Assembly: GCF_023973145.1 (NCBI RefSeq)
Contig: NZ_CP099546.1
Location: 1,922,001 to 1,986,000 of the forward strand
Direction: 5' to 3'
Source of the DNA: Natronosalvus vescus
Lineage (GTDB): Archaea > Halobacteriota > Halobacteria > Halobacteriales > Natrialbaceae
DNA: 64,000 nt
The position numbers were made by a program, and so were the translations under genes. Shown here piece after piece: positions 1-64,000 of this stretch. Below the pieces are notes generated by a model that saw only the letters and a program-made list of their open reading frames with translations, ran no database searches and was not told the origin of the DNA. Within the stretch, counting starts at the first letter, position 1. The number at the start of each line of letters is the position of its first letter.

Positions 1-91
1 AAGTTCGAGTGAGTTTCTGTGGCCGTGGCTCCAGTGGGGCGGTTTTTCGTGGGAGCCGCTCACGCCGAAGCATTTCACTCGAGCCCCGCAC

Positions 92-544
92 TCACGACGA
101 CGCCTCGAGTGAACCAGCCTCTCGAGCGCTCAAGTCGTCTCCGACGGCTCGCATCCCCCTGTAGCCGCCGACGGTGACGAGCGCGCTCGCGAGGAACGCG
201 ACGAAGATGCCGGGTTCGGGGGAGACGGTGACGTAGTGTGCGGGGTACCCGGCGGCGAAGACGTTCTCGAGGGAGGTGTAGAGCACCCCGAGCGAGAGCA
301 CGGTCAGTGCGCCCACTGCGGTGGTCACTTTCGTCTCGAAGGCTGTCCACTCGCGCATGTAGACGACCCAGAGACTGATCGCGCCGGCGAGCGGGGCGAG
401 ATACCCCATGCCGGAGAACCCGTTCGACGTCGTGGTCGTGCCGAGGACGTCGATGCTCGCCCAGGGCAGGAAGGCACTCGCAATGAGGAGGGCACCACCA
501 ACGACAGCCAGCCGTTCGTTTCCGTCGGAGGGAATGTCGATCAT
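92..544 (-). CDS. Four-helix membrane protein of unknown function
   Basis: A 150-residue protein with about four hydrophobic segments (roughly residues 10-30, 40-60, 70-90 and 105-130) and an acidic, serine-rich C-terminal tail. I recognise no family. The ATG at 544 is preferred over an upstream in-frame start because a TATA-like box (569-576, minus strand) lies about 28 bases upstream, as expected for a leaderless haloarchaeal transcript, and because the upstream extension is basic and unlike a haloarchaeal protein. The gene is divergent from the Orc1/Cdc6 gene at 692. It is probably an integral membrane protein; no function is inferred. Confidence 0.75.
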   Translation of the reverse strand: MIDIPSDGNERLAVVGGALLIASAFLPWASIDVLGTTTTSNGFSGMGYLAPLAGAISLWVVYMREWTAFETKVTTAVGALTVLSLGVLYTSLENVFAAGYPAHYVTVSPEPGIFVAFLASALVTVGGYRGMRAVGDDLSAREAGSLEASS

Positions 545-568
545 CACGCCGTTCTGGCCCCGTTTTCC

Positions 569-576
569 TATATAAA
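569..576 (-). promoter_or_regulatory. TATA box for the membrane protein gene
   Basis: The minus strand reads TTTATATA, centred about 28 bases before the ATG at 544. This fits an archaeal TATA box driving a leaderless transcript. Confidence 0.55.
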
Positions 577-691
577 CTCGGGGACGATCCGAGGCCGTCG
601 TTCCGGGACGCCTCGAGTGCTCGCGCTTCGATCCGAACCCGCCGAAACCGACCGCAAACAACTAAGTAGCTTCGAGAGCGTGGTGAAAGTG

Positions 692-1822
692 ATGACTGGC
701 GACCCCGAGGAGGGGATGTTGTCGTGGGACGAGTCGGTGTTCCGCAACGAACACGTCTTCGAGATCGACTACGTCCCCGAGACGTTCCGCCACCGCGATT
801 CGCAGATGCAGAGTCTCACCTACGCGCTGCGACCGGCGGTTCGGGGGTCGCGTCCGCTGAACGTGATGGTACGTGGTCCACCGGGCACCGGGAAGACGAC
901 CGCCATCCAGAAACTGTTCGACGAGGTCGGTGCCCAGACCCGCGACGTCCAGACGATCCGGGTCAACTGCCAGGTCAACTCGACGCGGTACTCCGTGTTC
1001 TCGCGGCTGTTCGAGGGCTGTTTCGACTACGAACCGCCCTCTTCGGGCATCTCTTTCAAGAAGCTCTTCGGCCAGATCGCCGAGAAACTCGTCGAGGACG
1101 ACCGGGTGCTCATCGTCGCGCTCGACGACGTCAACTACCTGTTTTACGAGAACGAAGCGTCGGACACGCTGTACTCGCTGTTGCGCGCCCACGAGGAACA
1201 TCCCGGCGCGAAAATCGGCGTCGTCGTCGTCTCCTCGGATCCGGCGCTCGAGCCGATCGACGAACTCGACACGCGCGTCCAGAGCGTGTTCCGCCCCGAG
1301 GACGTCTACTTCCCGATGTACGACCAGCCCGAAATCGCCGACATTCTGCACGAGCGCGTCACGCGCGGCTTCCACGACGAGGTGGTCGCCACCGACGTTC
1401 TGGATCGCGTCGCCGCACTGACCGCCGAAAGCGGCGATCTCCGGGTCGGAATCGACCTCCTTCGGCGGGCAGGGCTCAACGCCGAAATGCGCGCCAGCCG
1501 CACCGTCGAACTCGAGGATGTCGAGACGGCTTACGAGAAATCGAAGTACATCAACCTCTCGCGCAGCCTCAACAACCTGGCCGAAAACGAGCGCAACTTG
1601 CTCGCGGTACTCGTCGAACACGACGGTGCCCAGGCGGGGGACGTCTACGACCTGTTTCACGACGAGACGGGACTCGGCTACACCAGGTATTCAGAAATCG
1701 TCAACAAACTCGATCAGTTAGGGCTGATCGACGCCGAGTACGCCGAGATCGACGGTCGCGGCCGGTCTCGAGCGCTCTCGCTGGCGTACGAACCCGAGGC
1801 GATTCGGGATCGGCTCGAGTGA
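692..1822 (+). CDS. Orc1/Cdc6 family replication initiator ATPase
   Basis: A 376-residue AAA+ protein that would bind origin DNA and load the MCM helicase. A Walker A motif GPPGTGKTT is at residues 62-70, a Walker B stretch ending ALDDVNYL near 140-150, a sensor-1 region (VVVSSDP) near 170, and a sensor-2-like segment (GDLRVGIDLLRRAG) near 250. The last roughly 80 residues look like the winged-helix DNA-binding domain. The ATG at 692 is chosen because the open frame upstream is basic and overlaps the divergent gene. Haloarchaea carry many orc paralogs, and most are not beside an active origin. I see no clear origin-recognition repeats in 545-691 or 1823-1862, so an origin here is not supported. 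Confidence 0.9.
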   Translation: MTGDPEEGMLSWDESVFRNEHVFEIDYVPETFRHRDSQMQSLTYALRPAVRGSRPLNVMVRGPPGTGKTTAIQKLFDEVGAQTRDVQTIRVNCQVNSTRYSVFSRLFEGCFDYEPPSSGISFKKLFGQIAEKLVEDDRVLIVALDDVNYLFYENEASDTLYSLLRAHEEHPGAKIGVVVVSSDPALEPIDELDTRVQSVFRPEDVYFPMYDQPEIADILHERVTRGFHDEVVATDVLDRVAALTAESGDLRVGIDLLRRAGLNAEMRASRTVELEDVETAYEKSKYINLSRSLNNLAENERNLLAVLVEHDGAQAGDVYDLFHDETGLGYTRYSEIVNKLDQLGLIDAEYAEIDGRGRSRALSLAYEPEAIRDRLE

Positions 1823-1862
1823 TCGCCGACCGTTTTGGTGCCCGCCGAATGTGGTGTGACTT

Positions 1863-2204
1863 TTACTCCAGCGGCTCGGTCACTTTGGCGGGATGATTCG
1901 GCCGCGAGAGCTGGATACGTCCATCGCCGATGACGGTGATCCGGTACCCCTCGTAGACGAACTCGAACGTCTGGCCGGGGCTGCGTTCGGCGGTGCCGGA
2001 GCGGTGACTGAACAGCGTATTGAGGGCGTCCGGATCGACGACCTCGTAGATCGGTGCCAGTTCGATCGGTGACTGGCCGTCGACGCGGGCGACGAGGTCG
2101 ACGATCGCCTCGATGGGGCCTGTTGCGAGGTCGAACGACTCCGTGTAGGTTCGTTTTGTCGCGCTACGAAGGGAGGGCGGTGTCGAGTCGTCGGCGGAAT
2201 CCAT
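1863..2204 (-). CDS. HalOD1 output domain protein
   Basis: A 113-residue single-domain protein. The pattern of an SxxIVDLVARVDG-like helix, then LAPIYEVVDPDALNTLF, then a C-terminal FVYEGYRITVIGDGRIQL strand pair matches the HalOD1 domain, a haloarchaeal module found alone or at the end of signalling proteins. Its biochemical role is unknown. It ends 41 bases after the convergent Orc1/Cdc6 stop. A second stand-alone HalOD1 protein lies at 26539-26850, with the same PIYxxVDPxAL core. Start ATG at 2204. Confidence 0.85.
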   Translation of the reverse strand: MDSADDSTPPSLRSATKRTYTESFDLATGPIEAIVDLVARVDGQSPIELAPIYEVVDPDALNTLFSHRSGTAERSPGQTFEFVYEGYRITVIGDGRIQLSRPNHPAKVTEPLE

Positions 2205-2531
2205 ACTCGTAGCTCACCGGTCGTCCCTGTAGATGCAATGCTGGCCATATCAACCCATTAAGTACTCGTTACTGATGGGTCACTCCGGTTGGGGTGTGCC
2301 GTTCCCGATCCAACCGGCCGATTCGAAACGCTGTTACCGGGTGTGATTTCGGGACAGTAGGCAACGCATTCGGTATCCGTGGCCGTCCTCGAGACGATCG
2401 GGGCTCACTCGAGTGATGGCCGATTGTCTTCTGTGTCCAACCGACATCCACAGAGAGCACCCGACGTGTCGGGTTCGGTTCGCCGAGCAGCGCACACAAC
2501 GCTCATGTCAGTCGACGGGCAAAGGTAACGT
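2205..2531. other. Gene-free stretch, no clear content
   Basis: These 327 bases separate the HalOD1 gene from a small membrane protein gene. I see no convincing ORF, RNA gene or repeat. A weak TATA-like TACTTAAT on the minus strand near 2260 could serve the HalOD1 gene with a leader of roughly 30 bases. Confidence 0.4.
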
Positions 2532-2705
2532 ATGACTGCGCCCCTGAAACTCGCCGGGTTCGTCCTGGTGGCCCTGATCGCCCTCTGGATCATCTTCCAG
2601 GTCGTCGTCGGCATCGTCACGACGGTCGTGAATCTCATCGTGAGCCTGGTCGTCCTGGCCGTCATCGTCGGCTTGCTCTATCTGGCAGTGACGGCGTTGA
2701 CCTGA
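2532..2705 (+). CDS. Small two-helix membrane protein (57 aa)
   Basis: Starts at ATG 2532 and encodes 57 residues. Two hydrophobic segments (about 8-28 and 30-52) are rich in Val, Leu and Ile and fill almost the whole protein. It is compact, uses haloarchaeal codons and ends with a clean stop 37 bases before the convergent mutase gene. No family is recognised. It may be a real small membrane protein, but with no promoter evidence the call is moderate. Confidence 0.5.
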   Translation: MTAPLKLAGFVLVALIALWIIFQVVVGIVTTVVNLIVSLVVLAVIVGLLYLAVTALT

Positions 2706-2742
2706 TCGTGACGGCATTGACCTGACCGTGACGGCCTCGGCG

Positions 2743-4059
2743 TTAGCCCTGAGCCGCCTCGAGTAACTCGATCGCCTCCGTACGCAACGCGTCGGCTCGC
2801 TCGGCCGAGCGGGCTTCCGCCGTGACGCGGATGAGCGGCTGGGTTCCGCTCGCCCGGAGCAGGAACCAGCCGTCGCCGCGGTCGACCCGGACGCCGTCGA
2901 GCGCGTCGACCTCGTCGAAGCGGTCGGCCACGAGGTCGCTGACGGCGGCCATCACGGCCCCTTTTTCGTCGACTTCGAGTGAGTCACGCCGGATCGGATA
3001 CGTGTCGACGCTCCCCACGAGTTCGGAGAGTGGGCCGCGCTCGGCGACGAGAGAGACGAGTTTCACGGCCGCGAGCGGGCCGTCGGGACAGAGCGTTTCC
3101 TCGGGCCAGATCCAGGCGCCGCTGGGTTCGCCACCGAAGACGACGTCGTCGTCGGTTGCCCGTTCGGCCACGTAGACGTCTCCGACGGGCGTTTTCGTGA
3201 GCGATGCGCCGACGGCAGCCAGTGCGTCGTCGACGGTCAGACTCGTGTCGACCGGCGCTGCAACGCGGTCGCCCTCGCTGGCTGCTTCCCTGGCGAATAG
3301 TGCCAGGAGGACGTCTTTCGGGACGAACGCCCCGGTTTCGTCGACGGCTACCATCCGGTCGGCGTCGCCGTCGTGAGCGATGCCGAGGTCGACGTCGGTG
3401 TGAGCCACCGTCGCCATGAGCGTCTGGAGGGTGTCCTCGTTCGGTTCGCTCGGGCGGCCTGGAAAGGCACCGTCGGGCTGGCCGTTGAGCGTTCGCACTC
3501 GACACCCTAACTCGTCCAGCACGTCTGCAGTGACTCGGCCTGCACCGTTTCCGAGGTCGACGACGACTGAGGGCGTCGTCTCGAGGTCGACCGTCTCCCG
3601 GATCGCTTCGGCGTGGCGGTCGGCGGCGTCGGGGTTCGTGCGTCGGCTGCCGTGGCCGTCCCAGCCTGTGAGGTCGTACTCGCCATGCTCGACGCGGTCG
3701 GCGATAGCATCGCGCTGTTCGGGTCCGAAGGCCTTCCCGGAGGGGTTCCAGAGCTTGATCCCGTTGTCGGTCGCCGGGTTGTGCGAGGCCGTGATGACGA
3801 CGCCGGCGTCGGCCTCGAGCCAGTCGACGGCGCGGGCGACGGTCGGGGTGGCGGCGACGCCGACGTCGACGACGTCCGCACCACACTCGCGGAGACCGGC
3901 GACGAGGGCGTCTCCGAGCACCTCACCGCTCTCTCTGACGTCGCGGCCGACGACGACCCGGTCGTAGCCCTCCGTGGCGACGGCCCGGCCGACCGAGAGG
4001 GCGAGATCAGCAGTGACGACGTCGCCAACAGCACCGCGGATACCGCTCGTTCCAAACAT
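2743..4059 (-). CDS. glmM: Phosphoglucosamine/phosphomannomutase family protein
   Basis: A 438-residue alpha-D-phosphohexomutase that would interconvert a hexose 6-phosphate and 1-phosphate through a phosphoserine. The active-site loop TASHNP is at 90-95 (Ser92 is the phosphorylated residue), the metal loop DGDADR at 230-235, the sugar-recognition loop GGEPSG at 309-314 and the phosphate-binding loop RASGTQP at 402-408. All four are intact and length is typical. The ATG at 4059 gives the usual family N-terminus MFGTSGIRG. Glucosamine versus mannose or glucose specificity cannot be read from these loops, so glmM is the best family name only. In a cell with N-glycosylated surface proteins it could supply UDP-GlcNAc-type donors. 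Confidence 0.88.
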   Translation of the reverse strand: MFGTSGIRGAVGDVVTADLALSVGRAVATEGYDRVVVGRDVRESGEVLGDALVAGLRECGADVVDVGVAATPTVARAVDWLEADAGVVITASHNPATDNGIKLWNPSGKAFGPEQRDAIADRVEHGEYDLTGWDGHGSRRTNPDAADRHAEAIRETVDLETTPSVVVDLGNGAGRVTADVLDELGCRVRTLNGQPDGAFPGRPSEPNEDTLQTLMATVAHTDVDLGIAHDGDADRMVAVDETGAFVPKDVLLALFAREAASEGDRVAAPVDTSLTVDDALAAVGASLTKTPVGDVYVAERATDDDVVFGGEPSGAWIWPEETLCPDGPLAAVKLVSLVAERGPLSELVGSVDTYPIRRDSLEVDEKGAVMAAVSDLVADRFDEVDALDGVRVDRGDGWFLLRASGTQPLIRVTAEARSAERADALRTEAIELLEAAQG

Positions 4060-4156
4060 AGCGGTCACTGGCACGTACGTCGATGTTATACTGTCGGTCG
4101 TTGGTCGTGGCCTCACTCGTTGGCGTCCCCGGGCGCGGATCTGATGACCTGCGAGC

Positions 4157-5287
4157 CTACGGCGGCGTCTCCCACTCGAGACACCGAAGCTGTCCGTCCT
4201 CCGTCCCGACGAACAGCCGTCCGGTTTCGGCGGGTGCGTGGGTCGCCCCACTGCCGGAGGTTGCCGCACGGGAACCGCCGTCGAAAACGGGCGCTGGCGT
4301 TCCCGCCACGCCCGACTCGAGTGGCAAGTGCCACCGAAAGTCCGGGTCGGTGGCGTCGACGCCGTAGAGCCCACCCGTCCCGTCGCCGACGATGACGACG
4401 TCTCCGGCGACGACCGGATCGGTCGTCGGGGTACCGTCGAGCGGGAGCCCCGCCTTCGAGAACAGAAGGCCCCGGAGCTTCCGGTTGCCGAACGTCGTAT
4501 CGGTGACGTGGAGGGTGTCGTCGTCGGCGGCGACGAACAGCGTGTCGTCGCCCTCGAGCACCGTGGGTGCGGAGGTGAAGCCACCACGAATTTCGTAGGT
4601 GAACCACGTCCGGCCGTCTTCGATACCGAGGGCGAGCAGCGTCCCGTCTGAGTCGGCGACATACGCGCGGTCGTCCGCGAGCGTCGGCCCACCGACGACC
4701 GTGCCGTCGGTCGGTACGCTCCAGACCGTCTCGCCCGAGCCGAGCTCGAGGGCCTGTACCTGCTCGTTCTGGGTCGCGACGTACACCTGTTCGTCGTCGA
4801 CGGCAGGCGCACCCACAGGAGTTCCCTCGAGCGTCGCCGTCCAGATCGCCTCGCCGGTTTCCGCTCGAAGGGCCAGCAGGCCGTCGGAGTTCCCGACGAG
4901 GAGCAACCCGCCGTCGAGCGTCGGCGGCGTCGTGTACAGCCCCTCGACCGGTCGCTCCCATTCGAGGGTACCCGTGGGGGCGTCGATGGCGACGAGGGTG
5001 TCGGCCAGACAGCACACGACCCGGTGGCCGCCGACGGCCGGGGCGAGCGTCGTCGAAGCGGTCGTCTCGTACACCCAGCGACGCCGCCCCTGGTAATCGA
5101 CGGCGTAGAGGTGGCCGTCGGCCGTCCCGACGTAGACCGTGTCGTGGTCGACGACTGGGGGGCAGCGAACCGGGCCGCGGAGATCGGTCGTCCAGGCGTC
5201 GGCCGGCCTCGCCTCTGGCCCCGTGAGATCGCGACCAATTCGTCCCGTGTTGTGCTCGTCACCCCGAAACTGGTTCCACTCGCTCAC
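4157..5287 (-). CDS. PQQ-type beta-propeller repeat protein
   Basis: About 376 residues made of propeller blades with the recurring pattern YVGTADGHLYAVD...RRWVYET, LLLVGNSDGLLALRAETGEAIW and YVATQNEQVQALELGSGETVW. These are PQQ-like (BamB/Pyrrolo-quinoline) repeats; cofactor binding is not shown. The start is uncertain. GTG 5287 gives the N-terminus VSEWNQFRGDEHNTG, with a TATA-like CTTATG about 26 bases upstream and a GGATGG purine stretch close by. ATG 5314 would add nine residues. I see no hydrophobic signal peptide in either version, so it may be cytoplasmic. It lies 97 bases downstream of the HNH promoter region and is divergent from it; it does not look coupled to the mutase gene downstream. 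Confidence 0.8.
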   Translation of the reverse strand: MSEWNQFRGDEHNTGRIGRDLTGPEARPADAWTTDLRGPVRCPPVVDHDTVYVGTADGHLYAVDYQGRRRWVYETTASTTLAPAVGGHRVVCCLADTLVAIDAPTGTLEWERPVEGLYTTPPTLDGGLLLVGNSDGLLALRAETGEAIWTATLEGTPVGAPAVDDEQVYVATQNEQVQALELGSGETVWSVPTDGTVVGGPTLADDRAYVADSDGTLLALGIEDGRTWFTYEIRGGFTSAPTVLEGDDTLFVAADDDTLHVTDTTFGNRKLRGLLFSKAGLPLDGTPTTDPVVAGDVVIVGDGTGGLYGVDATDPDFRWHLPLESGVAGTPAPVFDGGSRAATSGSGATHAPAETGRLFVGTEDGQLRCLEWETPP

Positions 5288-5435
5288 TGGCCATCCTTTC
5301 GGGTGACTGGGCATAAGACCGGCGAACTCGAGTGTGTCCACAGCCCCAACCGGGGCGCAGTACCTGGAGCGGAGCGCTTTTGCCTCGCCGGTGTGAGTTC
5401 GACTCGTGGAACCAGGATCAGGGCCGGGAACGCGA

Positions 5436-6263
5436 ATGTGGGAGGCCGATCGCGCGGCGGTGTTCGACCGCGACACCAGGACGTGTCGACACTGCGAACG
5501 GACGCCGAGTACGTCAGGCACGTCGGGCCTTCGGGTGGCGGCCGTCGGCGACGTTCCGCTGCAAGGAACGGTTCACGAGAGCGCACTCGTGACCCTCTGC
5601 GATGCCTGTTTCGAGATCCTTCACGGTACCGAACGGACGACGATCGACACGCGTGAGGCGCTCTTCGAGACGATTCGATCCGCTACCAACCGCCAGAGCG
5701 AGGCGATTTCGACCGTCGCCGTGTTCGCGTCGCTGGCGACGACGGTTCCAGCGGCGATCGAGGAGGACGACGACCCCGACTACGTCGCCCACCGCCAGGA
5801 CGCCCACCTCGTCCTCGCCGTCGTGGACGCGACTCTCGAGCAACTCGAGGCACTCGTCGGATCGGATGCGCTCGAGGCGCTCGATCCGGGCACCGAACCC
5901 GATTCCGATCTCGACTCGGCTCTCACAGCGTTCTGCGAAAGCGCGACGACGCTCCAGAACGAGCTACGAGAGGTGATCGACCTCGCGGAGGTCGTCGCCG
6001 TCGGTCTCGGACGCTGCCAGGGTTGTTTCGAACCGCTCGAGGTCGACCCGGATCCTGAGACTGGCGCGCAGTCAGCAGCTACTCGTCCGTGCTCGACCTG
6101 TGGCCTCGAGCCGCGCGATATCGGGGCGTGGCGGCGCGACGACGGTACCGTTCGCTTCAACGACCTTTTTGGAGCGATCAACGCCGCTTTACAGGGCAGT
6201 TCGGCGACGACGACGACGCTCACCGCCCGGACGCAAGTGGTTGCCGAACGGCTGCTCGAGTGA
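5436..6263 (+). CDS. HNH-like zinc-cluster protein
   Basis: 275 residues starting at the ATG of MWEADRAAVFDRD. Near the N-terminus a CxxC pair (CRHC, about residue 16-19) and a second pair LCDACFEILHG (about 57-67) resemble the zinc frame of HNH endonucleases that begin with an AVFxRDxxxCxxC pattern. The middle is acidic and helical. The C-terminal third holds another four-cysteine site (CQGC near 195 and CSTC near 218), probably a zinc ribbon. Whether the nuclease is active cannot be judged, since the catalytic His of the motif is not obvious. It is divergent from the propeller gene. Upstream start at 5406 (ten extra residues) is possible. Confidence 0.65.
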   Translation: MWEADRAAVFDRDTRTCRHCERTPSTSGTSGLRVAAVGDVPLQGTVHESALVTLCDACFEILHGTERTTIDTREALFETIRSATNRQSEAISTVAVFASLATTVPAAIEEDDDPDYVAHRQDAHLVLAVVDATLEQLEALVGSDALEALDPGTEPDSDLDSALTAFCESATTLQNELREVIDLAEVVAVGLGRCQGCFEPLEVDPDPETGAQSAATRPCSTCGLEPRDIGAWRRDDGTVRFNDLFGAINAALQGSSATTTTLTARTQVVAERLLE

Positions 6264-6338
6264 TCGGTCGAGCGCTCTCGGATCTGTTGGCTCGGTCAAA
6301 AGACGGTGACTGTGTGGTGTGTCGAACTGGCTCGAGGG

Positions 6339-6447
6339 TTCAGCGATGCAGCGATGCCGCATTTAAGCGGTTCAGCGGTGCCGCATTTCAGTGGGTCAGC
6401 GGATCAACGGATCAGCGGATCGGCAGATCAGTGGGTCAGCAGTTCAG
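6339..6447. repeat. Degenerate short tandem repeats around TCAGCGG
   Basis: About 110 bases built of imperfect 8 to 10 base units of the type GGTTCAGCGG or GGATCAGCGG. A longer unit, CGNTGCCGCATTT-AG, occurs at 6352-6367 and again at 6376-6391. TCAGTGGGTCAGC occurs near 6388 and 6428. The array runs up to and just into the stop of the CBS gene. Confidence 0.7.
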
Positions 6448-6863
6448 TACGGCGCTCGCTGCTCGCGAATCACGCCGACGAGTTCGCTCTGTTCGTCGGC
6501 GAGCAATTCGCTCAGGTCGTCGAGGGTGATGATCCCGGCCAGGTGGCCGCCGTCGTCGACGACCGGAAGCCGACGGACGTTGTGCTCGTTCATCCGTTCG
6601 GTCGCCTCGTAGAAGCCGGCATCGACGCCGATTGTGTGGACGCCGTCGGACATGATCGACTCCGCAGTGGCGTCGGGGCCGGCGTCCTCGAGGAGCGTCG
6701 CGAGGGCCAGATCCCGATCCGTCACGATCCCCACGGGTTCGTCGCCGTCGGCGATGACGACGCTGCCGACCATCTCGTCGTCCATCATCGTGGCGAGTTC
6801 GCGAATCTCCGTGCCTGGACTGGCGGTAACGACGTCACTGCGGGCGAGTGTCTCGAGCGTCAT
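6444..6863 (-). CDS. CBS domain pair protein
   Basis: 139 residues containing two CBS repeats: the first around residues 8-62 (GSVVIADGDEPVGIVTDRDL) and the second around 75-130 (VRRLPVVDDGGHLAGIITLDDL). Such stand-alone pairs (Bateman modules) bind adenosyl nucleotides and act as energy or ligand sensors in cis or trans; the ligand here is unknown. The ATG at 6863 gives MTLETLARSDVVT, the usual start; an upstream in-frame ATG adds nine basic residues. Its stop codon touches the degenerate repeat tract. Confidence 0.85.
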   Translation of the reverse strand: MTLETLARSDVVTASPGTEIRELATMMDDEMVGSVVIADGDEPVGIVTDRDLALATLLEDAGPDATAESIMSDGVHTIGVDAGFYEATERMNEHNVRRLPVVDDGGHLAGIITLDDLSELLADEQSELVGVIREQRAPY

Positions 6864-7061
6864 GCGGCGGTGTCTCCGACTGCCGGCCACGTAATGCTAT
6901 TGCCGGCATATGCTATTTACTCGTGGCTCGGGTATCACTAGTACCGATGGGGTGGGTTCACGTCGCTGGTGGCGGCGGTCGTGGCGTCGCGGATTCAGTA
7001 GTCGCATCACCCCCTCTCGAGGCGAACCGGGGGGCCTCATCTCGTCTCGAGTCGAACTGGG

Positions 7062-7070
7062 TATACTCAT
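7062..7070 (+). promoter_or_regulatory. TATA-like box for the flavoprotein gene
   Basis: TATACTCAT is centred about 30 bases before ATG 7096 and supports that start over the in-frame ATG at 7072. Confidence 0.45.
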
Positions 7071-7095
7071 AATGCTCCAGCACAGTCTGTGGGTC

Positions 7096-8328
7096 ATGAA
7101 CGAAGATTACGACGTGGTAATCGCCGGTGCCGGCCCCGCAGGTGGACAGTGTGCGCGGGATCTGGCGGCTCGAGGCTACGACGTCGTCGTCCTCGAAACG
7201 GAAGCCGAAGACGAGTTCCCGAAACAGAGCAACAAGTCCACGGCCGGAACGTTCCCCTCGATGATGGCGTCGTTCGGTATCCCCGACGACGTGGTGCAAC
7301 AGTTCACCGAGACCGTGGTACTCGAATCGCCGAACGCCTACTACATCCAGGAACAGCCCGGGGCGGTGCTCGATTTCGGAAAATTCAAACGATTTCTGGT
7401 GGAGGATTCCCGAGAAGCCGGCGCTGAGTATCGTTTCTCCTCGCGGGCAACGGCCCCGATAATCGAGGGTGGGGAACCCGTCGGCGTCACGTACAACGGC
7501 TCGGAGGAGATCTACGCCGATATCGTGATCGACGCGACCGGCCCGGCGGCCCCGATCGCGAAGAAACTCGACGTGAGCGACCTCAAACGCGAGAACCACG
7601 CGATCGGTATCGAGTACGAACTCGAGGGAATCGACATCGACCACCCCGGATTCGCCGACCTGAACGACGCGATGATGCTCCGGTTGGATCACGACATCGC
7701 GCCCGGTGGCTACTCCTGGATCTTCCACACCGGCGAGGACACCGCCAAGGTGGGCGTCTGTTACATCCAGAACGAGAGCCACAGCCAGTACGGTCGAGAC
7801 AACTTCAGCATCGACGACTACCTCCAGCACTGGATCGACACCGATCCCCGCTTCGAGAACGCCGAACGGATAGAGGGCCGCCAACACCGGGGTTCGGCGC
7901 ACATCCAGCTACCCGGTCAGATCCACACCGATCGCTTCATGGCCATTGGGGACACCGTCCCCACCGTTGACCCGCTCTGGGGCGAAGGCATTCACACGTG
8001 CATGAAATCCGGACGCGCTGCTGCCATCGCGGCCGACAGCTGTCTCAAACACGGCCAGATCGAACCGACAGCGGAGAACCTCGAGGTGTACGACACGCTC
8101 TGGCACCGCGACGTCGCGCCGAACGTCGACACCCGCCTGCTGATGACCCACCTGCTGTATCTGGCCTCGAACGATCGGTACGACAAACTCATGGCCGACT
8201 TGAACCGCCTCGACAACGACACGCTCGCCAATGCCAACAAGGGAAGCAAACGAGCGATCATGAAACTGCTCGGGGTTCGAGACCTCTCGCTCGTCGCGCA
8301 GGTGCTGCGAAAGCGACGCAACTGGTAG
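7096..8328 (+). CDS. Geranylgeranyl reductase family FAD-dependent oxidoreductase
   Basis: A 410-residue flavoprotein. The N-terminus DVVIAGAGPAGGQCARDLAARG is a dinucleotide-binding Rossmann fold with GxGxxG and ends in VVVLE. The later motif GDTVPTVDPLWGEGI (about residues 281-295) is the FAD-contacting GD region typical of geranylgeranyl reductases and related halogenase-like monooxygenases. Family members saturate the isoprenoid chains of archaeal lipids, but haloarchaea have several paralogs and some act on other substrates, so exact substrate is open. It stands alone, with a TATA-like box ahead, and its stop is separated by one base from the convergent DUF2892 gene. Confidence 0.83.
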   Translation: MNEDYDVVIAGAGPAGGQCARDLAARGYDVVVLETEAEDEFPKQSNKSTAGTFPSMMASFGIPDDVVQQFTETVVLESPNAYYIQEQPGAVLDFGKFKRFLVEDSREAGAEYRFSSRATAPIIEGGEPVGVTYNGSEEIYADIVIDATGPAAPIAKKLDVSDLKRENHAIGIEYELEGIDIDHPGFADLNDAMMLRLDHDIAPGGYSWIFHTGEDTAKVGVCYIQNESHSQYGRDNFSIDDYLQHWIDTDPRFENAERIEGRQHRGSAHIQLPGQIHTDRFMAIGDTVPTVDPLWGEGIHTCMKSGRAAAIAADSCLKHGQIEPTAENLEVYDTLWHRDVAPNVDTRLLMTHLLYLASNDRYDKLMADLNRLDNDTLANANKGSKRAIMKLLGVRDLSLVAQVLRKRRNW

Positions 8329-8329
8329 T

Positions 8330-8560
8330 TTACTGTCCCTTCTCGCAGGTATTGATCCCGAGCAGTCGATTGCCGAGACACCGTCGCGTCATCGCCGTCA
8401 CGAGGAGGATCGCCGCCAGGATCAGTGATACCCCCGCAACCAGCGTCTGTGTGTCGCCGGTCACTCCATCGGTCGTCACCGCGGCAACCGCAACTGCGAG
8501 GGCACCCAGGCCGAGCGTGATCCGGACGGTTCGATCGAAGCCCCCAACGTTCGGTTCCAT
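8330..8560 (-). CDS. DUF2892/YgaP-type small membrane protein
   Basis: 76 residues. The start MEPNVGGFDRTVRITLG followed by two hydrophobic helices (about 14-30 and 39-57) is the DUF2892 pattern. The C-terminus carries two cysteines (RCLGNRLLGINTC), as in the CPxxxLGxxTC ending of this family. Start ATG 8560 is chosen because upstream sequence is not family-like. The gene is convergent with the flavoprotein and one base separates their stop codons. Function unknown. Confidence 0.8.
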   Translation of the reverse strand: MEPNVGGFDRTVRITLGLGALAVAVAAVTTDGVTGDTQTLVAGVSLILAAILLVTAMTRRCLGNRLLGINTCEKGQ

Positions 8561-8689
8561 ACGCGATATGGCGACCTCGAGGCACTTGAGTCTGGGCGTG
8601 GCCGTTACTCGAACGGTCGCCACGGCCACGTTACTCGAGCGGCCGTAACGGGCGCCTCACTGACGGCGGATCGTTGGCGAGGAGAACAC

Positions 8690-9430
8690 TCAGACTCGCT
8701 CGGGCAGCCAACCGCCGTCGACCTCGAGGTTCTGGCCGCTGACGTAGTCGGCGTCTGGATCGAGGAAAAACAGGAGCGGACGAACGAGATCGTCAAAGCT
8801 CGCGGGTCGGTCTCGCGGGAGTTCCGCGGGGAACTCATTGGAGTTTTCGACGACGTACGGCGAGATGGCGTTGACCGTGATGCCGTCGTCCTGGGTGTCG
8901 GCGGCGAGCATGCGCGTGAACATGAGGACGCCTGCCTTGGCGACGAAGTAGGGGAAGTTCTTGGGGTTGACCAGCCCCTTCTCGCTCGAGGCGTAGCCGA
9001 CGTTGACGATGCGGCCGTATTCGTTCTCGGCCATCGCCGGCAGCGCGCGTTTCGCACAGAGGTAGGTGCCGGTGAGGTTCGTCTCCAGCACCCGATTCCA
9101 GGTCTCGAACTCGATGTCGGCCCAGTGTGCGGGGGCGAAATCGCCCACATTGTTTACGAGGACGTCGACGGTACCGAGTTCGGCCTCGACAGCCGAAAAC
9201 AGACCATCGACACTGTCGGGATCGGTCACGTCGCCCTGGACAGTCATCGCGGCGTCGGCTCCCCGTTCACGGGCGGTCTCGGCGACATCGCGAGCGGCAT
9301 CCGCACTCGTGTGGTAGTGAACGGCCACGTTCGCGCCGCAGTCGGCCGTCGCGAGCAGGAGTTCGCGGCCGACGCCGCGTCCGCTGCCGGTGACGAGCAC
9401 GGTCTGTCCGGTGAGGTCGGGTTCGTCCAT
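8690..9430 (-). CDS. SDR family NAD(P)-dependent oxidoreductase
   Basis: 246 residues, a classical short-chain dehydrogenase/reductase. The cofactor loop TGSGRGVG is at 14-21, the structural NNVG near 92, and the catalytic YxxxK is YFVAK (about 160-164). The C-terminus GQNLEVDGGW is the usual classical SDR ending. It resembles 3-oxoacyl-ACP reductases (FabG-like), but archaea lack the standard fatty-acid synthase, so substrate is unknown. A second SDR of the same class lies at 10195. Start ATG 9430 gives a full-length domain. Confidence 0.85.
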   Translation of the reverse strand: MDEPDLTGQTVLVTGSGRGVGRELLLATADCGANVAVHYHTSADAARDVAETARERGADAAMTVQGDVTDPDSVDGLFSAVEAELGTVDVLVNNVGDFAPAHWADIEFETWNRVLETNLTGTYLCAKRALPAMAENEYGRIVNVGYASSEKGLVNPKNFPYFVAKAGVLMFTRMLAADTQDDGITVNAISPYVVENSNEFPAELPRDRPASFDDLVRPLLFFLDPDADYVSGQNLEVDGGWLPERV

Positions 9431-9529
9431 ACGGAGCGGTCGGCGAGCAACTGGAAAAACACGGGGGGTAAATGTTTACTCGAGTCTGAGTAATATTGTG
9501 AACGTTTAAGTCGATTGCCGGTGTGAGTA

Positions 9530-9991
9530 ATGGATATGACACTCGAAACGATTCTCCTCGCGGTCGGCCCCGGAGATGCTGAGCGAACGAGCGAACTCGC
9601 CGAAGCGGTCATCGAAGTCGGTCGACCAGCCGGTTCGACGGTCGTTCTGGGACACGTCTTCACGCAAGACGAGTACGACGACGTGCTCGAGCGCCTCGCC
9701 TTCGATCCCGATGCGGAGGCTGTCGACCCCGACGACGTCGCGGGTCGCCACGCGACGATTCGTGACCTTCGACGCCTACTCGAGGATGCCGGCGTCGAGT
9801 ACGTGATCCGCGGTGCGGTCGGCGATCACGGTCGAACGATCGTCGACCTGGCGACGGATGTCGACGCCGACCGGGTCATCGTCGGCGGACGAAAGCGATC
9901 GCCCACCGGCAAGGCGGTGTTCGGCTCGACGGCACAGGAAGTGCTGTTGTCCGCGCCCTGCCCCGTTACGTTCGTCCGCGGCGGGGAGTGA
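9530..9991 (+). CDS. Universal stress protein (UspA family)
   Basis: 153 residues. It opens with a beta strand TILLAVGPGD and ends with the ATP-binding type pattern VIVGGRKRSPTGKAVFGSTAQEVLLSAPCPVTFVR, which is the G2xG9xGS motif of Usp proteins. This suggests nucleotide binding. A TATA-like GTTTAAG at 9504-9510 lies about 23 bases before ATG 9530 (29 before the alternative ATG 9536). The gene is divergent from the SDR at 9430 and probably transcribed alone. Confidence 0.88.
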   Translation: MDMTLETILLAVGPGDAERTSELAEAVIEVGRPAGSTVVLGHVFTQDEYDDVLERLAFDPDAEAVDPDDVAGRHATIRDLRRLLEDAGVEYVIRGAVGDHGRTIVDLATDVDADRVIVGGRKRSPTGKAVFGSTAQEVLLSAPCPVTFVRGGE

Positions 9992-10164
9992 CAGGGAACG
10001 GCCGGGTGGCAGTTCTCGGTGGCATCCACTCGAGGTAGCTGCTCGAGGCGGCTACTCGAACGTCGTTCGGGAACTTCGGGTTTGGGTCGCCGGTCGCCTC
10101 GTTCTCGACGACACACGAGGACAACGACCCCCTCAGTCCAGTCAGCTGGGAACCACCATCTGCG

Positions 10165-10170
10165 TTTATT
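10165..10170 (+). promoter_or_regulatory. TATA box for the SDR gene at 10195
   Basis: TTTATT centred about 27 bases before ATG 10195, matching a leaderless start. Confidence 0.45.
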
Positions 10171-10194
10171 CCCCTGCTCGTGGTTCGAGCGCCT

Positions 10195-10980
10195 ATGACA
10201 GCGCTCCTTGCCGAGAAGACGGCCGTCGTCACCGGCGCAGCCAGCGGAATCGGACGCCAAATTGCCCACACGTTCGCCAGCCACGGGGCTGACGTCGTCG
10301 TCGCCGACATCCAGGAAGAACCCCGCGAGGGCGGGACGCCGACGCACGAACTGATTCGCGAGGATACCGCGACCCAGGCGGAGGCGACGTTCGTCGAGTG
10401 CGACGTGACCAGTCGAGACGACGTCGACACCGCCGTCGCCGCCGCAACCGAGTTCGGTGGCCTCGATATCATGGTGAACAACGCCGGCATCGTCGGGCCG
10501 ACCGCCCCAATTCAGGACATCGATCCCGACGAGTACGACCGACTCCTCGAGATCAACCTTGACGGCACCTACACCTGCTGTCAGGCCGCCGTCGAGGCCA
10601 TGCTCAAGCGCGGCGAGGGCGGTTCGATCGTCAACATGTCGAGCGTCGCGGGTATCGCCGGCTACGCGAACCTCACCCCCTACAGCATGGCGAAAGGTGG
10701 TATCCGTATGCTCACCTACAGCCTCGCGGCGGAGGTCGGCCAGCACGGCATCCGGGTCAACGCGATCCATCCCGGCGTGATCGAGACGGAAATGACGACG
10801 AGTGACTTCCCCATCGTCGGCACCGATGAGGAAGCAGCGACGCTCGAGACGATCCCCCTCGGTCGATTCGGGAAACCGGAAGACGTCGCCAACGTCACGA
10901 CCTTCCTCGCGAGCGACCTCTCGAGCTACGTGACCGCCGAATCGATCGTCGTCGACGGCGGGGCGTTCCGGTCGGCTTGA
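10195..10980 (+). CDS. SDR family oxidoreductase (glucose 1-dehydrogenase-like)
   Basis: 261 residues. TGAASGIG at 13-20 binds the cofactor, NNAG is near 95, the catalytic serine sits in NMSSVAG (about 146), and the YxxxK site is YSMAK (about 162-166). The acidic residue after the second strand (VVVADIQEE) suggests NAD(H) rather than NADP(H). A 20-residue insertion after that strand (rich in Glu, Thr and Gly) is unusual for the family. Substrate unknown. TATA box TTTATT upstream supports ATG 10195. The gene is followed by acyl-CoA synthetase at 11062 with a separate start. Confidence 0.86.
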   Translation: MTALLAEKTAVVTGAASGIGRQIAHTFASHGADVVVADIQEEPREGGTPTHELIREDTATQAEATFVECDVTSRDDVDTAVAAATEFGGLDIMVNNAGIVGPTAPIQDIDPDEYDRLLEINLDGTYTCCQAAVEAMLKRGEGGSIVNMSSVAGIAGYANLTPYSMAKGGIRMLTYSLAAEVGQHGIRVNAIHPGVIETEMTTSDFPIVGTDEEAATLETIPLGRFGKPEDVANVTTFLASDLSSYVTAESIVVDGGAFRSA

Positions 10981-11061
10981 ACGGAACCCCAGAATAAACC
11001 GGCGGCAATCGCCAAGCAGTTCCCTCACGTTTTATCGCCCGGGAGACCCTCGCTCGAGCAT

Positions 11062-13014
11062 ATGAACTGGCGGGACGCAGAACGCGAGTACGACGACGCG
11101 GTAATCGCCGAGACAAGCCTCGGTCGGCTGTTCGAGGACACCGCCGACCGACACCCGAATCGACCGGCTCAGCGGTACAAAGGCGGCGTGTACGACCGCT
11201 CACTCACCGACGAGGTGCTCCCTGCCGCGCCCGCAGGCGACTTCCGGGGGATCTCCTACACCGAGATGCGCGAGATCGTTCGCCACCTTGCGGCCGGCTT
11301 CCGCGACCTCGGCGTCGAGACAGGCGACCGGGTCGGCATCTTCTCCACCACGCGCATGGAGTGGGCCCAGGCGGACTTCGCCCTGCTCTCGGCGGGAGCC
11401 GTCGTCACCACCGTCTACAAGAGTTCCTCGGCCAGTCAGGTGCAGTACTTGCTCGACGACCCCAACGCAACCGGTGTCGTCGTCGAGAACGGGGACGCCC
11501 TCGAGCGGGTGCTCGAGGTGGAGGACGCCCTCGACATCGAGTTTATCGTCACGATGGACGCGCTCGAGGGGTACGACGACCGCGAGGACATTCTGACTCT
11601 GGCGGACGTCCACGCCCGCGGGGAGGAGACCTTCAATCTCGAGGCGTACCAGACGTGGGTCGACGAACCGGAGCAGGACGATCTAGCGAGTCTGATCTAC
11701 ACCAGCGGGACGACGGGCCAGCCCAAGGGCGTCCAGCTTACCCACGGCAACTTCCGGGCCAACATCAACCAGATCCGAAAGCGCTACGGCCCCCGTCCCG
11801 ACAAGGCCGACGATGTGCCCGTTCTCGACGAGAACAGCCAGACCGTCTCGTTCCTGCCGCTGGCGCACGTCTTCGAGCGGACGGCCGGCCACTTCCTGAT
11901 GTTCGCTAGCGGGGCCTGCGTCGCCTACGCCGAGGATCCGGACACGCTTAAGGAGGATTTCGGTGCCGTCGGCCCGACGACGGCGACGAGCGTCCCGCGC
12001 GTGTACGAGAAGATCTACGACGCCATCCGCGAGCAGGCCAGCGAGTCGTCGGTCAAAGAGCGGATCTTCCACTGGGCGACCGACGTCGGCCGCGAGTTCG
12101 CCGAATCCGACGAGCCGAGTGGCGTCCTCGCGGCCAAACACGCGGTGGCCGACCGCCTCGTCTTCGCCCAGGTTCGGGAGGCCCTCGGAGGGAACATCGA
12201 ACTCCTCATCAGCGGCGGCGGCAGCCTCTCGGCGGAGCTGTGCACCCTCTATCACGGGATGGGCCTCCCCATCTACGAGGGGTACGGCCTGACCGAGACC
12301 GCGCCGGTGTTGACGGTGAATCCGCCCGAGGAGCCCAAAATCGGCACCATCGGCCCGGCGCTCCCGGACGTCACCCTGCGGATCGACGAGTCGGTCGCAG
12401 ACCAGGACGTCTTCGACGACCCCGGCAAGGTGGGCGAACTCCTCGTCCAGGGGCCGAACGTGACCGAGGGCTACTGGAACAAGCCGAGCGCGACCAACCG
12501 GGCGTTCCTCGAGGACGGGAACGAGCGCTGGTTCCGCACCGGCGACATCGTCCACCTTCGACCCGACGGCTACGTCGAGTTCCGCGAGCGGGTCAAACAG
12601 ATTCTCGTGCTCTCGACGGGCAAAAACGTCGCTCCCGGCCCCATCGAGGACGCCTTCGCCGCCAGCGAAGTCGTCGAACAGGCGATGGTCGTCGGCGACG
12701 GCGAGAAGTTCATCGGCGCGTTGCTCGTCCCGAACCTCGAGCACGTCCGCCAGTGGGCTGACGAGGCGGGGATCGACCTGCCCGCAGAGGCCGAAGCAGT
12801 CTGTGAACACGAGCGCGTTCGCTCGTACGTCGAGGAGGAAGTCGACCGCGTCAACGAGAACTTCGAGCGCCACGAGACGATCAAGCAGTTCCGCCTCGTC
12901 CCGGTCGAGTTCACCGAGGACAACGAGATGCTGACGCCGACGATGAAGAAGAAGCGTCGCGTGATCCTCGAGCGGTTCGATGATCGGGTCGAGGATATCT
13001 ATGCGGGTGTGTAA
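11062..13014 (+). CDS. Long-chain acyl-CoA synthetase (AMP-forming), copy 1
   Basis: 650 residues of the ANL superfamily, which activates a fatty acid to acyl-AMP and then acyl-CoA. The P-loop motif YTSGTTGQPKGV (about 213-224), the GYGLTETAP motif (about 407-415) and the hinge region TGDIVHLRPDGYVEFRER with the later STGKNVAPGPIE are all present. Length matches bacterial FadD15-type synthetases. It has a close tandem paralog at 13413, with a 120-base block identical in both (11967-12086 here). The two are separated by a short membrane ORF that has its own promoter. Role: growth on fatty acids or lipid turnover, inferred from family. Confidence 0.9.
   Translation: MNWRDAEREYDDAVIAETSLGRLFEDTADRHPNRPAQRYKGGVYDRSLTDEVLPAAPAGDFRGISYTEMREIVRHLAAGFRDLGVETGDRVGIFSTTRMEWAQADFALLSAGAVVTTVYKSSSASQVQYLLDDPNATGVVVENGDALERVLEVEDALDIEFIVTMDALEGYDDREDILTLADVHARGEETFNLEAYQTWVDEPEQDDLASLIYTSGTTGQPKGVQLTHGNFRANINQIRKRYGPRPDKADDVPVLDENSQTVSFLPLAHVFERTAGHFLMFASGACVAYAEDPDTLKEDFGAVGPTTATSVPRVYEKIYDAIREQASESSVKERIFHWATDVGREFAESDEPSGVLAAKHAVADRLVFAQVREALGGNIELLISGGGSLSAELCTLYHGMGLPIYEGYGLTETAPVLTVNPPEEPKIGTIGPALPDVTLRIDESVADQDVFDDPGKVGELLVQGPNVTEGYWNKPSATNRAFLEDGNERWFRTGDIVHLRPDGYVEFRERVKQILVLSTGKNVAPGPIEDAFAASEVVEQAMVVGDGEKFIGALLVPNLEHVRQWADEAGIDLPAEAEAVCEHERVRSYVEEEVDRVNENFERHETIKQFRLVPVEFTEDNEMLTPTMKKKRRVILERFDDRVEDIYAGV
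11967..12086 (+). repeat. 120-base block identical to 14312-14431 (copy 1)
   Basis: Every base, including wobble positions, matches the block in the second acyl-CoA synthetase gene. The flanking sequence differs at many third positions. The block encodes VGPTTATSVPRVYEKIYDAI and the residues after it. Confidence 0.95.
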
Positions 13015-13021
13015 GAACGGT

Positions 13022-13029
13022 AATTATAC
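13022..13029 (+). promoter_or_regulatory. TATA box for the 50-residue ORF
   Basis: AATTATAC is centred about 28 bases before ATG 13054. It lies only just past the stop of the synthetase gene, in an otherwise GC-rich stretch. Confidence 0.5.
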
Positions 13030-13053
13030 ATTTTCACGACAGGTGTAGCGGAT

Positions 13054-13206
13054 ATGATCAGTGCGACGGAACGTGGCATCCTTCTCCTCTCTTTGGGAGC
13101 GATGTGCGTCCTGGCTGCCCTCGTTCTCCTGTGGGAATACGCGCTCCCGGTGGCGTTGCTCGTCTGTGGCCTCCTTCTCATCACCAGGGGAAAACACAGG
13201 CCGTGA
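13054..13206 (+). CDS. Small membrane protein (50 aa)
   Basis: 50 residues from ATG 13054: a short polar start (MISATERG), two hydrophobic segments (about 9-27 and 30-44) and a basic tail (RGKHRP), giving positive-inside ends. A TATA box at the right distance makes it a credible expressed gene. It sits between the two acyl-CoA synthetase paralogs. No family recognised; a link to fatty-acid uptake would be guesswork. Confidence 0.55.
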   Translation: MISATERGILLLSLGAMCVLAALVLLWEYALPVALLVCGLLLITRGKHRP

Positions 13207-13412
13207 TGCTCGACCCCGTCAACTCCGGGAGTAATCCCACTTTTCCAGACAGGTCGTTCGTCCGTCACCGGTTCGTCCGACAGTGAGAGCCACTCATCCA
13301 CACCCATCCTCACTCAACCGATTCTCGAGCGAGCGATCACCCTTGAGCGGGTCGAAACACTCTGAACGACCGAATAGTTCAAGAGCTATCGTGTGCATTG
13401 GATGCCCATACC

Positions 13413-15374
13413 ATGGAGTGGCGGGAATCCGAACGACAGTTCGACGACGAGGTGCTCGAGGTGGACACGCTTGGCCAGATGTTCGCGAAAACGGTCGAGC
13501 GAAACAACGGGAAACCTGCCCAGCGATATAAAGGCGGCATCTACGACCGATCGCTCGCGGGGGTCGCGTTCGATCCGGCCCCCACCGGCGACTACGCGAT
13601 GCTTACCTACGACGAGATGGGCGCGATCGTCAACACGCTGGCTGCGGGCTTTCGCGACCTCGGCGTCGCGGCAGGCGACCGGGTCGCGATGTTCGCCGGC
13701 ACACGCCTGGAGTGGGCTCAGTCGGACTTCGCCCTGCTCTCGGCGGGCGCGGTCGTCACGACGGTGTATCGAAGCTCCTCATCCCGGCAGGTGCGATACC
13801 TGCTCGAGGATCCCGGTGCGACCGGCGTCGTCGTCGAGAACGAGGAACTGCTCAAGCGGGTGCTCGAGGTGGAGGACGACCTCGACCTCGAGTTCATCGT
13901 CTCGATGGACGACCTCGAGGGGTACGACGACCGCGACGACATCGTGACGCTCGCGGAGGTCTACGCACGCGGCGAGGGCGGCGAGGACGCCGTGGAAGAC
14001 TGGCTCGAGGAGCGAACGCCGGACGACCTGGCGAGTCTGATCTACACGAGCGGGACGACTGGCCAGCCGAAGGGGGTCGAGTTGACCCACCGCAACTTCC
14101 GGACGAACGTCAATCAGGTGTACCGTCGGTACGGGCCGCGGCCGGGGAAGCCGGCGGGGTCGCCGTCGATCGATGGCGACACCCAGACCGTCTCGTTCCT
14201 GCCGCTGGCGCACGTCTTCGAGCGGACGGCCGGTCACTTCGTGATGTTCGCCGCTGGCGGCTGTGTCGCCTACGCCGAGAGTTCCGACACGCTCAAGGAG
14301 GACTTCCAGCTCGTCGGCCCGACGACGGCGACGAGCGTCCCGCGCGTGTACGAGAAGATCTACGACGCCATCCGCGAGCAGGCCAGCGAGTCGTCGGTCA
14401 AAGAGCGGATCTTCCACTGGGCGACCGACGTGAGCCGGGACTACTACCGTGCGGACAGCCCGGGAACGGGCCTGAAACTCAAGATGAAGATCGCGGACAA
14501 ACTCGTCTTCTCGCAGGTCAAAGAGGCCCTGGGCGGCAACGTGGAGTTCCTCGTCAGCGGCGGCGGAACGCTCTCGGCGGAGCTGTGTACGCTGTATCAC
14601 GGGATGGGCCTGCCCATCTACGAGGGGTACGGCCTGACCGAGACGTCGCCGGTCGTCACGACGAACCCTCCCGAGGAGCCAAAAATCGGCACCATCGGCG
14701 TCCCCGTCCTCGATTGTGAGCTCAAAGTCGACAAAACCGTCGTCCCCGAGGAGAGCACCTCGACTACCGTCGGCGAGACCGGCGAGTTGCTCGTCCAGGG
14801 GCCACACGTGGCCAGAGGCTACTGGAATAAACCCGAAAAGACCGCCGAGGCCTTTTTCGAGGACGAGGACGGGCGCTGGTTCCGCACCGGTGACATCGTC
14901 ACCATCCGTTCGGACGGCTACCTCGTCTTCCACGAGCGCTCGAAACAGATGCTCGTGCTCTCGACGGGTAAAAACGTCGCCCCGGCACCGATCGAGGACA
15001 GCTTCGCCCAGAGCCAGGTGGTCGAACAGTGCATGGTCGTCGGCGACGGCGAGAAGTTCGTCGGCGCGCTCATCGTTCCCAATTTCCAGTACCTGCGGGA
15101 CGTACTCGAGCTCGCGGACGACGAACGGATCGTCGACAGCGAGGCGGCTCACGAGCTGGTGCAGGCCGAAGTCGACGCCGTCAACGAGGACTTCGAGAAA
15201 CACGAGCAGATCAAGCAGTTCCAGCTGGTTTCCGAGGAGTTCACCGAGGAAAACGAGATGCTAACGCCGACGATGAAGAAGAAGCGCCGGGTGATCCTCG
15301 AGAAATTCAACCAGGAGGTCGCCGACATCTACCCGGAGCGGTCGGCCGACACGCCGACAGAGCCGGCTGACTGA
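13413..15374 (+). CDS. Long-chain acyl-CoA synthetase (AMP-forming), copy 2
   Basis: 653 residues, paralogous to the protein at 11062 over its whole length. It contains YTSGTTGQPKGV, GYGLTETSP, TGDIVTIRSDGYLVFHER and STGKNVAPAPIE. The start is placed at ATG 13413 (MEWRESERQFDD) to match the paralog's MNWRDAEREYDD; an in-frame ATG 15 bases upstream is possible. Differences cluster around residues 185-205 (a Gly/Glu-rich insertion), 340-360 and the acidic C-terminal tail. This points to an older duplication with later sequence exchange. The two may differ in chain-length preference. Confidence 0.9.
   Translation: MEWRESERQFDDEVLEVDTLGQMFAKTVERNNGKPAQRYKGGIYDRSLAGVAFDPAPTGDYAMLTYDEMGAIVNTLAAGFRDLGVAAGDRVAMFAGTRLEWAQSDFALLSAGAVVTTVYRSSSSRQVRYLLEDPGATGVVVENEELLKRVLEVEDDLDLEFIVSMDDLEGYDDRDDIVTLAEVYARGEGGEDAVEDWLEERTPDDLASLIYTSGTTGQPKGVELTHRNFRTNVNQVYRRYGPRPGKPAGSPSIDGDTQTVSFLPLAHVFERTAGHFVMFAAGGCVAYAESSDTLKEDFQLVGPTTATSVPRVYEKIYDAIREQASESSVKERIFHWATDVSRDYYRADSPGTGLKLKMKIADKLVFSQVKEALGGNVEFLVSGGGTLSAELCTLYHGMGLPIYEGYGLTETSPVVTTNPPEEPKIGTIGVPVLDCELKVDKTVVPEESTSTTVGETGELLVQGPHVARGYWNKPEKTAEAFFEDEDGRWFRTGDIVTIRSDGYLVFHERSKQMLVLSTGKNVAPAPIEDSFAQSQVVEQCMVVGDGEKFVGALIVPNFQYLRDVLELADDERIVDSEAAHELVQAEVDAVNEDFEKHEQIKQFQLVSEEFTEENEMLTPTMKKKRRVILEKFNQEVADIYPERSADTPTEPAD
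14312..14431 (+). repeat. 120-base block identical to 11967-12086 (copy 2)
   Basis: Partner of the block in the first acyl-CoA synthetase gene. Upstream, from about 14186, there is a further run of 50 identical bases (about 11838-11887 in the first gene). Confidence 0.95.
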
Positions 15375-15520
15375 GCGTCTCCGATCACCACCATCCTTCG
15401 GTGTCAGACCACGCAGTGTCATCGTCGCGAGCAGTGAGACCGACGGCTGTCAGTTGGTGCGATATTCGCGGCTGAACATACGCACGAATCCGTACTCTCC
15501 GTTTCCTCGAGGATAAGACA

Positions 15521-15539
15521 TGGTTCGATTTCCGAACCA
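15521..15539. promoter_or_regulatory. Inverted repeat upstream of the asparagine-synthase-like gene
   Basis: TGGTTCG (15521-15527) and CGAACCA (15533-15539) form a perfect 7-base dyad with a 5-base spacer, about 57 bases before the TATA box. It may be a regulator binding site. Confidence 0.4.
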
Positions 15540-15595
15540 ATACACTTCAAAAACAGTACTTTTGACCCACTCCGTATCTGTATGACACCCAACCG

Positions 15596-15603
15596 CTATA
15601 TAG
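15596..15603 (+). promoter_or_regulatory. TATA box for the asparagine-synthase-like gene
   Basis: CTATATAG is centred about 24 bases before ATG 15624 and decides that start over the ATG at 15582, which lies upstream of the box. Confidence 0.6.
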
Positions 15604-15623
15604 AACCACGACCGAGGACGTGT

Positions 15624-17432
15624 ATGCAGGTGGCGCTCCACCACGAAGGCTGGGTTCGTTTCGGTGGCGTCGCCGTTCGCGGCCGGGCGTTCGAGGGGGA
15701 CTCGCTCCTCGAGGCACCGGCCATCGCCGCACGGTTCGCTCGAGTACTCGAGTCCGGGACTGTCCCGTCCTCCCTCGAGGCAGTCGCCGACTGCGCGGCC
15801 GGTCTCGAGGGATTTTTCGCCGCCATCGTCGACCTCGACGGGGCGGATCGGACGTACCTGGTGGCCGACGGCGCGCGTTCGATCCCGCTCTACTACGACG
15901 GCGGCGGCGAGGTCGTCAGCGACCGCGGTCGGGCCGTTCGGGAGAGCGTGGACGCGCCTCGAGATCCGATCACCGAGCGCGAGTTTCTGTTGACGCGGTA
16001 CGTGACCGGCCCGGAGACGATCTGGCGTGGCGTGTTCGCCGTCCAGCCGGGGGAGGTCGTCGAACTCGCATCGGACGATGGTGCTGGTGACCGTGACGGC
16101 CGCAGGTCGGTAACCCGCCGATCGTACCGCGAGTACTGGCCGGCGGCCAACGAGGCCCACCTCGGTTCGTGTACGGACGACGATCTGTCGCCGCTCGAGG
16201 CGGGCCTCGAAACCGCGCTCGAGCGCCTCGAGGCCGTCGCCGGCGACCGCCCCGTCGTCCTCCCGCTGTCGGGTGGGTTCGACTCGCGGTTGCTCGCGGC
16301 GGCGCTGGTCGAGCGTGGCCGGGAGGTAATCGCCTTCACGTTCGGCCGGTCGGGCCACCCCGACGTGGAGGTCAGCCGTGAGGTCGCCGCTGAGTTGGGG
16401 ATTCGCTGGGAGTTCTACCCCTACTCGCGGGAACGGTGGCGCGAGTGGTACCACGGTGAAGCCGGCCGCCGCTATCGTGGGTGGGCATTCGGCGGCGACG
16501 CCCTCCCGTTCCTCGCCGAGTGGCCGGCCGTCCGGGGGCTACTCGAGGCGGGCCGCCTCCCGGAGGACGCGCTCTACTGTCCGGGCCACACCGTCGCGAC
16601 GCCGAGCGAGCGCCTGCCGCGGTTCGTCGGCGAGGAGCCAAGCGACACAGAAGTGGGCGAGGTCGGCTGTGGGCCGGCGGTCGACGCCGACGACGCCGAC
16701 AGCACCGTCCCGCAGATCGAGCCCACGGTCGAGGCGCTCACCGAGTACATTCTCGAGCGTCACTACGCGCTCTGGGAGTGGGAGGACGCCGGGTTTCGAC
16801 GGGCGGCCCGCGAGCGCATCCGCCGCGGACTTCTCGGCGACCGGGACGCCAACAAAATCTCCTCACCGGAGACGGCCGCCGCGGCCTACGAGCGCTGGGA
16901 GTGGCGCGGCCGGATGTCGACGTTCACCAACGGCGACCTCCGGGTGTACGAGGACGCCGGCCTCGAGTGGTGGCTGCCGCTGTGGGATCCCGCGTACGTT
17001 CGCGCGTGGGAATCGATCCCGCTGGCGGATCGGCGCGGGAAACGACTCCACGCCGACCTCGCCACGGCCATCTACTGGCGGGTCGCCGGCGTTCCCCACG
17101 ACCGGGCTGCCCTGACTGACCGGACGCTCGAGCCCGCCGACCGCTTCCTCTCCCTCGTTCGCCACACCCCTGCGCATCAGTTCACCGAACGCGACGGGGA
17201 CTGGGAGCCCGCGTTTCTCGCCCCGCGCTCGAATTGGCGCAAGCCCGGCAGCCATCCGCTGGCGTGGGACGGCGCCGTCGACGACGCACTGCTCGAGGCG
17301 GTGCCCGCGAGCCGGAACTTCTACGCGTTGCGGACGCTGTCGGAGCTGGGGTGGCTCGATCTGGCGGAGCCGTCGTGGCTTCCCCAGGGTGAGAAGCTGC
17401 CCTCGAGGGTGGCCGAATCGGTCGTGGAGTGA
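15624..17432 (+). CDS. Asparagine synthase-like PP-loop protein
   Basis: 602 residues. The synthetase-type PP-loop LPLSGGFDSRLL has its core at 216-221, and it is followed by AFTFGRSGHPDVEVSREVA as in asparagine synthase C-terminal domains. Before it is an N-terminal domain resembling the class II glutaminase fold, with the late motif VFAVQPGEVVEL. The N-terminus is MQVALHHEG: the catalytic Cys at position 2 of glutamine-dependent enzymes is absent, so it probably uses free ammonia or another nucleophile, or adenylates a different substrate. No neighbour tells the substrate; haloarchaeal relatives often sit with surface-glycan genes, which are not seen here. It is an asparagine synthase-related protein of unproven reaction. 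Confidence 0.8.
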   Translation: MQVALHHEGWVRFGGVAVRGRAFEGDSLLEAPAIAARFARVLESGTVPSSLEAVADCAAGLEGFFAAIVDLDGADRTYLVADGARSIPLYYDGGGEVVSDRGRAVRESVDAPRDPITEREFLLTRYVTGPETIWRGVFAVQPGEVVELASDDGAGDRDGRRSVTRRSYREYWPAANEAHLGSCTDDDLSPLEAGLETALERLEAVAGDRPVVLPLSGGFDSRLLAAALVERGREVIAFTFGRSGHPDVEVSREVAAELGIRWEFYPYSRERWREWYHGEAGRRYRGWAFGGDALPFLAEWPAVRGLLEAGRLPEDALYCPGHTVATPSERLPRFVGEEPSDTEVGEVGCGPAVDADDADSTVPQIEPTVEALTEYILERHYALWEWEDAGFRRAARERIRRGLLGDRDANKISSPETAAAAYERWEWRGRMSTFTNGDLRVYEDAGLEWWLPLWDPAYVRAWESIPLADRRGKRLHADLATAIYWRVAGVPHDRAALTDRTLEPADRFLSLVRHTPAHQFTERDGDWEPAFLAPRSNWRKPGSHPLAWDGAVDDALLEAVPASRNFYALRTLSELGWLDLAEPSWLPQGEKLPSRVAESVVE

Positions 17433-17548
17433 TGGGGGTGGGGAGCGGCCGCGGTTCACGTGGCGCTCGACCGAGGTAACCGGCGGTCTTGCAGCTGAAC
17501 GGGGCTCTCGAGGCTGTTTCACCCCACCGACCCAGACCGCGCGACTTA

Positions 17549-17564
17549 CGTACCACCAGGTACG
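17549..17564. promoter_or_regulatory. Inverted repeat CGTACC-N4-GGTACG before thiB
   Basis: A perfect 6-base dyad with a 4-base spacer ends 11 bases before the thiB ATG. Its position over the likely transcription start suits a repressor site. In archaea thiamine genes are known to be controlled by ThiR; I cannot confirm that this is its site. Confidence 0.4.
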
Positions 17565-17575
17565 ACCACACGGTA

Positions 17576-18655
17576 ATGAGACGACGCACGTTTCTCACTG
17601 GTGTCGCAGGCGGAACCGCTGTCGGGTTCGCCGGCTGCATTCAGGATACGTCGGACGACGAGTCAGGGAATGGGAACGGCGATAACGACACCCTCCACGT
17701 CGCCACCTACAACTCCTTCATCGACGCGCCGAGTGACAGCCCCGGCGTCTGGATCAAAGAGGAGTTCGAAGACCGCTACGACGCTACCCTCGAGTGGCAC
17801 GCTCCCGAGCAGGAACTCACCCACTACATCGAACGGCACAACCAGGGTGCCGACATCGAACCCGACCTCTACCTGGGCGTGAGCCCGCACGAACTCGTCC
17901 GCGCCGACGAGAACACCGAAGGCGACCTCTTCATCGAGACGGATCGCTCGCGCCTCGAGCACGCCGCCGACGTCGGCGAGGAACACGAGTTCGACCCCGA
18001 GGGCCGGGTCATCCCGATTTTCAGAACCCACTGCGCCCTGGTCTACGACGGCCGCAACGTCGCCCAGCCCGAATCGTTCGACGACCTGCTCGACCCCGCC
18101 TACGAGGGTCAGATGGCTGTCTCGAATCCCCAGCGTGGTACCACCGGACTGCTCTTCATGCTCTGGACGATCAACCAGTTCGGCGAGGACGGCTACCTCG
18201 CGTACTGGGAGGACTTACTCGAGAACGACACCCGCGTGCTCGACTCCTGGAGCGAGGTCTACACGCAGTTCCAGGAGGACGAAATTCCGGTCGTCGTCTC
18301 CTACTCGAACGACCGGGTGTACGCAAAGCGCGCCGGAAACGACCTCGAGAAACACCAGGTGTCGTTCCTCGAGAACCAGGCGTACACCAACTACTCGGGG
18401 ATGGCCCGCTTCGCCAACGCGAGCGACGACGGCCTCCTCTATGACTTCATGAATTTCGTCCTCGAACCGGAGGTGCAGGCGGTGATCGCCGAGCGCAACG
18501 TCACCGACCCGGTCAACGAGCAAACCGAACTCCCCGAAGTGTACGCGGAGTACGCTGAACTCCCCGACGAGCCGGTGTTCTTCGACTACGACGAACTCAG
18601 CGGCAACCTTTCGGGCTGGCTCGACGACTGGGGTCGGACAGTGGTCGGGAACTGA
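17576..18655 (+). CDS. thiB: Thiamine ABC transporter substrate-binding lipoprotein
   Basis: 359 residues. The N-terminus MRRRTFLTGVAGG has a Tat-type twin arginine and a lipobox GFAGC with Cys21, followed by a Ser/Asp/Gly/Asn linker; it should be an exported lipid-anchored binding protein. The mature part begins LHVATYNSFIDAPSDSPG, like the LTVYTYDSF start of ThiB/TbpA, and PEVYAEYAELPDEPVFF near the end is also family-like. With ThiP and ThiQ-like genes downstream this supports thiamine (or its phosphates) as substrate. Start ATG 17576 is fixed by the signal peptide. The MTH1187-family gene lies between it and thiP on the other strand, so thiB probably has its own transcript. Confidence 0.86.
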   Translation: MRRRTFLTGVAGGTAVGFAGCIQDTSDDESGNGNGDNDTLHVATYNSFIDAPSDSPGVWIKEEFEDRYDATLEWHAPEQELTHYIERHNQGADIEPDLYLGVSPHELVRADENTEGDLFIETDRSRLEHAADVGEEHEFDPEGRVIPIFRTHCALVYDGRNVAQPESFDDLLDPAYEGQMAVSNPQRGTTGLLFMLWTINQFGEDGYLAYWEDLLENDTRVLDSWSEVYTQFQEDEIPVVVSYSNDRVYAKRAGNDLEKHQVSFLENQAYTNYSGMARFANASDDGLLYDFMNFVLEPEVQAVIAERNVTDPVNEQTELPEVYAEYAELPDEPVFFDYDELSGNLSGWLDDWGRTVVGN

Positions 18656-18685
18656 GGGATGGTGTCTGCCCCCTTCGACCCCCGT

Positions 18686-19006
18686 TCACTCTCCCCGGCG
18701 CTCGCTCGTCGCCTCCCGCCCGAGTTCGCCCTCGACAGCGTCGACCTTGTCGCTCGCGGTCAGCTTGACTTCGCGTTTGTCGTCGACCTGGACGAGCGTC
18801 TGGACGTGTCCGCGGTCGACGGCCTCGTGGGCCGCCGCACACGCGGCGAACAGTTCGTGGACGTCGTCGGCCTCGAGCGTCGTCGCCATGGGCGTCGTCT
18901 CGTAGGTGACGTCGTACGCCTCGAGGGCCTCGATGGCGGCGGCCACGTCGGGCGTGATATCGTCTTCGGTGATGGGCGTGACACGGAGCAGTGCGAATAC
19001 GGTCAT
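18686..19006 (-). CDS. MTH1187-family thiamine-binding protein
   Basis: 106 residues. The pattern FALLRVTPITEDDITPDVAAAIEALEAYDVTYETTPMATTLE matches the MTH1187/YkoF-like family of small ferredoxin-fold proteins that bind thiamine. It is often linked to thiamine uptake or HMP salvage genes. Here it is on the opposite strand, between thiB and thiP. The acidic and basic C-terminal tail (about 85-106) is extra to the core fold. This location supports the thiamine assignment of the transporter. Start ATG 19006. Confidence 0.82.
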   Translation of the reverse strand: MTVFALLRVTPITEDDITPDVAAAIEALEAYDVTYETTPMATTLEADDVHELFAACAAAHEAVDRGHVQTLVQVDDKREVKLTASDKVDAVEGELGREATSERRGE

Positions 19007-19113
19007 GATCGGCCGTTCGGTCGAAGTCGTGTTAGTGGTGGTGGTTGCGCCACTCGAGCGGCGTGCTCGCGGTCGGTGGAGTACTCGCTATCGAGTTCGC
19101 TCGAGGTGGTGAC

Positions 19114-21021
19114 GTGACCGCCTCCGACCCACATTCGGAATCCGATCGTTCGCAGCCAGTTGACGATCCGTCGGTTTCGGCACCGACCGCCGCCGGTACT
19201 GCGAGGGTCACCGACGCCGGAAGCGATGGCCGTCCACGAACCCGCACACGCCGTGTCCGCGACCGCCTCGAGCGCCGGGCCATCGTCGCCAGCGCCGTCG
19301 TGACGACGCTACTGCTGCTGGTGATGTTCTACTACCCCGTTGCGACCGTGTTCGTCGAGTCCATCGTCGTCGAGGGGGTCGTCACGCTCGCTATCTTCGC
19401 CGATCTCCTGCGCAATCCGTTCTATTTCGGCGACTTCGCCCGACTCATTGCGGGTGAGTCTCCACTGGCGGTGGGTCAGGATTTACTCTCGAGCGACCGT
19501 CGGCTGGGGATCGTCGGCTTCACCGCCTACCAGGCGTTTCTCTCGACGCTACTCTCGCTCGCGCTGGGGCTGCCGATGGCGTACCTCCTCGCACGCTATG
19601 AGTTCCGGGGACGTCGGACACTGCGATCGCTGACGATCTTGCCGTTCGTGCTGCCGTCGATCATGGTCGCCGTCGGCTTCGTCGCGACGTTCGGACAGAA
19701 CGGCACGCTCAACGCCGTCCTCGGCGCGTTCGGGCTTGGCCCCGTCTCGCTCATGTTCAGCCTCGAGGCGATCCTCATCGCCCACGCGTTCTACAACGCG
19801 CCGCTGGTGGCGCGGGTGACGACCGCGGCCTGGGAGTCGGTGGACGCGAGCGCGATCGAGACGGCCCGCAGCCTCGGTGCCAGCCCGTTTCGGGCGTTCC
19901 GGGACGTCGTCGCCCCGCAACTGTACCCCGCAGCGTTGATGGGGGCGGCGCTGACGTTCGTGTTCACCTTCGGGACGTTCCCCATCGTGCTCGCGCTCGG
20001 GGGGATCCAGCTGGCAACCGTCGAGGTGTTCGTCTACCAGCTGATCCAGGATCTCAACTACGCCGAGGCGGCCGCACTCGCCATCGTCGAACTCGTGATC
20101 TCGCTCGGGGTGCTCTACGGCTACCTCCGGTACGAGGCGAAACACACGGTTCGCTCGCGTGGCGTTCGACCGCTGCCCCGCAAGTCGCTCAGCCCGCCGT
20201 CGCTCTCCGTGCGCGAACTGACGCCACGATTCGGCCTGGCGATCTACGGCGTCATCGCACTCTTCGTGTTCGTCTCCCCCGTTCTGAGCCTCATCTACCG
20301 AAGCGTCGCCGGCCCAACCGGCGGCTTTACGCTCGCACACTACCAGTTCCTGATCGACCGGCAGGCGACGGGCGCTGCCTACCAGGCTCGACCCTGGCCG
20401 GCGATCCGAAACTCCCTGTTGTTCGCCGCTGCGGCCCTCGCTATCTCCCTGCCGATGGGGGTCGTGATCTCCGTGTTGACGACAAGACGGTATCGCGGCC
20501 GGAAGCTCATCGACGTCGTCGCCATGGCGCCGCTCGCCGTGTCGGGGATCATCGTCGGCATCGGCCTCCTCCGAGGCCCCGTGTTCGGATTCGAAGTCGG
20601 TGACTACCGGATCACCGTCACCGGCGCGGTCGCGATTATCGCCGCCCACGCCGTCGCCTGTTACCCGTTCGTCGTCCGCACCGTCGCCCCGGGCCTCGAG
20701 TCGATCGATCCCAGTTTGCTCGAGTCGTCACGCGCGCTCGGTGCCTCGCGAACGCGGGCGTTGATCGACGTCGAACTGCCGCTGGTCTGGCCGGGCGTCG
20801 TCGCCGGAGCGGCGTTCGCGCTGGCCATCTCGATGGGGGAGTTCTCCTCGACGGTGATCCTCGCGACGGGTACCGACCAGTACACGATGCCGGTCGCCAT
20901 CGAGCGGTTCATCGGCCGGCGACTCGGCCCGGCGACGGCGATGGGCGTCGTCTTGCTCGTCGTTACCTCGATCAGTTTCGTCATCATCGACCGTCTCGGG
21001 GGTGAGAGCTATGGCCTTTGA
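19114..21021 (+). CDS. thiP: Thiamine-type ABC transporter permease (fused two-domain)
   Basis: 635 residues with about 12 membrane helices and two BPD_transp_1 domains in one chain, as in ThiP. Two EAA loops are visible: ETARSLGASPFRAFRDVVAPQ (about residues 249-268) and ESSRALGASRTRALIDVELP (about 536-555). The cytoplasmic N-terminal 60 residues are polar. GTG 19114 is chosen because a strong purine-rich GAGGTGGTGA lies just before it, an unusual but clear Shine-Dalgarno-like site; an ATG at 19045 would precede that site. The ATPase gene overlaps its last 11 bases, so translation is probably coupled. Confidence 0.87.
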   Translation: MTASDPHSESDRSQPVDDPSVSAPTAAGTARVTDAGSDGRPRTRTRRVRDRLERRAIVASAVVTTLLLLVMFYYPVATVFVESIVVEGVVTLAIFADLLRNPFYFGDFARLIAGESPLAVGQDLLSSDRRLGIVGFTAYQAFLSTLLSLALGLPMAYLLARYEFRGRRTLRSLTILPFVLPSIMVAVGFVATFGQNGTLNAVLGAFGLGPVSLMFSLEAILIAHAFYNAPLVARVTTAAWESVDASAIETARSLGASPFRAFRDVVAPQLYPAALMGAALTFVFTFGTFPIVLALGGIQLATVEVFVYQLIQDLNYAEAAALAIVELVISLGVLYGYLRYEAKHTVRSRGVRPLPRKSLSPPSLSVRELTPRFGLAIYGVIALFVFVSPVLSLIYRSVAGPTGGFTLAHYQFLIDRQATGAAYQARPWPAIRNSLLFAAAALAISLPMGVVISVLTTRRYRGRKLIDVVAMAPLAVSGIIVGIGLLRGPVFGFEVGDYRITVTGAVAIIAAHAVACYPFVVRTVAPGLESIDPSLLESSRALGASRTRALIDVELPLVWPGVVAGAAFALAISMGEFSSTVILATGTDQYTMPVAIERFIGRRLGPATAMGVVLLVVTSISFVIIDRLGGESYGL

Positions 21022-22162
21022 GCGGCGAGTTACACGCGAATCCGTGGAGTCACCGGCACCCGAATCCGAGACCGAAATCGAGGCCGAGTCCCAGTCCAGG
21101 ACGCCGATCGCCCTCTCCCTCGAGGGCGTCACCAGACGATACGCCGAGACGACGGCGGTCGACGACGTCACCCTCCGCGTCCGCGAGGGGGAGTTCTTCA
21201 CGCTCGTCGGCCCCTCGGGCTGTGGGAAGACGACGACGCTCCGTCTGATCGCTGGCTTCGAGCACCCGACAACCGGTCGGATCCGTTTCCGCGGCGAGGA
21301 CGTCACAGACGTCCCGCCGGAGGATCGCGACATCGGCGTCGTCTTCCAGAACTACGCGCTCTTCCCCCACATGACCGTCGGCGAGAACATCGCGTACGGC
21401 CTCAACTTTGCCGACCCGCCGGGTAACGTCTCGGACGAGCAACGCGTCTCAGATCTGCTCGAGTTGGTCGACCTCGAGGGGATGGCCGATCGGGAGCCCG
21501 ATCAGCTCTCCGGGGGGCAACAACAGCGCGTCGCCATCGCCCGTGCGCTTGCGCCTGGGCCTGACGTTCTCCTCCTCGACGAGCCGATGAGCGCCCTCGA
21601 CGCCCAGCTTCGCGAGCGCCTGCGGGTGCAGGTGAAGGCGATCCAGCAGGAACTCGACATTACGACGGTCTACGTCACGCACGATCAGGAGGAAGCGTTG
21701 GCAATCTCCGACCGCGTGGCAGTAATGCGTGCGGGTGCCCCCGAACAGATCGCCCCACCACGTGAAATTTATCGGCGGCCAGCGACCCGGTTCGTGGCCG
21801 ATTTCGTCGGCGACAACAACGTTTTCGACGGGACGGTCGTCGGCGTCGAGGAGCGAGGCGGCGAGTCGTCTGCTCGTGTCACCGTCTCCGGAATTGAGTT
21901 CGCTCTCACGGTGGATGGCCACGACGTCCCGAGTCTCGGTGACACCCTCACCTTTTGTGTCCGCCCGGAACACTTCTCGCTCGAGCCCGAGACGAACCCG
22001 CTCACCGCGACCGTTCAGAGCGCGGAATTCCTCGGCGAGACCACTCGCGTCCACCTCGAGTGGGAGGGCCAGGAGTTGCTGTTACGGACGCGCGAACCCC
22101 TCTCGGGGGAGGTTCGAGTCGGGTTCGACCCGGCCGACGCACACGTCGTTTCTTGGCGCTGA
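21011..22162 (+). CDS. Thiamine-type ABC transporter ATP-binding protein
   Basis: 383 residues. Walker A GPSGCGKTT is near 68-76, the Q-loop VVFQNYALFPH near 114-124, the signature LSGGQQQRVAIARAL near 164-178, Walker B VLLLDEP next to it, and the H-loop YVTHDQEEA near 222. A C-terminal TOBE domain (about 270-383) places it with the Pot/Fut/Mal-type ATPases. It starts inside the thiP gene (11-base overlap), which makes it the ThiQ-role subunit. It is longer than enterobacterial ThiQ, which lacks TOBE. The N-terminal 33 residues are a Glu/Ser-rich extension. Start ATG 21011. Confidence 0.88.
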   Translation: MAFERRVTRESVESPAPESETEIEAESQSRTPIALSLEGVTRRYAETTAVDDVTLRVREGEFFTLVGPSGCGKTTTLRLIAGFEHPTTGRIRFRGEDVTDVPPEDRDIGVVFQNYALFPHMTVGENIAYGLNFADPPGNVSDEQRVSDLLELVDLEGMADREPDQLSGGQQQRVAIARALAPGPDVLLLDEPMSALDAQLRERLRVQVKAIQQELDITTVYVTHDQEEALAISDRVAVMRAGAPEQIAPPREIYRRPATRFVADFVGDNNVFDGTVVGVEERGGESSARVTVSGIEFALTVDGHDVPSLGDTLTFCVRPEHFSLEPETNPLTATVQSAEFLGETTRVHLEWEGQELLLRTREPLSGEVRVGFDPADAHVVSWR

Positions 22163-22172
22163 TCGGCACCCA

Positions 22173-22979
22173 TCAGATGTCGTTCGTCGGAATCGCCGTC
22201 CGAGCCGTCACGAGGTCGGCATTTCGCTCGATATCGTCAGTGGCGAGGTCGCCCGGGAACAGAAACGCGAAGCGGTCGCGAACAGCGTCGTCCTCGAGGC
22301 CGCGTCCCGCGTCGGTGAGCACCATCACGAGGGTTGCCGTCGACTCCTCAGAGTCGACCTCGTAGCCGACACCGAAACCGTGCCACTCGTCGTTCGACGG
22401 CGTGAGTGACATCTCGACGTGCGTGTCCGTCGATATCTGATCGCAGAGGCGTTCGACGACCGAGTGGTGCTCGAGGAGGCGATCGGAACCGTCACTCGCG
22501 TCGGCGATCGACTCGAGGCTGATGGTGTCGTCGGACTGGCCGACGGTGCGGAGAATCGCCTCGTCCTCGCCTACCGCGTGTGCCGTCCCGTCGTCCTCGA
22601 CGACGCGGTCGAAGGATCCCACAGTTCCGTCTCTGGTGACCTCCAGCAGCTCTGTCACGTCCGCGGCGTCGAACGATCCGACGAGGATTCTATAGGGGTC
22701 GATCATCGCGCGGGCGTCGACTCGCGAGGCCTCGATTCCAGAGACCGATTCGCCGACGGCTTCTCGAAGCGCGTAGTCGTCGACGTCGACGAGAGCCGCG
22801 GGGGCGTCGGCCGTGATGTACAGCTCGCGGTCGTCGGACACGGCGGCGTTCGGGATTCGGTTCAGTGCCGTGGTTGGATCGACGTCTCGGTCGGATTCGT
22901 CGTCTCCGAACAGCGTCGTACAGCCGGCCACGGCAGTGGAGAGTCCGGCAACGCCGACGAGGTACGCTCGTCGTTTCAT
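22173..22979 (-). CDS. Tat-type lipoprotein of unknown function
   Basis: 268 residues. The N-terminus MKRRAYLVGVAG leads to the lipobox AVAGC with Cys20, so it should be exported and lipid-anchored. The mature protein is strongly acidic. It has no family I recognise. Segments such as VGSFDAADVTELLE and YEVDSEESTATLVMVL suggest alternating strands and helices. Start ATG 22979 is set by the signal peptide; an upstream ATG adds eight basic residues. It converges on the ABC ATPase, with ten bases between stops. Confidence 0.75.
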   Translation of the reverse strand: MKRRAYLVGVAGLSTAVAGCTTLFGDDESDRDVDPTTALNRIPNAAVSDDRELYITADAPAALVDVDDYALREAVGESVSGIEASRVDARAMIDPYRILVGSFDAADVTELLEVTRDGTVGSFDRVVEDDGTAHAVGEDEAILRTVGQSDDTISLESIADASDGSDRLLEHHSVVERLCDQISTDTHVEMSLTPSNDEWHGFGVGYEVDSEESTATLVMVLTDAGRGLEDDAVRDRFAFLFPGDLATDDIERNADLVTARTAIPTNDI

Positions 22980-23201
22980 ACGCACCGCTGTCCGTCGCAG
23001 CACATCGGCTTTGTGGTATCAGGGTTCGAGAACATTTGCCGTCGGTGTCGCCGGGTACGTCCGGGCTCTCACCGCCGACTCGAGCGCTGACGAGGATGGG
23101 TAGTCGTGTGACCGGTGCTGTCCGGCCTGTCCGGGTACGAGAACGTAAGCGGAAGCGGAACGGTACCATATCTTCATCGTGTTCGAGTCGAATGAGCGCG
23201 T

Positions 23202-24002
23202 ATGCCGGTCGAGAAACTCTACCGTCTGAACACCGCCACGTGGACGCTCGATTACAGTGCAGCAACCCAACTGCAACAGCCAGGTGAACCGTTCCCGGGC
23301 TGGTGTCCGTGTTACCTACTCGAGCACCCGGAGGGACTCGTCCTCGTCGACACCGGGGTCAGCCACGAGATGGCCGAGGATCCGCTGTCCTACGGCCCAC
23401 AGGGTGCGCCACATATGGTCGACTTCGTCGACACACTCGATCTCTCGACGGGGAAGATGCCGACGGAACACCTCGCCGACCTCGGCTACGAGCCCTCGGA
23501 CGTGGACACGATCGTCATGTCCCATCTGCACACCGATCACGCGGGGAACCTCGACGCGTTCCCCGAGGCGACCGTCGTGGTCCAGAAGGACGAACTCCGG
23601 TACGCGTTCTGGCCCGACGGCGCCCAGCGTCTCTTCTACCTCGAGGGGGACTTCCACCACCTCCGTCGACTCGACGCCGACGTCGTCGCCGTCACCGGGG
23701 AGTACGACGTCTTCGGCGACGGTAGCATCGTCGCCTTCCCCACGCCGGGCCACAGCCCCGGCCACCAGTCCGTCGAGGTTCGCCTCGAATCCGGTACTGT
23801 GATCCTCGCTGGCGACGCGGCCAACAGCCGCGTCGGCTACGAACAGGGGCTCGTGGCTGCGTTCGCGTGGTCGCTCGAGGAGTCGATCGATTCGCTGACG
23901 GCGATCGAAACGCGGGCGCGGCAGGCCGATGCAGACGTCATCGTCCACCACGATCCCGAGGATCAGGGACGATTGCCGGAGCCACCGAACGCGCTCCACT
24001 GA
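23202..24002 (+). CDS. Metallo-beta-lactamase fold hydrolase (AHL lactonase-like)
   Basis: 266 residues with the motif HLHTDHAGN at about 107-115 (HxHxDH, zinc site). Downstream are FPTPGHSPGHQS (third metal His, about 181-192), AGDAA and a C-terminal His-rich VIVHHDPED. The N-terminus CPCYLLEHPEGLVLVDTG is the usual first strand pair. The layout matches the quorum-quenching N-acyl-homoserine lactonase group (AiiA-like), but in archaea the substrate may be another lactone or thioester. It lies upstream of the terpene synthase gene on the same strand, 269 bases away, with a likely promoter between them. Confidence 0.82.
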   Translation: MPVEKLYRLNTATWTLDYSAATQLQQPGEPFPGWCPCYLLEHPEGLVLVDTGVSHEMAEDPLSYGPQGAPHMVDFVDTLDLSTGKMPTEHLADLGYEPSDVDTIVMSHLHTDHAGNLDAFPEATVVVQKDELRYAFWPDGAQRLFYLEGDFHHLRRLDADVVAVTGEYDVFGDGSIVAFPTPGHSPGHQSVEVRLESGTVILAGDAANSRVGYEQGLVAAFAWSLEESIDSLTAIETRARQADADVIVHHDPEDQGRLPEPPNALH

Positions 24003-24271
24003 TCGCCCTTCACCTGGTGGATGAGACCCGTTCTCGTCGGATTTCCGGCACTTGTTACCGTAAACAAACGGGAACATTTAATGGGTTCCCTGGCGGGATT
24101 GTGTGTACCGATCACAGTCATCGAATCGACGCCTATCGCGAACACGTGGGTGCCATTGGGACGAAGCGACCGTCACCACTCCCGTCCCTGTCCGATTCAA
24201 CGAGAACGTCCGCCACGATACGCTCGGTTCGCTCGTTCAGGCAACTGATCGTCCATCAACTGCTCAATCCC
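24003..24271 (+). other. Leader/intergenic region before the terpene synthase gene
   Basis: 269 bases. A TATA-like box inside an inverted repeat lies at 24070-24090. A transcript from it would start near 24105. This leaves either an untranslated leader of about 167 bases before ATG 24272, or a leaderless in-frame GTG start at 24101 that would add 57 residues. The added residues are basic and Ser/Arg-rich, unlike neighbouring proteins, so I favour a leader. Confidence 0.45.
24070..24090 (+). promoter_or_regulatory. TATA-like box enclosed in an inverted repeat
   Basis: GGGAAC (24070-24075) and GTTCCC (24085-24090) flank ATTTAATGG. A protein bound to this dyad would block TBP, so it is a plausible repressor site for the terpene synthase and regulator genes. 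Confidence 0.45.
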
Positions 24272-25252
24272 ATGCCACTCACGGACATCGACCTCACGGA
24301 GTCATCGCACCTCGAGAACATCGACCGGTGTTCGTTGCCTGCGCACCTGACTGAGGTTATCGACGCGTACGAGGCCGTCGGTGGCGAGCGAGACCGGTTC
24401 CTCTGGCAGTGGCTGTACTACGTTTTCCCGACGATCGAACTCTCCTGTGTCGAACCGGATGCCAGCCAGCAGGTTCGCGAGGTGAAGTTCCTGGCGTCGA
24501 TGTACGTCGTCGTTCTTGACGACCTCGCCGAGGCCGCGAAGGATCAGCGAACGTTCCAAGAGGCGTCGAAGATCCCGTTCGATCACCTCGAGCCCGATAT
24601 CGACGATCCGGCCGTCGACGCGGATCGGGTCGCGTTCGCAGTCGCGGTCTGGGAACGCGTCATGGCGACCCTCGAGAGCGCCCCACGGGGGTCGACGTTC
24701 GAGGACGTGTTCCTGTTCGACATCGCGCAGACACACACCGCGATCGAGTACTCTGCGCTCGTCAACCGCCATCTCGAGCTGGCGACGGTGGAGTCGATCA
24801 CGGCCTACGACAGCTACAACATGATGTTGTTCACCTACGCCGACATCGATCTCTGCTTTGGGCCAGCGTTCGATCGAAACGAAATCGGTTCGCTTCGCCG
24901 GATCACGAGGCGCGCACAGATGATGGCTCGCATCGGGAACTGGGTGACGACCTGGGAGCGAGAACTTCGTGAGGGTGATTACAGTTCGGGGGTCGTGATC
25001 GCCGCGCTGGAAGACGGTGTGGTTTCACGTGAGCAGGTGCGTGCGTGTGGCGACGACGCTGAAACGACGGAGGCGTGTATCGACGCCATCGCCGACGCAG
25101 GGATCGAATCCCGGTTTCTTCATCAGTGGGATACACACTATCAGGAGATCAAACGTCTCGCACCGGCACTCGAGAGCGTCGACGTCGATGCGCTATTAGG
25201 GGGATTGGAAACGCTGCTCGAGTGTCATCTGGTCAGTCGGGGGCACAAATGA
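24272..25252 (+). CDS. Probable class I terpene synthase family protein
   Basis: 326 residues, helical throughout, with no membrane segment. The aspartate-rich metal motif appears as VVLDDLAEA, with DDxxE at 83-87. The second metal site appears as NWVTTWERE at 223-231, with N223, T227 and E231 filling the N-x3-S/T-x3-E pattern. The spacing of 140 residues between the sites and the total length match bacterial class I cyclases. I do not see the usual pyrophosphate-sensing Arg about 46 residues before Asn223, nor a C-terminal RY pair, so catalysis is not certain. It would act on a prenyl diphosphate in the cytosol. A regulator gene follows after 42 bases. ATG 24272 is preferred; GTG 24101 is the alternative. 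Some haloarchaea are known to carry such proteins, with unknown products. Confidence 0.7.
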   Translation: MPLTDIDLTESSHLENIDRCSLPAHLTEVIDAYEAVGGERDRFLWQWLYYVFPTIELSCVEPDASQQVREVKFLASMYVVVLDDLAEAAKDQRTFQEASKIPFDHLEPDIDDPAVDADRVAFAVAVWERVMATLESAPRGSTFEDVFLFDIAQTHTAIEYSALVNRHLELATVESITAYDSYNMMLFTYADIDLCFGPAFDRNEIGSLRRITRRAQMMARIGNWVTTWERELREGDYSSGVVIAALEDGVVSREQVRACGDDAETTEACIDAIADAGIESRFLHQWDTHYQEIKRLAPALESVDVDALLGGLETLLECHLVSRGHK

Positions 25253-25294
25253 CGGCTGGAACACCGCTGCACATCGACTACACGGAGGGTATCA

Positions 25295-26071
25295 ATGAGT
25301 GACAGACCGAACACGGATGGATCGAGGGAATTCGTTTCGACGGTCATGAGTCGCGCGGAACTGCTCGAACGGCTCGAGGAGTCACAGACGGTACGCGAGC
25401 TCGCAGACGAACTGTCGATGGCGCGCTCGACCGTCCACCGGGTGACCGAATCGCTCGAGGAACACGACCTGGTCGAGAAACCTAACGAACACATCGAACA
25501 TACCGGCCTCGGCACCGTCGTCGCGGCGGAACTCCAGACGTTGCGTACAAAATTGGAGGCTGCCCAACGGCTCGAACCGTTTTTGAATACGCTCAATGGC
25601 GAGGTAACGGACATCCCGCTCGAGCGGTTTACCGACGTGACGGTCACCCAGTCACAACACCGGCAAGCACACGTTGGTGCCAAGCGCATTACGGATCTCA
25701 TCGAACGTACCGACTCGCTGCGAATGTTCTCGAGTATCATCTCGCCGCTGTACGTGGACGTCGCCCTTCGGGAGATGCTGAACGGCACCGAAATCGACGT
25801 GATCTTCGATCAGGAAATTATCGGCGTCGTGGCCGAGCAATACTACGACCAAGCCCAGGAAGCGCTCGAAACAGGCCGGTTTGGACTACACATGACCGAC
25901 GACGTCCCGTTCGAACTCTTCCTCTTTGACGACCGGATGGGGATGGCTGCCCACGACGACGACGGGATCGCTCGTGCGTTCGTCGAGTCGACCGATCCTG
26001 CGGCCCGTGAGTGGGCCGAATCGCTCTATGCGGAGTACGCCAGCGAGGCCGAAACGGTCACGTTTGGCTGA
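25295..26071 (+). CDS. Winged-helix transcriptional regulator (haloarchaeal HTH plus C-terminal domain)
   Basis: 258 residues. An N-terminal helix-turn-helix lies at about 30-75, where TVRELADELSMARSTVHR is the recognition region, followed by a wing ending near EHTGLG. The C-terminal domain (about 110-250), with the segment DVTVTQSQHRQAHVGAKR and the late FELFLFDDRMGMAAHDDDG and AREWAESLYAEY, is shared with the regulator at 34561. This is the haloarchaeal HTH plus methanogen-regulatory (DUF1724-like) layout. The gene is 42 bases after the terpene synthase and most likely in its operon, so it may autoregulate the pair. Ligand unknown. Confidence 0.8.
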   Translation: MSDRPNTDGSREFVSTVMSRAELLERLEESQTVRELADELSMARSTVHRVTESLEEHDLVEKPNEHIEHTGLGTVVAAELQTLRTKLEAAQRLEPFLNTLNGEVTDIPLERFTDVTVTQSQHRQAHVGAKRITDLIERTDSLRMFSSIISPLYVDVALREMLNGTEIDVIFDQEIIGVVAEQYYDQAQEALETGRFGLHMTDDVPFELFLFDDRMGMAAHDDDGIARAFVESTDPAAREWAESLYAEYASEAETVTFG

Positions 26072-26538
26072 GTTGGATCGATGGAACCGGCAGGGGCGAC
26101 CACACCAGGTCTCCTCACTTCTTCGTCTCGGGTAGTGACCGCCGAGTTGCGACCGAAGTGGCGATCAATAGAACGCAAGGAGGAAGCCCAGGAATCCGAC
26201 GGGCGGACTAACCGGCCGTGACTGGGCTGACTCGCCCGACGCTCGAGCGATCGATACGCATCCGAACCCCGCGAGTGGTTCTCGAGTCAGCGACAGGATG
26301 AACCCACATCTGGACTCGAACTCGATCGCCTGCCGTGGCCAACGCTGTTTTATTTATGTAACAAATTCGATTTCTGCACAACTATCGATTGAAACACAAC
26401 ATCCGATCAGTGATAACCGTCTGGTTTTTCGAAGAAATATACCGTCGAATTTAACACCACGGTCGGTGTGAAATTGGACAGCGGAGACCACCAGAAGTAC
26501 GACGACTGATCCTGGTGTCGCTCCAAACTTACCCAGTC
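26072..26538. other. Gene-poor stretch turning AT-rich
   Basis: 467 bases after the regulator. The first 270 bases are GC-rich with no credible ORF. From about 26345 the sequence turns AT-rich (a run with TTTTATTTATG and later AATTTAACACC near 26447), likely promoter DNA for the HalOD1 gene, though the best TATA-like site is about 90 bases from its start. No RNA gene seen. Confidence 0.4.
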
Positions 26539-26850
26539 ATGAGGCACCCTGACACCACCCCATTGCCAACGAGAATCGGTTCGGACACCGAGAGCGAGGA
26601 GTTCACCGTCGACGACCGTGGCGCCTTGCTGTCGGTCGTCGATGCAATGTCCACGACGCTCTCGTGTACGCCGACCGATCTGGAACCGATTTACCACGAT
26701 GTCGACCCACCCGCTCTCGAATCGGTGATCGACCATCCCGGCCACCAGCACCTCTATTTCGAGAGCAACGGACTCGCCGTCACGATCTCGAGCGACGGCC
26801 GTATCGCCCTGGCACCGTTGGACGACGGGGCGAGTGCGGCCGGGAGCTGA
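26539..26850 (+). CDS. HalOD1 output domain protein
   Basis: 103 residues from ATG 26539. The core LEPIYHDVDPPALESVI and the C-terminal YFESNGLAVTISSDGRIAL pair match HalOD1 and align with the protein at 1863-2204. A GTG at 26515 could add eight residues. It stands alone between two intergenic stretches. No biochemical function is known for the domain when it occurs singly. Confidence 0.8.
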   Translation: MRHPDTTPLPTRIGSDTESEEFTVDDRGALLSVVDAMSTTLSCTPTDLEPIYHDVDPPALESVIDHPGHQHLYFESNGLAVTISSDGRIALAPLDDGASAAGS

Positions 26851-26997
26851 GGGGTACGAGCATCCGGGCAGCGGTGTGACTCGCCCCCTCGAGTGGGGTG
26901 ATTGGAACGTTCGGTTGCCGGGTAGCAACTTCGTTGTTCGTCGTCTTTCGTCCGTTGTCGGTCACCCACACTCGTGGGCACGTAGCTGGCGGTGACG

Positions 26998-27007
26998 ACT
27001 ATATTCC
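26998..27007 (+). promoter_or_regulatory. TATA box for the alpha/beta hydrolase gene
   Basis: ACTATATTCC is centred about 29 bases before ATG 27032 and supports that start over the ATG at 27074. Confidence 0.5.
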
Positions 27008-27031
27008 TGTATCGCAAAACGTCCCGCATAG

Positions 27032-27937
27032 ATGACACGCGGCCAGCACACTGACGCTTCCTTGCGTCCCGGAATGGACGTCACCTCGGTACACCTCCCC
27101 GGTGCCGACGTCGAACTCCACGCCGTGACGGCAGGGTCGCCGGACGACCCGCTCGTCGTCCTGTTGCACGGCTTCCCGGAGTTCTGGTACGGGTGGCACG
27201 CCCAGATCCAGCCCCTCGTCGACGCCGGCTTCCGCGTCCTCGTGCCGGATCAACGCGGCTACAACCTGAGCGAGAAACCGGATAGAATCGCCTCCTATCG
27301 TCTCGAGACGCTCTCGCGGGACGTCCGGGCGCTGATCAAGGCGCTCGGTGAGGAGTCCGCACACGTCGTCGGCCACGACTGGGGCGGCGGCGTCGCCTGG
27401 GATGTCGCCTTGCGCTATCCCGGGGTCGTCGACCGACTGGCGATCTGTAACGCGCCGCATCCAAGCGTGTTCCGCTCACACTTGCGATCGGACTGGCGAC
27501 AAATTCGAAAGAGCTTGTACATACTCTTTTTCCAGCTCCCGGCCGTCCCCGAGTGGGTGCTCAGTCGAAACGAGTACGACGCGCTGTGGACAGCGATGAC
27601 CGACCAGGCGGAGCCGGGATCGTTCACCCCTGCGGATCGACACGCGTACCGGCGAGCCTGGTCACAACCCGGCGCGCTCTCGGCGATGCTCAACTGGTAT
27701 CGCGCCTCGTTCCGGTACCAGAACCAGGACACCCCACCGCGAGAACGGATTTCCCAGCCGACGCTCGTGATCTGGGGCGAACAGGATTTCGCCCTGCGAT
27801 CGGAGATGGCTCTCGAGAGCATCGAACACTGTCAATCGGGCCGACTCGAGCGCTTCCCGAACGTCGGCCATTGGATCACCCACGACCGCCCGGACGCGGT
27901 CTCGAGGCTGCTCGTCGACCACTTTACCGCGGAGTAA
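27032..27937 (+). CDS. Alpha/beta hydrolase, epoxide hydrolase-like
   Basis: 301 residues. The oxyanion motif HGFPEFWYGWH is at about 47-57 and the nucleophile elbow GHDWGG at about 115-120, with Asp as nucleophile as in soluble epoxide hydrolases and haloalkane dehalogenases. A late acid (LVIWGEQDFAL) and the catalytic His in NVGHWITHD complete the triad. The cap domain runs through about 150-235. The Asp nucleophile and WYGWH pattern favour epoxide hydrolase. Substrate unknown; terpene or fatty epoxides are possible but unproven. Single-gene transcript with TATA box. Confidence 0.85.
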   Translation: MTRGQHTDASLRPGMDVTSVHLPGADVELHAVTAGSPDDPLVVLLHGFPEFWYGWHAQIQPLVDAGFRVLVPDQRGYNLSEKPDRIASYRLETLSRDVRALIKALGEESAHVVGHDWGGGVAWDVALRYPGVVDRLAICNAPHPSVFRSHLRSDWRQIRKSLYILFFQLPAVPEWVLSRNEYDALWTAMTDQAEPGSFTPADRHAYRRAWSQPGALSAMLNWYRASFRYQNQDTPPRERISQPTLVIWGEQDFALRSEMALESIEHCQSGRLERFPNVGHWITHDRPDAVSRLLVDHFTAE

Positions 27938-28040
27938 CTCAGAGAAACGACGAGTGACGTTCCGACTGCGACTCGTGGCCCGTTAGTTCGCCGGTCGGGC
28001 GACCGGTATCGTTTTGCACGCCGGTATCGCACAGTATCCC

Positions 28041-29726
28041 ATGATCCACGCCAGGGGATCGCTCTGTTCGATCGACCTCGACGAGCGAACCACGACCACA
28101 GAGTCCATCGACGACGTGCTCGAGTCCTACGTCGGTGGCCGCGCTGTCGGTACCAAACTCGCCTACGATCGGATCCCGTTCGACGCGGATTCGTTCGGCC
28201 CCGAGAACCGCCTGTACTTCGCTACCGGCCCGTTTCAGCACGCGACGATGAGCTTCACGGGTCGGATGTCGGCAACGGCGCTATCGCCGCTGACCGATGG
28301 GTTGCTCTCCTCGAACGCCGGCGGATTCCTCTCCCGGAACTTCACCGCGACGGGGTACGGGGCCGTCGAGATCACGGGCGCAAGCGACGACCTCGTGATC
28401 GTCCACGTCCGCGACGACGGCGTCGAGTTCGAGGCCGTTCCCGACCTCGAGGGGGCCGAAACGAGCGACATCTGTGCCTACATCGAGGACGAACACGACC
28501 TGGCGGCCGAACACACCGTCACGGTCGGGCCGGCCGGCGAGAACCGGGTTCGATTCGCCTCGCTCATGACCTCGCGCGAGCGGGCGTTCGGCCGCGGTGG
28601 CCTCGGAGCCGTCCTGGGGGCGAAGAACGTGAAGGCGATCACTTTCGACGGCGACTCGACGCCCGCGGTCGAGATTCCGCCCATCCAGATGGACGTCCAC
28701 CGGGAGGCCGCCCAGAGCGACCACATCATGAAACGCCAGGGGACGTCCTCGATGACGGAGTTCGCGAGCACCGTCAACGCGCTGCCGACCCGATACTTCT
28801 CGGAGCTCTCGTTCGAGGGTGCCGAGGGGATCAGCGGCGACCGCGTCGAAGAGAAGAAGTACAAGAAAGGCACCTGTTCGGCGTGTGCCTTCGCCTGCAA
28901 ACTCCCCACGCGCGACGAGGGGAGCGGCCTCGAGACCGAAGGCCCGGAGTACGAGACGGTAATGGCGTTCGGCTCGAACTCGGGTGTCGACGACATCGTG
29001 GACGTGATGCACTCGAACAAACGCTGTGACGAACTCGGGATGGACACCATCTCCTGTGGCGACACGGTCGCGGCGTATCTGGCCAGCGAGGACGCCTTCG
29101 GCGACGTCGACCTGATCCACGAAACCGTCGAGCAGATCGCCCACCGCGAGGGCATCGGCGACACCCTGGCGGAGGGCGTCGCCCGCTGTCACGACGACCT
29201 CGAGGTCGAGGACTGGAGCGTCAAAGGCATGGAGTTCCCCGCTCACGACGGACGGACGCTCAACGGCCAGGGGCTGGCGTTCGCCACCTCGAACCGCGGG
29301 GCCGATCACATGTACGCAGAGTTTTACTCGCTCGAGTATCCGCTGGTCGACGAGAAGCAGGCTCTGGACAAGGAGGGACTGGATGGAAAGCCCGCCAAAG
29401 TCGTCGAGAAGGAAAACCTGAACGTGATCAAAGACAGCGCGGTGCTGTGTAAATTCTCCCGGGATTTCGTCGACGCCGACCGCCTCGAGACCCTGCTCGA
29501 TGCCGACTACGACGACCTGCTCGAGATCGGGGGCGAGGTCGTCGCGATGGAACGCCACTTCAATAACCAGCGCGGGATGGATCGGGCCGACGACCGCCTG
29601 CCCTACGAACTGGATGGGTTCGAGGACGCGCTCGACGCCTACTACGAGGAGCGCGGCTGGAACGACGACGGGACAGTTCCTGCCGAGGCTATCGACGGCG
29701 ATGCGGCGATTTCGACCGCGGACTGA
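28041..29726 (+). CDS. Tungsten-containing aldehyde:ferredoxin oxidoreductase
   Basis: 561 residues, slightly shorter than the hyperthermophile AORs of about 600. The CxxCxxxC set of the 4Fe-4S cluster appears as CSACAFAC with Cys279, 282 and 286, and the distal Cys is in AVLCKF near 470. The N-terminal domain has RAFGRGGLGAVLGAKNVKAI (about 183-202), the typical tungstopterin-contacting stretch. It would oxidise aldehydes to acids and reduce ferredoxin in the cytosol. Haloarchaea carry several paralogs. Substrate is not deducible. ATG 28041 gives MIHARGSLCSIDL, as in relatives; an upstream GTG/ATG adds nine residues. Followed by a convergent permease-like gene. Confidence 0.88.
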   Translation: MIHARGSLCSIDLDERTTTTESIDDVLESYVGGRAVGTKLAYDRIPFDADSFGPENRLYFATGPFQHATMSFTGRMSATALSPLTDGLLSSNAGGFLSRNFTATGYGAVEITGASDDLVIVHVRDDGVEFEAVPDLEGAETSDICAYIEDEHDLAAEHTVTVGPAGENRVRFASLMTSRERAFGRGGLGAVLGAKNVKAITFDGDSTPAVEIPPIQMDVHREAAQSDHIMKRQGTSSMTEFASTVNALPTRYFSELSFEGAEGISGDRVEEKKYKKGTCSACAFACKLPTRDEGSGLETEGPEYETVMAFGSNSGVDDIVDVMHSNKRCDELGMDTISCGDTVAAYLASEDAFGDVDLIHETVEQIAHREGIGDTLAEGVARCHDDLEVEDWSVKGMEFPAHDGRTLNGQGLAFATSNRGADHMYAEFYSLEYPLVDEKQALDKEGLDGKPAKVVEKENLNVIKDSAVLCKFSRDFVDADRLETLLDADYDDLLEIGGEVVAMERHFNNQRGMDRADDRLPYELDGFEDALDAYYEERGWNDDGTVPAEAIDGDAAISTAD

Positions 29727-29753
29727 GCCGCCGAAACGACTCCGGTCAAACCG

Positions 29754-31373
29754 TCACACACTCCCTTCTTCGAACGCCTCGAGCCGACGCCGCGCGTAGC
29801 GATAGCCGCCGACGCCGACGCTTCCGGCGACGAGTGCGCTGACACCGGCCGTCACCGCCGCGCCCACCGGTACCAGCGCGACACCCGTTCCGAACCCGAC
29901 GAACAGCGGGCTCGAGAGGACGACCATCGCCGCCAGATACGCCAGCATGGCGTACAGCTCCGGCGGGGCGAGGGAGGCCTCGGTCGGGCCCTCGAGGTTC
30001 GGCAGGTACGCCCCGAGTGCAAGCGACAGCCCGATACCTCCAATCGTCACCGCAGCGATGGCGAGGGCGAACGTCAGCAATGTCCAGGTCGGGTAGCCGA
30101 CGGCGGTTCCGATCAGGATCGAGACCGCGAGGACGATCGGGAGCCCGGGAACCAGTGCGGCGAGGGCGTGCCCGCGAAGGATGGCGTCTTCGCCTCCAGG
30201 GGTCGTCTGCACGAGCGGCAGGGCGACCCGCTCGTTGCCGAGGGGATTGAGCGTGGTGCCCAGGCCGACGGCGCTGGCGACGTACACGCTGACGAGCGCG
30301 GGGAGCAGCGACGGCGCGGTCGAGGACACCTCGACGGTGACCGGGCCGACGAACGCCAGCGGCAGGACGACGTACACCATCGCGCGGGGAGATCGACGCA
30401 TCCGATGCCAGACGGTGCGGGTGGCACCCGCGGTTCCGCGGCCGAACTGGCGCTCGAGGCCGGCCTCGAGCAGCCGCCGGAACCGTCCCTGGTGGCCGTC
30501 GCCGACGGTGCCGTCGTCGAGCACCGCCTCGGCGAACCAGAGCGAACGGGCGCCGACGACCGCGAGCGCGACCGCCAGCGGTACGGCCACGAGCGTGCCG
30601 GTCAGGGCGAGGACGGCTCGTGACGGGACGGCCTCGAGCGCCGGCGTCGTCGCCAGCAGGAGATCGCCGTACCAGCCGAGCGGGGTCGCCGCCAGCGTGC
30701 TCCCGGCGGTGCGGCTGAGCGAGAGTCCCAGAAACAGGACGAACAGGACGACGACGCTGATGCCGTACCGGGCGGCGTACAGCCGCGGCGACCGTCGGAT
30801 CGACGCCCGGAGGGCGATCCCGACCGCGGTGCCCATCAAGAGGCCAGTCACGAGGATGGCGCCGCCGCCGACCGCCGCTCCCAGGATCGACAGGGGTTCG
30901 CCCGTTCCGACGGTGAACGCCAGGACGCCGCCGAGGACGACCGGCCCGACGAACCAGCTGCTCTCGAGCAGTTCGTCGACGAGGACGCCGGCGATCGCGA
31001 CGGGCAGTGAGACCGCGGTCACGAGTTCGACGGGCGGCTGTTCCCAGTCGTCGCTCGTCGTGGCGCTCAGTGCCCCCAGGCCGGCGGTGGCCACGAGGAC
31101 GATGGCGGCGAGTTCCCGGGCGAGGGCGAGGACGAGGTCGCTTTCGTTGGCCGCAATCGTGCCGTAGTGATACGCGCCGGGTTCGGGCCAGAGGGAGCCG
31201 ACCACCGGGAGCGGAACCGAGCCGACGACCAACAGCGTGCCGAACGTCGCCCCGAGCAGTACCGCCGCGACCAGTTGCGGGTGTTTCCGTCGATGGCGGA
31301 GCTCGACGCGATGGCGGACGCTCCCGATCAGCCGGACGGCCCGCGCGACGCTCGCAACCCGCGACGCAATCAT
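29754..31373 (-). CDS. Large membrane protein, ABC-2 permease-like
   Basis: 539 residues with about 12 to 14 hydrophobic segments and little loop sequence. The soluble stretch near 280-325 (DDGTVGDGHQGRFRRLLEAG) separates two membrane halves. Segments such as NPLGNERVALPLVQTTPGGEDAILRGHALAALVPG recall ABC-2 type exporter permeases of haloarchaea. No ATPase gene is adjacent, so the partner is unknown. It is followed upstream, on the same strand, by another membrane protein gene at 31486-32463 with a gap of 112 bases, so the two might be co-transcribed. Confidence 0.65.
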   Translation of the reverse strand: MIASRVASVARAVRLIGSVRHRVELRHRRKHPQLVAAVLLGATFGTLLVVGSVPLPVVGSLWPEPGAYHYGTIAANESDLVLALARELAAIVLVATAGLGALSATTSDDWEQPPVELVTAVSLPVAIAGVLVDELLESSWFVGPVVLGGVLAFTVGTGEPLSILGAAVGGGAILVTGLLMGTAVGIALRASIRRSPRLYAARYGISVVVLFVLFLGLSLSRTAGSTLAATPLGWYGDLLLATTPALEAVPSRAVLALTGTLVAVPLAVALAVVGARSLWFAEAVLDDGTVGDGHQGRFRRLLEAGLERQFGRGTAGATRTVWHRMRRSPRAMVYVVLPLAFVGPVTVEVSSTAPSLLPALVSVYVASAVGLGTTLNPLGNERVALPLVQTTPGGEDAILRGHALAALVPGLPIVLAVSILIGTAVGYPTWTLLTFALAIAAVTIGGIGLSLALGAYLPNLEGPTEASLAPPELYAMLAYLAAMVVLSSPLFVGFGTGVALVPVGAAVTAGVSALVAGSVGVGGYRYARRRLEAFEEGSV

Positions 31374-31485
31374 CTGGGTTCGGCTATCGGGGCTGGCGCA
31401 ATAACGGTGTCTTTCCGGTGTGTGCTGTGGTGGCGTGGTTCGTGACTGAGCGCGGTGTCACTCACAAGCTGAGTGCTCGACCCCC

Positions 31486-32463
31486 TCAATCGACCCGCCA
31501 GCGCGCTCGGAGCGCTCGAGCCACGCCGAGCGTCACCCCGATGAGGCCGATGGCTGTGAGTCCGCTCCCGAGCAGCCACGGGAGGCCGGACTCGAGTCCC
31601 CAGCGGAGCCCGAGACCCGCGACGGTCGTCGCTCCACCGACGATCACCAGCTGTTGATCTGTCGGCTCGAGCCGTCGGGGATCGATCCAGCCCCACGTGC
31701 GGCGCTCGAGCGTGTCAGAAAGCGGAAGCACGCGGACGCCGACACGCTCGAGGGCGTCCACGAGATCGGCGGCCGCGGGTTCGGGAACCGCGAGCCAGCG
31801 CAACCGATCCAGCGCACGATCGCCGCCGAGACGGATCACGACCAGGTCGCCGACGACGGTCGTTCTGGCGGTCGGGATGTCCTTGAGGTCGACGTCGCGG
31901 CCGGCGAAGGCGAGCGATCCAGGTGTCGTTCCAGTTCCAGTCCCGGGCTCGAGTCGTCCCGACGCAGCGCCGTTGCCGACGACGCTCGCTGCGGCGCCGG
32001 TTGCCGCTGTTGCCGCAAGTGCGACGATTCCCGTGGTCACTAGGCCGAGTGTCGCCAGCACGGCCGCATAGCCGACGACTCCGAGGACGAACGCGCCAGC
32101 CACCTGGTCGGCCTCGAGCCCCCAGCCGGCACCGCCGGGTCGCCAGCGCTCGAGCGGTGCGGCCGCGAACCCGTACCGCCAGGCGAGGACTGCGGCGAGG
32201 CTCACCATCGCGAGCGCGAGCAGTGCCCAGACGCCGCCGGTGATCGCGAGGTTTGCCACGCCGAGCAGGGCCGCGAGTCCCAGCGCGCCCTCGAGGGCGG
32301 CGACCTGCCCGTACAGCACCCAGCGACCGGTGTGAGTCGTCGCAGGTTCGACCGTCCACTCGAGGGACTCTCGCCGATCTGTGGCCGTCGAGCGACTCGA
32401 GACGGTTCCCTCGAGTTGTGGTCGCTCGCGGGTGGCCGGCGCGGATCCCTCCGGGGTGGTCAT
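31486..32463 (-). CDS. Membrane protein of unknown function
   Basis: 325 residues. A polar N-terminus of about 45 residues is followed by two helices (about 50-90), a loop with ERWRPGGAGWGLEAD, and two more helices (about 115-155). Next comes a soluble domain (about 175-260, with DLKDIPTARTTVVGDLVVIRLGG) and two C-terminal helices (about 272-315). I do not recognise the family. The ALERVGVRVLPL segment may be part of a small alpha/beta domain. It borders the decayed region at 32464-34560. Start ATG 32463. Confidence 0.65.
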   Translation of the reverse strand: MTTPEGSAPATRERPQLEGTVSSRSTATDRRESLEWTVEPATTHTGRWVLYGQVAALEGALGLAALLGVANLAITGGVWALLALAMVSLAAVLAWRYGFAAAPLERWRPGGAGWGLEADQVAGAFVLGVVGYAAVLATLGLVTTGIVALAATAATGAAASVVGNGAASGRLEPGTGTGTTPGSLAFAGRDVDLKDIPTARTTVVGDLVVIRLGGDRALDRLRWLAVPEPAAADLVDALERVGVRVLPLSDTLERRTWGWIDPRRLEPTDQQLVIVGGATTVAGLGLRWGLESGLPWLLGSGLTAIGLIGVTLGVARALRARWRVD

Positions 32464-33051
32464 TGCGACCGGCTACGCAGGGTGGCCCGTTCACTCTCAC
32501 GCTATACTATTTGTACCAATAAAATATGATTTCTATAGTAAGCATAACAAACATAGCAGTACGAGTTACTCGAACTATCGACTGGGTGCTCAAGCCGGTA
32601 GCCAGTGATTCCCTGCACGGAGGGATCGTTGTCGCCACGAGCCGCGACCGCCCGCCACGAGGTCGTCGAGCGACGGTACAGTGCTAACCCGTTTCCTCTC
32701 AGGCTCCGACCGACATCGGTTGGGTCGTCGCCCGATCCTCGTCGAACGCCGATTCTGCCCACTCGTGCATCCCCAACACATCGGTGTCTATCTCGCCACG
32801 GGCGTACACATCTCGGACCTGTTCAGCAGGGGCTCGTAAGGCTGTTCCGTACAGTTGCGTAGGCGACGAAGCCTTTTAGTGCAGGCACGCCAGCTGGCTT
32901 GTCTATCTGTCCGTGTGATGTCTCGATCGCAAAACCATCGATCAGTCTGGATGTACCAACGACTATCGAAGTAATGACCGGAAAGGGAAAATCTGATCAA
33001 CCAACTTGTCGCGTCATGTCGGTATCCTTAAATAAGCTGTTGGGATGATGG
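32464..33051. other. Left part of a decayed, partly AT-rich region
   Basis: 588 bases without an intact gene. An AT-rich patch lies at 32505-32580, then a fragment of a regulator gene at 32699-32800. Further right are scattered short frames with stops (for example a short frame starting at 32929 that reads MSRSQNHRSVW and soon stops). The drop in G+C toward 33050 leads into the AT-rich lipoprotein gene. The mix suggests old insertions and deletions. Confidence 0.5.
32699..32800 (-). pseudogene. C-terminal fragment of a regulator related to the gene at 34561
   Basis: Read on the minus strand, this stretch gives HEWAESAFDEDRATTQPMSV and a stop. It aligns with REWAESTFDEYRAAAKPMSV at the end of the intact regulator 1.9 kb away. 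Similarity begins at the stop codon and fades near 32800. It is a truncated duplicate, or what is left of an older copy after an insertion. No start is present. Confidence 0.8.
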
Positions 33052-33687
33052 CTATATGCTGGAAAAATCGTCAAAAGAGAACGATATTCGGGCGGAAATG
33101 TTGGTACTCTCACCAAACAACCTATCTTCTTCAAATTTAGTCTCAGTTCGGATCTCAACAATACTAGCCTCTTCTGATGATTTTGATGCCCTAAACTCAG
33201 TCCCAAATTGGTAAAATTCTGGTGATGACCTTGGTTCTAATTGGTGGATTCTCCAGTTCCCTTGTTTGCTTTTCGACCTGTCCTCGATATCCAGTTGATA
33301 GTTGGAACCATTTTGCGAATCATTTGCTGGAACCATGTTCGTCATATGATCCCGAACTGTTCCATTAATTGTCCAATCGTGGATCATCTGAAACTGTGTG
33401 TGTTCCCACCTATCCTCTTGTGGATCTGCACTATATTCAGCCGATAGAGAATATAAAAATTCATTAGCAGTTGCTATCACGCCTATTGATGATGTCAAAC
33501 GTATGTCTCCCGAGACATGGTTTTTCTCTATTGACTCTGTCGCTATATCAGTATGATCTTCTGAAATTGAGAGATCCTCATTTCGGTATGTGAATACTCC
33601 CTTTTCCGACCCTGTTATATTAGTACATCCAGAGAATGCTATAGACATAGCCCCAACTGTTGTAAGAAACTTTCGTCTTCCCACCAT
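33052..33687 (-). CDS. AT-rich Tat-type lipoprotein
   Basis: 211 residues. MVGRRKFLTTVGAM and the lipobox IAFSGC (Cys21) indicate Tat export and lipid anchoring. The mature part has no recognised domain; it is rich in Ser, Glu and Asn, with strands suggested in the second half (EFRASKSSEEASIVEIRTETKFEE). Codon use is strikingly AT-rich for this genome (many ATA, AAT, TCT codons), while the protein still has a haloarchaeal export signal. This suggests recent acquisition from a lower-GC haloarchaeon or a plasmid. The frame is intact. It lies inside the decayed region and overlaps an unlikely reading frame on the same strand at its start. Confidence 0.65.
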   Translation of the reverse strand: MVGRRKFLTTVGAMSIAFSGCTNITGSEKGVFTYRNEDLSISEDHTDIATESIEKNHVSGDIRLTSSIGVIATANEFLYSLSAEYSADPQEDRWEHTQFQMIHDWTINGTVRDHMTNMVPANDSQNGSNYQLDIEDRSKSKQGNWRIHQLEPRSSPEFYQFGTEFRASKSSEEASIVEIRTETKFEEDRLFGESTNISARISFSFDDFSSI

Positions 33688-33699
33688 TGGTAATACTTC

Positions 33700-34360
33700 A
33701 AACTCCTTGAAAATACAAAAATATTCTCCTCAAGATCCTCGAACGTCTCTCTCGCGTCAATGAAATCCGAACACTCACTCGCGATTCGGGCCGGCATAAG
33801 GCCGGGAATGAACGGGTCGGATCGAATTTCGAGTAGCAGTTCGTACAGTGGTCGCTTCTCAACCGGGACGGTCACGTCGTCCGTTGGCCGCATCCCACGG
33901 AGGTGAGATCGACGGTGTCCACCGCCACGAGGGGTCGTTCGGGAGTTCGTGTTCCGTGGTGTTGGGGTTCAATCGGAAGTCATGGCTCACTACCTGCGAA
34001 CCCCTCGAGTGGGCGTTCGTCGATAGCGAACTCTCGTTCGGGGATTTCGAAGGCGTGTTCGACGCGCCGGCACGGATTGTGCTCCCGAGACTCTCGGCGA
34101 CCAGCTCGCGGTAAATCCGATCGGAGTAGCAATCCGTACTCGTCGTGAACGGAAAGTCGTAGTTGACCGACCAGAACGTGATGCGAAGGAAATCGCTGCA
34201 TTCGTGGGTCTCGCGGTCGATCCACCTGTACACGTCGCCGATGCCCTCGCCCTCGTTTGTGGGTCACGCGAGGCGGTGAACTAACCCACTCGACGACCGA
34301 GGGTGACTCGAGGTGGTCGGCTATCCAGTGCCGTACGTCCTCGGGGAGTGGGACGGTCAT
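33700..34360 (-). pseudogene. Multiply frameshifted gene, family unknown
   Basis: Coding-like sequence runs through three frames on the minus strand. It begins at ATG 34360 with MTVPLPEDVRHWIADHLE. Near 34250 it passes into a second frame (DVYRWIDRETHECSDFLRI, then VNYDFPFTTSTDCYSDRIYR). Around 34095 it seems to return to the first frame (HAFEIPEREFAIDERPLEG). It ends in a third frame (KRPLYELLLEIRSDPFIPG and DARETFEDLEENIFVFSRS). Each piece has normal acidic haloarchaeal composition, so several indels broke a gene of about 220 codons. The ATG overlaps the stop of a small upstream ORF. I do not know the family. Confidence 0.6.
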
Positions 34361-34482
34361 TGGTCGGCCTCCGATCGATCAGTACCCGTGTCTGTGGAGC
34401 CGTCGACCGGATCGTTCGAGTCGGTGATCGGGATCGAACCGTCGACTGGATCCTCTGAGTCGTCCGACGGGAATCCTCCCAT
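34357..34482 (-). CDS. Small acidic ORF with DPVDGS repeat (41 aa)
   Basis: 41 residues, from ATG 34482, with two copies of DPVDGS spaced 13 residues apart and a very acidic composition. Its TGA overlaps the ATG of the frameshifted gene in an ATGA junction, typical of coupled genes. The overlap and composition support coding; the short length and decayed context argue for caution. Its start codon sits inside the left arm of a 15-base inverted repeat. Confidence 0.35.
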   Translation of the reverse strand: MGGFPSDDSEDPVDGSIPITDSNDPVDGSTDTGTDRSEADQ

Positions 34483-34561
34483 ACGGTCGGTTGTCACTGT
34501 TCACCGGTACGACCACACACGGTATCGGGTCTCACCGGCACGAGACGACAACCGACCGTAT
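34481..34561. repeat. 15-base perfect inverted repeat, 81 bases end to end
   Basis: The arms are 34481-34495 (ATACGGTCGGTTGTC) and 34547-34561 (its exact reverse complement), with 51 bases between. The right arm touches the stop codon of the regulator gene. It could be a transcription terminator for that gene or the ends of a very small MITE-like element. I see no flanking target duplication. Confidence 0.8.
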
Positions 34562-35346
34562 TAGGCTTCGACCGACATCGGCTTTGCCGCCGCCCGATAC
34601 TCGTCGAACGTCGATTCTGCCCACTCGCGAACCCCCGACTCGTCGGTGTCGATCAGGGCCCGGACGGCACCCGTCTCGGGCGAGTAGATGGTCACACTGA
34701 CGCAGCCGTCGAACAGGCAGAGGCCGAACGGCGGCTGCTCGTCGAGCACCAGCACCGTGAGGTTCCCGCTGTCGAGCGTCCGCGTCGAGAGGTCGGGATA
34801 GGTCGATCGGATGTAACGGACGACACTCGGGGGGTCGATGATCACGGCTTCGACTCCGTCGATAATCCGCTGACAGAGTTCGTCCTTGCAGGGCTCGAGC
34901 AGCGCCAGTTCGAAGCCGACGAACCGGAACGTCTCGGTCTCCTCGAGCAGGGTGCGAAATCGGGTAACGGGTCGATACGGATCGTCCACGGTCGCCATCG
35001 TGACGGTCGCCTCGGCGATTCCCTCGAGGGGCAACGCGGCGACGTCGTCGGGGAGCCAGTCCCAGATCTCCCGGAGGGTACGCTCGGTCTCGAACCGATC
35101 GATAAGTGCTTGCAGTCCGACGGCGACGAACGATCCTAACTGGGTCGTCTCGTACCGGTGTCCGTTCCGCGCGATCCAACGGCGCTTTTCGAACGCCCGG
35201 AGCGTTCGGCTGACCGTCGACGCCGAGGCACCGGTCACCGACTGGAGATCCCGTCGGTCTCGAGGCTGCTCGGCCAGCGCGGTGAGCATCGGTGCTCGGT
35301 GGGGCGAGCGCGAGAGGTATTCGATCTCGGCGAGCACGTCGTCCAT
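34561..35346 (-). CDS. Winged-helix transcriptional regulator
   Basis: 261 residues. The N-terminal HTH (about 20-65) holds LQSVTGASASTVSRTLRAFE as recognition region. The C-terminal domain resembles the regulator at 25295 in order: an ATVTMATVDDPYRPVTRFR segment, a central DELCQRIIDGVEAVIIDPP, then FGLCLFDGCVSVTIYSPETG and a terminal REWAESTFDEYRAA. It probably senses a small ligand through this domain. A broken copy of its C-terminus lies at 32699-32800. It is divergent from IPP isomerase (175 bases apart), so it could regulate that gene; this is only positional. Start ATG 35346. Confidence 0.8.
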   Translation of the reverse strand: MDDVLAEIEYLSRSPHRAPMLTALAEQPRDRRDLQSVTGASASTVSRTLRAFEKRRWIARNGHRYETTQLGSFVAVGLQALIDRFETERTLREIWDWLPDDVAALPLEGIAEATVTMATVDDPYRPVTRFRTLLEETETFRFVGFELALLEPCKDELCQRIIDGVEAVIIDPPSVVRYIRSTYPDLSTRTLDSGNLTVLVLDEQPPFGLCLFDGCVSVTIYSPETGAVRALIDTDESGVREWAESTFDEYRAAAKPMSVEA

Positions 35347-35520
35347 GGCTACAGGTAACACTCCACACACTATGAATGCGGGTGATCAATGCGGGGATGC
35401 TGACGCCGGTCGTTGTCTCCGCACGATCCGCACACCAGGCCGATCGAGCCTTGGCGACCCGCGACCCCGAAAGGACACCTTTTCAATACCCCCGGCTAAC
35501 GACTCATCAGAGACGAAGCG

Positions 35521-36594
35521 ATGCCCGAGACATCCGACCGCAAAGACGACCATATCCGCATCATCGAAGAAGAAGACGTCGAGACCTCGGGAACCGGGTT
35601 CGAGGACATCGAACTCGTTCACGAGGCGCTTCCGGAGATTCACCGCGACGAGATCGACACCAGCGTGTCGCTCTTTGGGGAGGAGCTGGCCGCCCCTATC
35701 GTCATCGAGAGCATGACCGGCGGCCACCCGAACACGACGAAGATCAACCGCCACCTCGCGGCTGCCGCCCAGGAGGTCGGCGTCGCGATGGGTGTCGGCA
35801 GCCAGCGCGCGGGCCTCGAACTCGACGACCCCGACCTGCTCGAGTCCTACACCGTCGTCCGGGAAGCCGGCCCCGACGCGTTCCTCTACGGGAATGTGGG
35901 CGCTGCCCAGCTCCTCGAGTACGACGTGGGTGACGTCGAGCGCGCCGTCGAGATGATCGACGCCGACGCGATGGCCGTCCACCTCAACTTCCTCCAGGAG
36001 GCCGTCCAGCCCGAGGGTGACGTCGACGCCCGCGGCTGTCTCGCCGAGATCGAAACCGTCGCCAGCGAACTGTCGGTACCCGTGGTCGTCAAGGAGACGG
36101 GCAACGGCATCTCCCGTTCGACGGCCGAACGGCTGACCGACGCCGGCGTCCACGCCATCGACGTCGCGGGCAAGGGCGGCACCACCTGGTCGGGCATCGA
36201 ATCCTACCGCGCCGCCGCCGTCGGTGCCAGCCGCCAGGAACACGTCGGCAAGCTGTTCCGGGCCTGGGGCGTCCCCACCGCGGTGAGCACGCTCGAGGCC
36301 GCGAGCGTCCACGACACGGTGATCGCCAGCGGCGGCGTCCGCTCGGGAATGGATGTCGCGAAGGCCATCGCGCTGGGGGCGACCGCGGGCGGGCTCGCCA
36401 AGCCGTTCCTCGCGCCGGCGGGCCAGAGCACCGAGGCGGTCGTCGACCTCCTCGAGACGCTGGTGCTCGAGTTGCAGACGGCGATGTTCGTCACCGGTTC
36501 GGGCTCCGTCGTAGAACTGCAGGACGCGGAGTACGTCGTCCTCGGGCGGACGAAGGAGTACCTCGAGAGTCGCGGACACGGGCACGGGCTGTAG
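35521..36594 (+). CDS. fni: Type 2 isopentenyl-diphosphate delta-isomerase
   Basis: 357 residues, an FMN-dependent enzyme interconverting IPP and DMAPP, needed for all archaeal isoprenoids. N-terminal RKDDHIRI is the conserved substrate-binding stretch. ESMTGGH (about 64-70), [10 protein letters not shown] (about 94-103), [11 protein letters not shown] and GKGGTTW (about 218-224) are family motifs, and [20 protein letters not shown] is the FMN phosphate site. Length is typical. Start ATG 35521. It is followed after 122 bases by an OYE-type reductase, probably transcribed separately. Its product feeds the lipid pathway and could feed the terpene synthase at 24272. Confidence 0.93.
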
Positions 36595-36716
36595 ACGGTC
36601 GCGGAACGGGCACGGTCTGTCGGCTCGAGTCGGTTCGGGCGTTTCTTTTCGGATGCCGCGCCACCACACCTGGGAGCCGGCGCTACCCTCTTGTGTCACG
36701 CCATGGAAGTGGATCC

Positions 36717-38081
36717 ATGACACGGCTCGAGGCACCGCTCAAGATCGGTGGCGTCGAGATCCCGAACCGGCTGTACCGCGCGCCCGTCCTCGAGTGCGCG
36801 GGCAACGGCCCCGACGCCGTCGACACCCTGATCGACGACCTCGAGCCAGCCGCCGAGTCGGGCGTGGGCCTCCTCTGTCAGGGCGCGACCATCGTCCGCG
36901 GTGAGGGCGGCTGTGCGGCCCCGGGGATGACGCGCGTTCACGATCCCGCGTTCGTCGACCGACTCTCACGGCTCACCGACCGGATCCACGACCACGGGAG
37001 CCGGATCTTCGTCCAGCTCGAACACGGCGGCCTCCGAAGCATGGAGACCTGGCACGCTGGCTACCGGCGGAAACACCCCGACCTCGAGCAACTGGCGGTG
37101 TCGCCGCTCCCGTTCCCGTTGCGGGCGCTCGACAGTGCGGGATTCCTCTCGTTTCAGCCCCAGGTGCTCACGACCGAGGAGGTGTACGAACTTGCCGCCG
37201 ACTTCGGTCGGGCCGCCGCCTACTGTGCCGACGCCGGCTACGACGGGATCCACCTCTCGGGGGCCAACATGGGGATCGTCCAGCAGTTTCTGTCCCCGTT
37301 CTACAACCGGCGGGACGACGAATTCGGCGGCTCGCCCGAGGAACGGCTGGCGTTTCTCGCGCTCGTCCACGACGAGGTTCGCGAGCGGGCCAGCGACGTC
37401 CCCCTCATCACGAAGGTGCCCGCCGAGACGCCGGCCCCGCCGTGGCCGTTCGTTCGCCGCAAACTCTCGCTTGAGGACGGGGTCGAAATCGCCCGGCGAC
37501 TCGAGAACATCGGCTACGACGGGGTCGTCCCCGTCACGACCTCCGTCGCGTGGGACATGAGCATCGTCCGGGGCCAGTATCCGAAGCGGGCCTGGGCGAA
37601 CGACGCCCTCCGGGACGAGTACGATGAGGCCTTCGGCGGGTCGTGGCGACGGCGCATGGTCGCCCTGGGCAACCGCCTCGAGTCGCTCGTCTACGACTTC
37701 GACCCGGCGTGGAACGAGCATTTTTTCCGGCGCGTCCGCGAGCAGGTGTCGATTCCCGTCCTCGCAGAGGGCGGAATTCGCGAGCGCGGCCAGATGGATC
37801 GGTTGTTGGGTGCCGGAGACGCCGATCCCGCTTGCGACATGGTCGGGATGGCTCGGCCGTTCTACGCCGAACCCCGACTGGGTGCACGGCTGCTCGAGCC
37901 CGATTCCGTTGGAAGAGAGCCGTCGCCGGCGACGCGCGTCCTCTGTGAAAACTGCAACAACTGCACCGTCCCACAGGTGACGGGCGCGCCGGGAATCTGT
38001 CGCACGCCGTCGGTGCTCAGACGCCGGGGCGACCTCGAGCGGGCGGGTGCGTACGAGCGACCGGACGCCGACGCCGAATGA
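36717..38081 (+). CDS. Old yellow enzyme family NADH:flavin oxidoreductase with Fe-S motif
   Basis: 454 residues forming the FMN TIM barrel of the OYE family. FVQLEHGG (about 99-106) carries the flavin-contacting residues, and GANMGIVQQFLSPFYNRRDDEFGGSPEERLAF is the classical active-site region. PVLAEGGIRERGQMDRLLGAGDADPACDMVGMARPF near the end binds the FMN phosphate. The tail has CENCNNC and a further Cys in GICR, the 4Fe-4S ligands of 2,4-dienoyl-CoA reductase and trimethylamine dehydrogenase types. The C-terminal NAD/FAD domain of those enzymes is missing, so electrons must arrive from a partner. Substrate unknown. ATG 36717 (MTRLEAPLKIGG) is chosen as the family start. Confidence 0.83.
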   Translation: MTRLEAPLKIGGVEIPNRLYRAPVLECAGNGPDAVDTLIDDLEPAAESGVGLLCQGATIVRGEGGCAAPGMTRVHDPAFVDRLSRLTDRIHDHGSRIFVQLEHGGLRSMETWHAGYRRKHPDLEQLAVSPLPFPLRALDSAGFLSFQPQVLTTEEVYELAADFGRAAAYCADAGYDGIHLSGANMGIVQQFLSPFYNRRDDEFGGSPEERLAFLALVHDEVRERASDVPLITKVPAETPAPPWPFVRRKLSLEDGVEIARRLENIGYDGVVPVTTSVAWDMSIVRGQYPKRAWANDALRDEYDEAFGGSWRRRMVALGNRLESLVYDFDPAWNEHFFRRVREQVSIPVLAEGGIRERGQMDRLLGAGDADPACDMVGMARPFYAEPRLGARLLEPDSVGREPSPATRVLCENCNNCTVPQVTGAPGICRTPSVLRRRGDLERAGAYERPDADAE

Positions 38082-38154
38082 GTCAGACACTCGACCGTCG
38101 ACACAGCCGGCAACGGGTATCGTCCAATCGACATACTCGCTGACGGGGCACTGT

Positions 38155-38275
38155 CTAGTTTAGCACCTCCTCAGCTGGCGTTCGTCCGTCGAGCGATTGA
38201 TACGGTCGCTGCTGGTTGTAGTAATGCACGAACTGTTCAGTCACGATATACAGATTGGCTGGCAACTCGCCCGCC
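38155..38275 (-). pseudogene. Transposase C-terminal remnant (rve-type integrase core)
   Basis: The minus strand reads FVHYYNQQRPYQSLDGRTPA followed by EEVLN and a stop, a very typical C-terminus of a DDE transposase with an rve core (IS3/IS481/IS6-like). Only about 38 codons remain, with no start, no catalytic residues and no complete ends. It abuts another transposase remnant. Confidence 0.85.
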
Positions 38276-38294
38276 GCAACGGGGGGCGAGTTGC
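38262..38294. repeat. 11-base inverted repeat at the join of two IS remnants
   Basis: GCAACTCGCCC (38262-38272) and its exact reverse complement (38284-38294) with an 11-base spacer. It lies at the junction where similarity changes from one transposase type to the other and could be a leftover terminal repeat. Confidence 0.7.
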
Positions 38295-38446
38295 ATAGCC
38301 TCGCTGCGGAAAAAGGCTACGACTGGAAGCGCTTACGTGAAAAATTGCGAGAGGAGGGCGTGAGACCGCTGTTCAAGTATCGAGAGTTCCGTGAAATTGT
38401 CCTGATGTGTGTCGTCTACAACATCAAGCGTGCCATCAAACAGTGA
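38285..38446 (+). pseudogene. IS5-type transposase remnant with internal deletion
   Basis: The frame reads LAAEKGYDWKRLREKLREEG then VRPLFKYREF and directly FREIVLMCVVYNIKRAIKQ with a stop. In intact IS5-family haloarchaeal transposases, the AADKGYDW and IKHREF block is followed by a region with the catalytic Glu before the final FREIVLxxxVYNI. That middle part is missing here, and there is no N-terminus, so this is a doubly truncated relic. Confidence 0.8.
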
Positions 38447-38513
38447 TATCAACCGCTGCATGGCGATTCACCACGACCAACGAGAGGTGACGAATTCGTC
38501 GATTCCACCTATC

Positions 38514-38972
38514 TCAGCGGACGGCGAGCAGTACCAGGCCCACAACGGCGAGGAACAGAACCACAAACACTAGACGCCAGCGGCCAACGGATGCGTGGTT
38601 TACGGCACCGCGTTGGCGGAGTTCGTATGCGATCCAGGTTCCGACGACGATGGGAATCGCCCCGACGAACGCGAGAATCAGGACGACAAAATCGAGTCCG
38701 AACAGCGACGAGCCGACGATCCAGCCGGTTGCCAATCCCAGTAATCCTCCACCGAGTAGTGAGGCCGTAGGGAGTGCCCGCCACAGGCCCAGCCCCGCGG
38801 TCGCAAGCGCCAACGCGACGAGCCAGACCGCCACCAGTAGGTCGCCGAAACCTCGAAGCGGAGCGGCCGTCAGCGCGATCAACGACAACCCGGGAGCTAC
38901 CGCACCGAAGAGGAAGGCTTCGCCGAAGGTGTACAGATCCGGCCTGTCGTCTTGCTCGTGTATCATATACAT
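38514..38972 (-). CDS. Membrane protein of unknown function (152 aa)
   Basis: 152 residues with about four hydrophobic helices (about 20-45, 48-68, 75-110 and 130-150) and a polar N-terminus MYMIHEQDDRPDLY. No family recognised. Two in-frame starts, ATG 38972 and 38966, lie close together; TTTATACC-like sequence sits about 10 to 20 bases upstream, rather near for a TATA box. The gene is next to the IS remnants. Confidence 0.65.
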   Translation of the reverse strand: MYMIHEQDDRPDLYTFGEAFLFGAVAPGLSLIALTAAPLRGFGDLLVAVWLVALALATAGLGLWRALPTASLLGGGLLGLATGWIVGSSLFGLDFVVLILAFVGAIPIVVGTWIAYELRQRGAVNHASVGRWRLVFVVLFLAVVGLVLLAVR

Positions 38973-39138
38973 GTGGATTGGTATAAACGAAGATAGGCCT
39001 TGTGTTATCAGACTTTGTATGTGTGGAAAGATGGGGAGGGGGGTCGTCGGACAATGGAACGGCCCCGCGGCTAGATCGTCACGTACTCGAGTCGATCGTC
39101 CAAACCACTATGGCCACCGGGATGGTACCCCGAGCAGT

Positions 39139-39789
39139 ATGCACGCAGTGCTCTTCGACATGGACGGTGTCCTCGTCGACTCGGAGGATTACTGGGTCGA
39201 CCTCGAGCGCGAGGAACTCTTCCCCGCGGTCGTTCCCGACCAGGACGTTGCCGTCGCCGAGATCACCGGCATGAACTACCGCGAGATCTACGACTATCTC
39301 GACGCGGAGTACGAGACGGCGGTCTCCCGCGACGAATTCATCGACCTGTTCGATGACGTCGCCCAGGACATCTACCACGAGCGAGTGGCACTCCTCGAGG
39401 GCACTCACGACCTCCTCGAGACGCTCGAGGAACGCGGCGTCGTGCGGGCGGTCGTCTCCTCGTCGCCCCACGACTGGATCGATATCGTCCTCGAGCGGTT
39501 CGATCTCGAGGATCGGTTCACCACCGTGGTTAGCGCCGAGGAGATCGACGACCCCGGCAAACCCGAACCCGACATCTTCGAGCACGCCGCGGCCGTCCTC
39601 GACGTCGACCCGGAGTCGTGCGTCGTCGTCGAGGACTCCGAACACGGGATTCGGGCGGCCGCCCGCGCGGGTACGACCTGTATCGCCTACGCCATCGACG
39701 CCCACGAGGGGATCGACCGATCAGCGGCCGACGTCGTCGTCGACAGCCCCCAGGAACTTCGGGCGGCCGTGCTCGAGCGGGTGTCCTGA
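39139..39789 (+). CDS. HAD-superfamily phosphatase (beta-phosphoglucomutase-like)
   Basis: 216 residues. Motif I is LFDMDGVLVDSE (about 5-16, nucleophile Asp7 and acid/base Asp9), followed by a helical cap. Motif II is VVSSSP (about 99-104), motif III the Lys in DPGKPEPD (about 138-145), and motif IV VVVEDSEHG (about 157-165). This layout is subfamily IA with a C1 cap, as in phosphoglycolate phosphatase and beta-phosphoglucomutase. It would hydrolyse a small phosphate ester in the cytosol. ATG 39139 is the only start giving the motif at the N-terminus. It is convergent with the UPF0201 gene. Confidence 0.87.
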   Translation: MHAVLFDMDGVLVDSEDYWVDLEREELFPAVVPDQDVAVAEITGMNYREIYDYLDAEYETAVSRDEFIDLFDDVAQDIYHERVALLEGTHDLLETLEERGVVRAVVSSSPHDWIDIVLERFDLEDRFTTVVSAEEIDDPGKPEPDIFEHAAAVLDVDPESCVVVEDSEHGIRAAARAGTTCIAYAIDAHEGIDRSAADVVVDSPQELRAAVLERVS

Positions 39790-39825
39790 CGCGACGGGAG
39801 TACTGCGGTAGCGAAGTAAAAATCT

Positions 39826-40242
39826 TCAATCGGCGTCAACCGGTCGCCCATCCTCCGTCGGTGGGGCGATGTGATCGACGTACGCCTCGAGGTCTGGTTC
39901 GTCGACGCGAACGCGGACGGCAATCTCGCCTAACTCGTCCGGTTCGCCGACGGAAAAGTTGACGCGCCCCTCGAACGCGGCCTGTTTCTTGAGCGCGAAG
40001 TGGAACGTGTCCCCCTCGCGATGTTTGAAGAACTCGCCGCGGGCCGTGTCGAGGATTTCCTGTCGGTGAAGACACTCCGAGAAGTGCTCGAGAGTGTGTA
40101 CTGTCGCGGTCACCTCGCCGAACCGCTCGTCGGGTTCGGCGTTCGGAAACAGATTCCGTACAGCGTCTTCGACGCGACTCGTGACCTCCGTGTCGTAGAC
40201 GGGCGCCGTGATCTCGACGTCGACGCGATAAATGGGTGCCAT
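39826..40242 (-). CDS. UPF0201 family protein
   Basis: 138 residues. IYRVDVEITAPVYDTEVTSRVEDAVRNLFPNAE at the start and REGDTFHFALKKQAAFEGRVNF in the second half fit the archaeal UPF0201 family, small ferredoxin-like proteins thought to bind RNA. It lies eight bases downstream of the UPF0200 kinase-like gene in the same direction, a pairing common in archaea, so the two are an operon. Start ATG 40242. Biological role unknown. Confidence 0.85.
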   Translation of the reverse strand: MAPIYRVDVEITAPVYDTEVTSRVEDAVRNLFPNAEPDERFGEVTATVHTLEHFSECLHRQEILDTARGEFFKHREGDTFHFALKKQAAFEGRVNFSVGEPDELGEIAVRVRVDEPDLEAYVDHIAPPTEDGRPVDAD

Positions 40243-40250
40243 CGGGACGA

Positions 40251-40871
40251 TCAGTGCTCGGTCTCGAGGTTCGGGTTCGCTTCAGTCTGGACGCCACTCA
40301 ACTCATCGCCGTCGACGGTGCCGTCGGCCGCCGCCTCGAGAACCGTCCGAATCCTATTGCGGAACACCTCGAGCGTATCGGTGTTCTCGATGACGACGTC
40401 CGCACGATCCATGGCGTCGTCCATCCCGAACCCACGTTCGCGCTCGTCCCGGGCCTCGAGCCCCTCGCCACCGTCGCGTTCGTCGGCGTCCCGGCCGCGG
40501 TCGGCCAGGCGCTCGCGACGGATTTCGAAGGGGGCCTCGATGCTCACCAGCGTGAACGCGTCGCCGAAACGCGCCTCGAACACGTCGACTTCGGTTCCCG
40601 AGCGGATGCCGTCGACGAGGACGGCCTCGTTGCTCTCGAGGCGATCCTCGAGCATCGGCAGGGAGCGTTCGGCGATGGCCGCGGGGCCGTTTTCCTCCCG
40701 GAGGGCATGGGCGACCGTCCCGTGGTCTTTGCTCGGATCGAGGCTGCGGTCGGCGGTCTCCTGTCGAACGACGTCGCCCATCGTGACGACCGGAAGGCCT
40801 TCCTCGCGGGCGACGGTGGCCGCCTCGCCCTTGCCGCTTCCGGGCAGTCCGACGGTTCCGATGACGTACAT
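40251..40871 (-). CDS. UPF0200 family nucleotide kinase-like P-loop protein
   Basis: 206 residues. Walker A GLPGSGKGE at about 8-16, then VVTMGDVVRQE (as in the dephospho-CoA kinase and adenylate kinase group), a VDGIRSGTEV segment, and a LID-like charged region with several Arg. It belongs to the archaeal UPF0200 family, which resembles dephospho-CoA kinase, but the substrate is unproven. A TATA-like CTTATG (minus strand, 40896-40902) about 28 bases upstream supports ATG 40871. First gene of an operon with UPF0201. Confidence 0.85.
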   Translation of the reverse strand: MYVIGTVGLPGSGKGEAATVAREEGLPVVTMGDVVRQETADRSLDPSKDHGTVAHALREENGPAAIAERSLPMLEDRLESNEAVLVDGIRSGTEVDVFEARFGDAFTLVSIEAPFEIRRERLADRGRDADERDGGEGLEARDERERGFGMDDAMDRADVVIENTDTLEVFRNRIRTVLEAAADGTVDGDELSGVQTEANPNLETEH

Positions 40872-41024
40872 CGGCCGTGAGTACAGGCGACGGCAGCATA
40901 AGGGCTGTGTCTCGAGTCAGCCTCACTGCGGACGGGCTGTATTCGACTCTCCCCTCCGGCGGCGGCGTCCTTTCAACGAATCCGGCTGGTGACGAGCATC
41001 CACAGGCGAATTTCCAACATGAAT

Positions 41025-41036
41025 TACCTATAGGTA
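41025..41036. promoter_or_regulatory. 12-base perfect palindrome upstream of the ABC exporter
   Basis: TACCTATAGGTA, ending 19 bases before the TATA-like box. The position fits a regulator or activator site. Confidence 0.45.
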
Positions 41037-41055
41037 CAAAAACAATATCGGCGGG

Positions 41056-41062
41056 TATTAAG
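41056..41062 (+). promoter_or_regulatory. TATA box for the ABC exporter operon
   Basis: TATTAAG is centred about 27 bases before ATG 41086 and decides that start over an in-frame ATG at 41062. Confidence 0.5.
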
Positions 41063-41085
41063 TGATTGGTCACGATGGAGCCAGT

Positions 41086-42012
41086 ATGAACGCGATCGCT
41101 GTCACCAACGTGACGAAGCGATTCGGCGACGTCACCGCCCTGGATGACCTCTCGCTGACCGTCGAAGACGGCGAAATCTTCGGGTTTCTTGGCCCGAACG
41201 GCGCCGGCAAGTCGACGACGATCAACCTCCTCCTCGATTTCATCCGCCCGACGAGCGGATCGGTGTCCGTCCTCGGGATGGACGCCCAGGAAGAGAGCAA
41301 ACAGATTCGCCAGCGCCTCGGTGTCCTCCCGGAAGGGTTTACCACGTACGACCGCCTGACTGGCCGCCAGCACCTCGAGTTCGCCATCGAATCGAAAGGC
41401 ACGAACGACGACCCCGATGCCCTGCTCGAGCGTGTCGGTCTGAGCGCCGAGGACGGCGACCGCAAAACGGGCGGCTACTCGAAAGGGATGGCCCAGCGAC
41501 TGCTCTTCGCGATGTCGATGGTCGGCGACCCGGACATGCTGATCCTCGACGAGCCCTCCACCGGTCTCGACCCCAACGGTGCCCGAGAGATGCGCCAATT
41601 GATCCGCGAGGAGAACGAGCGGGGGACGACGATCTTCTTCTCGAGTCACATCCTGGAGCAGGTCGAAGCTGTCTGTGACCGGGTGGGCATCATCAGGGAC
41701 GGCGAGATGGTCGCCATCGACAGCGTCGAGGGGCTTCGCGACTCCGTCTCGACCAGCGGCCGACTCCTGATCGAGGTCGACCGCGTCGACGAAGGAGGGC
41801 TCGAGGCCGTCCGCGCTCTCGACGGTGTGAGCGCGGTCGAGGTACTGGAAAACGCCGGCGGCGAGGGTCAGACGGTCGCCGTCGAAACCGAGGGCTCGAA
41901 AACGGCGGTACTCGGTGCGCTCGAGGACGCCGGGATCGTCGTCGAGGACTTCTCGACGGAGGAAGCGTCGCTCGACGAGGTCTTCCGCCAGTACACGGAG
42001 GTACCCGCATGA
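41086..42012 (+). CDS. ABC-2 type transporter ATP-binding protein
   Basis: 308 residues. Walker A GPNGAGKST is near 38-46. LGVLPEGFTTYDRLTG is the Q-loop region, YSKGMAQRLLFAMSMVGDP replaces the LSGGQ signature in the manner of ABC-2 (DrrA/CcmA/NosF-like) ATPases, Walker B is MLILDEPSTGLDPNG, and FFSSHILEQVEAVCDR is the H-loop. The C-terminal 80 residues form the usual DUF4162-like domain. It overlaps the permease gene by four bases (ATGA), a coupled pair. Cargo unknown. Confidence 0.9.
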   Translation: MNAIAVTNVTKRFGDVTALDDLSLTVEDGEIFGFLGPNGAGKSTTINLLLDFIRPTSGSVSVLGMDAQEESKQIRQRLGVLPEGFTTYDRLTGRQHLEFAIESKGTNDDPDALLERVGLSAEDGDRKTGGYSKGMAQRLLFAMSMVGDPDMLILDEPSTGLDPNGAREMRQLIREENERGTTIFFSSHILEQVEAVCDRVGIIRDGEMVAIDSVEGLRDSVSTSGRLLIEVDRVDEGGLEAVRALDGVSAVEVLENAGGEGQTVAVETEGSKTAVLGALEDAGIVVEDFSTEEASLDEVFRQYTEVPA

Positions 42013-42872
42013 GCGTTACTGCCATCGTCCGGAAGGACTTCCGGGACGGCATCCGCTCGAAGCTGCTCTGGTCGCTCATGGCGCTGTTCTTGCTCTCGAT
42101 CGGCGGATTCACGTACCTGGCAACCCGTGGAAGTCCCGAGGGTGAAGGTGATATCGTCCTGCTCGGGTTGCTCGGCTTTTCGGCTATCTTCGCCGTGATC
42201 TTCCTGATACCACTGACCGGCCTGGTCGTGAGCATTAAATCGATCGTTCGCGAGCGCGAGATGGGGAGCATCCGCATTCTCCTCTCGTTGCCACACACCC
42301 GTGGCGAGGTCATCCTCGGGAAGTTCATCGGGCGATCGGGTCTGCTCACGGCGGCGATCCTCACCGGGTTCGTCCCGGCTGCGCTCATCCTGTTCGTCCA
42401 GACGGGCGAACTGCCGGTGTTCGAGTACGTCGCACTCGTCCTCGTGACGATCCTCTTCGGCGTCGTCTTCGTCGCGATCGGCGTCACCGTCTCGGCGTTC
42501 ACCAGCACCGAGACGCGCGCGACCGTCGCCGGCGTCGGCGTCTTCTTCCTCTTTTACATGTGGGACAGCATCTTCGGCTACGTGAACGGCCAGCTCGACT
42601 TGTTCACCGGAGATCTGTACCTGTTCATCCTGCGATTCGACCTGTTCATCATCTTCATGGACGTCCTCTTTGCCATCCTCTCGCTGCGACACGACATCCC
42701 GAACACGTCGTTCGTCGACGCGAACCAGTTCTTCGTCGAGAACCCCGAGGCGGTCGACGCGGTCTCACAGCCGTTTTACCTCCAGCACTGGTTCGCCGTC
42801 CTGATCCTCGCGGCCTGGATTGCCGTGCCACTGGCGATCGGCTATCTCCGGTTCGAAAACATCGATCTCTGA
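42009..42872 (+). CDS. ABC-2 type transporter permease
   Basis: 287 residues with six hydrophobic segments (about 20-40, 50-78, 105-130, 138-165, 175-200 and 255-280). The first cytoplasmic stretch VRKDFRDGIRSKLLW and SIVREREMGSIRILLSLPHTRGEVILGKF are typical of NosY-like permeases in haloarchaea. It pairs with the ATPase gene by an ATGA overlap. A large extracellular loop lies at about 215-250. Substrate unknown. Convergent with ligA, 36 bases between stops. Confidence 0.88.
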   Translation: MSVTAIVRKDFRDGIRSKLLWSLMALFLLSIGGFTYLATRGSPEGEGDIVLLGLLGFSAIFAVIFLIPLTGLVVSIKSIVREREMGSIRILLSLPHTRGEVILGKFIGRSGLLTAAILTGFVPAALILFVQTGELPVFEYVALVLVTILFGVVFVAIGVTVSAFTSTETRATVAGVGVFFLFYMWDSIFGYVNGQLDLFTGDLYLFILRFDLFIIFMDVLFAILSLRHDIPNTSFVDANQFFVENPEAVDAVSQPFYLQHWFAVLILAAWIAVPLAIGYLRFENIDL

Positions 42873-42908
42873 GGTGTGGTCTCGTCGCGATACTCGCTGA
42901 AACAGGGA

Positions 42909-45002
42909 TCACGCCTCCAGTCCTCGTTCCTCGAGGAACGCCCAAAACTCTGCCTCCTCGAACCGTTCCACGTCGTTCTCCTCGGCATCCGTCAGCTTCG
43001 TCGCACCCGGATTCGCGCCCGTGACGAGGTAGTCGGTGTTCCCCGAGACGCTGCTCGTCGCGTTCGCGCCGTGGCGTTCGACGAGTTCCTGTGCCTCCCC
43101 GCGAGTCCTGTCCTCTAACGCGCCCGTGAAGACGAACGTGAGGCCCTCGAGTTCGTCGCCCGCCTCGTCGACGTCGACCTCCTGTGGGCTCACGTGCTCG
43201 AGGATGTCGTCGACTGCCGCGGCGTTGGCCTCGCTCGCGAAGAACTCGTGGATCGTCTCGGCGACCGTCTCGCCCACGTCGTCGACGCCTTCGAGCGCGG
43301 CGGGATCGTCCACGGCTGTCTCGCGGAACGCCTCGAAGGTGCCGAACTCGCGGGCCAGTTCGCGGGCGGTCGTCGGGCCGACGTGGGGGATGCCGAGCGC
43401 CGAGAGGAAGTCGGCGAGGGGCGGTTCGCGCGCCGCCTCGAGTTCGCCCACCAGGTTCTCGACGCTCGTCTCGCCCCAGCCCTCGAGGGCGAGCAGTTCC
43501 TCGCGCCGGTCGAGGAGTCGGTAGAGGTCGGCGACGCCCTCGAGCAACCCGGCGTCGACTAGCTGGCGGACGGTCTCCTCGCCCAGGCCCTCGAGGTCGA
43601 GGCCGTCGTCACTCGCGTAGTACTCGATCGATCGCCGAAGCTGGGCGTCACAGGCCAGGCCGCCGGTGCAGTAGGCGAGGGGGCCGTCGCGTTCGATCGC
43701 GCTGTCACAGACGGGGCAGGTATCTGGAAGGTCGTAGTGCCCCTCGCTCCCCTTCTCGACGACCTCCTCGACGTAGGGGATCACGTCGCCAGCTCGCTGA
43801 ATCCGGACGGTGTCGCCGACGTTGACGTTCTTCGCGGTGATCTCTTCGGGATTGTGGAGGCTCGCCCGCGAGACCGTCACACCGCCGACGTCGACCGGTT
43901 CGAGCAGGGCGACCGGCGTCACGCGGCCGGTACGGCCGATCTGGACGGCGACGTCGACGATGGGAGTCACCTCCGCACGGGCGGGGAACTTGTAGGCAAA
44001 CGCGTAGCGGTCGTGGCGAGCGGTGCGTCCGAGTTCCTCGCGCGCCTCGCGGGCGTCGACTTTGATGACCACGCCGTCGATCTCGTAGGGGAGGTCGTCT
44101 CGTTCCGCGAGCAGCCGGTCGCGGTAGTCGATCGCGTCCTCGATGTTCGTCACGCGATCGACGCGGTCGTTGGTTCGCAGGCCGCACGTGGGGAACGTCT
44201 CGAGTTCCGTGAGGTGGCTGTCCTCGAGGTCGCTCGCCTCGAGGACGTCGAAGTAGAACACCTCGAGGGGGCGCTCGGCGACGACGGCGGGATCGAGCTG
44301 ACGAATCGTGCCGGCCGTGGCGTTTCGCGGGTTGGCGAAAGGATCCTCGCCGCGCTCGATCCGCTCGCGGTTGTGCGCCTGGAAGGCGTCTTTGGGCATG
44401 TAGACCTCCCCGCGAACGGCGAAGAATTCGGGCGGGTCGTCGTGCAGTTTCTGGGGGACGGAGCCGATCGTACGGGCGTTTCGGGTCACGTCGTCGCCCT
44501 CGCGGCCGTCCCCGCGTGTGACCGCTCGCTCGAGGCGTCCGTCCTCGTAGACGAACGCCATCGAGACGCCGTCGAACTTGGGCTCACAGACGTAGGCGAT
44601 CTCGCCGTCGTAGCCCGCCGCCTCGAGTTCCCGGCGGACGCGTGCGTCGAACTCCCGGACGTCGGCTGCTTCGCCGGACTGATCGATCGAGAGCATCGGG
44701 GCGACGTGCTCGACCGTCTCGAAGGCCTCGAGCGGTTCGCCACCCACCGCACGGGTCGGACTGTCGGGGTGGGAGAGGTCAAAGGCCTCCTCGAGTTCCT
44801 GCAGCCGCGAGAAGAGCAGATCGTAGGTGTGGTCGGCGATGATCGGATCGTTCTCGACGTAGTAGCGCCGGTCGTGTTCCCGGATGGCCTCGCGTAGCTG
44901 TTCGACCTGTCGCTGGGCGTTCTCCAGCCCCAGTTCCTCGGGGGGCTCGAAGTCCGTCGGCGGTTCGCGGAGATAGGGGTTGTCCTCGTCGGCGACTGGC
45001 AT
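42909..45002 (-). CDS. ligA: NAD-dependent DNA ligase
   Basis: 697 residues with the full bacterial LigA layout. A domain Ia (YYVENDPIIADHTYD, about 47-61) is followed by the adenylation motif CEPKFDGVS with Lys142, and an OB fold. Next come a four-Cys zinc finger (CPVC near 404 and CTGGLAC near 421), HhH repeats, and a C-terminal BRCT domain (about 615-697, LEGLTFVFTGALEDRTRGEA). It seals DNA nicks with NAD+. Most archaea use only ATP-dependent ligase; haloarchaea are known to have acquired this enzyme from bacteria. ATG 45002 is the family start; upstream frame is basic. Base composition matches neighbours, so the transfer is old. Confidence 0.95.
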   Translation of the reverse strand: MPVADEDNPYLREPPTDFEPPEELGLENAQRQVEQLREAIREHDRRYYVENDPIIADHTYDLLFSRLQELEEAFDLSHPDSPTRAVGGEPLEAFETVEHVAPMLSIDQSGEAADVREFDARVRRELEAAGYDGEIAYVCEPKFDGVSMAFVYEDGRLERAVTRGDGREGDDVTRNARTIGSVPQKLHDDPPEFFAVRGEVYMPKDAFQAHNRERIERGEDPFANPRNATAGTIRQLDPAVVAERPLEVFYFDVLEASDLEDSHLTELETFPTCGLRTNDRVDRVTNIEDAIDYRDRLLAERDDLPYEIDGVVIKVDAREAREELGRTARHDRYAFAYKFPARAEVTPIVDVAVQIGRTGRVTPVALLEPVDVGGVTVSRASLHNPEEITAKNVNVGDTVRIQRAGDVIPYVEEVVEKGSEGHYDLPDTCPVCDSAIERDGPLAYCTGGLACDAQLRRSIEYYASDDGLDLEGLGEETVRQLVDAGLLEGVADLYRLLDRREELLALEGWGETSVENLVGELEAAREPPLADFLSALGIPHVGPTTARELAREFGTFEAFRETAVDDPAALEGVDDVGETVAETIHEFFASEANAAAVDDILEHVSPQEVDVDEAGDELEGLTFVFTGALEDRTRGEAQELVERHGANATSSVSGNTDYLVTGANPGATKLTDAEENDVERFEEAEFWAFLEERGLEA

Positions 45003-45157
45003 TGTGCGAGCGTTGGCACCCCTTCCCGTTAAATCTGCACGGCTCGCGGCCGGCGGGGTCTCGAGGCCCCGTCGGTGTGTCATCGTTCGGCGTCGTGGCT
45101 GGCTAGAGCGATGCAGTACCCACGGTTTTACCCGTCTGGGCGCCTACTCTCGAGTAG

Positions 45158-46024
45158 ATGCCATCGGAGTTCGGACTGGTCGACCTCGAGGAAGCGGACA
45201 CCCCCGGTGACGAGTGGGAGGAGATCGACGTCACCGACACGGAAGCCGACCGGATCGCCAGAAAGCGCGACCGCGAGTTCGAGCAATTCGAGAAACGGAT
45301 CAAGGACGCCGACCAGTTCAAAGTCGAGCAGTCGGTGTTCGACGACGCCACCTTCGCCGCCCTCTACAAACTCGTCCAGGACGGCCACGTCGAAGCCTTC
45401 GGCGGCCCCATCTCGACTGGCAAGGAGGCCAACGTCTACCACGCCCTCGGCGACGACCGCGAGGTCGCCGTCAAGGTCTACCGGATCAACGCCTCGAACT
45501 TCCGCCAGATGCGCGACTACCTCGAGGGGGATCCCCGGTTCGAGGGGCTGGGCGGAAAGAAGAAGGACGTCGTCCTCGCCTGGGTGAAAAAGGAACTGGC
45601 GAACCTCGAGCGGGCCCGAAAAGCGGGCCTCCGCGTGCCGGAACCCATCGCCACCGAGCGTAACGTGCTCGTGATGGAGTACATCGGCAACGAGGACGGC
45701 CGGGCGAAACGTCTCGGGGAAGTTCACATCGAAAACCCCCAGACGGCCTACGAAGTCCTCCGGGAGTATATGCGTCGACTCTATTCGGCCGGGCTGATCC
45801 ACGGCGACCTCAGCGAGTACAACGTCGTCTTCCACGAGGGCCAGCTCGTCGTCATCGACCTCGGCCAGGCGGTGACCGTCCACCACCCCAACAGTCGCGA
45901 CTTCCTCGAGCGCGACTGCAAGAACGTCGCTGCCTTCTTCCGGCGGCAGGGGCTCGAGGTGACGACCGAGGAGGTACTCGAGTTCGTCACCCAGCCGGAA
46001 CCAGATCCGTCTCGCGACGGGTAG
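45158..46024 (+). CDS. rio1: RIO1 family serine protein kinase
   Basis: 288 residues. The P-loop region STGKEANVYHAL (about 86-97) has the RIO1-specific STGKEANVY motif, followed by VAVKVYRI (catalytic Lys). The central flexible loop carries the RIO1 FRQMRDYL and RFEG segments. The catalytic loop is HGDLSEYN (about 214-221) and the metal loop IDLGQAV. Role: ribosome small-subunit maturation and possibly other phosphorylation, from family knowledge. The acidic N-terminal 70 residues contain EADRIARKRDREFEQFEKRI, likely helical. Start ATG 45158. Confidence 0.93.
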   Translation: MPSEFGLVDLEEADTPGDEWEEIDVTDTEADRIARKRDREFEQFEKRIKDADQFKVEQSVFDDATFAALYKLVQDGHVEAFGGPISTGKEANVYHALGDDREVAVKVYRINASNFRQMRDYLEGDPRFEGLGGKKKDVVLAWVKKELANLERARKAGLRVPEPIATERNVLVMEYIGNEDGRAKRLGEVHIENPQTAYEVLREYMRRLYSAGLIHGDLSEYNVVFHEGQLVVIDLGQAVTVHHPNSRDFLERDCKNVAAFFRRQGLEVTTEEVLEFVTQPEPDPSRDG

Positions 46025-46136
46025 CGAAACGGTGCGTTGTGAACGGATGCAACACCTGTCTCTCTCTATCAATTCCGAACCGATCGAGTCCCGACGCTCT
46101 CGACTCACTAACTTCCAATACAGATAATATCTTGAT

Positions 46137-46146
46137 TATTTAAATA
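46137..46146 (+). promoter_or_regulatory. TATA box for the TFB gene
   Basis: TATTTAAATA is centred about 30 bases before ATG 46171, within an AT-rich stretch. Confidence 0.5.
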
Positions 46147-46170
46147 CAATTAAATTAGAAATAATGGGTG

Positions 46171-47050
46171 ATGGCGAAAGACGCAGCAGGTACACGCTGT
46201 CCCGAATGTGACGGTCGGTTGCGGACGTGCGAGATCGAGACGCTCTGTGAAGACTGCGGGCTCGTGTGTGGAGGAAACGATCGATCGGGGGCCGGAGTGG
46301 CGATCCTTCGGAGACGAAGACGAGTCGAGACGACGAACAGGAGCACCGCTGACGCGCTCGCGTCACGACCGTGGGCTCTCGACGGAAATTGGCTACCGCT
46401 CGAGCACCCGGCTCACTGGCCGCAAACGCCGCCGATTCCACCGACTCAGACGGGAGCACAACCGGGCGCACATCCCAACGAAAGCCGATCGAAATCAGGT
46501 ACACGGGTTCATCGAAATCCATCGCGTACAGACTCGCCTCTCGCTACCAACCGCCGTTCGCGAGCAGGCGTGTTCGCTCTTTAAGTCGGCACAGCGCGAA
46601 AACCTGCTTCAGGGCCGCTCGCTCGAAGGGTTCGATGCCGGCTCGGTGTATGCAACCTGTCGCGTCCAGTCGCTGCCACGGACGATCGACGAAATCGTCG
46701 GCGTTGCACAGGCGACCGAAGCCGAACTCAAAGCCGCCTACAGGGCGCTCAATCGCGAACTTGGGTTGCCGATCGGACCAATCGATCCGACCCAGTATCT
46801 GCCGCGATTCTCCTCGAAACTCGAGGTAGACGCGGATATCGAGCGACGGGCCCACGGCCACGTGACTCGGCTGCTCGAGGACGGGCAGATCGGCGGCCGA
46901 CACCCCGGTGGCGTCGCCGCTGGCTGTCTGTATCACGCCTCGCGATGTCTCGATCCCGATCCCATCACCCAGGCCGGGGCAGCCAACGTTGCCGACGTCT
47001 CGCCGGTGACGATCCGGTCGACGGTCGAGTTGCTCGAGGGGGTGGAGTGA
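46171..47050 (+). pseudogene. TFB (archaeal TFIIB-like) gene with a frameshift
   Basis: The first frame has the zinc ribbon (CPECDGRLRTCEIETLCEDC) up to CGLV. One base later the rest continues in another frame: ETIDRGPEWRSFGDEDESRR, then GAPLTRSRHDRGLSTEIGY (B-finger/linker), and both cyclin repeats (QACSLFKSAQRENLLQGRSL and GGRHPGGVAAGCLYHASR). An extra T at 46267 in the run GTGTGTG explains the break: removing it restores LVVEETIDRGPEW. Nothing else is damaged, and length would be about 290 codons, slightly shorter than most haloarchaeal TFBs. It could be a fresh pseudogene, a phase-variable gene, or a sequencing error. Haloarchaea have several TFB paralogs, so loss of one is tolerable. Confidence 0.85.
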
Positions 47051-47186
47051 CGGTACGAACGTGCCGTGGGTTGGGATCCGCTGTTGAATCCGATTGAGGG
47101 TTCCGTTCGACACACGCCGCTGCGTTGAAACAGATCCGTCAGTCAATGTGGGAGTCCTTTTATCTACCCCACGACAAGAGGCATCC

Positions 47187-50030
47187 ATGAGCTACGACCC
47201 ACAGGAACTCGAGGCCCGCTGGCGCGAGCGGTGGGCCGAGACGGGGCGCTACGAGGCCGACCCCGACGGCAGAGATCCGGACGAGTCGACGTTCGTGACG
47301 GTGCCATATCCGTACCCGAGCGGCGGGATGCACATCGGTCACGCACGAACGTACACCGTCCCCGACGTGTACGCCCGCTACCGTCGCCAGCAGGGCGACA
47401 ACGTCCTCTTTCCGATCGCCTGGCACGTCACCGGGACGCCAATCGTCGGCGCGGTCGAACGCCTGAAGAAGGGCGACGAGAGCCAGATCGACAGCCTGCA
47501 AAACGCCTTTGGCGTTCCCGAGTCGGATCTGAAAAACCTCGAGACGCCGATGGGGTATGCCCGGTATTTCATCGAGGAAGCCGACTGCAGCTACAAGACG
47601 GGAATGCGCCAGCTCGGCCTCTCGATCGACTGGCGACGCGAGTTTACGACGACCGACGAGCGCTACCAGCGCTTTATCACCTGGCAGTACGAGACGCTCA
47701 AAGAGCGTGGCCTGCTCGAGAAGGGCCTCCACCCGGTCAAGTTCTGTACCGAACAGGAGAACCCCGTCACGACGCACGACTTACTCGAGGGCGAGGACGT
47801 CGAGTACCAGGAGTACACGCTCGTCAAATTCGAGGGCGACGGCACGACTTTCCCGATGGCGACGCTGCGCCCCGAGACGGTTCGCGGGGTCACCAACGCG
47901 TACGTCGACCCTGCCGGCGAGTACGTCGAAGCCGACGTGGACGGTGAGCGCTGGGTCGTCTCGGTCGAAGCCGCCGAGAAACTCGAGTATCAGGCGCACG
48001 ACGTCGCGGTCGAACGCGAGGTTCACGGCGAGGAATACGTCGGCGAGACGGTCACGAATCCGGTGACGGGCGACGAGGTACTGATCCTTCCGGCCGACTT
48101 CGTCGACACCGACAGCGGGTCGGGCGTCGTCATGTCCGTCCCTGCTCACAGTCCCGACGACTACCTGGCGTTGCAGGAGGCTACGGCCGACACCGACCGA
48201 CTCGAGGCCTACGGCCTCGACGCCGACGTCGTCGCCGACATCGAACCCGTCCCGATCCTCTCCGTCGAGGGCTACGGTGAGGTTCCCGCGAAGGATGCCG
48301 TCGAATCCGCGGGGATCGACGCCTCGGACGACCCCGCCCTGAAGGACGTCACCCAGGAGGTGTACAACCGCGAATTCCACCAGGGTGAACTGAACGACGA
48401 GTACGGCGAGTACGGCGGTGCGGTCGTCGAGGACGTTCGCGACGAACTGAAAGCCCACTTCCAGTCCCAGGGAGCCTTCGATGCGATGTACGACTTCCCT
48501 GAACCCGTGATCTCTCGAGCCGGCGGCAAGGTCGTCGTCTCCTATCAGGACACCTGGTTCCTTCGCTACAACGACGAGGACTGGAAGGCGAAAACGAAGG
48601 AGGCAGTCGCGAACCTGGACGCGATTCCGTCGAACACCCGTGAGCAGTACGACCACACTGTCGACTGGCTGCAGGAGTGGCCCTGTATTCGAAACTACGG
48701 ACTCGGCACGCCGCTGCCGTGGGACGAGGACTTCATCATCGAGCCGCTGAGCGACTCGACGATCTACATGTCGTACTACACGGTCGCCCACCGGCTCCAG
48801 GAGGTTCCCGAAGAAGCGCTCACTCGGGAGTTCTTCGACACCTTGCTCCTGGGCGAGGGCGACAACGAGACCGCGCTGGAACTGCGCGAGGAGTGGGACT
48901 ACTGGTACCCCATCGACTACCGCTGTTCGGCCAACGACCTCATCTCGAATCACCTGACCTTCTTCCTCTACCACCACGCCGAACTGTTCGACCAGCCCAA
49001 GTGGCCCGAGGGGATCACCATCATGGGCATGGGGCTGCTCGAGGGTGAGAAGATGAGTTCCTCGAAGGGCCACGTCGTGTTGCCCGGCGAGGCCATCGAC
49101 CGCTACGGGGCGGACACGGTTCGATTCTTCCTGCTCAACAGCTCCGAGCCGTGGCAGGACTACGACTGGCGCGCCGAGGAGGTCGGTTCGACGCGCGACC
49201 AGCTCGAGCGGTTCTGGAATCGTTCCGTCGAGCTAGTCGAGGGAGACGACGGGGCCAGGGAACTCGAGCAGGTCGACCGCTGGCTGCTGGCTCGACTGCA
49301 GGAGACGGTTCGGGCGGTCACCACTGCCATGGAGCGCTTCGAAACCCGAAAAGCCAGCCAGACGGCCTTCTACCGCTTCGAGGAGCACCTCAAGTGGTAC
49401 CGCCGTCGTGCCGACCTCGAGCGGCCGGGGGCGCGCTGGACGCTCCGGACGGTACTCGAGACGCGCCTGCGGTTGCTGGCGCCGTTCGTCCCGTTCGTGG
49501 CGAACGAACTCCACGAGCGCCTGACGGGCGAACCGGCCGAGGACGTCCCGTGGCCCGAACCGGTGCCCGAGTTCGAGGAAGCGAGCGTGCTGGCCGAAGA
49601 GGGGCTGGTGAAAGACCTGGTCGAGGACGTTCACGACATCGTCGACGTCACCGACACCGATCCGGAGACGATCCGGATCTACGCGGCGGCCGACTGGAAG
49701 CGCGAGGTGTTCGATACGGTGGTCGAAACCGGCCCGAACCAGGGCGCGGTGATGGGGCAGGTCATGCAAAACGAGGCACTACGGGAGAAGGGCAACGCCG
49801 TCAACGACCTCGTCGGCGACCTCGTTTCGTTCGTTCGCGAGCGCGACGACGACACACTCGCGACCCTCGCTGGCATCGACGAGGTCGGGGTCTACGAGGA
49901 GGCCGTTGACTTCTTCGCTCGCGAGTTCGACGCCGACGTCGAGATCTACGCCGAGGACGCGGATCCGGTCGACCCCGCCGGCAAGGCGAGCCAGGCCCGG
50001 CCGTTCCGGCCGGCGATCCACCTCGAGTAA
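47187..50030 (+). CDS. leuS: Leucine-tRNA ligase
   Basis: 947 residues. The class I signatures are HIGHA (about 52-56, preceded by PYPSGGM) and EKMSSSKGHVV (about 621-631). The CP1 editing domain runs through about 200-520 and contains TTFPMATLRPETV, the archaeal-type threonine-rich editing site. The C-terminal anticodon-binding helical bundle and an additional archaeal extension follow. It charges tRNA-Leu in the cytosol. ATG 47187 yields MSYDPQELEARWRERW, the usual start. The gene is alone, convergent with glnA. Confidence 0.95.
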   Translation: MSYDPQELEARWRERWAETGRYEADPDGRDPDESTFVTVPYPYPSGGMHIGHARTYTVPDVYARYRRQQGDNVLFPIAWHVTGTPIVGAVERLKKGDESQIDSLQNAFGVPESDLKNLETPMGYARYFIEEADCSYKTGMRQLGLSIDWRREFTTTDERYQRFITWQYETLKERGLLEKGLHPVKFCTEQENPVTTHDLLEGEDVEYQEYTLVKFEGDGTTFPMATLRPETVRGVTNAYVDPAGEYVEADVDGERWVVSVEAAEKLEYQAHDVAVEREVHGEEYVGETVTNPVTGDEVLILPADFVDTDSGSGVVMSVPAHSPDDYLALQEATADTDRLEAYGLDADVVADIEPVPILSVEGYGEVPAKDAVESAGIDASDDPALKDVTQEVYNREFHQGELNDEYGEYGGAVVEDVRDELKAHFQSQGAFDAMYDFPEPVISRAGGKVVVSYQDTWFLRYNDEDWKAKTKEAVANLDAIPSNTREQYDHTVDWLQEWPCIRNYGLGTPLPWDEDFIIEPLSDSTIYMSYYTVAHRLQEVPEEALTREFFDTLLLGEGDNETALELREEWDYWYPIDYRCSANDLISNHLTFFLYHHAELFDQPKWPEGITIMGMGLLEGEKMSSSKGHVVLPGEAIDRYGADTVRFFLLNSSEPWQDYDWRAEEVGSTRDQLERFWNRSVELVEGDDGARELEQVDRWLLARLQETVRAVTTAMERFETRKASQTAFYRFEEHLKWYRRRADLERPGARWTLRTVLETRLRLLAPFVPFVANELHERLTGEPAEDVPWPEPVPEFEEASVLAEEGLVKDLVEDVHDIVDVTDTDPETIRIYAAADWKREVFDTVVETGPNQGAVMGQVMQNEALREKGNAVNDLVGDLVSFVRERDDDTLATLAGIDEVGVYEEAVDFFAREFDADVEIYAEDADPVDPAGKASQARPFRPAIHLE

Positions 50031-50122
50031 GCGCGACGTCGCCGATTCTTCTCGCTACCGAGTCGCTTTTTGATCCTCTCATCGAGCGTCATCGCTCACG
50101 ATACCGACTCGAGGGCAACACT

Positions 50123-50163
50123 CGTGGTATGGTGTGGACGAGGGCCACACGTGGTATGGTGTG
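50123..50163. repeat. Two copies of a 14-base direct repeat
   Basis: CGTGGTATGGTGTG occurs at 50123-50136 and 50150-50163, 27 bases apart, in the convergent gap between leuS and glnA. They may be duplicated DNA of no function or part of 3' end signals. Confidence 0.7.
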
Positions 50164-50238
50164 AAAAACGGGCCGCAACTGAACTGGCAACGAAGAACGT
50201 TGGCGTGAAACCGCCGATCTGAGGCCGTCAGTTAGCCG

Positions 50239-51594
50239 TTAGAACGTCTCGAGGTACTTCTCGATCTCCCACTCGGAGACCTCGATCAGGTACTCGTTGT
50301 ACTCCTGTTTCTTCGCCTCGACGAACTTCGGCCCGACGTGTTCGCCCAGCGCGCTGAAGATTGCTTCGTCCGCCTCGAGTGCCTCGACGGCTTCGCCGAG
50401 GTTCGTCGGGAGCGTGTCGATGCCGTACTCCTCGCGTTTCGCCTCGTCGAAGTCGTAGATGTTCTCTCGAACCGGGTCGGGTGCCTCGAGGTTCTGCTCG
50501 ATGCCGTCGAGACCGGCGTGGATCATGACGGCGAGCGCGAGGTAGGGGTTACACGACGGGTCGGGCGAACGGAGTTCGATACGCGAGGCAGCGGGCACGC
50601 GGGCCGCCGGTCTGCGGATGAGCGCCGAGCGATTGCGGTCAGACCAGGCGACGTACACCGGGGCCTCGTAGCCGGGTACCAGGCGCTTGTAGCTGTTGAC
50701 CGTCGGGTTCGCGATGGCCGTGATCGCCGGGGCGTGCTCGAGAACTCCTGCGAGGAACGATTTGGCGCTGCTCGAGAGGTTGAACTCGTCGTCGTCGTCG
50801 TGGAAGGCGTTCTCGCCGTCCTTGGTGAACAGCGAGATGTGGGTGTGCATGCCCGAGCCGTTGACCCGCGGGATCGGCTTCGGCATGAACGTCGCGTGAT
50901 AGCCGTGTTCGGCCGCGATGGCGCGAACGACCGTCCGGAAGGTACCGACGTTGTCGGCGGTGGTGAGCGCGTCATCGTACTCGAAGTTGATCTCGTGTTG
51001 GCCTTCGGCGACCTCGTGGTGGCTGGCTTCGATCTCGAAGCCCATGTTCTCGAGGCCGTAGATGATGTCTCGGCGGACGTCGCTCGCGAGGTCTTTCGGC
51101 GCGAGGTCGAAGTAGCCGCCGGCGTCGTTCGTTTCCGTCGTTGCACGACCCGATTCGTCCTCCTCGAACAGGAAGAACTCCGGCTCGGGGGCGGCGTTGA
51201 CCGTGTACCCCATCTCGTTCGCGCGCTCGAGAGCGCGTTTCAGGATGTAGCGCGGGTCGCCTTTGAACGGTTCGCCGCTCGAGGTGTTGTAAACGTCACA
51301 GATCATCCGGGCGGAGGCGCTCTCGTGGCTCTGTCTCCACGGCAAGATTGCGAACGTGTCGGGGTCGGGCACGAGACGCATGTCCGACTCCTGGATACGC
51401 ACGAAGCCTTCGATCGAGGAACCGTCGAAGTAGATCCCCTCGGTAAACGCCTTCTCGGCCTGCCGTGCCGGTACCGCGACGTTCTTTACGACACCCAGAA
51501 TGTCGGTAAACTGGAGGCGAAGGAAGTCGACGTCTTTTGCCTCGATTTCGTCCAGAACTGCTTGCTCGGTCGAAGTGAGATTTCCGCTTGTCAT
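50239..51594 (-). CDS. glnA: Glutamine synthetase type I
   Basis: 451 residues. The N-terminal [17 protein letters not shown] and [12 protein letters not shown] belong to the beta-grasp domain. The glutamate/ammonia site region is [19 protein letters not shown] (about 226-244), and the ATP site [10 protein letters not shown] follows near 322. It makes glutamine from glutamate, ammonia and ATP. Length is typical of archaeal GSI-alpha enzymes; I see no adenylylation Tyr loop of the enterobacterial type. It is divergent from an Lrp-type regulator at 51720, an arrangement long seen in haloarchaea, so nitrogen-dependent control is likely. Start ATG 51594. Confidence 0.95.
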
Positions 51595-51719
51595 CTTCTC
51601 GTCGTTCTACCCAACGATGTCTACTACTAAAATCCTGCTGTTCTGAGCAAATCTGCCCTGCCTGGTTTGAAACTGGATATTCGTAAAGTTCTAATGGGTG
51701 GGGGGAGTTGGTGAACGTG

Positions 51720-52178
51720 ATGACGTACGAAAATCTCGACGCAAAGTTGGTGAATGCACTTCTGGGCGACGGTCGGGCCAGTCTCCGCAGCCTCGCCGAG
51801 GAACTCGACGTCTCCGTCACGACCGTCTCGAATCACCTCTCGGCTCTCGAAGAAGAGGGTGTCATCCAGGGCTACACCCCGCGTGTGAACTACGACGCCC
51901 TCGAGTACGACGTTACGGCCGTGATTCAACTGAAAGTCGAAGGGAACGCGCTGCCGGATATCACCGAGACACTGAAAGAACACCGTCAGATGATCTCGGT
52001 GTACGAGGTTACCGGGGACTACGACGTGATCGCCGTCGGCAAGTTCAGAGACACCGACGGGATGAACGACCAGATCAAGGCGCTGCTCACCGACCCCGAC
52101 ATCAAGGAGTCGAACACGAGCGTCGTGCTCAACGCCGTCACCGAAAACGAGCAGTTCGAACTCGAGATCGACGAGTAA
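51720..52178 (+). CDS. lrp: Lrp/AsnC family transcriptional regulator
   Basis: 152 residues. N-terminal winged HTH at about 3-50 ([20 protein letters not shown] is the recognition region), and a C-terminal RAM ligand-binding domain (about 65-145) with the [16 protein letters not shown] motif. Such proteins assemble into octamers and respond to amino acids. It is divergent from glnA, sharing a 125-base intergenic region; a role in glutamine or nitrogen control follows from that. A G-rich GGGGGGAGTTGGTGA lies just before ATG 51720, a Shine-Dalgarno-like stretch; the frame also opens at GTG 51708. Confidence 0.9.
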
Positions 52179-52620
52179 CACCGATTCGTCCCTTTTTGAG
52201 CGTCACCCCTGCGTACTAACGAGTTTGTCAGGGGTTCGGTGTTCGACCGTCTCTTTGCGCTCACTCGCCGACAGCATTCGTCGTCGCTATGCTGGTCACG
52301 CCTTCGAGCGGATTGAACTATAAAAAGTATAGTTTTATACACCCTGTTCCATAGCCGTCGATACCCGACGCTTCGGCTGACCGTCGCCGTCGTTTTCGAC
52401 GGAACCGAAACGGAGCCCGTCCTGCTGGGGGTCGCTCGCGCCGTCGAGCGCACTCGAGTTTACGTTCTCGAGCGAACGCGAAGTGGTACCTCGAGGGTGA
52501 GGACGTTCTCGGGGGTGAGAAGAAGAGCGAGAGCGAGGTAGCTCGAGGCGTTGCCCGCTTGAGACGGGGATATGAGTGCTGTGATCCGGTCGGTGAGATG
52601 ACGGGGTCTGGTCGTCGTTT
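52179..52620. other. Intergenic stretch with a small palindrome
   Basis: 442 bases after lrp. AACTATA (52316-52322) and TATAGTT (52328-52334) form a perfect 7-base dyad with a 5-base spacer in an AT-rich patch. On the minus strand a frame with SALDGASDPQQDGLRFGSVE and stop near 52335 has plausible composition but no start signal; it may be a gene remnant. Nothing else recognised. Confidence 0.45.
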
Positions 52621-55600
52621 TCAACTCTCACCGGAGTTATCGTTGCCGTCGGTATCGTCGGTATCGTCGGCGTCTTCGGTGCCGTCGGTATCGTCGGTAT
52701 CGTTGGTTTCCTCGGCGTCTTCGTCGTTCTCGCCGTCATCACCGTCGTCTCCCGTCCCGAGGACGGTCACCTCGGTGCTGTCGCTGTCAGTACTCGAGCG
52801 CACCGTCACCGAAAACGTCTGATCGGTCTCGACGGGGTGAGTTTCCCAGCCGAAGGCGGTGTACTCCGTGGACTCACCGACGAGCGTCCACTCGGCGCTG
52901 TCGAGGACGGTTCCACCGGAGTCGACCAGCTCGATCGTATCGGTCACCTCGTGGTCGTGGCCGTTACCAAGCGAAACCTGCACTTCGAGATACTCGCCCC
53001 CGGTGACGCCGTCGAGCACCTCCGCGATGGAGACGTTCAGCCCCGCCTCCGGATCGGGATCGTCGTCATCGTCCTCCCCGTACGCACTCGCTGGCTCCGT
53101 CGCAACCTGCACTGGTTCCAGATCACCGAACGCCGAGAGGTCGATCGTCCACTCGAGGCGTTCGTCCCCATCCTGGGGCGTCCAGTGCACCGTGAACGAG
53201 TCGCTGCCGCTGGTGAGTTCGTTCGGCGGTGACTGGTCGGCCGTCCCGTCGGTGAACGAACTCCCTACCACGATGGACACGTCGTTCGGGTTGGTGTAGC
53301 CGAACGTCACGTCGTGGCCGTCGTCGTCGTCCGAGACCGACTGCACCTCGAGGCTCGGCACTTCAGGATCGATCGCACCACTACAGTCGTGCGGGTTCGA
53401 GTGGGTGGTCGAAGCCCCCATCGCGCTCGGGTCGCTGATCCCGGTGATGGCCGTGCCGAGTTCGCCGTAGTCGTTGACGGTGACCGTCGCGCTCGAGTCG
53501 TCCCCGGAGACGCCGCGCTCGTCGCCGATCTCGAAGACGATGGTACCGGAGAACGGCGCGGGGACGTGGTCGCCGATGGCGATGAGATCCTCGCCGGTCG
53601 TGGTGCCGACGCCGTGATCGGTGTTGAATACGGTGTGTGCCGAGATAGTGTCGCCGTCCTCGAAGCTGCCGGTGATCTCGACGCGCGAGCAATCGACGAA
53701 GTCGACCTCGAGGTCGCGGTCGTCATCGTCTCCATCTTCATCCTCATCACCGTCCCCATCGTCCGTCTCCAGCCCGCGTACCTCGACCGTTCGCGTGTCG
53801 CGCTCGCCATCGACCTCGATAGCGATCGGGAACGAAACGTCGCGCCTGACCGGATACGTCTCGTAGCCCAGCGTAACCGTCTGGGTGCCGTCGCCGGCCA
53901 CCGTCACCGACTCGCTCTCGAGGGTCTCCCCGCCGACGAGCAACGACACGTCCTCGGTGACGTCGGTCGCGCGCAGGTTCTCGAGGTCGACGGTCACCTC
54001 GAGCCACTCGCCAGCGTCGACGGGGTCGTTGACCGCGCTGACCGTCGGCGAGAGCGAGGGCAGTTGCTCGGCGAACACCCGCACCAGCCGTCGGTCACAG
54101 GCGCCGTCGGTCTCGACGGAGAGGGGGAACTCGACGTTTTTCCGCACCGGATACGTCTCGTAGCCGAGTTCGACCGTCTCGACGTCGCCAGGCCCGAGTT
54201 CGACCTGTTTCGAGGCCACGCGGTCGCCCGCGACGAGGTGGACGGGCTGGCTCACCGACGCTGTCCCGGTGTTCTCGACGTCGGCCACGGTGGAGAGTGT
54301 CTCGCCCGCGAGGACGGGCGCATTAGTCTCGAGCATCCTGACGTCGAGATCGGCGACGCCGTCGGCGACAACCGAGACGGTTCGTTCGTCGGTGTCGTCA
54401 CCGGTCGAAACCCAGACGGGGAACTCGACGTTCCGTCTAACGGGATAGGTCTCGTAGCCCAGCGTGACGGCGTCCATCTCGCCGCCGTCGACGGTCACCG
54501 TCAGGGAATCGACCGTCTCGTCGCCGACGATCAGTTCGACTTCCCGCGTGGCCGACCCGGTGCCGGTGTTCTCGAGATCGACGTCGACCTCGAGGAACTC
54601 GCCTGCGGCGACGGGGGCGTTGGTCTCCGTGATCGACGCCTGCAGGGGGCCGCCGTCCGTCTTCGTCACTGTCCACGGAGTGACCCTCGCCGTGGCGCCC
54701 CCGCTGCCGGCGACCCAGAGCTGGATCGGACAGCCGTGACAGAGGACGGCCCCGTCGACCTCGAGGGTCGCGGTATCGCTGTCGCCCGAGACAGGCGTGA
54801 CGTCGAGGACGCGGTCGGCGTGGCCGAGCCACCAGACGACGTGCTCGAGTGCACCGGCCGGATCGCTCACGTCGGCGCGCAATTCCACGCTTTCGCCGGC
54901 GGTGGCCTCGAGCGTGCCCGGCGCTGGCGAGACGCCGTCGATTTCGGGCCCGTCGGTGGCCGCGGCGTCGACCTCGACCGTCCACCCGGCGGTCGCGTTT
55001 TGCTCCTCGCCGACGACGCTTGCTCTGATCGCGTACGTCCCGGGCTCCTCGAAGGTGTACTGCCAGTAGTCTCGCCCCGTCCAGCCGAAGTACTCGGCGT
55101 TCCAGGGCCCCATCGACCACCCGGAGTAGTCGTCGTCGAGATACCAGTGTGTCAGGCCACCGTAGCCGCCGTCTTCGTCGGGTTCGACCTCGAAGGTAAC
55201 GGTCGTCCCAGGCGTGACCGATACCTGCGAGCCGGGTCGAACCCGGTCGTCCGCCAGGTCGTCGATGCCGGTCACCGAGACGGTGCGTTCGTCGACGGTG
55301 TCCCCCGCGGCGATGCGGACGGGGAACTCGACGTCCTGTCTGACCGGGTAGGTCAGGTGACTGAACTCGAGCGGTCGCGTGGCTCCGCCCTCGAGGGTCA
55401 CCTGCCAGCGTCCGCCGATCGACTCGCCGCCAATGAGACACTGTGCCTCGACCTCGATTGTTTCGCTGGTCGTATTCGATACCTCGGCGACGACGTTGAG
55501 GAACTCGCCCGCCTGGACGGGATCGTTCGTCTCGACGATCTCTACCGACAGGTCGTCCGTGGTGGCCGTCGTTCCACCAGTGATCGACACGAGCACGCCG

Positions 55601-55641
55601 ACGCCGGTTCCGAGCCCCACCAGATAGCCTCTCCGGCGCAT
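52621..55641 (-). CDS. Large repeat-containing secreted surface protein
   Basis: 1006 residues. The N-terminus MRRRGYLVGLGTGVGVLVSI looks like a Tat or Sec signal. Five CARDB-like beta repeats carry the mark YETYPVRRNVEFPV or close variants, near residues 99, 410, 505, 610 and (degenerate, WETHPVETDQTFSV) 940. Repeats start with a NDPVxAGEFLEV-type strand. A PKD-like segment (TYAIRASVVGEEQNATAGW) lies at about 150-225, and an unrelated beta domain at about 650-850. The C-terminus is a low-complexity Thr-Asp-Glu tail without a membrane anchor, so the protein is secreted or held non-covalently. A TATA-like AAATATAT (55669-55676, minus strand) is about 31 bases before ATG 55641. It is probably adhesin-like or part of the cell surface. 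Confidence 0.8.
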   Translation of the reverse strand: MRRRGYLVGLGTGVGVLVSITGGTTATTDDLSVEIVETNDPVQAGEFLNVVAEVSNTTSETIEVEAQCLIGGESIGGRWQVTLEGGATRPLEFSHLTYPVRQDVEFPVRIAAGDTVDERTVSVTGIDDLADDRVRPGSQVSVTPGTTVTFEVEPDEDGGYGGLTHWYLDDDYSGWSMGPWNAEYFGWTGRDYWQYTFEEPGTYAIRASVVGEEQNATAGWTVEVDAAATDGPEIDGVSPAPGTLEATAGESVELRADVSDPAGALEHVVWWLGHADRVLDVTPVSGDSDTATLEVDGAVLCHGCPIQLWVAGSGGATARVTPWTVTKTDGGPLQASITETNAPVAAGEFLEVDVDLENTGTGSATREVELIVGDETVDSLTVTVDGGEMDAVTLGYETYPVRRNVEFPVWVSTGDDTDERTVSVVADGVADLDVRMLETNAPVLAGETLSTVADVENTGTASVSQPVHLVAGDRVASKQVELGPGDVETVELGYETYPVRKNVEFPLSVETDGACDRRLVRVFAEQLPSLSPTVSAVNDPVDAGEWLEVTVDLENLRATDVTEDVSLLVGGETLESESVTVAGDGTQTVTLGYETYPVRRDVSFPIAIEVDGERDTRTVEVRGLETDDGDGDEDEDGDDDDRDLEVDFVDCSRVEITGSFEDGDTISAHTVFNTDHGVGTTTGEDLIAIGDHVPAPFSGTIVFEIGDERGVSGDDSSATVTVNDYGELGTAITGISDPSAMGASTTHSNPHDCSGAIDPEVPSLEVQSVSDDDDGHDVTFGYTNPNDVSIVVGSSFTDGTADQSPPNELTSGSDSFTVHWTPQDGDERLEWTIDLSAFGDLEPVQVATEPASAYGEDDDDDPDPEAGLNVSIAEVLDGVTGGEYLEVQVSLGNGHDHEVTDTIELVDSGGTVLDSAEWTLVGESTEYTAFGWETHPVETDQTFSVTVRSSTDSDSTEVTVLGTGDDGDDGENDEDAEETNDTDDTDGTEDADDTDDTDGNDNSGES
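52633..52730. repeat. Nine-base tandem repeats encoding the Thr-Asp tail
   Basis: Imperfect units of GGTATCGTC and GGCGTCTTC repeat about ten times and encode the TDDTDGTEDADDTDD tail of the surface protein. Such arrays can change length by slippage. Confidence 0.75.
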
Positions 55642-55796
55642 AGTAATCGACTACGGAGGCCAGCACCAATATATTTCTCACATACTCACGGGAATTTAAC
55701 CATTACTCGATGAGAGTCACGAACGGTGATAGATGACGCGTTTCTCCCGACAGCTGTAGGATCACCTTACCGTGACACTCCCGTGCTCGAGACCGT

Positions 55797-55849
55797 CGTA
55801 GACAGGGTCTACGCGCTGAGAGTCAGGGTAACTGACGCAGTGCTTTATG
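55797..55849 (+). promoter_or_regulatory. Two inverted repeats and TATA box before the DUF4397 gene
   Basis: CGTAGAC-AGG-GTCTACG (55797-55813) is a perfect 7-base dyad. GTCAG-N5-CTGAC (55822-55836) is a second, shorter dyad. TTTATG at 55844-55849 lies about 31 bases before ATG 55878. Together they form a plausible regulated promoter. Confidence 0.45.
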
Positions 55850-55877
55850 CGTTCGATCCGCCGACGTTCCCCGTATC

Positions 55878-56705
55878 ATGACTGCTTCCAGACGACCGCT
55901 TACAGCCGCCGACCCGGCGACTGGCGTGACCATTGCCAGCAGCGTGTATGCACGCGGTGAACACGACGACGACGAACGCGACGACGGCGATGATGACGAA
56001 GGTGCCGACAGTGAAGCCGACGAAGGTGTCGACGGTGATACCCCTGACTCGGAGACGAACGGAGACGATACTGCCGACGAGGGGATGCCCGGCGACCGGC
56101 AGGCACCACTTACGGCCGTCCGCGTCGCTCACTTCTCTCCCGACGCCCCGGCCGTCGACATCTACGTCGACGGCGACCGCATCGTTTCGGAGCTGGAGTA
56201 CGAGACGCTGACGCCGTACCTCGAGCTCGAGCCGGGGACGTACACGGTCACGATCAGACCCGCTGGCGACGAGGAGACCGTCGCCTTCGAGCGCGACCTC
56301 TGGCTCGGCCGCGCGTTCTACACCATCGCGGCAATCGGCTCGCTCGAGGCCGGCACCCTCCGGACGCACGTCCTGATCGACGACGGTTCGGTGTTGCTCC
56401 GGGCCGTCCACGCCGCGCCCGACGCGCCGGCGGTCGACCTCTACGCGAACGACGGCGACCGGCCGATCGTCGAGAACCTGGCGTTCGGTGATACCACCCA
56501 CTACGTGTCGATTCCGGCCGCCAGCTACACCCTCGACGTCCGTCCGACCGGCGACGCTGCGACGACGGTCGCCTCGTTCGACGTGGATCTCGAGCGAGCG
56601 CACGCCTACACCGGATTCGCCGTCGGCTATCTCGAGCCGGGCGACGACGAGGATCGGGCGTTTACGCTTCGCGCGACGATCGATGGCGTCACCGGCACTC
56701 ACTGA
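55878..56705 (+). CDS. DUF4397 domain-containing protein
   Basis: 275 residues. After an acidic linker (about 28-75, Asp/Glu/Gly-rich), two DUF4397-type beta domains follow: AVRVAHFSPDAPAVDIYVDG (about 80-99) and VLLRAVHAAPDAPAVDLYAN (about 175-194). DUF4397 proteins are usually exported. The N-terminus MTASRRPLTAADPATGVTIASSVYA has the shape of a Tat leader but a weak hydrophobic core. Export is therefore uncertain, or the signal is decayed. It is divergent from the large repeat surface protein across 236 bases. TATA box supports ATG 55878. Confidence 0.82.
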   Translation: MTASRRPLTAADPATGVTIASSVYARGEHDDDERDDGDDDEGADSEADEGVDGDTPDSETNGDDTADEGMPGDRQAPLTAVRVAHFSPDAPAVDIYVDGDRIVSELEYETLTPYLELEPGTYTVTIRPAGDEETVAFERDLWLGRAFYTIAAIGSLEAGTLRTHVLIDDGSVLLRAVHAAPDAPAVDLYANDGDRPIVENLAFGDTTHYVSIPAASYTLDVRPTGDAATTVASFDVDLERAHAYTGFAVGYLEPGDDEDRAFTLRATIDGVTGTH

Positions 56706-56744
56706 GCGCCGTCGACAGCTTTCACTGACCGCCCTCGCCGATGC

Positions 56745-58682
56745 TTACTGACCGCTCTCGCCACCATCGGCGAGGGTCTCGAGCGCCTCGTCGAGGTTGC
56801 CCGCCTGGGCCTCCCAGAGGGTCGCGTACCGTCCGTCGGCCGCGAGCAGCGTCTCGTGATCGCCGCGCTCGACGACTCGCCCGTCTTCGAGGACGAGGAT
56901 GGTGTCGGCGTCGCGGATTGTCGACAGGCGGTGGGCGATGGCGAGCGTGGTACGATCCTCGGTGAGTCGATCGATCGACTGCTGGATCATGAATTCGGTC
57001 TTCGTGTCGACCGCGCTCGTCGCCTCGTCGAGGATCAGAATTTCGGGATCCTGCAACACCGTTCGGGCGAGCGCCACCCGCTGGCGCTGCCCGCCCGAGA
57101 GCTTGATCCCGCGTTCGCCGACGCGGGTGTCGTAGCCGTCCTCGAGGCCCTCGATGAACGCGTGGGCCTGGGCGGCTCTGGCAGCTTCTTCGACCGCATC
57201 GTCGCTCGCGTCGAAGTTGCCGTAGCGGATATTGTCCGCGATGGTGCCGTCGAAGAGGAACGTGTCCTGGCTCACGTAGCCGACGGCCCTACGGACGTCG
57301 TCGATCCGTAAGGAGCGGACGTCGTGGCCGTCGAGGCGAACCTCCCCGTCATCGACGTCGTAGAGACGGAGCAGGAGTTTGAGGAGCGTCGACTTGCCGG
57401 CGCCGGTCGCGCCGACGAGCGCGACCGTGTCACCCGGATCGGCGACGAAAGAGACGTCCTCGACGATGAGCTCCTCGTCACCCTCGAGGTCCTTGCCCAG
57501 CGCTCGGGCCTCGTCGGTCGCGTAGCTGAAGGTGACGTCGTCGTACTCGACGCGACCGTCGACGCGCTCGAGGTCGACGGGGTCGTCCGGGTCGGTGACG
57601 TAGACGGGGATGTCCATCAGTCCGAAGACGCGCTCGCTCGAGGCCTTCGCGTTCTCGTACTGGTCGACGATGTTCGAGACCTCGGCCAGCGGCGCGACGA
57701 TGAACTGCGTCAGAAAGAGGAAGGTGACGAATTCCCCGACCTGGAGGGTGCCGGTCATCGGGCCGGGGGCGCTTTCCATGGCAATCCACCAGCCGCCGAC
57801 GAGGAAGGTTGCGGCGAACGCGAGGCCAGCGAGGAGTTCCATCCCGGGTCGGTAGAGGTACGAGAGTTTGAGGACGGCCATCGTATCGTCGAAGAACCGT
57901 TTGGAGGCCTTTCGAACGCGCCCGACCTCGTGTTCTTCGCTGCTAGTCGTCTTCGTCAGGCCGACGCCCGAGATGCTGTTCTCGAGGCGGGTGTTGAGTC
58001 TCGCGACCGCCGAGCGCTGGCGGACGTAGCGGGGTTCGACCACCCGCATGAACCAGAGGGTGAAGACGAACATGGCGGGCACGGCGACGAGGGTGACGAA
58101 CGCCAGTTGCCAGTTGAGCAAGAAGAGAATGGCCGTGATGCCGCCGACCATCACCAGCAAGCGCAGGGAGTTGACGAGCGCGTTGTCGAGGAACATCTCG
58201 AGGTTTCGAGTGTCGTCGTTGAGGACGGCCATCACCTCGCCGGTCTGTTTGTCGTCGAAGAAGGTCATGTCCAGGTTCTGCATCTTGGTGAAGCAGTCGA
58301 CCCGGACGGAGTGCATCACCTCGTGGGCGAACAGGTTGGCGGAGACGCCGTAGATCCAGGTGCCGATTCCGACGGCGATGAACGCAGCGGCGATGGCGCT
58401 CACCGAAAACCAGAACTGCGCCATCTCCGTCGCCGGCAGCCACGCGTTCGGGACGACCGGAAGCGAGTAGGCGCCGTCACCGGCGAAAATGGCGTCGATC
58501 GCCGCCCCAAGGATCAGCGGCGGGATGAGGGAGGACATCTGGGCGATGAAGTTCGCGACCATGCCGATGGCGAACCAGTGGAGCCGTCCTGGCCCGTACT
58601 CGAAAAAGAGCCGCCAGAGCGGTCGGTCGACCTCGTCACGGTAGGCGTCGAACGGTGTCTCGTCGTCGGTCGTGGTACTCAC
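56745..58682 (-). CDS. ABC exporter with fused membrane and ATPase domains
   Basis: 645 residues. The N-terminal half (about 30-350) has six helices of the type I exporter fold. The ATPase has Walker A GATGAGKST (about 417-425), signature LSGGQRQRVALARTV (about 520-534), Walker B ILILDEATSAVD and H-loop IAHRLSTI. It is MsbA/BmrA-like and would act as a homodimer, or as half of a heterodimer, exporting lipids, peptides or drugs. No partner gene is adjacent. The end converges on the DUF4397 gene with 39 bases between. Start ATG 58682. Confidence 0.9.
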   Translation of the reverse strand: MSTTTDDETPFDAYRDEVDRPLWRLFFEYGPGRLHWFAIGMVANFIAQMSSLIPPLILGAAIDAIFAGDGAYSLPVVPNAWLPATEMAQFWFSVSAIAAAFIAVGIGTWIYGVSANLFAHEVMHSVRVDCFTKMQNLDMTFFDDKQTGEVMAVLNDDTRNLEMFLDNALVNSLRLLVMVGGITAILFLLNWQLAFVTLVAVPAMFVFTLWFMRVVEPRYVRQRSAVARLNTRLENSISGVGLTKTTSSEEHEVGRVRKASKRFFDDTMAVLKLSYLYRPGMELLAGLAFAATFLVGGWWIAMESAPGPMTGTLQVGEFVTFLFLTQFIVAPLAEVSNIVDQYENAKASSERVFGLMDIPVYVTDPDDPVDLERVDGRVEYDDVTFSYATDEARALGKDLEGDEELIVEDVSFVADPGDTVALVGATGAGKSTLLKLLLRLYDVDDGEVRLDGHDVRSLRIDDVRRAVGYVSQDTFLFDGTIADNIRYGNFDASDDAVEEAARAAQAHAFIEGLEDGYDTRVGERGIKLSGGQRQRVALARTVLQDPEILILDEATSAVDTKTEFMIQQSIDRLTEDRTTLAIAHRLSTIRDADTILVLEDGRVVERGDHETLLAADGRYATLWEAQAGNLDEALETLADGGESGQ

Positions 58683-58893
58683 TGGCGCATGCGTACTGTT
58701 TCGAACCGTAAATGGTGTACGATTCCGGCGAGCGGTACGGCCCTCGGTCTACACCGACCGTCGACGCACCTGCGGGCTTTCGGACTCGAGTCGCTCTCGA
58801 TCTCAGTTCGCGCTCGAGGGGCTCGCTGAATCGACGGACGCACCTTCGGAACGACGCTCGAGAGCCTCACCGGGAAATCGACGCTCGAGTGCG

Positions 58894-59034
58894 TCACCGT
58901 ACGTACAGGATAGCGATGCCGAGCGCGAGCAATCCGAGCCCCCACCACAGTGAGTCGCCGGGGAGGAAGACCAGCAGGAGGGTGACGATACCCGAGGTGA
59001 ACAGCGACCAGCCGATCGTCGTTTGATAGGCCAT
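58894..59034 (-). CDS. Small two-helix membrane protein (46 aa)
   Basis: 46 residues, MAYQTTIGWSLFTSGIVTLL, then a short turn with PGDSLWWG and a second hydrophobic helix ending in VR. Codon use fits. An in-frame upstream GTG or ATG would add a basic, unlikely extension. Function unknown. The region 58683-58893 to its left holds nothing convincing. Confidence 0.5.
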   Translation of the reverse strand: MAYQTTIGWSLFTSGIVTLLLVFLPGDSLWWGLGLLALGIAILYVR

Positions 59035-59152
59035 ATCGACACTACGCCGTCGAGCCCATTGAACAGCGGGGGTGGCTCGATCGGGTATGGGTCGCAAGGG
59101 TTCCGAACAGAATCGATCCTGGAACCCGATCAGAACAGAGTCTTGAATCCGA

Positions 59153-60331
59153 TCAGAACAGATCCTGGGTGATCTCGAGCGTGCGCTCGCGGTCGTTCCA
59201 GTCGACGAAGAGCGCGACGCTGGTCGCGGAGGTGATGAGGTCGTGGACGTTGATGCGCGCTTCCGCGAGCGGGCCGACGATGCCCTGGATGACGCCTGGC
59301 TGGTTCGGCAGTTCGCCGCCGGTCACCCGAACGACGGCCAGGGGGGCGTCGACGGTGACGCTCGAGAGTTCGTTGCGGGCGATGACCTCCCGGTGGAGGA
59401 TGTTCTCGGCGCGCTCGGACTCGTCCTCGTCGACGTAGAACGTCACGGAGTCGAGGCCGCTGGCGACGGCGTCGATGTTGATGTCGCTCTCGCCGAGAGC
59501 GGCCGACAACGACTGGAACACGCCGGGCTTGTTGCGAATCGCTCGCCCGGCGACGGTGAGACAGGCCAGAGGTTCCTCGCGCATGTCGACGAGGCTCTGG
59601 AACTCCCCTTCGATGCTCGTCCCGCCCGAGAGCAAGTCGCCGTGCTGGTAGTGGACGACGCGGACGGTGAGCTGACCATGCTTATAAGAGAGCGCGGAGG
59701 GGGCGACGACTTCGGCCCCGCGGAACGAGAGGTTTCGTAGCTCGTCGACGGAGATCTCCCCGACGTTTCGTGCGCCCTCGACGACGCGGGGGTCGCCGGT
59801 CATCACGCCTTCGACGTCGGTCACGATGACGACCTCGTCGGCGTCCATGTAGTTGCCGAGCATCACCGCCGACGTGTCGGAACCGCCGCGACCGAGCGTG
59901 GTCACCGAGCCGTCGGGGCCTTCGGCGAGGAAGCCGGTGATGACCGGGACGGTTCCCTCGAGGTCGCCGGCGAGGTCGGCCGCGCGGCGTTTGGTCTCCT
60001 CGACGTCGACCTCACCGAACTCGTCGGTGATGACGGGCCACCCCTCGCTGCCCGGTTCGTAGAAGGCGGCGTCGACGCCGCGGGCGGTGAGGGCGGCTTT
60101 GAGCATCCGGACGGAGGTACGCTCGCCCATGCTAACGATCTGTGCGCGGTCGGCCTCGTCGGCCTCGAAGGTGATCTCCTCGAGCAGGTCGTCGGTGGTC
60201 GATCCCATGGCGCTGGCGACGACGGCGATCTCGTGGCCGTCGGCGACGGCGGCAGCGATGGAGTCGGCGGCCCGATTGATCCGGTCGCCGCTGCCGAGGC
60301 TGGTGCCGCCGAACTTGGCTACGACGCGCAT
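59153..60331 (-). CDS. lysC: Aspartate kinase
   Basis: 392 residues. The N-terminal KFGGTSLGSGDRI (about 6-18) is the aspartokinase signature, and the ATP-binding region with LGRGGSDTSAVML (about 146-158) follows. Two C-terminal ACT domains, about 255-320 and 325-392, allow feedback control, probably by threonine or lysine. It performs the first step from aspartate to threonine, methionine and diaminopimelate/lysine. Length is shorter than most lysine-sensitive enzymes and typical of archaea. ATG 60331 gives MRVVAKFGG. No other pathway gene adjoins. Confidence 0.94.
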   Translation of the reverse strand: MRVVAKFGGTSLGSGDRINRAADSIAAAVADGHEIAVVASAMGSTTDDLLEEITFEADEADRAQIVSMGERTSVRMLKAALTARGVDAAFYEPGSEGWPVITDEFGEVDVEETKRRAADLAGDLEGTVPVITGFLAEGPDGSVTTLGRGGSDTSAVMLGNYMDADEVVIVTDVEGVMTGDPRVVEGARNVGEISVDELRNLSFRGAEVVAPSALSYKHGQLTVRVVHYQHGDLLSGGTSIEGEFQSLVDMREEPLACLTVAGRAIRNKPGVFQSLSAALGESDINIDAVASGLDSVTFYVDEDESERAENILHREVIARNELSSVTVDAPLAVVRVTGGELPNQPGVIQGIVGPLAEARINVHDLITSATSVALFVDWNDRERTLEITQDLF

Positions 60332-60425
60332 CGAATCACCCGGGTGGCTGACGGCGTCGCGGTGGCATCACGCATGTGCCCTCGTTACCAGAGCGAGCAA
60401 ATAACTGTGTCCCTCTGTCCGATTT

Positions 60426-61544
60426 TTACCCCTGTTTCGGCTCGTTTTCGGGCTCGCTCGAGGCGGTTTCTCCGGGCACGGTCGCCCCCTTCACGTCCTT
60501 CGATTCGCCGGTTTCGATACCGTTCTTCGTCCCGTTGCCCTCGTCGGATTTTTGCTCCCCTTTGCCCCCGTCGCTCGCGTTCGCTTTCACCTCCTCGAGC
60601 GGGTCGAACGTCACCATCCCGAGGCCGCTCGTGTACTCGTAGGTGTGCCACTCCGAAACCGTGAGGACGCCGCGAAGCTTTCGCACGCGGAGCCGTCGAA
60701 AGAGTGTGTCCTCGATCACAGAGCCGTCGAGCGCTAGGTCGACGACGCCGTCGGCGACGTAATCGAGGTTCCGCGGGAACGAATCCGCCTCGCCAGCCAC
60801 GGTCGCGCCGGCGATGATCGGGACGAATCGCCCCTTACAGACTTCGGCTCTGACGTTTTTGACGAAGTCGTAGGCCTGTACCGGCTGGACGAGCGAGCCG
60901 AACTCCGCGATCGAGTCGACGACGACCAGTCCCGTCTCGACCATCTCGAGCGCCTCGAGGCAGTTGTCGAGGGCGTTCTGTACCTCGTAGCTGTCGCTCG
61001 GATCTCTGACGGCCGTCGTCTGGGGCTCGGTCGCCCGACGGAGGTGCGTGTTCCAGGCGGTCATCCGATCGTAGAGGCGCTCGCGGTCGTCCATCCGGTA
61101 GGTGAAACAGTCGACGATGTGTAGCTGGTCGCGCTCGAGGTACGGCAGGACGTTCCAGTCCATCGCGAGGAAGTTTTCGACCACCGAGGTCGGCGGCTCG
61201 GTGAACGCGACGATGACGGCGGGTTCGCCGCGCTCGAGGGCGCGCCAGACCAGTTCGGCTTCGATGGCCTCCTCGCGGGTGCCGGAGTTTCCGAGCAACA
61301 GGACGAACGAGTTGCGCGGCAATCCCTGGGGGAGACAGGCGTCGAGACCGGCGACGCCGGGTCTGACCTTCCGGTGGCCCTCGCTCCCGGTAACCGCTCC
61401 CCCGTTGTCCTCGTGCGCGTTTCGGCAAGTCTGTGAGCAAAACGCCAGCGTCGTCCCGCCTTCCTCGATAGAGAGCGGCTCGAGCGGACACGTCTGCTGA
61501 CAGAACGCACACGTCTGCCGGTCGGCCGCGGAGTCGGTGGGCAT
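60426..61544 (-). CDS. HTR-like protein: zinc finger plus RecA/KaiC-like domain
   Basis: 372 residues. The N-terminus has a five-cysteine cluster (Cys12, 15, 19, 36 and 40), with the TLAFCSQTC part recalling TRASH-type zinc fingers. A KaiC/RecA-like ATPase core follows (about 60-315): VAGLDACLPQGLPRNSFVLLL, then LGNSGTREEAIEAELVWRAL where Walker A should be. The expected GK[S/T] is replaced by GTREE, so ATP binding is doubtful. Walker B-like LVVVDSIAEFG is present. This matches the haloarchaeal HTR-like proteins, named for sensory-rhodopsin transducer neighbours and of unproven function. The C-terminal tail (about 330-372) is disordered, rich in Gly, Glu and Lys. ATG 61544 is preferred to 61571. 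Confidence 0.78.
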   Translation of the reverse strand: MPTDSAADRQTCAFCQQTCPLEPLSIEEGGTTLAFCSQTCRNAHEDNGGAVTGSEGHRKVRPGVAGLDACLPQGLPRNSFVLLLGNSGTREEAIEAELVWRALERGEPAVIVAFTEPPTSVVENFLAMDWNVLPYLERDQLHIVDCFTYRMDDRERLYDRMTAWNTHLRRATEPQTTAVRDPSDSYEVQNALDNCLEALEMVETGLVVVDSIAEFGSLVQPVQAYDFVKNVRAEVCKGRFVPIIAGATVAGEADSFPRNLDYVADGVVDLALDGSVIEDTLFRRLRVRKLRGVLTVSEWHTYEYTSGLGMVTFDPLEEVKANASDGGKGEQKSDEGNGTKNGIETGESKDVKGATVPGETASSEPENEPKQG

Positions 61545-61613
61545 ACCGTGTCGTTTGCTCCCGCTGCACAAGAATGTGTTTGAACCCCTATACGTTCGTC
61601 AATCTTCGGCTGG

Positions 61614-61621
61614 ATTTATGG
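61614..61621 (+). promoter_or_regulatory. TATA box for the gene at 61647
   Basis: ATTTATGG is centred about 29 bases before ATG 61647. Confidence 0.45.
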
Positions 61622-61646
61622 TAGTGCGAGTCAATACCACACACCA

Positions 61647-62105
61647 ATGAACGTACGGGATGCCCTCGAAGCCGACGCCGATGCGCTCGCGTCCATCGCC
61701 GACTCCCCCACCGACGTCATGCGAAACCTCGTTCACGACCGGACGGTTCGCGTCGCCGAGGACGGCACCCACGATCCGAACGCCGACGTCGGAGCGGCAG
61801 ACGACGACGGCCAGCCCTCACAGTACGGCGAGTCGAACCCCGAGGATCTCCTCGGCTTCGTCAGCTTCGACGTACAGGGAGATACCGTTCACGTCACCCA
61901 AATTGACGGCACCGAAGACGCCTGCGAACGGCTGCTGGCCGAACCCGTCCGATTCGCCGAATGTGAGGGGATGGCCGTCGAAGTCCTCGTCCCGACTGAT
62001 AACGACACCGTCGAGGATGCGGCCGCCTCGCTGGGCTTCGGCAGACAGGGATTCGGTCCGCGGTTCGACGGCGCTCGCACGGTTCGGTTCCGTCTCGAGC
62101 CCTGA
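61647..62105 (+). CDS. GNAT-like small acidic protein
   Basis: 152 residues. MNVRDALEADADALASIADSP at the start looks like the first helix of a GNAT acetyltransferase, and FAECEGMAVEVLVPTDNDTVEDAAASLGFGRQGFGP resembles the C-terminal acetyl-CoA fold with LGF. A loop rich in Asp at 45-65 separates the halves. The Q/RxxGxG/A acetyl-CoA motif is not clear, so catalysis is uncertain. Single gene with a TATA box upstream. Confidence 0.65.
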   Translation: MNVRDALEADADALASIADSPTDVMRNLVHDRTVRVAEDGTHDPNADVGAADDDGQPSQYGESNPEDLLGFVSFDVQGDTVHVTQIDGTEDACERLLAEPVRFAECEGMAVEVLVPTDNDTVEDAAASLGFGRQGFGPRFDGARTVRFRLEP

Positions 62106-62246
62106 CAGTCAGTTCTGGTGTTGGGTTGATACGGACGCCTCGAGCGACGGGTTCGAGCAGGATACTGGATACTACTGGATCGATAACCGGCCCAATGCTC
62201 ACACTGGCCTGTGTAGGTCGCTGGGTTACGATACGGCTGTGCTGAC

Positions 62247-63542
62247 TCACTCTCGTTTGTCGGGGTCGGTCGGTGCTGTTTGCTCCGGATCGGCGGCCGC
62301 TGTCGTGTCGGTGGTGTAGGGGCGACGCTGGCCACCTGGCGTGGTCTCGGCTTCGGATGTGTCATCCGTTCGTAGCGGGCCCAGACTCGCGTGTTCGTCG
62401 AACCGGTGTTCGGCACCGTCCTCGAGAAACGAGAGTTCCCGCTGGGGGAACGGAATCGTGATCCCCGCATCGTCGAAGGCGTCGTACACCCGGCGGTTGA
62501 CCTGGTCGATGGCCCGTTTTTTCGTCAGCGGGTGGGAGATAAACGCCTGCAATTCGAAGATGAGCGCCGAGTCGCCGAACTCGTCGAACAGCACCCGCGG
62601 GACGGGCGACTCCCGAATCAGTGGCGCGTCTTCACACGCCTGGAGTACGAGTTCCTCGACTTCGTGGTAGTCCGTTCCGTAGGCCGCCGAGAGCGGGACG
62701 CGAATTCGAATGTGACGCTGTGGGGCGGTCTCGTTGACCACCTGCGTCGAGTTGAGCACGGAGTTGGGCACCGTCACGAGCACGTTGTCGGTCGTGAGCA
62801 CCGTCGTTGAGCGAATACCGACATCGGTGACCGTCCCCCGCATCTCGTCGTCGACGTGGATGACGTCGCCGATCTTGTACGTGTTGTCGAAGTAGAGTGC
62901 GACCCCACCGATCAGGTTGCTGATCGCGTCCTGGGCGGCAAAGCCGAGGACGATCCCCAGAATCCCCGCCGACGCGAGAAACGGCGTGATCTCGAGGTTC
63001 CAGATCGAGAGCAACAACAGGAGACTCCCGACGACGACCCCGATCGTCCACAGGTTCTTGAACATCGGCGCGAACTCGTAACTCGCGCCGACGTCGTTGA
63101 GGTACCCGATCCAGCGATTGCCGATCCGGATCGCGGTACGTGCCCAGATGACGACTGCGACGGTTGCGATGGTGCCCGGCAAGACGGAAGCGGAATCGGG
63201 TACGTTGAGCACGTCGAGGCTCAGGTAGATGCCGAGAAGCCCGACCGTGATCGCGACCGGCGTGTGAATCTCTTCGAAGACGGCTCGAGTGAACGACGAC
63301 CCCTCGGCTACTGGTTCGGCGAGTCGCCGACGACTCCACCAGGTGATCGCCCGCGCCAGCAGATACGAACCCACGAGGATAAACGGGATCAGGGGCCACC
63401 GGTCGGTATCGGTGGTTTCGAAGAAGCCCGTGAAGCTCTCGAGCCACGGGCCGAGAAACGCTATCCAGAACACCAACCCGCTGGCGTCGCTCCAGTCGAT
63501 CGCGACTGCGAGCGCGCCATCGACGAGGGTGGTGAGGGCCAT
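62247..63542 (-). CDS. MscS family mechanosensitive ion channel
   Basis: 431 residues. Four to five helices in the first 190 residues end in the pore helix FLASAGILGIVLGFAAQDAISNLIGG (about 178-203). The beta domain with IHVDDEMRGTVTDVGIRSTTVLTTDN (about 220-245) and the alpha/beta part ending IPFPQREL (about 366-373) are the usual MscS layout. A disordered, Thr/Pro/Glu-rich tail of about 60 residues follows. It would release solutes when osmotic pressure drops, a natural need of haloarchaea. A TATA-like TTTATTA (minus strand, 63561-63567) about 22 bases upstream supports ATG 63542. Confidence 0.9.
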   Translation of the reverse strand: MALTTLVDGALAVAIDWSDASGLVFWIAFLGPWLESFTGFFETTDTDRWPLIPFILVGSYLLARAITWWSRRRLAEPVAEGSSFTRAVFEEIHTPVAITVGLLGIYLSLDVLNVPDSASVLPGTIATVAVVIWARTAIRIGNRWIGYLNDVGASYEFAPMFKNLWTIGVVVGSLLLLLSIWNLEITPFLASAGILGIVLGFAAQDAISNLIGGVALYFDNTYKIGDVIHVDDEMRGTVTDVGIRSTTVLTTDNVLVTVPNSVLNSTQVVNETAPQRHIRIRVPLSAAYGTDYHEVEELVLQACEDAPLIRESPVPRVLFDEFGDSALIFELQAFISHPLTKKRAIDQVNRRVYDAFDDAGITIPFPQRELSFLEDGAEHRFDEHASLGPLRTDDTSEAETTPGGQRRPYTTDTTAAADPEQTAPTDPDKRE

Positions 63543-63621
63543 GTAACGTCGATTTACCCCTAATAAACGAGCTGTTATAACTCTTTGAGTCGGCGATAGA
63601 TGGCAAGAGGGTCTCGATCGA

Positions 63622-64000
63622 TCACTGCCTCGAGAGGAAGTACCGTAACACGAGTTGCAGGACGTGGACGAACACCCCGGCAACGGCGATGTAGACGCCG
63701 ATGGTCTGGAGGGCGACGGAGGCGTTTCGCTGGTCGCGAACCTGCCAGATTTCGTAGCCGAGTCGCAACAGGAAGCCGAGGAAGATCAGGACGAACCCGA
63801 CGAGCAACACGGGCGTGACGAACGTCCCGATGGCGATGGCGATCACGCCGCCGATGAACGAGAAGGTGGCGAACCGTCCCCAGCCCTCGAACGTCTTCGA
63901 CCGAGCGTAGACGTAAGTGGCGATGACGGCGGTCACGACGGCGACGACGATGGCCGTCGCGCCGAGGATCGTCGGCTGTTGAGCTCGCGGAGCCAGGCTG
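63622..64000 (-). CDS. Partial membrane protein, Bax inhibitor-1/YccA-like C-terminus
   Basis: The gene runs off the window end, and its frame stays open to 64000. The 126 visible residues contain four hydrophobic helices: TILGATAIVVAVVTAVIATY, then FATFSFIGGVIAIAIGTF, PVLLVGFVLIFLGFLLRLGY, and a final VALQTIGVYIAVAGVFVHVL. The short EIWQVRDQRNAS linker and the last helix resemble the C-terminus of BI-1/YccA proteins, though the N-terminal part needed to confirm this is outside. Its stop is 80 bases upstream of the MscS start codon on the same strand. Confidence 0.6.
   Translation of the reverse strand, partial: SLAPRAQQPTILGATAIVVAVVTAVIATYVYARSKTFEGWGRFATFSFIGGVIAIAIGTFVTPVLLVGFVLIFLGFLLRLGYEIWQVRDQRNASVALQTIGVYIAVAGVFVHVLQLVLRYFLSRQ

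Follow-up and report, generated by a model that had tools for sequence, protein, structure and literature searches.

A probable class I terpene synthase of a divergent archaeal branch in Natronosalvus vescus, encoded with a conserved regulator cassette

The locus lies in a 64,000-nucleotide stretch of the Natronosalvus vescus contig NZ_CP099546.1 (assembly GCF_023973145.1, positions 1,922,001 to 1,986,000), hereafter the window, to which all coordinates refer. An ORF at 24272-25252 encodes a protein of 326 aa (P0001) with DDLAE at residues 83-87 and N223, T227 and E231 in a second motif, the two motifs being spaced by 140 residues, and the ORF of an HTH regulator at 25295-26071 begins 42 bp past the synthase stop codon. 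On re-reading of the sequence, all of this agreed with the first-pass annotation of the locus. The features, with the evidence for each, are as follows.

24272..25252, + strand: probable divergent class I terpene synthase (P0001), 326 aa; motifs, predicted fold, family conservation and sequence links
24389..24412, + strand: R40-x6-W47, N-terminal positions; R40 and W47 invariant in alignments A1 and A2
24518..24532, + strand: DDLAE (83-87), predicted first metal-binding motif; conservation, and position where helix 62-87 ends in the model
24818..24823, + strand: N183-M184, probable linker/effector at the helix G break; conservation, model and analogy with Sat1646
24929..24931, + strand: R220, probable diphosphate sensor on helix H; invariance and analogy with Sat1646
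24938..24964, + strand: NWVTTWERE (223-231), predicted second metal-binding motif of the NSE/DTE type; N, W, T, W, R and E invariant
25295..26071, + strand: HTH regulator with HVO_A0261 N-terminal and FilR1 middle domains; Pfam domains and conserved downstream position
26515..26850, + strand: small HalOD1 output-domain protein, third gene of the cassette; PF18545, 47.4 bits

No RNA families were found in window positions 23000-27500. The upstream metallo-beta-lactamase gene at 23202-24002 (cluster C31), AHL-lactonase-like with a score below cut-off, was considered as a part of the cluster and rejected, being shared within the genus alone. Downstream of the cassette, an aldehyde ferredoxin oxidoreductase-family gene (28014-29726, cluster C32) was kept in the genus.

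The AlphaFold2 model of P0001 (pLDDT 92.7, pTM 0.91) consisted entirely of helices, in keeping with the helical protein described beforehand. In Foldseek searches against the PDB the model was closest to isoprenoid synthases, with E-values of about 1e-4 to 1e-3 and TM-scores of about 0.5-0.62, the matches including FPP synthases, a Streptomyces type I diterpene synthase, hydropyrene, tolypothrichol and T-muurolol synthases, and Sat1646. The predicted fold was thus isoprenoid, where the first-pass annotation had named a non-isoprenoid fold as the outcome that would speak against it. Among viral structures the best match, an Orpheovirus terpenoid synthase, was not significant. The similarity to the PDB entries was moderate and FPP synthases matched P0001 as well as terpene synthases did; fold alone does not set the two groups apart, and motifs and sequence do. 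That P0001 is a trans-isoprenyl diphosphate synthase of the FPP/GGPP synthase kind, as the FPP synthases among its top Foldseek matches would allow, is highly improbable, since PF00348 matched none of 30 family members, the second motif is of the NSE/DTE type instead of a second DDxxD, and the Pfam and PDB sequence links point to terpene synthases. The PF00348 matches in the own genome, three polyprenyl synthases, were all at loci other than 24272-25252.

As to these sequence links, PF19086 (Terpene_syn_C_2) matched 29 of 30 members at E-values up to 1 (best 1.7e-7), and P0001 itself reached 20.8 bits, under the gathering cut-off of 23.7, which fits its lack of annotation; none of the NCBIfam models matched it. 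A PF19086 search of the own genome gave no match, with its controls unmatched as well. The sole PDB sequence match of P0001 was Sat1646 (phmmer E-value 3e-4), for which the profile of alignment A1 returned an E-value of just 0.12. When the family was compared by hhalign with alignment A3, composed of ten canonical class I terpene synthase sequences, an E-value of 2.5e-4 over 243 columns was obtained at a probability of just 43%, and the ten-sequence alignment was required, as the A2 profile showed no link to a single canonical synthase sequence. At the sequence level, the links by PF19086, Sat1646 and hhalign are faint, independent and in agreement.

Conservation was read from alignment A2, which comprised 37 diverse members of the synthase family. 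Residues D84, R220, N223, W224, T227, W228, R230, E231 and D236 were invariant, D83, N183 and M184 were each conserved in at least 90% of the sequences, and residue 87 was E or D throughout, so that the first motif is kept as DDxxE/D. With key residues invariant in 37 diverse relatives, the two motifs in P0001 are not there by chance. The signature of the second motif region was RIxNWxxTWxRE. The NSE/DTE consensus is (N,D)Dxx(S,T)xx(K,R)(E,D), of which NWVTTWERE keeps N, T, R and E, whereas its second position is Trp family-wide instead of Asp.

The first-pass annotation had seen neither the diphosphate-sensor Arg nor the C-terminal RY pair of class I terpene synthases. In the canonical alignment A3 a helix-G sensor Arg (R191) and the RY pair (R325-Y326) were invariant, and both were absent from the 37 members in A2; the loss of the RY pair therefore stands, and a sensor Arg is probably present on another helix. 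Sat1646 and Stt4548 are class I pimarane-type diterpene synthases (PDB 7e4n), and Sat1646 has its sensor, R220, on helix H and N182-Y183 at the helix G break (PMC9814573). The phmmer alignment of P0001 with Sat1646 was ungapped from residue 193 to 270, hence R220 and N223 bear the same numbers in both proteins, and NWVTTWERE is aligned with NDLASYERD. Since R220 stands three residues before N223, as in Sat1646, the sensor Arg reported as missing is probably R220. The model of P0001 has a helix break at residue 185, between helices 173-184 and 186-195, and by analogy R220 would probably act as diphosphate sensor and N183-M184 as linker/effector.

Sat1646/Stt4548 and P0001 have in common a similar fold with DDxxD-type and NSE-type motifs, and further share, with probable counterparts in P0001, the helix-H sensor Arg three residues before Asn and the Asn linker at the helix G break. 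They differ in sequence (16% identity in the structural match), in W224 for Asp and in Met for the Tyr effector, and copalyl diphosphate (CPP), the substrate of Sat1646 (PMC9814573), is unlikely for P0001. A diterpene synthase acting on CPP like Sat1646 would account for the only PDB sequence match and for the common helix-H sensor; this reading is most improbable, as the own genome held no PF13243 (SQHop_cyclase_C) protein in a search with a positive control. Judged by this one search, a class II cyclase in the genome is unlikely, and three polyprenyl synthases with no SQHop_cyclase_C would make linear prenyl diphosphates likelier substrates than CPP. With the canonical synthases (pentalenene, T-muurolol, hydropyrene; PF19086) the P0001 family has in common the isoprenoid fold and the two metal motifs. 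P0001 differs from them in being without the helix-G sensor Arg and the RY pair and in scoring under the Pfam cut-off; together with W224 for Asp, this accords with the divergent branch that had been proposed.

Homologues were present in 40 of the 149 related genomes searched, and by profile search the family occurred in 120 of 391 Halobacteria genomes (39 of 86 genera). Its spread over the Halobacteria was patchy, and broken copies occurred occasionally. When 84,980 species genomes were scanned, 80 loci were recovered, nearly all haloarchaeal, the non-haloarchaeal MAG contigs being labelled Methanohalobium, Methanofollis, Candidatus Thermoplasmatota and one unnamed archaeon; in a quick, midpoint-rooted tree the non-haloarchaeal contigs formed one branch and the haloarchaea the other. 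Two family contigs labelled bacterial had a GC content of 30-31%, and the Lysobacteraceae label of the low-GC contig is very probably due to mis-binning. All six members found in public plasmid annotation were named 'hypothetical protein'. Natrialba chahannaoensis carries two synthase copies in tandem (L088 / G086:C14:19376-21710), and in the copy of Haladaptatus pallidirubidus (L089:4962-5942) the very codon of the invariant Trp224 is replaced by a stop, which marks a pseudogene or a sequencing error.

The pairing with the HTH regulator, noted beforehand for this locus, was conserved across loci and extends to the HalOD1 gene. The regulator matched HVO_A0261_N with 60.2 bits and FilR1_middle with 113.8 bits, both above cut-off. 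It was located downstream on the synthase strand in 11 of 39 related loci, from four families by the coding of the search, with gaps of 42-156 bp in the aligned loci (G097, with a broken synthase frame, left out), and in each of the 11 regulator-paired loci 0.8-1.7 kb lay between the synthase and a HalOD1 gene. Two Halorussus plasmids showed an identical gene order, in which the regulator overlaps the synthase gene or starts 1 bp after it. A close homologue of the regulator (E-value ≤1e-40) was found in just 15 of the 149 genomes and was synthase-adjacent in 11 of these; at an identity of at least 42% there were 12 genomes, with the homologue beside the synthase in 11 (exception G068). Four congeners listed without the synthase were also without a regulator homologue. 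As the own genome has eight FilR1_middle matches in total, the pairing is specific. No convincing operator emerged when the upstream region was compared with those of three congeners, as the upstream stretch of the window was not alignable with theirs. By comparison of loci, the synthase, the FilR1-type regulator and the HalOD1 protein are a conserved dedicated cassette in the group of the window, with a putative regulatory role.

A non-catalytic protein of isoprenoid fold that serves a signalling system by binding or as a scaffold would suit both the genomic link to signalling and the lost RY pair, but is very unlikely, as few positions of the family are better conserved than the metal ligands, which would be needless without catalysis. 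Fold, both metal motifs, family conservation and the faint sequence links to class I synthases agree in supporting the earlier terpene-synthase reading, and P0001 is taken with good confidence to be a divergent archaeal member of the class I terpene synthases, with predicted catalysis and, next to it, a dedicated regulator cassette. Speaking against this are the Pfam score below cut-off and the lack of an NCBIfam match, the weak A1 link to Sat1646, the moderate structural similarity shared with FPP synthases, the lost RY pair with W224 for Asp, and the housekeeping neighbours in most Natrialbaceae. From conservation, motifs, predicted fold and gene linkage we infer how metal binding, substrate, catalysis, cyclisation and regulation might proceed. 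P0001 would be a soluble, Mg-dependent enzyme that uses an allylic prenyl diphosphate, most likely GGPP or FPP supplied by the polyprenyl synthases of the cell. Three Mg ions and the diphosphate group of this substrate would be bound by D83/D84/E87 together with N223/T227/E231. Departure of the diphosphate would be triggered by R220 and N183-M184 once they have sensed it, and the carbocation would then cyclise or be quenched, giving a terpene hydrocarbon or alcohol. The FilR1-type regulator and the HalOD1 protein would most likely set the timing of synthase expression.

In other lineages the synthase adjoined bat-type PAS-GAF-BAT-HTH_10 proteins, PAS-HATPase kinases, 7TM histidine kinases or HalOD1 genes, and sensor neighbours were shown independently by RefSeq annotation in Salinigranum, Halobaculum and Halobellus. 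After loci were collapsed at 55% identity, 19 of 30 clusters had a sensor, regulator or HalOD1 gene no more than two genes away from the synthase. With the same detection at all distances and the background rate of sensor genes taken from the loci themselves, signalling genes occupied 26 of the 106 positions up to two genes from the synthase vs 5 of the 118 more distant ones (Fisher p about 1e-5, an optimistic value since the signalling classes were chosen after the neighbours had been inspected). Natrialbaceae outside the group of the window mostly had a housekeeping neighbourhood without a sensor. Most members were without a biosynthetic partner, and a free-standing synthase was the usual arrangement. 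Two members, in L125 and L140, do have isoprenoid genes nearby, which speaks for the terpene synthase reading.

Several single loci are recorded here as well. In a contig binned as Lysobacteraceae (L125:195-5055, 30% GC, label doubtful) a split HisKA_7TM/HisKA/HATPase kinase lies beside the synthase, the order being methyltransferase, synthase, 7TM kinase pieces and polyprenyl synthetase. In an archaeal MAG (L131:3676-5960) a gene with a ligand-sensing FIST domain ends at the first base of the synthase ORF, another sensor-synthase pair, and a protoglobin-MCP transducer gene (L146:5992-7620) is located 50 bp downstream of a divergent member. A further metallo-beta-lactamase-fold gene (cluster C1, e.g. 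L054:9883-10596) is divergent and directly upstream of the synthase in 22 loci of set 1, an arrangement seen in most Natrialbaceae.

The family-wide linkage to sensors and regulators hints at controlled or signal-like terpene production. The synthase could make a terpenoid autoinducer, perceived as a ligand by the regulator or PAS sensor next to it, and this proposal, which concerns purpose and is therefore compatible with a terpene synthase, draws on the enrichment of sensor, regulator and HalOD1 genes within two genes of the synthase, on neighbouring sensors unrelated in architecture (bat-type, PAS-HATPase, 7TM kinase, FilR1) and on the lack of any other consistent biosynthetic partner. It is nevertheless unlikely: sensors that merely control expression predict the same linkage, most Natrialbaceae copies have no sensor neighbour, and the p-value is optimistic. 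A widespread archaeal terpenoid signalling, with the terpene sensed by neighbouring PAS, bat-type, kinase or FilR1-type proteins and HalOD1 as output, is a more far-reaching and decidedly doubtful extension.

Apart from the terpene synthase family of P0001, haloarchaeal fusions of SRPBCC and terpene synthase domains (Halocatena, Actinarchaeum, YIM A00010) also have a class I domain, and one of them adjoins a family member. Unlike P0001, these carry a canonical PF19086 domain (157-172 bits) fused to Polyketide_cyc2, near polyprenyl synthetase genes. In L140 the canonical terpene synthase scored 171.7 bits, and about 0.9 kb separates the adjoining family member from it and from a polyprenyl synthetase. 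Such fusions were seen at L140:2578-4017 (-), L164:4001-5440, L165:2871-4262 and 5001-6422, and in G076 and G255, and RefSeq names them 'SRPBCC family protein' or hypothetical. Non-canonical terpene synthases of classes IB-IF were likewise cryptic among hypothetical proteins and were found by fold, and one of them, PeuTPS, is not near other terpene genes (PMC11234867). The P0001 family shares this concealment among hypothetical proteins; classes IB-IF are without known class I motifs, whereas the P0001 family keeps the DDxxE/D and NSE-type motifs. In Halomicroarcula, antiSMASH 'terpene' clusters have been described and terpenes in Archaea called reported once before (PMC8600319); these haloarchaeal clusters may be carotenoid or squalene genes.

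In the open-access literature searched, no class I terpene synthase from archaea was found to have been characterised. Archaeal membranes are built from isoprenoids, and cyclic terpenes are, to our knowledge, hardly known in archaea. A large, intact and unannotated family in about a third of the sampled haloarchaeal species, with relatives also in MAGs that carry methanogen and Thermoplasmatota labels, would give access to the terpene chemistry of archaea. If the signal reading were true, the archaeal synthase and its sensors would play the role that autoinducer synthase/receptor pairs have in bacteria, and the repeated linkage to sensors and regulators makes the use of terpenes in response to signals, or as signals, directly testable in archaea.
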